Assembly: GCA_018267585.1 (NCBI GenBank) | Contig: JAFDYE010000706.1 | Location: forward strand, 1 to 34,106 | From: Bacteroidota bacterium | GTDB taxonomy: Bacteria > Bacteroidota > Bacteroidia > Chitinophagales > Chitinophagaceae | Length of the DNA stretch: 34,106 nucleotides | Direction: 5' to 3' | Shown here: in pieces, positions 1 through 34,106 of the stretch | Position numbering within the stretch: the first letter of the stretch is position 1 | Layout: each line of letters begins with the position of its first letter | The notes under the pieces: model-generated | The model's database searches: none | Told to the model about the DNA's origin: nothing | Seen by the model: the letters and a program-made list of their open reading frames with translations, nothing else | Position numbers and translations under genes: made by a program

Positions 1-1
1 G

Positions 2-1108
2 ATGAAAAATATTTGTAGATCTGTCAGTTCGCTGCTCTCCTTCGCCCTCGTCGGAAGCGTTCTGCTCCAGTCCTGCAGCTCCGAGGCTAACAAGCCGGTT
101 GCAGAAAAAGAAAAATTCGCTATCCCCGACACCGTCATGAAGACCCTGCGGATTGATACGGTGAAGACCTCGCAGCTGATCAACGCCATTACGCTGACCG
201 GTAAGGTCGGTTCGGACGAAGACCACGTCGTCCCTGTCAACGCGCTGGTCACGGGGAATGTCCAGGACGTCAAGGTCGCCCTGGGCGACTACGTCAAGGC
301 CGGGCAGGTGCTGGCGGTCATCCGCAGCGCCGAGATGGCCGGATACGGCAACGACCTTATCAACGCCCAGTCCAACCTGCGCGTGGCAGAGACCAATCTG
401 CAAAAGACCAAGGACCTCTACAAGAGCGGACTCGCCTCCATGACCGACTCGCTGAATGCGGAAGTGACGCTGCAGCAGGCAAAGTCCGAGCTCAACCGCG
501 TTCAGCAGGTCCTGAAGATCAACGGCGGCAGCACCCAGGGCGAATTCGTTGTCAAGGCTCCCATCAGCGGCTTTATAGTTCAGAAATCGGCCATCAACAA
601 CATGGCTATCCGCAGTGACAACAGCACGTCGCTGTTCACTATCTCCGACCTCAAAGATGTCTGGATCCAGGCCAACGTCTACGAATCGAATATTTCTTTG
701 ATCAAGCAGGGCGAGAATGTCGACGTTACTACCCTCGCCTATCCTGGCAAAGTGTTCAAAGGCAAGATCGACAAGGTGATGAACGTCCTCGACCCTTCCA
801 GCAAGGTCATGAAGGTCCGGGTAGTGCTGCCCAACCCTGACTACCTGCTGAAACCCGAGATGTACGCCAGCATTACCGTCTCCGACAAAGAGAACAAACA
901 GTGCCTGAGCATCCCTTCCCAGGCCCTGATCTTCGACCATAGCCAGTACTACGTACTCGTGTACAACAGCAAAACGGATGTAAAGATCACGCCTGTTCAG
1001 GTGATCAATACCGTTGGTGAAAGAACCTATCTGGCCTCGGGAGTGAACGACGGCGACAAGGTAATTACTACCCAGGCGATCCTTATTTATAACGCACTAA
1101 ACAGCTAG
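2..1108 (+). CDS. Efflux RND periplasmic adaptor lipoprotein (HlyD/CzcB type)
   Basis: Membrane-fusion protein that links an inner-membrane RND pump to an outer-membrane channel. The 368-residue protein starts with a lipoprotein signal; its lipobox LQSC places the lipidated cysteine at residue 25, so it is probably anchored facing the periplasm. A biotinyl-lipoyl-like half follows (about residues 75-110, with VKVALGDYVKAGQVLAVI), then a helical hairpin (about 118-170), the second lipoyl half (VKAPISGFIV), and beta-barrel and membrane-proximal domains to the end. Length and order fit CzcB/CusB-class adaptors. The gene lies 113 bases upstream of a CzcA-type pump on the same strand, so they are probably one system. 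The matching outer-membrane factor gene is not seen and may lie left of the window. The ATG two bases into the window gives a complete signal peptide, so I take it as the true start. Metal specificity cannot be read from the adaptor. Confidence 0.9.
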   Translation: MKNICRSVSSLLSFALVGSVLLQSCSSEANKPVAEKEKFAIPDTVMKTLRIDTVKTSQLINAITLTGKVGSDEDHVVPVNALVTGNVQDVKVALGDYVKAGQVLAVIRSAEMAGYGNDLINAQSNLRVAETNLQKTKDLYKSGLASMTDSLNAEVTLQQAKSELNRVQQVLKINGGSTQGEFVVKAPISGFIVQKSAINNMAIRSDNSTSLFTISDLKDVWIQANVYESNISLIKQGENVDVTTLAYPGKVFKGKIDKVMNVLDPSSKVMKVRVVLPNPDYLLKPEMYASITVSDKENKQCLSIPSQALIFDHSQYYVLVYNSKTDVKITPVQVINTVGERTYLASGVNDGDKVITTQAILIYNALNS

Positions 1109-1221
1109 TACTCTCCTCATATATCTGACTGACCTAAGAAGCCTGCTGATCTAACGAAACCCCATCTCTCCGGACGGGGTGGCTGCATCTTTTTATTAAA
1201 AACCTTTCAACTTTAAGGAAG

Positions 1222-4200
1222 ATGAATAAGCTTCTTAGGGCTATTATTGGGTTCTCTTTAAAGAACCGCTACTTCATATTCTTCTGTACGCTGCTGTTGC
1301 TGGTATCCGGCATACTCACTTTCAGGAGCATGCCGATCGAGGCTTTTCCCGACGTCACCAATACAGAAATAAGCATCATCACCCAGTGGCCGGGCCGGAG
1401 CGCGGAAGAGATCGAGAAATTCATCACCATCCCTATCGAGATCGCGATGAACCCTGTGCAGCAGAAGATATCCCTTCGCTCGACCAGCATCTTCGGGCTT
1501 TCCTACGTAAAGCTGATCTTCGAGGACGGGGTCGTAGACAAGGACGCACGTCTCCAGGTCAATTCCCTGCTGGCGAATGTCACACTCCCGGATGGTATCC
1601 AGCCGCAGGTACAGCCTCCGACGGGGCCTACCGGGGAGATATTCCGCTATACGCTGAAGAGCGGCATCCGTGACGAACGCGAGCTCAAGACCATGCAGGA
1701 CTGGGTGATCGACCGCCAGCTGCGGGCCGTCCCGGGCGTCGCCGATATCGTCAGCTTTGGCGGCCGCGTCAAGACCTATGAGATAAAGGTGGACCCGGGC
1801 AAGCTCTCTAACTTAGGCATCACGCCGCTGGACGTATTCTCCGCCGTTCAGAAAAGCAATATCAATATCGGCGGCGACTTTATCGTTCGGAACAACCAGG
1901 CCTATGTGGTGCGGGGCATCGGCCTGCTGAACGATATACACGAGATCCGAAATATCATCGTCACCAATATCAACGAAGTTCCGGTCCTGGTCAAGGACGT
2001 CGCCGAAGTCGAGATATCCAACCTCCCAAGGCTGGGCCACGTGGGGCGGGCGGATCACGTGGAGGACCATACCAATAGTGGTACTCCCTCATCCAATAAG
2101 GCTAATGGCGGCCCTTCGGGCGGGTCTCCTCCGTCGACCCGGGCAGGCCACGCCGCAGTCGAAGACCAGGACGACGTCGTCGAAGCCATCATCATCATGC
2201 GAAAGGGTATGAACCCGACCGAAGTGGTGCAGGCTGTCAAGAAAAAGATCGACAAATTGAACGACCTGGTCCTCCCGAAGGACACGAAAATCATTCCCTA
2301 CTACGACCGGGAGAACCTCATTCACTACGCGACCCACACTGTATTGCACAACCTGGTAGAAGGCATCCTGCTGGTAACCCTGCTGGTCTCGATATTCATG
2401 TTCAACTGGCGGACCACGCTGATCGTATCTATCATCATCCCGCTGGCACTACTGTTCGCCTTTATCTGTCTGCACCTGATGGGCATGTCGGCTAACCTTC
2501 TGTCGCTGGGCGCCGTGGACTTCGGCATTATCATCGACGGCGCCGTGGTCATGGTCGAAGGGCTGTTCGTGATCCTCGACCACCAGGCGCGCGAAGTGGG
2601 TATGGAGCGGTTCAATAAAATGGCGAAAATGGGGCTGATCCGCAGGCAGGGGACCCAGCTGGGCAAGGCCATCTTCTTCGCGAAGCTGATCATCATCACG
2701 GGTCTGCTGCCGATCTTTGCCTTCCAGAAGGTGGAAGGAAAGCTTTTCTCTCCCCTCGCCTATACCCTTGGATTCGCGCTGCTGGGGGCGCTGATCACGA
2801 CGCTCACGCTGGTGCCGGTGCTCATCAACGTCCTCCTTCGCAAGAACGTCCACGAGAAGCACAATCCCTTCGCCCATTTCCTGACCGCGATGATGGTGAA
2901 AGGCTTTATGTTCCACTGGAAGCACAAGAGGACGACCATTGCCGTCAGCTTTCTCATCATCATCGGCGGCTTCTATGCCTTTACCCTTCTCGGGTCGGAA
3001 TTCCTGCCCGAGCTGGACGAGGGCGCCATCTGGTTGAGAGCACAGCTGCCGTATAGCGCCTCGCTGGACGAGAGCGTACAGACGGCCAGACAGGTGCGGA
3101 GCATCCTCATGGGCTTCCCGCAGGTAAAGACCGTCGCATCCCAGACAGGACGCCCCGACGACGGGACGGATGTGACCGGCTTTTACAACAACGAATTCGA
3201 CATCATCCTGTATCCGGAAGACGAATGGAACCCGCATATCACAAAGGACGAGCTCGTCGACCAGATGCACGAAAAGCTGTCCGGCCTTCCCGGCGTGGAC
3301 CTCAACTTCTCCCAGCCGATCAGCGACAATATCGAAGAGGCCGTCTCCGGCGTAAAAGGCTCCATCTGCGTCAAGGTCTTCGGCGACAGCCTCGACTATA
3401 TGGAAGGGAAAGTGACCGAAATAAGCGAGATCCTGAAACACGTGCGCGGCATCGATGATCTGGGGGTCATCAAGAACATCGGGCAGCCCGAACTGGATAT
3501 CGACCTCGACCAGCAGCGGATGGCGCTATACGGCGTCGCCACGGCCGATGCCAACGCCGTCATCCAGATGGCCATCGGCGGGAAAGCAGCCTCTTCGTTG
3601 TACGAAGGGATCAAACAGTTCGACATCCGGGTTCGCTATCCGGAAGCCTATCGCGCTACCGTAGACGATATCGGCAACCTGCTCGTACCGAGCCCGAACG
3701 GGTCGAAGGTGCCCGTACGGGAGATCGCCACCATCCTGCAAAAGACCGGGCCCTGCCTGATCTTCAGGGATGACAACGAAAGGTATGCAGCCCTCAAGTT
3801 CTCCGTACGCGGCCGGGATATGGGCAGCACCATTGCAGAAGCGCAGGAGAAAGTGAACAAGGCGGTGTCCCTCAAGAAAGGCTATACCATGGTCTGGCAG
3901 GGCGACTTCGAGAACCAGCAGCGCGCCACGCTGCGGCTCGAGCAGGTGGTGCCCATCAGCCTCCTGCTGATCTTTATCCTGCTGTTCGTCATGTTCGGCA
4001 ACCTGAAGGACGCAGGGCTGGTGTTCCTGAACGTTCCGTTCGCGATCGTTGGGGGCGTGATCGCCCTCCACCTGACGGGGACGAACTTCAGCATCTCGGC
4101 GGGCATCGGCTTTATCGCCCTGTTCGGTATCTGTATACAGGACGGAGTACTGCTGATCACCGTTTTCAAGCACAACCTGGAACACCTGCGCAATGAGAGC

Positions 4201-4458
4201 AATACGCTGTACACGGCCATTAGATTGGGCGTCAACTCGAGGATAAGACCGGTGATGATGACGGCGCTGATGGCGGCCATCGGTCTGCTGCCGGCGGCCA
4301 TCTCCCATGGCATCGGCTCGGAAAGCAGCCGCCCGCTGGCGCGTGTGGTCATCGGGGGAATACTGTGCGCGATGTTCTTCTCGCTGCTGGTATTTCCGCT
4401 GATCTTTGCATGGGCCTACCGCAACGTGGACAGGAAGCACCAGGCTGCCGTCGAATAG
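1222..4458 (+). CDS. CzcA-family heavy-metal RND efflux pump, with internal low-complexity insertion
   Basis: Inner-membrane proton/metal antiporter of the heavy-metal-efflux RND family, 1078 residues, close to the usual size. The start is an ATG directly after an AAGGAAG purine stretch. The first transmembrane helix is near residues 13-33. The proton-relay helix carries D433, D439 and E446 in the motif DFGIIIDGAVVMVE, typical of CzcA/CusA. The periplasmic region has the CzcA-like NFSQPI and VSGVKGSICVKVFG motifs. The positions that hold the copper-binding methionines in CusA do not appear to hold Met here, which favours divalent cations (Co, Zn, Ni, Cd) over Cu/Ag; this is inferred. Compared with the second pump in the window, a segment of about 24 extra residues rich in Gly, Ser, Pro, Thr and His lies around residues 279-316. 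The frame stays open through it. The gene follows the adaptor and precedes a DUF2279-like gene by 21 bases. Confidence 0.95.
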   Translation: MNKLLRAIIGFSLKNRYFIFFCTLLLLVSGILTFRSMPIEAFPDVTNTEISIITQWPGRSAEEIEKFITIPIEIAMNPVQQKISLRSTSIFGLSYVKLIFEDGVVDKDARLQVNSLLANVTLPDGIQPQVQPPTGPTGEIFRYTLKSGIRDERELKTMQDWVIDRQLRAVPGVADIVSFGGRVKTYEIKVDPGKLSNLGITPLDVFSAVQKSNINIGGDFIVRNNQAYVVRGIGLLNDIHEIRNIIVTNINEVPVLVKDVAEVEISNLPRLGHVGRADHVEDHTNSGTPSSNKANGGPSGGSPPSTRAGHAAVEDQDDVVEAIIIMRKGMNPTEVVQAVKKKIDKLNDLVLPKDTKIIPYYDRENLIHYATHTVLHNLVEGILLVTLLVSIFMFNWRTTLIVSIIIPLALLFAFICLHLMGMSANLLSLGAVDFGIIIDGAVVMVEGLFVILDHQAREVGMERFNKMAKMGLIRRQGTQLGKAIFFAKLIIITGLLPIFAFQKVEGKLFSPLAYTLGFALLGALITTLTLVPVLINVLLRKNVHEKHNPFAHFLTAMMVKGFMFHWKHKRTTIAVSFLIIIGGFYAFTLLGSEFLPELDEGAIWLRAQLPYSASLDESVQTARQVRSILMGFPQVKTVASQTGRPDDGTDVTGFYNNEFDIILYPEDEWNPHITKDELVDQMHEKLSGLPGVDLNFSQPISDNIEEAVSGVKGSICVKVFGDSLDYMEGKVTEISEILKHVRGIDDLGVIKNIGQPELDIDLDQQRMALYGVATADANAVIQMAIGGKAASSLYEGIKQFDIRVRYPEAYRATVDDIGNLLVPSPNGSKVPVREIATILQKTGPCLIFRDDNERYAALKFSVRGRDMGSTIAEAQEKVNKAVSLKKGYTMVWQGDFENQQRATLRLEQVVPISLLLIFILLFVMFGNLKDAGLVFLNVPFAIVGGVIALHLTGTNFSISAGIGFIALFGICIQDGVLLITVFKHNLEHLRNESNTLYTAIRLGVNSRIRPVMMTALMAAIGLLPAAISHGIGSESSRPLARVVIGGILCAMFFSLLVFPLIFAWAYRNVDRKHQAAVE

Positions 4459-4479
4459 ATATTTTACCTATCTTTCGGC

Positions 4480-5394
4480 ATGCAATTGAAAAAATATTGC
4501 CTTTCGTTCGCCCTGTCCCTCCTGTGCTTTTCCCTTTCGGCGCAGAACTTCTTTAAACCGTCACCTACTTATAACCCCGGCCGTGTCAATGGTACGATCA
4601 TCGTTGAATCCGCCATCGGCACGGCCATTACCATCGGCCTCAACTATCTCTGGTATAAAAAATTCGCCCATAGCAAATTCCACTACTTCAACGACAACAA
4701 CGAATGGCTCAACGTAGACAAGGTTGGACACGCGACTACGGCCTACAATATCGCGGCCATCCAGAGCGACGTCCTGCACTGGGGCGGGGTCAGGCCCGGG
4801 ACGGCGGCGCTGATCGGTACGGGGACGGCCCTCGCATTTATGTCCATGATCGAGATACTGGACGGGCATTCCGAAAAATGGGGATTCTCCAAGGGAGACA
4901 TGCTGGCGAACCTGGCCGGATGCCTTTTATACGAGGGGCAGTATCTCCTATGGGGACAGCAGCGGATCAGCCTCAAATATTCCTATCACGGGACGATCTT
5001 CCCGTCCTACCATCCCACAGAGCTGGGCAGCAATTTGCCCCAGCGCATGCTCAAGGACTACAATGGTCAGAGCTACTGGCTGTCCTTCAATATCGCCTCG
5101 TTCTTACCCGCCTCCAGTGGATTTCCGCAGTGGCTGAACGTCTCCGCGGGGTATGGAGCGGAAGGAATGATCGGCGCCGAGCGGAATCCGACCGAGATAA
5201 ATGGAAGGACGATTCCCGGCTACCGGCGCTACCGCCAATTTTATCTATCCTTTGACACTGACCTTTACCGGGTCGACGGGCTCTCCCCCCTTTCTACTAC
5301 TCTGTTGAAAATCAACCGCACATTTAAAATGCCGGCGCCCGCGCTGGAATGGAATGAAGTCGATAAGCTTAAATTCCATTTTTTTTACTATTAA
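4480..5394 (+). CDS. DUF2279-like predicted periplasmic/envelope protein
   Basis: A 304-residue protein with an N-terminal signal peptide ending near residue 21 (LSAQ). The body resembles the DUF2279 family, predicted periplasmic proteins of unknown function. Visible hallmarks are a conserved VDKVGHATTAY segment, a hydrophobic stretch around TAALIGTGTALAFMSMIEILDG, and GFSKGDMLANLAGCLLYEGQ. The C-terminal third is rich in aromatic and beta-prone residues and could be part of an outer-membrane or periplasmic beta structure. It sits 21 bases after one CzcA-type pump and 70 bases before the other, on the same strand, so it may be co-expressed with metal efflux. No catalytic motif is seen. The family assignment is from memory of motif patterns and the biological role is unknown. 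Confidence 0.8.
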   Translation: MQLKKYCLSFALSLLCFSLSAQNFFKPSPTYNPGRVNGTIIVESAIGTAITIGLNYLWYKKFAHSKFHYFNDNNEWLNVDKVGHATTAYNIAAIQSDVLHWGGVRPGTAALIGTGTALAFMSMIEILDGHSEKWGFSKGDMLANLAGCLLYEGQYLLWGQQRISLKYSYHGTIFPSYHPTELGSNLPQRMLKDYNGQSYWLSFNIASFLPASSGFPQWLNVSAGYGAEGMIGAERNPTEINGRTIPGYRRYRQFYLSFDTDLYRVDGLSPLSTTLLKINRTFKMPAPALEWNEVDKLKFHFFYY

Positions 5395-5464
5395 TTTGTT
5401 AATCAGGGCAATGGGTTAACTTCCGCTTAACTTTTCATTAACTTGCCGACCATAATTTTATCGG

Positions 5465-8400
5465 ATGAACAAAGTGCTCAAAGGTATCCTGGCCTTCTCT
5501 CTTAAGAACAAATATTTCATCTTCTTTGCGACGGCGCTGCTGGTAGTTTATGGGATCATCACCTTCAAGAACATGCCGATCGAGGCGTTTCCTGACGTAA
5601 CCAATACCGAGATCACGATCATTACGCAATGGCCCGGCCGCAGCGCAGAGGAGGTCGAAAAGTTTGTTACTATACCGGTCGAGCTGGCGATGAACCCGGT
5701 GCAAAAGAAGACCAGTCTTCGAAGCACCACCATCTTCGGCCTCTCGGTGGTCAAGCTGATCTTTGAGGACGGGGTACAGGACACCTATGCCCGTCAGCAG
5801 GTCAACAACCTGCTGCACAACGCCGACCTGCCCGACAACGTGGACCCCGACGTCCAGCCACCCACCGGCCCTACGGGTGAAGTATTCCGGTATACATTGG
5901 AGAGCAGCTTCCGTGAAACCCGCGAACTCAAAACCCTCCAGGACTGGGTCGTCGACCGTCAGCTGCGCAGCGTTCCCGGCGTGGCCGACATCGTCAGTTT
6001 TGGCGGCGAGGTCAAGACCTATGAGATACAGGTCAATCCCCAGGTGCTCAATAACCTCGGCATTACTCCCCTCGACGTCTACAATGCCGTGGGGAAGAGC
6101 AACATCAATATCGGCGGTGACGTCATCAAAAAAAACTCACAGGCCTATGTCGTAAGGGGCATCGGGCTGTTGAACGATATCAACGAGATCAGGAACATCA
6201 TCGTAGAGGACAACAACGGCATTCCCGTATTGGTCAAGGATGTCGCCGAGGTCAGGATCTCCAACCTGCCCCGTCTCGGAGAAGTAGGCCGTACCGACGC
6301 GATCGATTCGACCGGCAAGGCCCGCGAGTACAAGAATAACCCCGACGCGGTCGAAGGGCTCGTACTGATGCGAAAAGGCGAAAACCCGGACCATGTGATC
6401 AAGGGTCTAAAAGCGGCAGTGGCCAACCTGAATGACCGTATCCTTCCGGCGGATACCAAGATCGTGCCTTTCTACAACCGCGAAGATCTCATAAAATATG
6501 CAACGCACACGGTATTGCACAACCTGGTAGAGGGCATCCTGCTGGTGACGCTGATCGTCTCGCTGTTCATGTTCAACTGGCGCACCACCCTGATCGTATC
6601 CATCATCATCCCGCTGTCGCTGCTGTTCGCCTTTATCTGTCTCGACTTTATGGGCATGTCGGCGAATCTCCTGTCACTGGGCGCTATTGACTTCGGGATC
6701 ATCATCGACGGAGCCGTGGTCATGGTCGAAGGGTTGTTCGTATTGCTGGACAAGAAAGCCCGCGAGCTCGGGATGGAGCGCTTCAACCGTCTTTCCAAGC
6801 TGGGCCTGATCCGCAAAAGAGGCGCCGAGCTGGGGAAGGCTATCTTCTTCACCAAGCTGATCATCATCACCGCACTGCTGCCCATCTTCTCGTTCCAGAA
6901 GGTCGAGGGCAAGCTCTTCTCGCCACTGGCATATACGCTGGGCTTTGCCTTATTGGGCGCCCTTATCTTTACGCTGACCCTGGTACCCGTAATGGTGAAC
7001 GCGCTGCTTCGCAAGAACGTCAGGGAAAAGCACAATCCGGTAGTGCATTTTATCACGCGCGGCGTCATGGGCGCTTTCCGGTTTACTTTCAAGCACCGGA
7101 AAATGGCGCTGATCGTCAGCACCATCGCCATCGCGGCCGGCTTCTACTGTTTCAAATTCCTTGGCTCGGAGTTCCTTCCCGAACTGAACGAAGGCTCTAT
7201 CTGGGTGCGCGCCACCCTGCCCTACTCCATTTCGCTGGACACTTCGGTATCAAAAGCCGAACAGATGCGGGCGATCATGATCAAATTCCCGCAGGTGCGC
7301 CGGGTGATGTCGCAGACAGGACGTCCCGATGATGGCACCGACGTGGCCGGTTTCTACAACAACGAATTTGGCGTTCAGCTATACCCCCAGGAAGAGTGGA
7401 ACCCGAAGATCACGAAAGAAGAGCTCATCGATACTATGACCAGGGCGCTTTCGGTGATACCCGGCGCCGACCTCAACTTCTCCCAGCCGATCACGGACAA
7501 TGTAGAGGAAGCAGTATCCGGCGTAAAGGGATCTATCTGTGTAAAAATATACGGGGATTCGCTGGACTATATGGAAGAGCAGGCCGACAAGGTCGACCAG
7601 ATACTAAAAAAGGTGCAGGGCATCGAGGATCTGGGGGTCATCCGCAACATCGGGCAGCCCGAGCTGGACATCGACCTCAACCAGCAAAAAATGGCCCTCT
7701 ATGGCGTACAGACGGCGGACGCCAACGCCGTCATCGAGATGGCCATCGGCGGCAAGGCGGTGACGCAGCTGTATGAAGGCATACGGAAATTCGATATCCG
7801 TATCCGGTTCCCCGAACAATACCGCGCGACACAGGACGATATCGGCAACCTGCTGGTGCCGACGCAGACCGGATCCAAGGTGCCCATCCGCGAGATCGCC
7901 TCGATCACGCAGAAGACGGGCCCCTGTCTGATCTTCCACGACGATAACCGGCGCTACTCCGCCGTCAAGTTCTCGGTACGCGGCCGCGACATGGGCAGCA
8001 CTATCGCCGAGGCGCAGCAGAACGTCGACCAGGTGGTCCATCTGAAAAAAGGCTATAGCATGGTCTGGCAAGGCGACTTCGAGAATCAGCAGCGCGCTTC
8101 AAAAAGGCTGTCGCAGGTCGTGCCCATCAGCCTGCTGCTGATATTCCTGCTGTTATTCGTGATGTTCGGGAACCTGAAGGACGCCGGCCTGGTGTTCCTG
8201 AACGTGCCGACGGCCGTCGTGGGAGGTATTCTCGCCCTGCTGATCACAGGGACCAACTTCAGCATCTCGGCGGGCATCGGCTTTATCGCGCTGTTTGGTA
8301 TCTGTATCCTGGAAGGGGTGCTGCTCATCACGGCTTTCAAGCACAACCTGGAAAATATCAGGCATAGTGAAAGTCCGCTGTACACGTCGATCCGGCTGGG

Positions 8401-8635
8401 GGTGAACGAGCTGATCAGGCCCGTTATGATGACGGCCCTGATGGCGACCATCGGCCTGCTGCCCGCGGCGATCTCCACCGGCATCGGTTCGGAGAGCTCC
8501 AGACCGCTGGCGCGGGTAGTCATTGGCGGGTTGATCTGCGCAACGATCTTCTCGTTGCTGATCTTCCCGGTGATCTTCTTCCTTGCCTACCGAAAGGTAG
8601 ATACGCTACACCAGCGAACAGATGATCGACCCTAA
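5465..8635 (+). CDS. CzcA-family heavy-metal RND efflux pump (second copy)
   Basis: A 1056-residue inner-membrane RND antiporter, clearly paralogous to the pump at 1222-4458: they share long identical runs such as EAFPDVTNTEI and THTVLHNLVEGILLVTL. The proton-relay residues are D409, D415 and E422. The periplasmic signature NFSQPITDNVEEAVSGVKGS matches CzcA-type rather than CusA-type pumps, and the CusA methionine triad seems absent. The loop that is enlarged in the first pump is short here (TDAIDSTGKAREYKNNPDAV). No adaptor or outer-membrane factor lies beside it, so it probably shares the adaptor encoded at 2-1108 or uses one encoded elsewhere. A GC-rich hairpin eight bases after its stop codon ends the transcription unit. 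Substrate metal is not determined. Confidence 0.95.
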   Translation: MNKVLKGILAFSLKNKYFIFFATALLVVYGIITFKNMPIEAFPDVTNTEITIITQWPGRSAEEVEKFVTIPVELAMNPVQKKTSLRSTTIFGLSVVKLIFEDGVQDTYARQQVNNLLHNADLPDNVDPDVQPPTGPTGEVFRYTLESSFRETRELKTLQDWVVDRQLRSVPGVADIVSFGGEVKTYEIQVNPQVLNNLGITPLDVYNAVGKSNINIGGDVIKKNSQAYVVRGIGLLNDINEIRNIIVEDNNGIPVLVKDVAEVRISNLPRLGEVGRTDAIDSTGKAREYKNNPDAVEGLVLMRKGENPDHVIKGLKAAVANLNDRILPADTKIVPFYNREDLIKYATHTVLHNLVEGILLVTLIVSLFMFNWRTTLIVSIIIPLSLLFAFICLDFMGMSANLLSLGAIDFGIIIDGAVVMVEGLFVLLDKKARELGMERFNRLSKLGLIRKRGAELGKAIFFTKLIIITALLPIFSFQKVEGKLFSPLAYTLGFALLGALIFTLTLVPVMVNALLRKNVREKHNPVVHFITRGVMGAFRFTFKHRKMALIVSTIAIAAGFYCFKFLGSEFLPELNEGSIWVRATLPYSISLDTSVSKAEQMRAIMIKFPQVRRVMSQTGRPDDGTDVAGFYNNEFGVQLYPQEEWNPKITKEELIDTMTRALSVIPGADLNFSQPITDNVEEAVSGVKGSICVKIYGDSLDYMEEQADKVDQILKKVQGIEDLGVIRNIGQPELDIDLNQQKMALYGVQTADANAVIEMAIGGKAVTQLYEGIRKFDIRIRFPEQYRATQDDIGNLLVPTQTGSKVPIREIASITQKTGPCLIFHDDNRRYSAVKFSVRGRDMGSTIAEAQQNVDQVVHLKKGYSMVWQGDFENQQRASKRLSQVVPISLLLIFLLLFVMFGNLKDAGLVFLNVPTAVVGGILALLITGTNFSISAGIGFIALFGICILEGVLLITAFKHNLENIRHSESPLYTSIRLGVNELIRPVMMTALMATIGLLPAAISTGIGSESSRPLARVVIGGLICATIFSLLIFPVIFFLAYRKVDTLHQRTDDRP

Positions 8636-8642
8636 ATAAAAT

Positions 8643-8672
8643 AAACGCGGCTCAGGCCGCGTTTGTATTTTG
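8643..8672 (+). terminator. Rho-independent-type terminator after second RND pump
   Basis: A perfect 9-bp stem, AAACGCGGC (8643-8651) with GCCGCGTTT (8656-8664), closes a four-base loop TCAG and is followed by the T-rich GTATTTTG. It lies just after the pump stop codon and before the next gene, where a terminator is expected. Confidence 0.75.
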
Positions 8673-8685
8673 TTTACTTTTACCT

Positions 8686-9204
8686 ATGGACTCGAATCTG
8701 CTTTTTATCGCGATCATCTTCGCCCTGCTCGTGGCGGGCACGCTCGTATTTCTGTTCTTAAAACAGCGTAAAGAACTGAAGCTTGCGCAGCAGAACCCAC
8801 CCTCGGACGGCGGCGCCGCCTCCCGGCAGCTACAGCTGCAAGCCTACGAACGGCTGCTGCTGCTGACCGACCGCATCGCGCTGCCCAATCTTATCCAGCG
8901 GGTCAATACGCCGGGACTCAGCGCCCGCGACATGCAGCTGCTGCTGGTGCAGAGCATCCGCCAGGAGTTCGAGCACAACGTCACGCAGCAGATGTACGTT
9001 TCCCCTGAGGCCTGGGACGCAGTCCGGAATTTCAAGGACCAAAATATGCTGATCGTTAACCAGATAGGTTCTTTCCTGTCTCCCGATGCCTCCGGGGCCG
9101 ATCTCAACAAGCATATCCTCGACCTGCTGGTGGAAAATCCGAAGGCTTCCCTGCAGAACGTCGTTTCCGAAGCGCTCAGCTTCGAAGCAAAGAAATTGAT
9201 GTAG
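8686..9204 (+). CDS. Membrane-anchored hypothetical protein upstream of mutase subunit
   Basis: A 172-residue protein with one N-terminal transmembrane helix (about residues 5-25) followed by basic residues (KQRKELK), which suggests a cytoplasmic body. The soluble part is largely helical: about residues 47-110 contain [15 protein letters not shown] and [22 protein letters not shown], and a final helical stretch runs to the C-terminus. No catalytic motif is recognised. It is 13 bases upstream of the methylmalonyl-CoA mutase subunit gene on the same strand and almost certainly co-transcribed with it. I recall similar conserved hypothetical proteins beside this mutase in related bacteria, but I cannot verify that. 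The function is unknown; a role linked to the mutase would be inference from position only. Confidence 0.8.
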
Positions 9205-9217
9205 CTTCGCGCTTGCT

Positions 9218-10783
9218 ATGCCAGAAAAAAAAATAATTACCGACAGCGGTATTGAAGTACAGGAAGTCTATACCTCGGCCGACCTGCCTCCCGCCGGTAC
9301 ACCCGAAGAGCTGCCCGGTGAATTTCCCTATACCCGGGGCGTCCAGCGCGACATGTATCGCGGAAAGCTGTGGACCATGCGGCAGTATGCGGGTTTCAGC
9401 ACAGCAGAAGAAAGCAACGCCCGCTATCATTACCTGCTGAAGCAGGGTGTCATGGGCCTCAGCGTTGCCTTTGACCTTCCCACCCAGATCGGCTATGACA
9501 GCGACCATCCCCTCGCCGAAGGAGAGGTCGGCAAGACGGGCGTGGCCATCGATTCCATCGAAGATATGCAGACGCTGTTCAAGGGGATCCGGCTGGAAGA
9601 CGTCTCCACTTCCATGACCATCAACGCCACGGGCTATATCCTCCTCGCCTTTTATACCGCCCTGGCGAAATCACAGGGCGCCGACCTGAAGAAGATCAGC
9701 GGTACCATCCAGAACGACATCCTGAAGGAATATGCGGCGCGCGGGACCTATATCTATCCACCCAAGCCATCTATGCGCATCATCACGGATATCTTCGAAT
9801 GGTGCAGCCATGAACTGCCCAAATGGAACACCATCTCCATTTCGGGCTATCATATCCGCGAGGCAGGAAGCACGGCCGTTCAGGAAATAGCCTTCACCCT
9901 CAGTAACGGCAAGGCCTATGTGAAAGCCGCCATGGAAAAAGGGCTCGACATCAACGTATTCGGCAAGCGGCTATCCTTCTTCTTCAATGCCCACAACAAC
10001 CTTTTCGAAGAGGTCGCCAAATTCAGGGCCGCCCGTCGGATGTGGGCCAGAATGATGAAAGAGCTCGGCGCTACCGATCCCAAAGCCATGATGCTGCGCT
10101 TTCATACGCAGACAGGTGGCAGCACGCTCACGGCGCAGCAGCCGCACAACAATATCGCCAGGGTGACAATACAGACCCTCGCCGCGGTGCTCGGGGGAAC
10201 CCAGTCCCTGCACACCAACGGCTTTGACGAGGCCCTCAGCCTGCCGACAGAAGAAGCCGCGCGTATCGCGCTGCGCACACAGCAGATCGTCGCCTTCGAA
10301 AGCGGCGCCGCGGATACCGCCGACCCCCTGGCCGGTAGCTACTTCATAGAATCGCTGACCAGCCAGGTTGAAGAGGCCGCCTGGCAATTGATCAGCCATA
10401 TCGACGAAATGGGCGGCAGCGTCAGCGCAATCGAGCGGGGTTTCATCCAGGAAGAGATCGCCCGCAGCGCCTACCAGTACCAGCAACGGGTCGAAACAAA
10501 AGAGCAGATCATCGTCGGCGTCAATAGTTTCCAGACCGCCGGGACCGGCTCGATCCCTGTCTTCCGCATCGACGACAGCATCCGCCAGGTGCAGATAGAA
10601 AAGCTCAATTCGCTAAAGAAAAGAAGGGACCCCGCAAAAGTCGACAGGATCCTGCAGGACCTCAACGACAAGGCTTCGTCCGGCGAGAATATCATGCCCG
10701 TAGTTGTCGAGGCCGTGGAGCATCTTTGTACGTTGGGCGAGATCGCCGATACGCTACGCGAGGTGTTTGGAGAGTATAAATAA
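9218..10783 (+). CDS. Methylmalonyl-CoA mutase catalytic subunit without cobalamin domain
   Basis: Catalytic TIM-barrel subunit of an acyl-CoA mutase, 521 residues. It would interconvert methylmalonyl-CoA and succinyl-CoA in propionate and branched-chain metabolism. Aligning by eye to the Propionibacterium enzyme, Tyr89 corresponds to Y57 (RQYAGF), Arg207 to R175 ([13 protein letters not shown]) and His244 to H212 (SISGYH), all with the same offset of 32. The Tyr/Arg pair is the methylmalonyl signature; isobutyryl-CoA mutases carry Phe and Gln there. The protein stops after the barrel and helical linker and lacks the C-terminal B12-binding domain with its DxHxxG motif, so a separate small subunit or another full-length chain must supply it. 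None is seen nearby. A run of nine A bases lies at codons 3-6. It is the second gene of a pair with the membrane-anchored protein upstream. Confidence 0.93.
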
Positions 10784-10942
10784 ACCCGGCAACCGGTCAG
10801 ATCATACCTTCACACTCCGCGCCACCGAAATATAACCGCTGAATAAAAGTCGCTCCGGACTCTCGCCCCTATACACCGAGAACCTTCTTTCCCGATGGGG
10901 AGACCTGAACCTGAAAATGAAGAATTTCGCCACTGGATGTAT

Positions 10943-12046
10943 TTAGAAGATGAACTGTCTGCTGCTGGTCATGCCCTCTTTCGCCACCGTTACCACATAG
11001 ACGCCATGCGGGCACCCGCCGGCAGCGATATCCGCGATCTGGTCTCCCGCCTGCGCATCGAGGACCCGATGATAGAGGGCCCTGCCGTCCCGCGACCAAA
11101 TGCTCAGCTGGTATACCCCGCCGGAAGTCAGGTGCAAGAATGTTCTCACTATCCCGCCCGAGGCCGCCACGCCGCGGATGCCCGTGCCCGTGACAGACAC
11201 GCCGGGCGTCACGACCGATGTTGGCGAAAGGACGCTGCTCCCGCCTGACTGCTCAGCCAATACCCGGTAAAATACCCTGTCCGTCACCGGGACTGCAATA
11301 TCATTATACTGATAGGAGATCGCGTCGGTCGCATTTACGCGATCGATCGCCTCGAAATTCACACCATCCACGGAGCGCTCGACTGCAAAGGACGTGCCCG
11401 GGGCAATACCGAATGTCTGCCACCGGAGGCTAACGGCGCCCGTCGTCGGCCTGGCGCTCAGGACTATCGATTGCTCAGCCAGAAGACCGGAAATAGCCTG
11501 TCCGGCGATGCTGATATTGTCGTAGACAAAACGGCTGGTGCCACCTGAATTGATCGTCGTGTTGTATCCATACAGCCGGAAACTAACAGCCCCTGTCAGG
11601 TTCTGAAACACCGCCGGCAGCGTCACCGTATACGTAGCATAGTTATAGGTCATACTGTTTGTCGCGAGGTCGGTAGTATACCCGTCGAGGCTCGAACGCA
11701 GCGCCCAGCTGGTCGGACCGGCTCCCGATGGAGAACCCGTATTGCTGCGGCGGACCGTCATCGCCACGCTGTTGAGGACGAGCGTATATCCAGTCGAAGG
11801 GCTGACGGTGAACTGCAGATAGGCGTTGGCATCGATCGCCCCTGCCGGCCAGCCATCCTGACCATAGAACTCCGTAGAGCCATTAAAAGAATTGCTGACG
11901 ATCGATGACCCGAGGGAAACGGCCGAAGCCGAAATATGGGAGGCGGGAGAGCCGGCCAGCGTTGAATTAAACCCCCAGGAAACAGCCGTCTGGGCGCTAG
12001 CTCCAAAGGCGATGGAGAATACTGCAAGGGTCAGGATAGTTTTCAT
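10943..12046 (-). CDS. Secreted protein with T9SS type A C-terminal sorting domain
   Basis: A 367-residue exported protein. An N-terminal signal peptide ends near GASAQ (residue 19). Residues about 20-190 form a beta-rich domain with alternating polar and aromatic residues (for example FVYDNISIAGQA), reminiscent of a jelly-roll or carbohydrate-binding fold. Residues about 195-285 resemble a fibronectin-III-like or Ig-like module, with VSLRWQTFG and FYRVLAEQSGG. The last 80 or so residues match a type IX secretion sorting domain, with YQLSIWSRDGRALYHR, GVYVVTVAKEG and a short hydrophobic end (QFIF). It would leave the periplasm through the T9SS and attach to the surface or be released. It is convergent with the mutase gene and has no obvious operon partner. 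No enzymatic motif is seen; an adhesin or binding protein is plausible. Confidence 0.85.
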   Translation of the reverse strand: MKTILTLAVFSIAFGASAQTAVSWGFNSTLAGSPASHISASAVSLGSSIVSNSFNGSTEFYGQDGWPAGAIDANAYLQFTVSPSTGYTLVLNSVAMTVRRSNTGSPSGAGPTSWALRSSLDGYTTDLATNSMTYNYATYTVTLPAVFQNLTGAVSFRLYGYNTTINSGGTSRFVYDNISIAGQAISGLLAEQSIVLSARPTTGAVSLRWQTFGIAPGTSFAVERSVDGVNFEAIDRVNATDAISYQYNDIAVPVTDRVFYRVLAEQSGGSSVLSPTSVVTPGVSVTGTGIRGVAASGGIVRTFLHLTSGGVYQLSIWSRDGRALYHRVLDAQAGDQIADIAAGGCPHGVYVVTVAKEGMTSSRQFIF

Positions 12047-12290
12047 GCATACAGGTTGTGCCGTTTGGATCGCAATTGGCCTGCCGTTTCGTAGTTAAAT
12101 GATAATCAGCCGGTTAATATCATACAAACCATCACTATCTTTCCCATTACCGGAATAGATTCCAATTCAGGAAATATGGAAACCTTCGGCAATCGCGGCC
12201 TGGCGGACTGTAAGGACCTAACAAAACGCAACCTGTCGTGTTTAAGCTGAAAGAGGATTAAAAACGGGCCTGTCTCTTCGATTTTCGCGG

Positions 12291-13214
12291 CTATGAAGGC
12301 TGGGCTTCGGCCTGGGCTTGTGGATCGTGCAAGAACTCGTCCCGAAGCTGCGACCGGTCTGCCGGCGGCACCGAGCCGTCCAGCTCCCGGGATATTTTGA
12401 GCAGCAGCTGACTGCTGTTATGTAATTTGGAAACGAGCTCTTCGGTCTGCCGCCATTGCTTCTGCAGCTGGCCCTGGAGCTCTTCGATCTGGCGGTCCCT
12501 GCTCTCGAGCTGACGATCTTTTTCCTCCAGCAGTCGACCTCTTTCTTCCAAAAGGCTTTCCCGGCCATTGATCACTTCCGGGGAATCCTGCTCCGGGGCC
12601 GCAGGCAGAGAATCCCCGACCTTCGCAGCCGTTGAATACGCGACCTCGTCAACCGGGGGGCGCTCAGCCCCATCAACCGGGAGCCGCTCAACCCCATCAA
12701 CCGGGGGCCGCTCAACCCCATCAACCGGGGGGCGCTCAACCTCGTCCGGTAAGCCCCCCTTCGTCCGCTGGTCCAGCAGATCCCGGTATCGTTGCTCCGA
12801 CCTGACCAGCTCGTTCTTTAGCTGTTCGATGCGCTGATCGGCAAGGTCGCGGTATTGCTCGTATTTTTCTTTCATCCACAGGATACCCTTGTACATTCTG
12901 TTCCGCTCGCGCTCGCTAAGGTCCTCCGCCTTCTCGTTCGTGCCTTTATAACCGTCCGCGCCTCCCAAACCCTCCGCCTCCTCCGCGCCGACCGACAGGC
13001 TCCTTCCCTGGATTGCGGCAAGCAGGTCCGCGGGGTCGGCGGTGATATCCATTCCCTCCATAGAAAGCGTCAACTCTTCGCCCGCCCGGTGGCGACTGCG
13101 ATAGTGTAGCCAGGTCGTGACCAGCAGGGTCACAACGATCAACGGTACGGATATCCATAAAAGGATTCGTAAGAACAGCCCGAACTCATATAGGTTAACC
13201 AGGAGCAGATGCAT
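12291..13214 (-). CDS. Membrane-anchored coiled-coil protein with octapeptide repeats
   Basis: A 307-residue protein of unknown function. I place the start at the ATG at 13214; the longer reading frame to 13274 would need a TTG start and adds a weakly hydrophobic stretch. One transmembrane helix lies at about residues 12-36 (FLRILLWISVPLIVVTLLV). A charged region contains a first helical stretch at about 101-150 (KEKYEQYRDLADQRIEQL). Residues 158-190 consist of four repeats of an eight-residue unit of the type VERPPVDG, then an alanine/proline-rich linker, and a strong coiled coil at about 218-280 (RLLEEKDRQLESRDRQIEEL). It is likely an inner-membrane protein with a long extended domain acting as a spacer or scaffold. 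The neighbours give no functional clue, and it is divergent from the Spy-like gene. Confidence 0.75.
   Translation of the reverse strand: MHLLLVNLYEFGLFLRILLWISVPLIVVTLLVTTWLHYRSRHRAGEELTLSMEGMDITADPADLLAAIQGRSLSVGAEEAEGLGGADGYKGTNEKAEDLSERERNRMYKGILWMKEKYEQYRDLADQRIEQLKNELVRSEQRYRDLLDQRTKGGLPDEVERPPVDGVERPPVDGVERLPVDGAERPPVDEVAYSTAAKVGDSLPAAPEQDSPEVINGRESLLEERGRLLEEKDRQLESRDRQIEELQGQLQKQWRQTEELVSKLHNSSQLLLKISRELDGSVPPADRSQLRDEFLHDPQAQAEAQPS
12649..12744 (-). repeat. Four tandem 24-bp repeats within coding sequence
   Basis: Four direct copies of a 24-base unit lie at 12649-12672, 12673-12696, 12697-12720 and 12721-12744, each beginning TCAACCGGG on the plus strand. They differ at only a few bases, and each encodes one octapeptide of the form VERPPVDG on the minus strand. 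The unit length is a multiple of three, so gain or loss of copies keeps the frame. Confidence 0.9.
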
Positions 13215-13485
13215 GATGAGAGTTTTAGGTAGAATTGCTCTCAATAGTTGAAAGACAGATAATTGTGTGAACAATCGTGTTTCGGACTCGTCCCCGTTGG
13301 GACCTCAAAATGTTACGGGCTGGTTCTGCGTCAGGGTGAAAGCGGTTGAAGAAATACAATATTCACGCCAAAAAAGCAAGGATTGACCGACGCCGGAAAG
13401 GGCCGCTTGCCGCCTACGTAAATCCCGGACCTGGCACGGGATTTTAGCACAAATTTGGTGAACATCTTCTTTAAACTTTTTAACC

Positions 13486-13875
13486 ATGAATGCCAGTAAA
13501 AACTTGATCGCTTGCGCCGCTCTATTGATCGCGCTCTTTTCTGCCACATCTACTTACGCCCAGGGTGGTCGTATGATGGATACAGCTGCCATGCGCCAGC
13601 GCATGGAGGCCCGGCTTCAAAAAATGAAAGACGACCTGAAGCTCACGCCCGTACAGGTGGATTCCATGAGGGCTATCCAGTCGGACATGCAGGGTAAGAT
13701 GCGGGATATCTTCATGGATCAGTCCATGAGCCGCGAAGACAAGATGGCCAAGATCCAGCCAATGCGCGAAGCCGCCGACAAAAGGGTCGAGGCTGTTCTC
13801 GGTCCCGACCTCTTCAAGAAATACCAGGATTGGCAAGCAGCAAACCGGCCGCAGCGCGGCGGGGGCAACCGATAA
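13486..13875 (+). CDS. Small periplasmic Spy/CpxP-like protein
   Basis: A 129-residue exported protein with a signal peptide ending near TYAQ (residue 26). The mature part is almost wholly helical and highly charged, with many Met and Gln residues. It contains LKLTPVQVDSMRAI, close to the LTxxQ-type motif of Spy/CpxP periplasmic chaperones, then a second helical stretch (KMAKIQPMREAADKRVEAVL) and a Gly/Arg-rich tail. Proteins of this kind in Bacteroidota are usually unannotated; a chaperone-like or metal/stress-sensing role is an analogy. It stands alone and ends at a bidirectional terminator shared with glnS. The ATG at 13486 is chosen because it gives a complete signal peptide. Confidence 0.75.
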   Translation: MNASKNLIACAALLIALFSATSTYAQGGRMMDTAAMRQRMEARLQKMKDDLKLTPVQVDSMRAIQSDMQGKMRDIFMDQSMSREDKMAKIQPMREAADKRVEAVLGPDLFKKYQDWQAANRPQRGGGNR

Positions 13876-13885
13876 GATCTCATTA

Positions 13886-13912
13886 AAAAAGGAGGCTTTC
13901 GGCCTCCTTTTT
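13886..13912. terminator. Bidirectional terminator between Spy-like gene and glnS
   Basis: A perfect 11-bp stem, AAAAAGGAGGC (13886-13896) with GCCTCCTTTTT (13902-13912), encloses a five-base loop. It has A-runs and T-runs on both sides, so it can terminate transcription from both converging genes. It lies 10 bases after one stop codon and 5 bases after the other. Confidence 0.9.
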
Positions 13913-13917
13913 CTTTA

Positions 13918-15594
13918 TCATGATTTCTTCTGCTCTTTTGCCCAGTTATCCCTCAGCGTCGTCGTCCGGTTGAAGACCAGCTTCTCTTCCGAACTATCCT
14001 TGTCCAGGTAGAAATATCCTTTTCGCAGGAATTGATAGTGGTCGCTGAATTTCGCTTCTTTCAATGCCGGCTCGGCATAGGCTGCCGGCAGCACCTGCAG
14101 GGAATCGGGGTTGATATATTCCTTGAAATCGCCTTCTTCATTGGCGGGGTCTTCGACCCGAAAGAGCCGGTCATAGAGCCGCACTTCCGCCGTGATGGCG
14201 TGCCTGACGCTGACCCAGTGGATCGTGGCCTGCACCTTCATGTTGGCCTGGGACCCGCCGCTCTTGCTCTCGGGTATATATGAACAGCGCAGCTCGATGA
14301 TCTTTCCCGACGCATCCTTGACGACCTCGTCGCACTGGATGATATAAGCGCTCTTCAGCCTTACTTTCTGGCCGGGGGACAATCGGAAGAATTTCTTGGG
14401 AGGATTCTCCATAAAGTCCTCATTCTCGATATACAGCTCACGGCTGAAAGGCAGCTGGCGGTGCGTCGTCTCCGGATCCTCCGGGTTGTCTTCACTGCTC
14501 AGGTATTCTTCTTCCTGTTCATAGTTGGTGATCACTACCTTCAAAGGATCAAATACCACCATCCGCCGGTGGGCGATCTTATTGAGATGGTCACGGACAC
14601 AGAACTCCAGCAGGGAGACGTCGATGAGGTTATCCCGTTTGGCCACGCCGATCCGCTCCGCAAAATGGCGGATGCTCTCGGGCGTATAGCCGCGGCGGCG
14701 AAGACCCGAGATGGTCGGCATACGAGGGTCGTCCCATCCGGTGACATAGCGCTCATTGACCAGCTGCAGCAGCTTGCGCTTGCTCATTACCGTATAGGTC
14801 ATATTCAAACGCGCGAACTCGTATTGGTGCGAAGGGAATATCTCTAATTTATCGATAAACCACTCGTATAGGGGACGATGCGGCACGAACTCCAGAGTAC
14901 ACACCGAATGCGTGATCTTCTCGATGGAATCGCTTTGTCCGTGGGCGAAATCATACAGCGGATAGATACACCACTTATCGCCGGTGCGGTGGTGGTGTGC
15001 GTGTTTGATCCGGTACATGATGGGATCACGGAGCAGCATGTTTGGCGAGCTCATGTCGACCTTCGCCCGCAGCACCTTCTCTCCGTCCTTGTACTTTCCC
15101 GCGCGCATATCCCTGAACAGCCGGAGGTTCTCCTCCACACTGCGGTCGCGATAAGGGCTATTCTGACCGACAGTCGTCGGCGTACCTTTCAGCCGGGCGA
15201 TCTCTTCCGAGCTGCTGTCATCCACATAGGCAAGGCCCTTGCCGATAAGGTCTTCGGCGAACTGGTATAGCTGTTCGAAATAGTCGGAAGCATAGAGCTC
15301 ATTCGCCCACTCAAAACCGAGCCATCGGATATCCTCCTTGATGCTGTCCACGTATTCGGTATCTTCCGTTACGGGATTGGTGTCGTCAAACCGGAGGTTG
15401 GTCTTGCCGCCATATTTCTGCGCCAGGCCGAAATTGAGGACGATAGACTTGGAATGACCGATATGGAGATATCCATTCGGCTCCGGAGGAAAACGGGTCA
15501 GGATCGACTTGTACCTGCCCGCAGACAGGTCCTCCTCCACGATCTCTTCCAGGAAGTTCAGGGACTTTTCTTCTTCTTTTTTTATCTCCGTCAT
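13918..15594 (-). CDS. glnS: Glutaminyl-tRNA synthetase
   Basis: Class I aminoacyl-tRNA synthetase that charges tRNA-Gln with glutamine in the cytoplasm; 558 residues, close to the E. coli enzyme (554). The HIGH motif is at residues 44-47 within PPEPNGYLHIGHSKS, and the KMSKS-type motif is VMSKRK at 269-274. GlnRS-type features include RFDDTNP, LYDFAHGQSDSIE and THSVCTLEFVPHRPLYEW. The C-terminal anticodon-binding beta-barrels follow, with HWVSVRHAITAEVRLYDRLF. I place the start at the ATG at 15594 (MTEIKKEE); the reading frame is open further upstream, but that stretch lies in the gap after yggS and shows no synthetase homology. It is the second gene of a pair with yggS, 55 bases downstream of it. 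Having GlnRS suggests direct charging rather than the GatCAB transamidation route for tRNA-Gln. Confidence 0.97.
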   Translation of the reverse strand: MTEIKKEEEKSLNFLEEIVEEDLSAGRYKSILTRFPPEPNGYLHIGHSKSIVLNFGLAQKYGGKTNLRFDDTNPVTEDTEYVDSIKEDIRWLGFEWANELYASDYFEQLYQFAEDLIGKGLAYVDDSSSEEIARLKGTPTTVGQNSPYRDRSVEENLRLFRDMRAGKYKDGEKVLRAKVDMSSPNMLLRDPIMYRIKHAHHHRTGDKWCIYPLYDFAHGQSDSIEKITHSVCTLEFVPHRPLYEWFIDKLEIFPSHQYEFARLNMTYTVMSKRKLLQLVNERYVTGWDDPRMPTISGLRRRGYTPESIRHFAERIGVAKRDNLIDVSLLEFCVRDHLNKIAHRRMVVFDPLKVVITNYEQEEEYLSSEDNPEDPETTHRQLPFSRELYIENEDFMENPPKKFFRLSPGQKVRLKSAYIIQCDEVVKDASGKIIELRCSYIPESKSGGSQANMKVQATIHWVSVRHAITAEVRLYDRLFRVEDPANEEGDFKEYINPDSLQVLPAAYAEPALKEAKFSDHYQFLRKGYFYLDKDSSEEKLVFNRTTTLRDNWAKEQKKS

Positions 15595-15649
15595 AGTTGA
15601 TTCTTGAAACCTGTAAAAATACGGAATCCCCGGCAGCCGGCCAAAGCCA

Positions 15650-16318
15650 TCAGCCTCTTTTCCCGAACAGCAGGCTGCCGATACGTACCATCGTACTCCC
15701 CTCTGCCACAGCAAGTTGATAGTCCCCGCTCATACCCATGGAGAGAATGTTGGAAGCCGGGCCGGTCAGGGCCGTAAAATGTGCGTCAAACAGCTGTTTC
15801 AGCGTGTGGAACTCCGCCCGGACTGCGCCCCTGTCTTCCGAAAAAGACGCCATGCCCATCAGCCCCCTGATGCGGACATTGGCCCATGCGGCAGGATCGG
15901 ACCGCACCGCCGTCAGCACCTCGTCCAGCTCTGCCGCGTCAAGGCCGAACTTTGTCTCTTCTTCGGCTATATGCACCTGTAAAAGGACATCGGCGATCCG
16001 GCCTGCTTTCGCAGCCTGTTTGTTGATCTCCTTCAGCAGCCGGAGACTGTCAACACCGTGGATCAAATAAACAAAAGGAATAATGTTCTTAACCTTGTTG
16101 GATTGGAGATGGCCGATAAAATGCCAGCGGATATCCGAAGGCAGCTGCGCGTGCTTTTCGAGCAGCTCCTGTACATAGTTCTCGCCAAAGTCGCGCTGCC
16201 CTTCGTCATAGAGCGCTAAAATATCTTCAGCGGGCTTGGTTTTCGAGACGGCCACCAGCACCGTTGCTTCACCGATCACCCGCTTTACACCGAGATAAGC
16301 CTCCTTGTTTATCGGCAT
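15650..16318 (-). CDS. yggS: YggS-family pyridoxal phosphate homeostasis protein
   Basis: A 222-residue PLP-binding protein of the YggS/PROSC family, which has an alanine-racemase-like TIM barrel but no known catalytic turnover and keeps free PLP and amino-acid pools balanced. The PLP lysine is K26 in LVAVSKTKP. Other family motifs are DFGENYVQELLEK, WHFIGHLQSNKVK, GLMGMASF, and the phosphate-binding end SMGMSGDYQLAVAEGSTMVRIGS. Length is typical. It is the first gene of a minus-strand pair with glnS and is divergent from the outer-membrane receptor gene, 110 bases away. No unusual features were seen. Confidence 0.96.
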   Translation of the reverse strand: MPINKEAYLGVKRVIGEATVLVAVSKTKPAEDILALYDEGQRDFGENYVQELLEKHAQLPSDIRWHFIGHLQSNKVKNIIPFVYLIHGVDSLRLLKEINKQAAKAGRIADVLLQVHIAEEETKFGLDAAELDEVLTAVRSDPAAWANVRIRGLMGMASFSEDRGAVRAEFHTLKQLFDAHFTALTGPASNILSMGMSGDYQLAVAEGSTMVRIGSLLFGKRG

Positions 16319-16390
16319 GTTAAAATGGTTTAACGCGAAGATACCTACACCAGCGGTATTGTTGAGCAGGTTTAGCAGGGCAGATTGAAC

Positions 16391-16398
16391 TAATTTTG
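16391..16398 (+). promoter_or_regulatory. -7 promoter box (TAnnTTTG) for outer-membrane receptor
   Basis: TAATTTTG is an exact match to the Bacteroidota -7 consensus TAnnTTTG and lies 30 bases before the start codon of the receptor gene at 16429. A clear TTTG -33 box is not seen at the usual distance; the closest is TTTA at 16371-16374. The leader would be about 25 bases. Confidence 0.5.
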
Positions 16399-16428
16399 TG
16401 GACTTTTCAACCGCGGATCTTGTAACAC

Positions 16429-18816
16429 ATGAAGAAAATCAAACTCATTCTCTATCTTTTCCTGCCTTTGTTCGGTCTCGCACAGAACAAGGTCGGACTC
16501 ACCGGAAAAATAGTCGACGGACAGACCAGGCAACCCATTCATGCGGCTACGATCACGCTGCTGCATAAGGATTCTTCGAGCGCCGAACAGGTGATCAGCC
16601 GTCCCGACGGAACATTCATCGTGGCCGGCATTCCGTCATCGGCGGTGTCGATAAGGGTAAGCGTGGTCGGATATCAGCCCTTCGTCCAGGCTATTCCTGC
16701 CGGACAACGCGCGGCGGGCGCCACGGTCAATATGGGTACGATACGGCTGAAGATCGCGTCGGCGCAGATGCAGACCGTCACGGTAGTCGCTACAAGGAAT
16801 CCGCTCCGCACCGAGATCGACCGGCGGGTTTTCAATGTAACGGGCAGCCTTGCCAGCAAAGGGGGGACCGCCCAGGATGCCCTGCGCCAGGTGCCCACGC
16901 TAAGCGTCGACGCTTCCGGGAATGTCAGTCTTCGCAACGGCTCGCCGACCATCCTGCTGGACGGCAAGCGCACGCAGCTGACCCTGGACCAGATACCATC
17001 GGATCAGATCCAAAGCATCGAGGTCATGCCCAATCCCTCGGCAAAGTTCGACGCCCAGGGGAATCACGGAATTGTCAATATCGTCCTGAAAAAAAATCGG
17101 CGGCCGGGGTTCAACGGTTCCGCCACGGGCGTGTGGAGTACGCTGCACGAGACCTATGAATTCCTCAACCTCAACGCGTATAAGAAGAAGTGGAACCTGA
17201 CCTTCAACTTTATGGGGCACGGTCACCGCAACGTCTCCAATACAACCACCTCCCTCAGCGATATCGCCAGCCGGACGACGACCGTCCAGCGTGGTTATTC
17301 CGAGAGGACGGGACCATTCCATATGTTCAAGGCCGGGGCGGACTATTTTATGGACGCGCATAACAGCCTCAGCATTTCAGGAAATGTCGGTTTTGGCAGT
17401 CATCCGAGCACCGGCACGCAGACTACCGACTATCGCAATGCGTCGGACGGGACAGACTCTACCGGATTGCGGACCTCCTACAACAGCGACAGATTCGTCT
17501 TCACCCATTCCAATTTCGACTATTCCCATTCTTTTGACAAGTCGGGAGAGAAGTTGACGGCAAGCGCCGCCCTCGAAACGTATCACGGGACGGACGGCGG
17601 CCGTTACGACATGAGCTACTTCGACAAAGGCGGTACGGTCACCGGTGCGCCTCGCCAGCAGCTGTTCGACGGCCTGGGAGACGCGCATAACCTGACACTT
17701 CAGACCGACTATACCGATCCGTTAAAAGACGACAGGGCGCGGTTCGAGACCGGACTCAAGGCGACCCTGCACGGCAACCACAGCTACAACGATTTCCAGA
17801 ATGCCGTCGGGCAGAGCTGGATAAAGGATGCGGCTGCCAGCTATAACTACAGGTATGACGACAACACCTACGCTGCTTATGCGAGCTACAGCGACCAGGT
17901 CGGCAAGAAGTTCAGCTATATGGCGGGACTGCGGCTGGAGAGATACGACTACACGGGTACGCTGCTGGACGCCAACAGCGGCTTTGGCTTCCACCAGACC
18001 GGCCTCTATCCCAGCCTTTATCTGACCGAGAAGGTCGGCGAGGACGGGGACGTACATCTCAATTATTCGCGGCGCGTCAACCGTCCCCAGTGGTGGCAGA
18101 TCACCCCGCAGACCAACTATTCGAACCCGCAAAATCCCCAGTCCGGCAACCCTGATATCCGGCCGGAGAATACCAACCTGTTCGAGCTGGCGTACAACGA
18201 CAAATTTGGCATTCTGACGATGAACAGCACCGTCTACGTGAAAAATACGCTGGACCCCATCATGTCCTATAACAAACCTCTTTCAAGGGATACCCTCCTC
18301 AGCACCTTCGAGAACGGCAACAGCATCAACACGTACGGTGCCGAGCTGATCTTCCGGCTGCCCGTCACAAAATGGTGGAATGCAACGACCAATCTCAATC
18401 TGTTCGGGACCGATATCAATGCCGATAACCTCTCGCAGGGACTGTCCAATTCCGGGGTCAGCTGGTTTGCCAAGCTCAATTCGGACATGCGGCTGCTGAA
18501 GCTTTATACATTCCAGGTGACCGGCAACTATAATGCAGCCAATGTAGTGGCGCAGGGCAAGGTCCTGGCTTCCGGAGGCCTCGATATTGCTATCAGGCGG
18601 GACCTGCTGAAGAACAATGCGGCGACGCTGGTTCTGAGCCTTTCCGACGTCTTCAATACGCAGCAGACCCGGGTCGATACCTATTCGCAGGGGTTATTCT
18701 TCCAGGAGTCCATCACAAAACCGGAGACCCGGGTGTTCAAGATCAACTTCACGTATAGCTTTGGAAAAGAGCTCGACGGCCAGCGGCACAAAGCGAATGC
18801 CGAGTCCAACGGATAG
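16429..18816 (+). CDS. Outer-membrane beta-barrel receptor (TonB-dependent-receptor-like)
   Basis: A 795-residue outer-membrane protein with a signal peptide ending near LFGLAQ (residue 19). Residues about 22-105 form a carboxypeptidase-regulatory-like beta-sandwich (GKIVDGQTRQPIHAATITL), common at the front of Bacteroidota receptors. A plug domain follows at about 130-220, with DALRQVPTLSVDASGNVSLR and PSAKFDAQGNHGIVNIVLKK. From about residue 230 to the end there are alternating amphipathic strands of a large barrel (family often called outer membrane beta-barrel protein 3), including the conserved RRVNRPQWWQITPQTNYSNP and SGNPDIRPENTNLFELAY. It may transport or sense a small ligand. No SusD partner lies next to it, so a polysaccharide-utilisation role is not supported. 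It stands alone between yggS (divergent) and an acyl-CoA dehydrogenase (convergent, 20 bases apart). Confidence 0.92.
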   Translation: MKKIKLILYLFLPLFGLAQNKVGLTGKIVDGQTRQPIHAATITLLHKDSSSAEQVISRPDGTFIVAGIPSSAVSIRVSVVGYQPFVQAIPAGQRAAGATVNMGTIRLKIASAQMQTVTVVATRNPLRTEIDRRVFNVTGSLASKGGTAQDALRQVPTLSVDASGNVSLRNGSPTILLDGKRTQLTLDQIPSDQIQSIEVMPNPSAKFDAQGNHGIVNIVLKKNRRPGFNGSATGVWSTLHETYEFLNLNAYKKKWNLTFNFMGHGHRNVSNTTTSLSDIASRTTTVQRGYSERTGPFHMFKAGADYFMDAHNSLSISGNVGFGSHPSTGTQTTDYRNASDGTDSTGLRTSYNSDRFVFTHSNFDYSHSFDKSGEKLTASAALETYHGTDGGRYDMSYFDKGGTVTGAPRQQLFDGLGDAHNLTLQTDYTDPLKDDRARFETGLKATLHGNHSYNDFQNAVGQSWIKDAAASYNYRYDDNTYAAYASYSDQVGKKFSYMAGLRLERYDYTGTLLDANSGFGFHQTGLYPSLYLTEKVGEDGDVHLNYSRRVNRPQWWQITPQTNYSNPQNPQSGNPDIRPENTNLFELAYNDKFGILTMNSTVYVKNTLDPIMSYNKPLSRDTLLSTFENGNSINTYGAELIFRLPVTKWWNATTNLNLFGTDINADNLSQGLSNSGVSWFAKLNSDMRLLKLYTFQVTGNYNAANVVAQGKVLASGGLDIAIRRDLLKNNAATLVLSLSDVFNTQQTRVDTYSQGLFFQESITKPETRVFKINFTYSFGKELDGQRHKANAESNG

Positions 18817-18836
18817 GCCGAAGGATGAGGATGGCC

Positions 18837-19994
18837 CTACCCTTTCAGGATCGACCGGCTGATCACGATGCGCTGCACCTCACTGGTGCCTTCGTAGATC
18901 TGGGTGATCTTGGCGTCCCGCATCAGCCGCTCCACATGGTATTCCTTTACATAGCCATACCCTCCGTGTATCTGCACGGCCTCGGTGGCGGTCCACATCG
19001 CAGTTTCAGAAGAGAAGACCTTGGCCATCGAAGAGCTGAGCGCATAGTCGAGGTGCTGATCCTTTTCCCAGGCGGCGCGAAAACAGAGCAGGCGGGCCGC
19101 CTCGATCCGCGTAGCCATATCCGCTAATTTGAACTGGATAGCCTGGTGATTCATGATCTCCTTTCCGAATGCCTTGCGCTCTTTGGAGTAATTGAGCGCC
19201 AGCTCATAAGCGCCGCTGGCGATGCCCAGCGCCTGGGAAGCGATGCCGATACGACCGCCGGCAAGCACCTTCATGGCGAATTTGAAGCCAAAACCGTCTT
19301 CGCCGATGCGATTCTCCTTCGGGACCTTCACGTCATTGAACAGGATGCTATGGGTGTCGCTGCCGCGAATGCCTAATTTATTCTCCTTGGCTCCCACGAC
19401 CACCCCCGGAGAGTCCTTTTCGACGATCAGCACATTGATGCCGTGGTGGCCTTTGGCCGGGTCCGTCTGGGCGATGACCAGGTAGACCGACGCAGAGTTG
19501 CCGTTGGTGATCCAGTTCTTGGTACCATTGAGGATATAGTGATCTCCTTTGTCTTCGGCTGTGGTTCGTTGTGAGGTGGCGTCGCTCCCCGCTTCCGGCT
19601 CGCTGAGGAGGAAAGCGCCGATATAAAGTTCGCCCTCCTTCCTTCCCTGGGCCAGGGGGGTCAGGTATTTCTGTTTTTGCGCTTCGTTGCCGTAGGCCTC
19701 CAGCCCCCAGCATACGAGGCTGTTGTTGACGCTCATGCAAACGCTGACGCTGGCGTCGATCTTGCTGATCTCTTCCATGGCCAGGACATAGCTGATGGTA
19801 TCCATCCCCGAGCCGCCATAGGCCGGGTCGACCATCATGCCCAAAAAGCCCAACTCGGCCAATTTGAGTACTTGTTCTTTTGGAAATTTCTGGTGCTCAT
19901 CCCTTTCTATGACTCCCGGCAAACATTCAGTGCGGGCAAAGTCCCGGGCAGCCTTTTGGATCATCAGGTGTTCTTCGGACAACTCGAATTGCAT
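18837..19994 (-). CDS. Acyl-CoA dehydrogenase (short-chain/butyryl-CoA type)
   Basis: FAD-dependent enzyme for the first step of fatty-acid or branched-chain acyl-CoA beta-oxidation, 385 residues. The catalytic base is E368 in ITQIYEGTSE, the same place as in short-chain and butyryl-CoA dehydrogenases; isovaleryl and long-chain types have it elsewhere. FAD and substrate-binding motifs are GAFLLSEPEAGSDA, NGTKNWITNG and IHGGYGYVKEYHVERLMRDA. The start is an ATG at 19994. Upstream lie a TAnnTTTA -7-like box (20045-20052, reading toward this gene) and a palindrome at 20072-20087 that could be a repressor site. It is probably induced by a fatty-acid-derived signal, but no regulator gene is adjacent. 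It is convergent with the receptor gene. Chain-length preference is inferred. Confidence 0.95.
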   Translation of the reverse strand: MQFELSEEHLMIQKAARDFARTECLPGVIERDEHQKFPKEQVLKLAELGFLGMMVDPAYGGSGMDTISYVLAMEEISKIDASVSVCMSVNNSLVCWGLEAYGNEAQKQKYLTPLAQGRKEGELYIGAFLLSEPEAGSDATSQRTTAEDKGDHYILNGTKNWITNGNSASVYLVIAQTDPAKGHHGINVLIVEKDSPGVVVGAKENKLGIRGSDTHSILFNDVKVPKENRIGEDGFGFKFAMKVLAGGRIGIASQALGIASGAYELALNYSKERKAFGKEIMNHQAIQFKLADMATRIEAARLLCFRAAWEKDQHLDYALSSSMAKVFSSETAMWTATEAVQIHGGYGYVKEYHVERLMRDAKITQIYEGTSEVQRIVISRSILKG

Positions 19995-20044
19995 ATGGAC
20001 AAACTATTTTAGTGGTACCGGGGCTCTATACCCCGATCGGGGCG

Positions 20045-20087
20045 TAAAATTAATAGAAAGTCACCTTACAAACTAACATTTGTTAGT
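20045..20087 (-). promoter_or_regulatory. Candidate promoter and operator of acyl-CoA dehydrogenase
   Basis: On the minus strand TAATTTTA (20045-20052) resembles the Bacteroidota -7 box, with TTTG (20069-20072) 16 bases upstream as a -33 candidate. A palindrome with 7-bp arms, ACTAACA (20072-20078) and TGTTAGT (20081-20087), abuts the -33 element. This geometry suits a TetR-type repressor; the assignment is inference. Confidence 0.45.
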
Positions 20088-20165
20088 ATTTTTGTGCAAG
20101 CGGAGAAAGGGAAGTCTTTTTGTGGAGGCCGGCAGAGGATAGCGGTGTATCGGGAGAGCCCCGGC

Positions 20166-20675
20166 TTATATTGGAAGGGCGCTGGCTTTATGGTGCAGGA
20201 GTCCGATCACCGTCTTGAATATAACGATGAAAAGCCCGGCTTCCTCTTCCGTGAAATTGCTGCCTTCGCCGTCGTCGCCGCCTTCGCTGTAGATAGTGGC
20301 GGCAGCAAACTGAAGGAGGTCAGGCTGACAGAAAGCATCCATGATGGCCATGGCGTCAGTTTCGTCGAAGCCGTCGTTGAAGACTTCTTCCATTTCGTCG
20401 AATTCTTCGTTGAACGCCTTTTCGAATTCTGGCTCAGTGATGGCTGGGATGCCGGGGCTGAGCTCCCGGAAGCTCAGCAGGATAATGGTCAGGACATAGG
20501 CCACGTCCTCCCTTGCGTCGGGTTCCTGTAGTTCGCGGCTTTCACCCAGGACATACCCGACCACGGCCGGCTGGTCTTTGGCGAAGGCATCCCAGACTTT
20601 GCTGATCTGTCCTTCGTCCATTCGCTGGATCCGGTCGTTTATGAGGTCGATCACCTGATCGGTAATTTGTATCAT
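20166..20675 (-). CDS. Acidic hypothetical cytoplasmic protein
   Basis: A 169-residue protein with no signal peptide or membrane segment and strong acidic bias, for example EPEFEKAFNEEFDEMEEVFNDGFDE in the middle and a GGDDGEGSNFTEEE segment near the end. Predicted to be mostly helical. I do not recognise a family. The ATG at 20675 (MIQITDQV) is preferred over a TTG two codons upstream. It is divergent from the arginine deiminase gene with 66 bases between starts, and 171 bases upstream of the acyl-CoA dehydrogenase on the same strand, but the promoter-like elements in that gap suggest the two are separate units. Function unknown. Confidence 0.7.
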   Translation of the reverse strand: MIQITDQVIDLINDRIQRMDEGQISKVWDAFAKDQPAVVGYVLGESRELQEPDAREDVAYVLTIILLSFRELSPGIPAITEPEFEKAFNEEFDEMEEVFNDGFDETDAMAIMDAFCQPDLLQFAAATIYSEGGDDGEGSNFTEEEAGLFIVIFKTVIGLLHHKASALPI

Positions 20676-20741
20676 CCGCAATTTTCTTTCAAACCTACAT
20701 TAAAATGTGCATGTGGGCAAAACAACATAACTTGCAATTAT

Positions 20742-22202
20742 ATGTCAAGAACTTACTCGCTCAAGACAAAGAATCCCATTTCCGTATCCTCTGAGGTTGG
20801 CCGTCTCCGGCGCGTTCTGGTACATAGTCCCGACAGCGGACTGGGCAAGGTGGTTCCGTCGAAAGCGCAGGACTGGCTCTTCGAAGATATTGTTCACCTG
20901 GACACTATCCGGAGGAAGGAATATGATTTCTATACAAAGATACTCCTGTACTTTCTTGACCCGGAGATCATCAAAGGCCGTCTCGCAGAGATCGACGACG
21001 AAAAGAACAAAAGGGCCTTTTACAAGCCGGGAGACGACCAATTCTTCCGCTCGGAAAAGGTCGTCGAGCTGCAGTGGCTGCTCAGTGAGATCCTCACCGA
21101 CGAGTCCATCAAGATGAAGCTGGTGGCGTCCGTCTGCGCTATCGAGGCCTGCTCATACGAGACCCAGCAGCAGCTGCAGCAGCTGGACGCCGTACAGCTC
21201 GCCAAGACCTTTATCAGCGGCTCCCTGACAGAAGACCAAATGCTTTTTGCCCCCATTCCGAACTTCATCTTCACGCGGGACATCGGCATCGTCATCAACA
21301 GCCATGTCCTGCTGAACAAGCCGGCCAAAAAAGCCCGCACGAGGGAGGCCCTGCTTGCCAAATACATCTTTTTCAATCACCCGCTGTTCTCCGACTACCA
21401 GGACAGGATCATCGAGCTCGCCGATACCCATCACCATTTCCTGTTGCCGAGAGAAGGCGACGACCGCAAAGTGACGCTGGAAGGCGGGGACGTCATGGTC
21501 GTCTGTAAAGATCACCTGCTCATCGGCGTCAGCGAAAGGACGTCTACCGAAGCGGCCTACCAGGCTATCAAGGTCCTTTTCGACAAGAACGTGGTGAAGA
21601 AGATCACCATTATCCGCATTCCGAAGAAGCGGGACTATATGCACATCGACACCATCTTCACGCAAATACGCCGCAACGTCTGGATACTGCTGGGCACTTT
21701 CTCCAGGAAGGCCATGAAGCACGAGGACGACGACGAGGTGCAGCGGATTCTCGAGAACAGCAAAAAGGAGGACAAGCTCAAGATCATCCAGTTCAGGAAA
21801 AAAGATCCCGGCAACCCGGAGTATTTCGACAACCTGGAAGATCTGCTAACCGACATCTCCAGGAACGACCTCGATTGCACCGAGAAAATAAAATTCATTT
21901 ATTCCGGCAACAACGAATTCCCTTTTGACGCCAGAGAGCAGTGGACGGATTCCTGCAACCTGCTGGCGCTAAAGGAAGGCGTCGTTCTTAGCTACGATCG
22001 CAACGACAAGACGGTTGAAGCTTTCAAAGAGCATGGTTTCACCGCGGTGCACGCCGAAGACCTTATCCGCGAAATGGAAGAGGGTCGTGTCGATCCTCTC
22101 GCCCTCGAAAATACACTTATCCTGATGCCATCCGCAGAGCTGTCCCGCGCACGCGGCGGTTTCCATTGCATGAGCATGCCGCTGCACAGGGACGAGCTAT
22201 AA
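20742..22202 (+). CDS. Arginine deiminase family protein, extended form
   Basis: Guanidino-group-modifying enzyme of the arginine deiminase/amidinotransferase fold, predicted to hydrolyse L-arginine to citrulline and ammonia in the cytoplasm. Visible motifs are FIFTRD (175-180), EGGD (247-250), the catalytic His H301 in YMHIDTIFT, REQWTDSCNLLAL, and the nucleophile C476 in RARGGFHCMSMP, all in the order seen in bacterial ArcA. At 486 residues it is longer than the usual roughly 410; extra material lies in the N-terminal third (about 60-150) and near 440-460 before the Cys loop. I start at the ATG at 20742 (MSRTYSL), because the open frame upstream has no homology and crosses the divergent promoter region. 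It is 12 bases upstream of a CtlX-type hydrolase, so arginine would be taken through citrulline to further products. No carbamate kinase or ornithine carbamoyltransferase gene is adjacent. Confidence 0.85.
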   Translation: MSRTYSLKTKNPISVSSEVGRLRRVLVHSPDSGLGKVVPSKAQDWLFEDIVHLDTIRRKEYDFYTKILLYFLDPEIIKGRLAEIDDEKNKRAFYKPGDDQFFRSEKVVELQWLLSEILTDESIKMKLVASVCAIEACSYETQQQLQQLDAVQLAKTFISGSLTEDQMLFAPIPNFIFTRDIGIVINSHVLLNKPAKKARTREALLAKYIFFNHPLFSDYQDRIIELADTHHHFLLPREGDDRKVTLEGGDVMVVCKDHLLIGVSERTSTEAAYQAIKVLFDKNVVKKITIIRIPKKRDYMHIDTIFTQIRRNVWILLGTFSRKAMKHEDDDEVQRILENSKKEDKLKIIQFRKKDPGNPEYFDNLEDLLTDISRNDLDCTEKIKFIYSGNNEFPFDAREQWTDSCNLLALKEGVVLSYDRNDKTVEAFKEHGFTAVHAEDLIREMEEGRVDPLALENTLILMPSAELSRARGGFHCMSMPLHRDEL

Positions 22203-22214
22203 ACCGATGAATCT

Positions 22215-23123
22215 ATGCAAACGACCTCCCACCTCCTGATGATCAGGCCGGTCAACTTCGGATTTAATACCGAGACGGCCGGCAACAACGCCTTTCAGGC
22301 AGCCGCAACCAGCAATGCTCAGCAGGAGGCGCTGCGGGAATTTGAAGGATTCGTAGCCCTCCTGAGAGAAAACGGCGTGGACGTCACCGTTATCAACGAC
22401 TCGCCTGAGCCCTATACGCCTGATTCCATTTTTCCCAATAACTGGGTCTCTTTTCATGAAGAAGGGACGGTATGTCTCTATCCCATGTACGCGCCCAACC
22501 GCCGGCTCGAACGAAAACCGGCCGTGCTGGAACAACTGTCCCGGGAATTCGATATCCGCGAGACCCTCGACTTCAGCGGTTACGAACAGCAGGGCCTGTA
22601 CCTCGAAGGCACCGGCAGCATGGTGCTGGACCGGGACGAAAAGATCGCCTATGCCTGTCTCTCCCCCAGGACCGACAGGGCCGTGCTGATAGACTTCTGC
22701 GAAAAGATGGACTACACGCCGGAGGTATTTACGGCGGTGGACGGCAAAGGCCAGGCGATCTATCATACCAACGTCATGATGTGCGTGGCCGACCGTTACG
22801 TCGTGGCCTGCGTGGACGCCATTCCTGATCCTTCCGAGCAGCGCTGCTTTGTCGCCACCATCAGCCACAGCAGGAAAGAGCTGATCAGGATCAGCCTCGA
22901 TCAGATGAACCAGTTCGCCGGCAATATGCTCCAGGTCCACAATGACAAGGGAGAAAAGCTGCTGGTCATGTCGTCACAGGCCTACGCCTCGCTGGACCCC
23001 GCACAGATCAGCCGGCTCACGGCCTTCAATCGCATTCTCCATGCACCCCTGACGATCATCGAGACCAACGGGGGCGGCAGCGCCAGGTGCATGATGGCGG
23101 AGGTACATTTGGCAAAGCGCTGA
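22215..23123 (+). CDS. ctlX: CtlX-type citrulline utilization hydrolase (amidinotransferase fold)
   Basis: A 302-residue cytoplasmic enzyme of the pentein/amidinotransferase fold, close to the group named citrulline utilization hydrolase CtlX. Conserved elements are TPDSIFPNNWVSFH (68-81), EGTGSMVLDR (131-140), the catalytic histidine H184 in YHTNVMM, and the nucleophile C292 in NGGGSARCMMAEV near the C-terminus. It directly follows the arginine deiminase-like gene by 12 bases, which supports a joint arginine-to-citrulline-to-ornithine route that releases ammonia and CO2 without making ATP. The exact reaction is from the family name and context; a dimethylarginine- or other guanidino-hydrolysing role cannot be excluded. 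A typical length and intact motifs argue for an active enzyme. Confidence 0.85.
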   Translation: MQTTSHLLMIRPVNFGFNTETAGNNAFQAAATSNAQQEALREFEGFVALLRENGVDVTVINDSPEPYTPDSIFPNNWVSFHEEGTVCLYPMYAPNRRLERKPAVLEQLSREFDIRETLDFSGYEQQGLYLEGTGSMVLDRDEKIAYACLSPRTDRAVLIDFCEKMDYTPEVFTAVDGKGQAIYHTNVMMCVADRYVVACVDAIPDPSEQRCFVATISHSRKELIRISLDQMNQFAGNMLQVHNDKGEKLLVMSSQAYASLDPAQISRLTAFNRILHAPLTIIETNGGGSARCMMAEVHLAKR

Positions 23124-23165
23124 CCATCGCGCTTGACTTTTATGACTAAAACAATAAGCTTGTTC

Positions 23166-23192
23166 AATTTGCGTATAGTTTACACGCAAATT
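23166..23192. promoter_or_regulatory. Inverted repeat, candidate operator upstream of pfkA
   Basis: Perfect 9-bp inverted repeat: AATTTGCGT (23166-23174), spacer of 9 bases, ACGCAAATT (23184-23192). The centre-to-centre distance of 18 bases is close to two helical turns. It ends four bases before the -7 box of the pfkA promoter, so a bound protein would overlap the -33 region. It is not followed by a T-run, so it is an unlikely terminator for ctlX. Confidence 0.55.
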
Positions 23193-23195
23193 CCT

Positions 23196-23203
23196 TACTT
23201 TTG
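23196..23203 (+). promoter_or_regulatory. -7 promoter box (TAnnTTTG) for pfkA-pyk
   Basis: TACTTTTG matches the Bacteroidota -7 consensus exactly, 93 bases before the pfkA start codon. A TTTG lies at 23168-23171, 24 bases upstream, slightly farther than the usual spacing and inside the left arm of the inverted repeat. Confidence 0.5.
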
Positions 23204-23296
23204 GGACTTCGATTGGATAAACTTAGATAATTTCCAAAGAAACTTGCTAAAAGTTAAAGCTTTTTAAACTTCAAAATCTTAAGAACAGAACCCCAG

Positions 23297-24274
23297 ATGG
23301 AAAATAAAGTCACTAAAATTGGCGTACTCACTTCCGGCGGCGATGCTCCGGGAATGAATGCCGCCATACGTGCAGTGGTCCGTACCGGTATTTATAATGG
23401 AATGGAGGTGTTCGGCATCATGCGCGGCTATAGTGGAATGATCGAGAACGATATTGTCCCGATGCACTCACGGAGCGTTGCGAACATTATTCAACGCGGC
23501 GGAACGATCCTCAAGACCGCCCGCTGCAAAGAATTCTTTGAGCACGAGGGGCGCAAAAAAGCATACAACAATCTGAAAAAACTGGGTATCAACGGGCTGG
23601 TGATCATCGGGGGCGACGGCAGCTTCCGCGGCGCGCACAAGCTCAGCGAAGAATTCGATATCCCCTGTATCGGTCTTCCGGGCACGATCGACAAGGACAT
23701 CGCCGGGACAGACTTCACCATCGGCTTTGACACCGCCGTCAATACGGCGGTCGAAGCCATCGACAAGATCAGGGATACCGCGGACGCCCACGACCGCCTG
23801 TTCATCATAGAGGTAATGGGGCGGGACGCCGGCTATATCGCCCTGCACAGCGGCATCGCCACCGGCGCGGAGAATATCCTCATTCCCGAGCGTAGGACGG
23901 ATATAGAAGAGCTGGTCAACGGTCTCCTGGAAAAAGAAAGACGGAAAAAGCTGGTCAATATCATCGTCGTAGCCGAAGGCGACAGAGGCGCCGAAGACGT
24001 GGCGAAGGTCATCAAGGAACGCGTTCCAACCGCCGACACGAGGGTCTGCGTGCTGGGTCATATCCAGCGCGGAGGCGCGCCTACCTGTATGGACAGGCTT
24101 ATCGCGAGCCGGATGGGCTATTCTGCCGTAGAGAGCCTCATCGAAGGGCGCCACAACGTTATGATCGGCATCGTCAATAACAAAATGCACTATACTCCGC
24201 TGGAAAAAGCCGTAAAGGCCAAACAACGGATCAGCGAAGACTGGCTGAAGATCGTAAAGATACTGGCATCGTAA
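23297..24274 (+). CDS. pfkA: ATP-dependent 6-phosphofructokinase
   Basis: Glycolytic enzyme that phosphorylates fructose 6-phosphate to fructose 1,6-bisphosphate; 325 residues, the typical bacterial size. Motifs are TSGGDAPGMNA (12-22), GGDGSFRGA (105-113), the catalytic PGTIDKDIAGTDF (128-140, acid/base Asp at 132 and 134), EVMGRDAGYIAL, and GHIQRGGAPTCMDR. Gly rather than Asp after GGD, and Gly rather than Lys before TID, mark the ATP-using and not the pyrophosphate-using type. It is the first gene of a pair with pyk 60 bases downstream, so the two committed steps of glycolysis are probably co-regulated. A 173-base upstream gap holds an inverted repeat and a -7 box. No abnormality was seen. 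Confidence 0.97.
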   Translation: MENKVTKIGVLTSGGDAPGMNAAIRAVVRTGIYNGMEVFGIMRGYSGMIENDIVPMHSRSVANIIQRGGTILKTARCKEFFEHEGRKKAYNNLKKLGINGLVIIGGDGSFRGAHKLSEEFDIPCIGLPGTIDKDIAGTDFTIGFDTAVNTAVEAIDKIRDTADAHDRLFIIEVMGRDAGYIALHSGIATGAENILIPERRTDIEELVNGLLEKERRKKLVNIIVVAEGDRGAEDVAKVIKERVPTADTRVCVLGHIQRGGAPTCMDRLIASRMGYSAVESLIEGRHNVMIGIVNNKMHYTPLEKAVKAKQRISEDWLKIVKILAS

Positions 24275-24334
24275 ATACCGGCCTCCAGGACAGTCGACCG
24301 TCAAAACATAACATCCTAAAAAATCCACCGACAA

Positions 24335-25828
24335 ATGTCAAAGAATTTATCGAAATACCTGTACCAGGATATGGACAAGGAAGCAGGTATCCAGCACACG
24401 TTTCACAAGACCAAGATCGTCGCTACTGTAGGACCCGCCTGCGATACCTACGATAAATTACTCGAGCTGGTAAAAGCCGGCGTCAACGTCTTCCGGCTGA
24501 ACTTCTCACACGGAGACCATGAAGGAAAAGCAAAGATCATCGAGCATATCCGGAACATCAATCTGACCGAACCCTATAACATCTCCATTCTCGCCGACCT
24601 CCAGGGCCCCAAGCTCCGCGTCGGAGACATCAAGGACGGCGGCCTCCCGATCGCGCCCGGCGATATCCTGACCTTCACTTCAAAAGAAAAAGTGGTCGGC
24701 ACAAAGGAAAAGATATATGTCTCCTACCCCAACCTGCACCACGACGTGGTAGTGGGTAATAAAATACTGATCGACGACGGCAAACTGGAAGTGGTCGTCG
24801 TCAACGTTTCGCCGGACGGCGACGTAAAGGTTGCGGTCACCTATGGCGGCGTGCTGCTGCCTAAAAAAGGCGTAAACCTCCCCGACACCAAGATATCCCT
24901 TCCCGCGCTCACGGAAAAAGACCTGGTAGACCTCGAGTTCATCATCGAACAGCAGTGCGACTGGGTAGCCCTTTCCTTTGTCCGTAAAGTGGAAGACATC
25001 ATCGACCTCAAACGCCGGCTGGCCGAAAAGAATAGCCAGACCAAGGTCATCGCCAAGATCGAGATGCCGTCCGCACTGGACGACCTGCGCAATATCGTTC
25101 TGGAATCCGACGGGGTAATGGTTGCCCGTGGTGACCTCGGCGTAGAGCTTCCCGTGGAGAAAGTCCCCATGGCGCAGCGCGATATCATCCGCAAATGTAT
25201 ACACCGCGCCAAGCCCGTCATCGTCGCCACACAGATGATGGAAAGCATGATCGACCGGGTAAAGCCTAACCGCAGCGAGATCACCGACGTTGCCAATGCC
25301 GTGCTGGAAGGCACCGATGCCGTGATGCTCAGCGCCGAGACCGCTACCGGTCAGCATCCCGCGCTCGTCGTCGAGACCATGCGCAAGATCATCCTGGAAG
25401 TAGAACGCACAGAATACCGCTATAACAGGGAAGAAGACCTGGTACCCCAGCCGCACTCTCCCTCCTACCTCAGCGACGCCATCTGCTACAACGCGTGTAA
25501 ACTGGCCAGGGACGCCAACGCGGATGCCCTCGTCGGCATGACGCAGAGCGGCTACACCGCCTTCATCCTCTCGAGCTATCGCCCCAAGTCTCCCCTGTAT
25601 ATCTTCTCCAAGGAGAAAAGCCTGATCAACCAGCTGAGCCTTAGCTGGGGAGTCCGTGCCTTTTATTACGCGGAGGAAGAAGGTGTGGACAATATCATCC
25701 ACGACCAGCACGCCATCTTAAAGGAAAGAGGTTTTGTAAAGACAGGGGACGTTGTGGTGAATACAGGCAGTCTGCCCATCGAGGAGCACCTGCCCACAAA
25801 TATGCTGAAGATCACCAAGCTTCAATAG
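24335..25828 (+). CDS. pyk: Pyruvate kinase
   Basis: Converts phosphoenolpyruvate and ADP to pyruvate and ATP; 497 residues. A short N-terminal extension of about 24 residues precedes the barrel, which begins with HKTKIVATVGPACD and RLNFSHG. The B domain lies at about 105-195. The active-site signature is VIAKIEMPSALDDL with K241 and E243, then ARGDLGVELP and PVIVATQMMESM. The C-terminal allosteric domain is present (about 375-497, ending at the typical GDVVVNTGSLP region), so the enzyme is full length. It follows pfkA by 60 bases on the same strand and is probably in the same transcript. A hairpin that reaches into the convergent cutC 3' end may terminate it. Confidence 0.97.
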   Translation: MSKNLSKYLYQDMDKEAGIQHTFHKTKIVATVGPACDTYDKLLELVKAGVNVFRLNFSHGDHEGKAKIIEHIRNINLTEPYNISILADLQGPKLRVGDIKDGGLPIAPGDILTFTSKEKVVGTKEKIYVSYPNLHHDVVVGNKILIDDGKLEVVVVNVSPDGDVKVAVTYGGVLLPKKGVNLPDTKISLPALTEKDLVDLEFIIEQQCDWVALSFVRKVEDIIDLKRRLAEKNSQTKVIAKIEMPSALDDLRNIVLESDGVMVARGDLGVELPVEKVPMAQRDIIRKCIHRAKPVIVATQMMESMIDRVKPNRSEITDVANAVLEGTDAVMLSAETATGQHPALVVETMRKIILEVERTEYRYNREEDLVPQPHSPSYLSDAICYNACKLARDANADALVGMTQSGYTAFILSSYRPKSPLYIFSKEKSLINQLSLSWGVRAFYYAEEEGVDNIIHDQHAILKERGFVKTGDVVVNTGSLPIEEHLPTNMLKITKLQ

Positions 25829-25866
25829 ACTGTCTCTGCCGGCTCAGCACCGGCCGGTAGTCATAC

Positions 25867-25915
25867 GGAGGGGCGCTAACCGGATAACCCGGCCAGCGCC
25901 TCTTTTATTTTTTTG
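25867..25915 (+). terminator. Likely terminator downstream of pyk
   Basis: GGAGGGGCGCT (25867-25877) pairs with AGCGCCTC (25895-25902), with two bulged G bases on the left arm, and is followed directly by a T-rich run TTTTATTTTTTTG. It overlaps the last codons of the convergent cutC gene and points in the direction of pyk transcription. Confidence 0.5.
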
Positions 25916-26610
25916 ATCTCTTCTTCACTGGCTTCCGTAAAGGACTGTTCTTCCTTCATCCCGGCATTGACATAGTCCATGGCGCTGGCCTGTTTGAGGC
26001 GGGCCGATGTGTGGAACTCTGAGGCGCCGGTTGCCTCCGCCAGCGCCACGATATTGGAGGCTCTGACGCCTGCGCCGGGCATGATGACGATACGCTCGTC
26101 GGCGGCCCTGACCAGCTGGTCGATCAGGTCGGTTCCTTCCATGGCGGTCGGCCGTTGTCCGGAACTGAGGATCCGCTCGCAACCGATGCTGATGATATCT
26201 TCCAGCGCCTCGTAAGGATTGATGGCCCAATCAAAGGCGCGATGAAACGTAACGCCCATCGGATAGGCCGCCTCTACCAGCCGCGCACAGCGCTCTTTGT
26301 CGATGCTTCCATCCTTTTTCAACAGTCCTATGACGACACCATTGCAGCCTGTCTGTTTGCAATAGTCGACGTCGCGCAGCATCGTCAGGTACTCGCCGTC
26401 CGAATACAGGAAGTCTCCCCCCCTTGGCCGGATGATGGGATACAGCTGGATGCGCAACAGTTCGCGGGCCGTCCGGATCAGTCCCGGAGATGGGGTCGTA
26501 CCGCCTTCTTCCGGACTTGCGCAGAGCTCGATACGATCGGCGCCGGACTGCTGAGCGATCAGGGCCGAGCTCAGATTAAAAGCACATATTTCGAGCGTAT
26601 AGTCTGTCAT
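25876..26610 (-). CDS. cutC: CutC family protein
   Basis: A 244-residue TIM-barrel protein of the CutC family, historically named for copper homeostasis though the biochemical activity is not settled. Characteristic motifs are LEICAFNLSSALIAQQSGADRIELC at the start (in two blocks), GGTTPSPGLI, PIIRPRGGDFLYSD, GCNGVVIGLL, VTFHRAFDW, and MPGAGVRASNI near the end. Its ATG overlaps the stop of the upstream glycosylasparaginase gene in ATGA form, so translation is probably coupled. That context hints at a catabolic role rather than copper handling; this is inference. The start is clear because the codon lies in the overlap. Confidence 0.93.
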   Translation of the reverse strand: MTDYTLEICAFNLSSALIAQQSGADRIELCASPEEGGTTPSPGLIRTARELLRIQLYPIIRPRGGDFLYSDGEYLTMLRDVDYCKQTGCNGVVIGLLKKDGSIDKERCARLVEAAYPMGVTFHRAFDWAINPYEALEDIISIGCERILSSGQRPTAMEGTDLIDQLVRAADERIVIMPGAGVRASNIVALAEATGASEFHTSARLKQASAMDYVNAGMKEEQSFTEASEEEIKKIKEALAGLSG

Positions 26611-27674
26611 GGGAGGAAGCTTTTTACTTCAACCATTTTCTCTTCGGAATTGTTCTTGATAGCGTAACTAAATCCTTTTTGAAGGGCATAGGCTCCCACC
26701 TCTCCTTTTTTGTTGATAGCGATAAACGCCACCTGTATCTCCTTTGCTTTTTCTTTTTTGATGCGGGCGATCTTCTCGACGGCTGCCTTGCACGCATTTT
26801 CCGGAGAAAGTCCCTGCCGCATGTACTCCACTACGCTGTGTGAGCCGCAGATACGAATAACGTCCTCGCCTTGCCCCGTGGCCGTGACCGCGCCGACCTC
26901 ATTGTCGACGAAGAGCCCGGCCCCGATGATGGGAGAGTCGCCCAGCCGGCCGCGCATCTTGAAACCCATGCCGCTCGTCGTACAGCTGCCGCTCAGATTG
27001 CCGGCCGCGTCCATCGCCACCATGCCGATGGTATCGTGGTTCCAGTCGCCATTGGGGAGTCTCTGCGGAGCCCAGGGGCCGGAGGCCCCCAAATCATTAT
27101 GAGGCCCGTGGCCCTCCTTGCCGCTCTTCGTATTCTCTATATTAATGACGGGTTTATACTCCGACTTTTTCAGCCACTCCTTGTACGCTTTCTTTGCGTC
27201 CTCAGACAGCCCCGCCGGCTCCAGCGGGAATCCTTCGGCTATAGCGAATTGTTGCGCCCCCTCTCCTACCAGCATCACGTGCGGCGTCTTCTCCATCACC
27301 CGGCGGGCGACAGATATCGGGTGCTTGATCCGCTCGAGAAAGGCGACACTGCCGCAATTCCACTGATGGTCCATGATGCTGGCATCCAGGGTTACATGCC
27401 CGTCCCTGTCCGGATTGGCGCCCAGGCCTACGCAGCAGTTGATCTCTGACTCGGTAATGCGTACCCCGGCCTCTACCGCGTCGAGCGCGGTGCCATTGCG
27501 GCTAAGCACTTCCCAGGCTCCCTTGTTGGCGGCCAGCCCGGTGTCCCAGGTGGAAATGACGACGGGACGACCGGTAACGGCTACCTGTGGGGTCGCCGCC
27601 GCTAATCTTTTAGTGAGTAACGTGCCAAAGGAGCCGAGAGCAGCGGAATGCAGGAATTTTCTACGAGTGGACAT
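26607..27674 (-). CDS. Glycosylasparaginase, N4-(beta-N-acetylglucosaminyl)-L-asparaginase
   Basis: N-terminal-nucleophile amidohydrolase that cleaves the GlcNAc-Asn bond left from N-linked glycoproteins. The 355-residue precursor begins with a twin-arginine signal (STRRKFLHSAALGSFG, RR at 4-5), so it is exported folded to the periplasm. Autocleavage should occur between D214 and T215 in WNHDTIGMVAMD, making T215 the catalytic nucleophile of the beta chain. Other family motifs are ALDAVEAGV, the disulphide-like INCCVGLGANPDRDG, STWDTG and RLGDSPIIGAGLFVDN. Length and motif order match the Elizabethkingia (Flavobacterium) meningoseptica enzyme. The next gene, cutC, overlaps its stop by four bases. 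It is divergent from two secreted hydrolases and a hexosaminidase-fucosidase fusion, which together suggest a glycoprotein-degrading role. A plain isoaspartyl peptidase/asparaginase is less likely given the WDTG and NHDT motifs. Confidence 0.93.
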   Translation of the reverse strand: MSTRRKFLHSAALGSFGTLLTKRLAAATPQVAVTGRPVVISTWDTGLAANKGAWEVLSRNGTALDAVEAGVRITESEINCCVGLGANPDRDGHVTLDASIMDHQWNCGSVAFLERIKHPISVARRVMEKTPHVMLVGEGAQQFAIAEGFPLEPAGLSEDAKKAYKEWLKKSEYKPVINIENTKSGKEGHGPHNDLGASGPWAPQRLPNGDWNHDTIGMVAMDAAGNLSGSCTTSGMGFKMRGRLGDSPIIGAGLFVDNEVGAVTATGQGEDVIRICGSHSVVEYMRQGLSPENACKAAVEKIARIKKEKAKEIQVAFIAINKKGEVGAYALQKGFSYAIKNNSEEKMVEVKSFLP

Positions 27675-27745
27675 TTCGAATACAAGTTTTGGTTTAAATT
27701 GGACGACCGGAGCGCATCATCTGCAAATTAAAATTAACGGATAAT

Positions 27746-29641
27746 ATGAGAAAACTTCTTTTTTCACTGCTTTTTTCGGCTGGAAGCCTGGCCGGCTTTA
27801 GCCAGGGTACCAGCCAGGACAGCGCCTGGATCAGAGAAAACTATTACAAGATCGAACAGTACATTCCCATGCGGGACGGCGTCCGCCTCTTCACCTCCAT
27901 CTACATCCCCAGGGATACGACGGAACAGCATCCCATCCTGATGACACGTACGCCGTATTCCTGCGCGCCCTACGGCACGGAGAAATGGAGAAATTTTACG
28001 GCTGGGTATCTCCGTTATTACATGCGGGAAGGATATATCCTGGTCACCCAGGACGTCCGCGGCCGCTGGATGAGCGAGGGACAGTTCGTCGACGTCCGTC
28101 CCTTCATAAAGGACAAGAGATCCCCGTCCGACGTCGACGAAGCCAGCGACACCTACGACGCCATCGACTGGATGGTGAAGCATCTTCCCCACAACAACGG
28201 TAAAGTAGGCGTATTCGGCATCTCCTACCCCGGCTTCTATTCCACCATGGCGGCGGCCAGCGCCCACCCGGCCCTCAAAGCCGTCAGTCCCCAGGCGCCT
28301 GTGACGGACTGGTTCATGGGCGACGACTTCCACCACAACGGAGCCTTTTTCCAGATGGACGGCTGGGCCTTCTATTCTTCTTTCGGAAAGCCCCGTCCCA
28401 AACCAACTACCATCGGCCCCTCCGGTTTTGACTACTATACAAAGGACAACTACAAATGGTACCTCGAGACCGGGGCGCTGAAAAACATTCTCAAGCTCAC
28501 CGGCGACTCCATCGCCTTCTGGAAAGAGCTGTACCAACATCCCAACCTGGACGCCTGGTGGAAGGCCCGTAACGCCCGCGTCGCCATGTATGACATCAAG
28601 CCGGCCATTCTCGTAGTGGGCGGCAACTTTGACGCCGAAGACAACTACGGCGCGTGGAACCTGTTCAAGGCCATCCGGACGCAGAGCCCATCGACCAACA
28701 GCCACCTGGTAATGGGACCCTGGTACCATGGCCAGTGGGCTTCCAACGACGGCACCCACCTCGGCAACGTCCAGTTCGGCTCCAACACCTCCTTCTGGTA
28801 TCAAAACAATATCGAGCTCCCCTTCTTCAACTACTACCTGAAAGGCAAAGGCGCGGAGCCCGGGCTACCCACGGCCACGGTCTTCTTCAGCGGAGCCAAC
28901 GAATGGCGGCAATTCCAGCAATGGCCGCCGCAGGACGAGCAGGACCAGCCTCTCTACCTTCAGCAGGGCGGTGGTCTTTCCTGGACAGCGCCGGTAAGAA
29001 AGGGAGACTACACCGAATATATCAGCGATCCCGCACATCCTGTTCCATACACGGAGGACGTTCATTTTTACCGCACGCGGGAATACATGACCGACGACCA
29101 GCGCTTTGCCTCGCGGAGACCCGACGTACTAAGCTTCCGGACGCCCGAGCTGACCGAAGATCTCACGCTCGCGGGTGTAGTCACGGCCGACCTGCAGGTA
29201 AGCCTCAGCAGCACCGACGCGGATTTTGTGGTCAAGATCATCGACGAATTCCCCGACAACTTCAGCTACGAGCCGGAAACGCCCGGTCCCGTACGGGGTC
29301 ACGATCTTCCCAAATCTTATCCCATGGGCGGCTACCAGATGCTCGTTCATGGTGAGATCATGCGCGGCCGTTTCAGGGAGAGCTTTGAAAAACCGACACC
29401 CTTCAAACCCGGAAAGGTCGAAACCGTGAGCTTCAGGGTGGCGGATGTGGCGCATACGTTTAAGAAGGGCCACCGGCTGATGATCCAGATCCAGAGCTCC
29501 TGGTTCCCGCTGGTCGATCGCAATCCCCAGAAATTCGTGGATATCTATACGGCGAATGACGACGATTTCCAGAAGGAGACGATCCGCGTCTATCACGACA
29601 GCGAGCACCCTTCGAAGATCGTCCTGCCGGTGTTAAAATAA
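27746..29641 (+). CDS. Secreted CocE/NonD hydrolase, alpha-amino-acid ester hydrolase-like
   Basis: A 631-residue serine hydrolase of the X-Pro dipeptidyl-peptidase S15/CocE group, with a signal peptide ending near GFSQ (residue 20). An alpha/beta-hydrolase domain carries the nucleophile S160 in FGISYPGF, the acid D296 in GGNFDAED and His H328 in MGPWYHGQW. The C-terminal jelly-roll domain runs from about residue 420 to the end. The spacing of triad residues and the extra acids D194, E298 and D299 match the carboxylate cluster by which alpha-amino acid ester hydrolases bind the substrate amino group. It would act in the periplasm or outside the cell on amino-acid esters, dipeptides or similar amides; exact substrate unknown. 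A paralogue follows four bases after its stop codon. It is divergent from the glycosylasparaginase gene. Confidence 0.93.
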   Translation: MRKLLFSLLFSAGSLAGFSQGTSQDSAWIRENYYKIEQYIPMRDGVRLFTSIYIPRDTTEQHPILMTRTPYSCAPYGTEKWRNFTAGYLRYYMREGYILVTQDVRGRWMSEGQFVDVRPFIKDKRSPSDVDEASDTYDAIDWMVKHLPHNNGKVGVFGISYPGFYSTMAAASAHPALKAVSPQAPVTDWFMGDDFHHNGAFFQMDGWAFYSSFGKPRPKPTTIGPSGFDYYTKDNYKWYLETGALKNILKLTGDSIAFWKELYQHPNLDAWWKARNARVAMYDIKPAILVVGGNFDAEDNYGAWNLFKAIRTQSPSTNSHLVMGPWYHGQWASNDGTHLGNVQFGSNTSFWYQNNIELPFFNYYLKGKGAEPGLPTATVFFSGANEWRQFQQWPPQDEQDQPLYLQQGGGLSWTAPVRKGDYTEYISDPAHPVPYTEDVHFYRTREYMTDDQRFASRRPDVLSFRTPELTEDLTLAGVVTADLQVSLSSTDADFVVKIIDEFPDNFSYEPETPGPVRGHDLPKSYPMGGYQMLVHGEIMRGRFRESFEKPTPFKPGKVETVSFRVADVAHTFKKGHRLMIQIQSSWFPLVDRNPQKFVDIYTANDDDFQKETIRVYHDSEHPSKIVLPVLK

Positions 29642-29645
29642 ACCG

Positions 29646-31457
29646 ATGACGATGAAACTCCTGCTATTCTTCGCAGCTCTGAGTCCCCTGTGGTGCTGCT
29701 GTCAGACCCGCAACTATGTCAGGGACAACTATGACAAGCGGGAAGCGTATATCCCGATGCGGGACGGGAAGCGCCTCTATACCGCCATCTATATTCCGAA
29801 GGACCACAGCCAGGCCTGGCCCTTCCTGATGGAGAGGACGCCATATTCTGCGGGGCCCTATGGTGACACGGTCTATAAGGGAGGCCTCGGCCCGAGCCCG
29901 GGGCTGATGCAGGGGAAGTTCATCTTCGTCTACCAGGACGTACGCGGCCGGTTCATGAGTGAAGGTAGCTTCCGGGAGATGACGCCGGCGATCGATAAGA
30001 AGACCGGCGCACAGACCGACGAAAGCTCGGATACCTGGGACACCATCGACTGGCTGTTGAAGAATATACAAGGCAACAACGGACGGGTGGGCATCTGGGG
30101 AATATCCTATCCCGGTTTTTATGCTTCGGCGTCCCTTCCGGGTGCCCATCCTGCTCTGAAGGCCGTCTCGCCGCAGGCCCCCGTGACGGACGAGTTCATC
30201 GGCGATGACGCGAATCACAACGGGGCCTTCTTCCTGCTCGACAATTTCGATTTCGACAATTTCTTCGATGTCCCCCGGCCAACGCCGGTGCAGCGCTATG
30301 ACAAAACCCTCTTCAGGGCAGACATATCGGACGCCTATCAATTCTTTCTGGACCTGGGCCCGCTAAAGAACACCAATAACACCGAATACTTCAACCACCG
30401 GGGCAAAATATGGGACGAGTACCTAGGACACTCGACTTATGACAGCTACTGGCAGGCGCGGAATATCCGGACCCACCTGAAGAACATCAAGCCGGCGGTG
30501 CTGGTCGTAGGCGGCTGGTTCGACGCAGAAGATATGTTCGGAGCCCTTCACACCTACGAGGCCATCGAAAAGCAGACGCCCCGCAACGACAACCACCTGA
30601 TCATGGGACCATGGACCCACGGCGCCTGGGCGGGAAGAACCTGGAACAAATTCGGCCCCCTGGACTTCGGTATCAACGTCAACGAACGCTACCACGAAAT
30701 AGAGACCGCCTTCTTCAATCATTATCTAAAGGGCTCTGCCGCTGCACCGCTGGCGGAAGCCACGGTATTCGAGACGGGCTCTAACCAGTGGAAGGAATAT
30801 ATGAGCTGGCCACCCGCGCAGGCAAAGCCTGTGAAATACCTGCTGCAGCCTAAAGGCTTGCTCACGGCTGACGGCAAGGGCGGCACCGGCTACGACGAGT
30901 ACGTGAGCGACCCGGCGGATCCGGTTCCCTATATCGACGGCGTTCACGGCGGACGCGACAACCAGTATATCATCACCGACCAGCGTTTTGCTTCAAAGCG
31001 GCCCGACGTGCTGAGCTTTCAAACCGGCCCGCTGGACCAGCCGCTCACCGTCACCGGCCGGCTAAAAGCCGATATCTTTTTAGCATCCACCGGCAGCGAC
31101 GCCGACCTCATTGTCAAGCTGATCGACGTGCTCCCTGAACCCGACGGCTACCAACAGCTGGTTCGGGCAGAGGTATTCCGGTGCAAGTTCAGGAACAGCT
31201 ACGAAAAGCCGGAGCCGCTGGTCCCGGGTAAAGTGGCGGAGATCGTTTTTGACCTCAACGAGATCGCCCACACTTTCAAGAAAGGGCACCAGGTCATGGT
31301 CCAGATACAAAGCAGCTGGTTCCCGCTGGTCGACCTGAATCCGCAGACCTTTGTAAATATTCCAACCTGCGATACCTCGGACTTTAAGAAGGCGACGATC
31401 CGCATCTATCACGACGCGGCGCATCCTTCCGGGATCGTGCTGCCGGTGCTACAATAG
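29646..31457 (+). CDS. Secreted CocE/NonD hydrolase, second tandem copy
   Basis: A 603-residue paralogue of the preceding gene, starting four bases after it. The signal peptide has an unusual cluster of three Cys (LWCCCQ, residues 17-19), which is not a canonical lipobox. The triad is S154 in WGISYPGF, D293 in GGWFDAED and H325 in MGPWTHGAW; the amino-group-binding acids are D188, E295 and D296. The C-terminal jelly-roll is present and ends with the same PSGIVLPVLQ-type motif as the first copy. The first copy has a longer insertion after the jelly-roll begins (PETPGPVRGHDLPKSYPMGG) that is missing here. An in-frame ATG two codons in is an alternative start. It is followed by the GH20-GH29 gene at 15 bases and is probably in one operon with it. 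Confidence 0.93.
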   Translation: MTMKLLLFFAALSPLWCCCQTRNYVRDNYDKREAYIPMRDGKRLYTAIYIPKDHSQAWPFLMERTPYSAGPYGDTVYKGGLGPSPGLMQGKFIFVYQDVRGRFMSEGSFREMTPAIDKKTGAQTDESSDTWDTIDWLLKNIQGNNGRVGIWGISYPGFYASASLPGAHPALKAVSPQAPVTDEFIGDDANHNGAFFLLDNFDFDNFFDVPRPTPVQRYDKTLFRADISDAYQFFLDLGPLKNTNNTEYFNHRGKIWDEYLGHSTYDSYWQARNIRTHLKNIKPAVLVVGGWFDAEDMFGALHTYEAIEKQTPRNDNHLIMGPWTHGAWAGRTWNKFGPLDFGINVNERYHEIETAFFNHYLKGSAAAPLAEATVFETGSNQWKEYMSWPPAQAKPVKYLLQPKGLLTADGKGGTGYDEYVSDPADPVPYIDGVHGGRDNQYIITDQRFASKRPDVLSFQTGPLDQPLTVTGRLKADIFLASTGSDADLIVKLIDVLPEPDGYQQLVRAEVFRCKFRNSYEKPEPLVPGKVAEIVFDLNEIAHTFKKGHQVMVQIQSSWFPLVDLNPQTFVNIPTCDTSDFKKATIRIYHDAAHPSGIVLPVLQ

Positions 31458-31472
31458 TCGTATATTCGGGGC

Positions 31473-34106
31473 ATGAGCAAGCACCTACGTCTTTTCGCCC
31501 TGCTGGTCTTCATTGCAGCGGGCGTCTTTGCACAGGAACACCCCGCCATTATTCCGCAACCCGTAAACACCAATTGGGGCAGCGGCAGTTTCTCCATCCA
31601 CGCGGGCATGGTCATTGTTGCTGATCCATCCGACAGATCGACGGTTGACTTTTTTAACTCCTATCTTCAGCGCATCTACGGCCTCAAGCTGCAGGTACAG
31701 ACTGGGCCCATGTCCGGCGCTATCCGGCTGGAGACGCATGCCGCCGCTGCGCCGAAGGATGGGCACTACACACTGAAAGTTGCCGGCGACGGCATCACGA
31801 TCACCGGCGATACGCACGAAGGCTGCTTCTATGGTATGCAGACCCTGATACAGCTGCTGCCGGTAGCGCCATTCGCAACCTCATCCGCCGGCCTCGTCAT
31901 TCATCCGGATGCTGCGGGCCTGGCTATCCCGGCGGTAACTATCGAAGACTATCCTCGTTTTAAGTACCGCGGCCTGCACCTCGACGTCGGTCGCCATTTC
32001 TTCCCAGTCGAATTTGTCAAGAAGTATATCGACTACATGGCCCTCCACAAGCTGAACTATTTCCATTGGCACCTGACCGAGGACCAGGGCTGGCGTATCG
32101 AGATAAAGAAATACCCCCGTCTCACCGAGGTCGGCGCCTGGCGAAGCGGCACGATTATCGGGCATCACCCCGGCACCGGCGACGACAGTACCCGGCATGG
32201 CGGTTATTATACGCAGGATCAGATAAAAGAAGTAGTGCAATATGCGGCCGACCGTTATATCACCATTATCCCCGAGATCGAAATGCCCGGGCATGCTACA
32301 GCTGCACTGGCTTCCTATCCCGGCTTGGGTTGCACGGGCGGCCCATATTCGGTGCCACACAATTTCGGCGTCCATAAGGATGTCTTCTGTGCTGGCAACG
32401 ACAGTGTCTTCAGCTTCCTGCAGGACGTGCTTGACGAAGTGATGCCGCTCTTCCCGTCGAAATATATACATATCGGTGGTGACGAATGTCCGAAGGATAG
32501 CTGGAAGGTCTGTCCTAAATGCCAGGCCCGGATGAAAACCCTTGGGTTGAAGAATGAGGAGGAACTTCAAAGTTATTTTATCACCCGCATCGAAAAATAC
32601 ATCAACTCAAAAGGTAAGCAGATCATCGGCTGGGACGAGATCCTGGAAGGCGGTATCGCGCCCAATGCCACGATCATGAGCTGGCGCGGCGAGAAAGGCG
32701 GCATCGAGGCTGCCAGACAGCATCACAATGTGATCATGACTCCCGGCGAATACGTCTACTTCGATCACTCCCAGACCCGCAATGACGACTCGCTGACCAT
32801 CGGCGGCTATCTGCCATTGGACAAGGTCTACAAATACGAGCCGATCCCGTCGGGGCTGTCCGACGAAGAATCCCGCTATATCTTAGGCGCACAGGCCAAC
32901 CTGTGGACGGAGTACATGAGCAATCCCGCGAAAGTGGAGTATATGCTCTTCCCCCGTCTCAGCGCCCTGTCCGAAGTATTGTGGAGCCCGAAGGGCGCCC
33001 GCAGCTGGAAGGATTTCCAGCACCGGCTGGCTACCCAGTATAAACGCTATGCCCTGTGGCACGCCAATTCCTACCAGATATGGTTCCAGCCGGCCGACAC
33101 AGCGGTTCAGCAAAAGCTGGCACAGTGGCAGGACTACAAATTCGGGCTCATGATGCACTGGGGCACTTATAGCCAGTGGGGTATCGTGGAGAGCTGGAGC
33201 ATCTGCCCCGAAGACGAGGGCTGGACTCAACGCCGCGGGCCCTATGCGGATAGCTATAACAACTATGTACAGCATTATACCGACCTGCAAAAGACCTTCA
33301 ATCCCGCGCACTTCGACCCTTCCAAATGGGCCGCGGCGGCAAAGGATGCGGGTATGAAGTATGTGGTGTTCACGACAAAACATCACGACGGGTTTTGCAT
33401 GTTCGATACGAAGCAGACGGACTATAAGATCACGTCGCCGGCCTGCCCATTCTCTTCCAATCCGCGCAGCAATGTGGCGAAGGAGGTCTTTGATACATTC
33501 CGCCAGCAGGGTTTTCTGATCGGCGCTTATTTCTCCAAACCCGACTGGCACAGCAACGACTACTGGTGGTCCTATTTTCCGCCCAAAGACCGCAACGTCA
33601 ACTATGACCCGGCCCGCTATCCCCAGCGCTGGCAGGCCTTTAAGGACTATACCTTCAGGCAGATCGAAGAGCTGATGACCGGCTATGGACGAATGGATGT
33701 GCTATGGCTGGACGGAGGCTGGGTGCGGCCGCTGTCCACCGTCAATCCTTCTGTGGACTGGCAGCGCGGTATCCGCTATGACCAGGACGTGGACATGCCG
33801 AAGATCGCGGCCATGGCCCGCAGCCATCAGCCGGGCCTGATCGTCGTCGACCGCAGCGTGCCGGGAGAATACGAGAATTATACTACTCCCGAGCAACTGG
33901 TCCCCGAGCATCCTATGGACGACCCCTGGGAAACCTGTATGACGATGGGCAACTCCTGGTCCTATGTTCCGAACGACCACTACAAGTCTACGACCCGGCT
34001 GGTGCAGCTGCTCGTCAGGATCGTCTCCCGCGGCGGCAACTTTCTGCTCAATATCGGGCCCTCCCCTGAGGGCGACCTTGCCGACACGGCGTATCTTCGT
34101 CTGAAA
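31473..34106 (+). CDS. GH20 beta-N-acetylhexosaminidase fused to GH29 alpha-L-fucosidase (3' end outside window)
   Basis: Partial gene: 878 codons are open from the ATG at 31473 to the window edge, read codon by codon without a stop. A signal peptide ends near GVFAQ (residue 21). Residues about 24-150 are the GH20 accessory alpha/beta domain (GITITGDTHEGCFYGMQTL). Residues about 155-530 are a GH20 catalytic barrel with GLHLDVGRHFF, LHKLNYFHWHLTEDQGWRIE, PEIEMPGHATAAL and the catalytic pair D337-E338 in HIGGDECP, which removes terminal beta-GlcNAc or GalNAc by substrate-assisted catalysis. After almost no linker, from about residue 545 a GH29 domain begins with WQDYKFGLMMHWGTYSQW, continues with KHHDGFCMFDTKQTDY (H637, H638) and has the likely nucleophile D747 in DVLWLDGG, then NIGPSPEGDL. 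The chain is not complete, and the GH29 C-terminal beta-domain should follow. It lies 15 bases after two secreted hydrolases and near a glycosylasparaginase gene. A cloning or assembly artefact is unlikely because the frame is continuous. Confidence 0.93.
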   Translation, partial: MSKHLRLFALLVFIAAGVFAQEHPAIIPQPVNTNWGSGSFSIHAGMVIVADPSDRSTVDFFNSYLQRIYGLKLQVQTGPMSGAIRLETHAAAAPKDGHYTLKVAGDGITITGDTHEGCFYGMQTLIQLLPVAPFATSSAGLVIHPDAAGLAIPAVTIEDYPRFKYRGLHLDVGRHFFPVEFVKKYIDYMALHKLNYFHWHLTEDQGWRIEIKKYPRLTEVGAWRSGTIIGHHPGTGDDSTRHGGYYTQDQIKEVVQYAADRYITIIPEIEMPGHATAALASYPGLGCTGGPYSVPHNFGVHKDVFCAGNDSVFSFLQDVLDEVMPLFPSKYIHIGGDECPKDSWKVCPKCQARMKTLGLKNEEELQSYFITRIEKYINSKGKQIIGWDEILEGGIAPNATIMSWRGEKGGIEAARQHHNVIMTPGEYVYFDHSQTRNDDSLTIGGYLPLDKVYKYEPIPSGLSDEESRYILGAQANLWTEYMSNPAKVEYMLFPRLSALSEVLWSPKGARSWKDFQHRLATQYKRYALWHANSYQIWFQPADTAVQQKLAQWQDYKFGLMMHWGTYSQWGIVESWSICPEDEGWTQRRGPYADSYNNYVQHYTDLQKTFNPAHFDPSKWAAAAKDAGMKYVVFTTKHHDGFCMFDTKQTDYKITSPACPFSSNPRSNVAKEVFDTFRQQGFLIGAYFSKPDWHSNDYWWSYFPPKDRNVNYDPARYPQRWQAFKDYTFRQIEELMTGYGRMDVLWLDGGWVRPLSTVNPSVDWQRGIRYDQDVDMPKIAAMARSHQPGLIVVDRSVPGEYENYTTPEQLVPEHPMDDPWETCMTMGNSWSYVPNDHYKSTTRLVQLLVRIVSRGGNFLLNIGPSPEGDLADTAYLRLK

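Follow-up and report, generated by a model that had tools for sequence, protein, structure and literature searches.

The last open reading frame of this Chitinophagaceae contig raises the question of whether a GH20 hexosaminidase and a GH29 fucosidase are genuinely joined in one protein and, if they are, on which glycan such a protein would act. The window, that is, the whole stretch of 34,106 nucleotides analysed here, is the whole of contig C673 from a 7.0-Mb genome (929 contigs, 95% complete), and it ends inside the gene in question, whose features are as follows.

31473..34106, + strand: fused GH20-GH29 gene, ATG start, 878 amino acids in the window, 3′ end past the contig
31473..31535, + strand: signal-peptide-like N-terminus, residues 1–21 (translation inspected by eye)
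31539..31952, + strand: GH20 N-terminal domain Glyco_hydro_20b, residues 23–160 (Pfam)
31959..32990, + strand: GH20 catalytic barrel, residues 163–506, with D337 and E338 (Pfam)
32991..33092, + strand: junction, residues 507–540, from the GH20 end to the mature GH29 start, without spacer and without GH29 leader
33093..34103, + strand: GH29 catalytic barrel, residues 541–877, with the predicted nucleophile D747 (Pfam)

Both families were matched by Pfam within this one frame, Glyco_hydro_20b at residues 23–160 (E = 3.2e-26), Glyco_hydro_20 at 163–506 (1.4e-124; 416.5 bits against a cut-off of 22.3) and Alpha_L_fucos at 541–877 (4.9e-87; 293 bits against a cut-off of 25.2), the last covering positions 18–333 of a 345-position profile, the remainder of which lies past the contig end. 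The catalytic signatures were located where the original prediction had placed them, with HIGGDE at 333–338 (D337, E338), WQDYKFG at 552, KHHDGF at 636 and LWLDGG at 744 (D747), and all 12 fused homologues share D337, E338 and D747. In GH20 enzymes, the adjacent Asp and Glu each have a role in catalysis, and D337-E338 aligned with the GGDE of the solved Bacteroides thetaiotaomicron GH20 BT0459 (PDB 6q63), which gives the window protein the adjacent Asp-Glu pair of the family. In the GH29 half, D747 fell opposite D186, described in PMC10815079 as the nucleophile of the Paenibacillus thiaminolyticus alpha-L-fucosidase iso1 (PDB 6gn6). Iso1 is the best solved match to this half at 170 bits, but it is a 447-residue chain of low similarity whose E239 has no certain counterpart in the window protein: the phmmer alignment puts E801 opposite E239, a by-eye match of SPEQ to TPEQ puts E807 there, and both candidates for the acid/base residue are conserved throughout the 12 fused homologues. 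Given so distant a relationship to solved enzymes, the linkage cleaved by the GH29 half is not readable from its sequence. That this is a genuine fusion is near certain, and the protein is likely to have both GH20 and GH29 activities. The signal-like N-terminus, seen by inspection, suggests that it is exported, as had been predicted.

The missing 3′ end, which the original prediction had proposed to recover, was located on contig C665 of the same genome, which shares the final 448 bases of the window (98.2% identity) and goes on into the remaining C-terminus of the fused gene, a part that matches 109 residues of a relative at 68%. Given this overlap and the continuing C-terminus, the break at the end of C673 looks like strain variation rather than the end of the gene, and the full-length fused protein should be about 987 amino acids. 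Microbial GH29 fucosidases are described in PMC10154630 as usually consisting of the catalytic domain and one or two C-terminal beta-sandwiches, and such a sandwich is present in relatives of the window gene, whose own C-terminus is past the contig, as a Fucosidase_C match in the G009 relative (27.3 bits, cut-off 25.6) and as strands 894–986 in a structural model of the G017 relative.

Of 33 genomes of the same genus, 12 encode both catalytic domains in a single frame, the window's own included, although the window frame is cut near the GH29 end and that of G012 is short at its C-terminus; G030 is a thirteenth fused genome, with a contig end shortly after the GH29 start. A sequencing-error frameshift joining two separate genes, which had been named as the finding that would overturn the fusion, is excluded, since 11 other genomes hold both domains in one frame, including Flavitalea sp. 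BT771 with its fused gene on a 1.1-Mb contig. The claim of almost no linker was also borne out, as the distance from SEVLWSP near the GH20 end to HWGTYS at the GH29 start is 186 nt in 12 of 12 fused genes. In seven of the 33 genomes (G008, G019, G021, G026, G027, G028 and G031), the two domains are encoded by adjacent separate genes, GH20 then GH29; nine have one or both domains with adjacency not established, and four gave no match at the 1e-170 limit. G024 has, besides the fused gene on C243, a separate lone GH20 (L067), which clusters with the GH20s of the tandem pairs in G031 and G019.

Beyond the genus, both domains occurred in one match, among the matches listed, only in the three fused genus members included in a family sample of 394 genomes and in two genomes, both of the genus, in a phylum sample of 395. 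The best 80 of at least 541 confirmed loci in named genomes included five fused loci (L059, L060, L062, L063 and L064), one of them Flavitalea sp. BT771, and six tandem loci (L061, L065, L066, L068, L098 and L124); the five fused and five of the six tandem loci belong to genomes already in the genus set and therefore supply extra names, not extra counts. Puia sp. (L068) and Flavitalea sp. (L062) are among the record names for this genus, and each is a name within Chitinophagaceae. Frames were checked on the DNA, as a reported open frame may cross a stop codon (1025 residues in G008 as against an actual 546 and 478). A second fusion in another class, suggested by frames over both domains or GH29 in G1050 (1291 aa) and G1157 (1266 aa), was rejected, as the DNA shows separate genes. 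G036 was also set aside, its 1062-aa frame being another GH29 protein with no match to GH20, as was G527, whose 788-aa frame was matched by neither half of the window protein at 1e-8.

The original prediction knew of no characterised enzyme with this domain order, and the literature searched agrees: no paper on a GH20-GH29 fusion was found by phrase search and none is announced by the titles and abstract openings searched, CAZy being outside the scope, and a word search of the GH29 sequence-space paper found GH20 unmentioned in the text covered (PMC11189522). The domain architecture is new, while both component enzyme families are well known.

For the structure, the 987-residue G017 protein was modelled with an alignment of 31 rows (A3); a 38-row alignment (A2) was not used, as GH20 rows whose C-terminal parts differ were apparently misaligned over the GH29. 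The model has a mean pLDDT of 75.9, a pTM of 0.62 and 140 residues below 50, and its predicted order of strands and helices fits two barrels followed by a C-terminal sandwich. A fold search with this model placed BT0459 first at 50% identity; the best 50 of 519 matches at E <= 0.001 were all GH20 by title and range, which leaves the search uninformative on the GH29 half. BT0459 is also the nearest solved GH20 by sequence (574 bits, 2.3e-171, residues 28–524), but in its 774-residue chain the match stops at 527 and about 245 C-terminal residues differ from the fused protein. It was not among the matches of the GH29 half in the search against solved structures. The second-nearest solved GH29 is among the fucosidases 9EU1, 9EU2 and 9EU4, for which no paper was found in the literature searched.

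The genes that precede the fused gene bear on its possible substrate.

29646..31457, + strand: S15 peptidase (CocE/NonD family) just upstream of the fused gene, with a gap of 15 bases
27746..29641, + strand: second S15 peptidase (CocE/NonD family), with a gap of 4 bases to the first S15
26607..27674, - strand: glycosylasparaginase-like gene (Asparaginase_2), divergent, HDTIG with T215, RR-type leader by inspection
25876..26610, - strand: CutC-family gene, 4-base overlap with the asparaginase-like gene

The asparaginase-like neighbour matched solved glycosylasparaginases, whose chains we take to be from Elizabethkingia, at 7e-108, as against 2e-35 for the best L-asparaginase or isoaspartyl peptidase, and gave no NCBIfam match above the NCBIfam cut-offs. 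HDT is the maturation motif of N-terminal nucleophile asparaginases, and T215 in the HDTIG of this protein stands at the site where the beta chain of 1ayy begins. This gene occupies the expected position in every one of the 13 fused loci. In 10 it is contiguous with CutC; in G024 the locus is cut by a contig end, and in G017 and G030 it lies across a contig break, a placement deduced from two broken ends on two contigs that are both S15. Two S15 paralogues stand in tandem upstream of the fused gene in all 13 loci. The same cluster, including two S15 genes, is present in G031 with separate GH20 and GH29 genes, and in G015 the 14 kb inspected contain CutC, the asparaginase, a single S15 and GH20 but no GH29.

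The asparaginase family was found in 30 of the 33 genus genomes, and in six of the seven tandem genomes its best match is on another contig than the GH20-GH29 pair, a comparison in which the contig of the pair is short in G019 and G008. Of 80 GH20/GH29 loci, 21 had an asparaginase relative within the flanks retrieved, in one case at only 34% identity, and with the fused and tandem loci set aside the count was 16 of 69. The same 80 flanks contained S15 genes in 26 cases, CutC in 16, PFK and PK in 5, GlnRS in 2 and the RND genes in 1; of the window genes before PFK, no other one tested occurred in any. Given these counts for CutC and the asparaginase and the 4-base overlap of their genes, a glycan-related role is possible for CutC. 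The Pfam scan of 21 window ORFs, two of which gave no match, revealed no mannosidase, galactosidase or PNGase, small ORFs being outside the scan.

The reading that we favour, with about even confidence, is that the fused protein is an exported, probably periplasmic, bifunctional exoglycosidase that trims core-fucosylated GlcNAc2-Asn. Using substrate-assisted catalysis at D337/E338, the N-terminal GH20 beta-N-acetylglucosaminidase would cleave the outer GlcNAc from the N-glycan chitobiose core, or else antennary GlcNAc. The C-terminal GH29 alpha-L-fucosidase, through a retaining mechanism in which D747 is the nucleophile, would free the innermost GlcNAc of its fucose. Cleavage of the remaining GlcNAc-Asn would fall to the neighbouring glycosylasparaginase, and trimming of the peptide to the S15 peptidases. 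We infer the core substrate and the order of these steps; the neighbours and the literature on BT0459, core fucosidases and Lactobacillus casei together point to the fucosylated GlcNAc2-Asn stub as the best-supported substrate. BT0459 is described as hydrolysing the remaining chitobiose of N-glycans (PMC9522356). GH29 core alpha-1,3-fucosidases of B. massiliensis and X. campestris are reported to require a processed core (PMC10154615), and cFase I of E. meningoseptica is described as not requiring one (PMC9522356). The B. massiliensis enzyme, B035DRAFT_02132, is likened here by description, not by sequence: according to PMC9522356, it is a GH29 enzyme, predicted to be periplasmic, that removes core fucose after other trimming, but the account given there does not describe it as a fusion. 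In the alf-2 cluster of L. casei, the GH29 fucosidase AlfC and then the glycosylasparaginase AsnA2 degrade Fuc-GlcNAc-Asn, the affinity of the latter being lower while fucose is present; that pathway differs in its permease uptake and separate proteins, and no GH20 is among the steps given (PMC6960285). AlfC is a distant relative of the GH29 half (1.4e-21).

A narrower version, which we put forward only tentatively, is that the protein is a dedicated N-glycan-core trimmer, carrying out two consecutive reactions on one Fuc(GlcNAc2)-Asn stub, with the glycosylasparaginase, and not a PNGase or endoglycosidase, detaching the last sugar. If this version is right, the protein would be the first described natural hexosaminidase-fucosidase fusion of the GH20-GH29 order. 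Fused genes point to cooperating proteins. The gene cluster suggests an all-exo, asparaginase-ended route of glycoprotein breakdown in these Bacteroidota. From the fusion, its tandem relatives and the conserved glycosylasparaginase-like neighbour, a substrate that can be put to the test is predicted for a GH29 clade in which no close member has been solved, and the protein becomes a candidate one-pot tool for the removal of core fucose and GlcNAc from glycopeptides.

The original prediction had offered both core-fucosylated N-glycans and Lewis-type epitopes as targets, of which the first is favoured by the glycosylasparaginase-like neighbour and the kinship with BT0459, and the second remains the main rival. 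The fused enzyme would then act on antennae, Lewis-type or other fucosylated oligosaccharides, the GH29 removing antennary fucose and the GH20 the exposed GlcNAc, with the glycosylasparaginase as an independent step on the same glycopeptides. We consider this a serious but rather unlikely alternative. BT0459-type GH20s are reported to act on the antennary GlcNAc of N-glycans (PMC10154615), so that kinship with BT0459 does not single out the core, and GH29-A enzymes, a subgroup to which the window GH29 may belong, are described as broad (PMC10815079). The galactose of Lewis A must leave before the GlcNAc, however, and the scanned window ORFs include no galactosidase for that step. In another class (G1050, G1157 and G869), an unfused GH20-GH29 pair stands beside a GH35 beta-galactosidase in three of three loci, with a second GH29 in two and a GH38 in one (part of the ORFs scanned), and one of the three also has a fucose isomerase, an FGGY kinase and a class II aldolase. 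The GH35 and the second GH29 are as expected for Lewis A antennae, and these loci fit antennary work as well as core trimming, but the different GH29 beside the pair could itself do the antennary step in the two loci that have it. These loci, L145, L146 and L147, resemble a plant complex N-glycan degradation set.

Core trimming by one protein also has to be weighed against the absence of any joint function, in which two exoglycosidases of one operon came together through a chance deletion and go on acting separately, on different substrates. The history of the junction bears on this. In seven of seven tandem pairs, the GH20 stops shortly past the matching motif and the GH29 keeps its own signal-like leader ending in AQ, after which the residues match the linker of the fused protein; these junctions were read with a widened motif, taking in L068, L050, L051, L061, L065 and L098. 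The presence of the leader in the tandem GH29 and its absence from the fused linker point to loss of the stop codon, the spacer and the GH29 leader. A single stop codon is all that separates the two genes, which share one frame, in G008 and G026, and this makes fusion mechanically easy. Fused rows group into a single clade in the GH29 tree (support 100/99; 25 rows: 12 fused, 7 tandem, 6 alone) and, with moderate support of 86/78, in the GH20 tree (28 rows: 12 fused, 8 tandem, 8 alone), both from hand-picked rows in which the lone genes are a sample and G030 was left out. The fusion thus probably arose once, by loss of stop, spacer and leader, and if so the lineage still displays the ancestral tandem, a pair in one frame with a single stop codon, and the fused gene. 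Comparison of the window gene with five fused homologues gave pN/pS values of 0.11–0.20 for the GH20 barrel, 0.10–0.17 for the GH29 and 0.25–0.77 for the linker, the least constrained part among those tested; synonymous sites are near saturation in several of the five pairs. These values indicate purifying selection on both halves. Separate genes in seven genus genomes, two of them with one frame and a single stop, would suit a chance linkage, as would a domain arrangement poorly fixed by the model (pTM 0.62), a confidence at which the relative facing of the two pockets cannot be concluded. The fused state is nevertheless common to 12 genomes with one junction length and constraint on both halves, and we regard a fusion without joint function as improbable. 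Exactly one TAA lies between in-frame GH20 and GH29 genes in L061 (5241–5243) and L065 (7489–7491), with the GH29 leader soon after.

Cleavage of an exported precursor in the linker, releasing two ordinary enzymes, would agree with the low constraint on that segment, but only 14 residues separate the last GH20 helix (512–528) from the first GH29 helix (543–555) in the G017 model and the junction length is constant in 12 of 12, making this very improbable. An assembly or sequencing artefact that joined two genes has a negligible probability: the window is one contig of a fragmented genome and ends inside the gene, but the junction is the same in 12 genomes, in four of them on contigs of more than 0.5 Mb.

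Two minor observations concern other genes. In L124, the tandem GH20-GH29 pair lies with PFK, PK and S15 genes on a contig filed under Beijerinckiaceae, the PFK, PK and first S15 having 63–81% identity to those of the window, and this contig is possibly misbinned. At 20667–23123 of the window, an arginine-deiminase-family gene adjoins a DDAH-type dimethylargininase gene.
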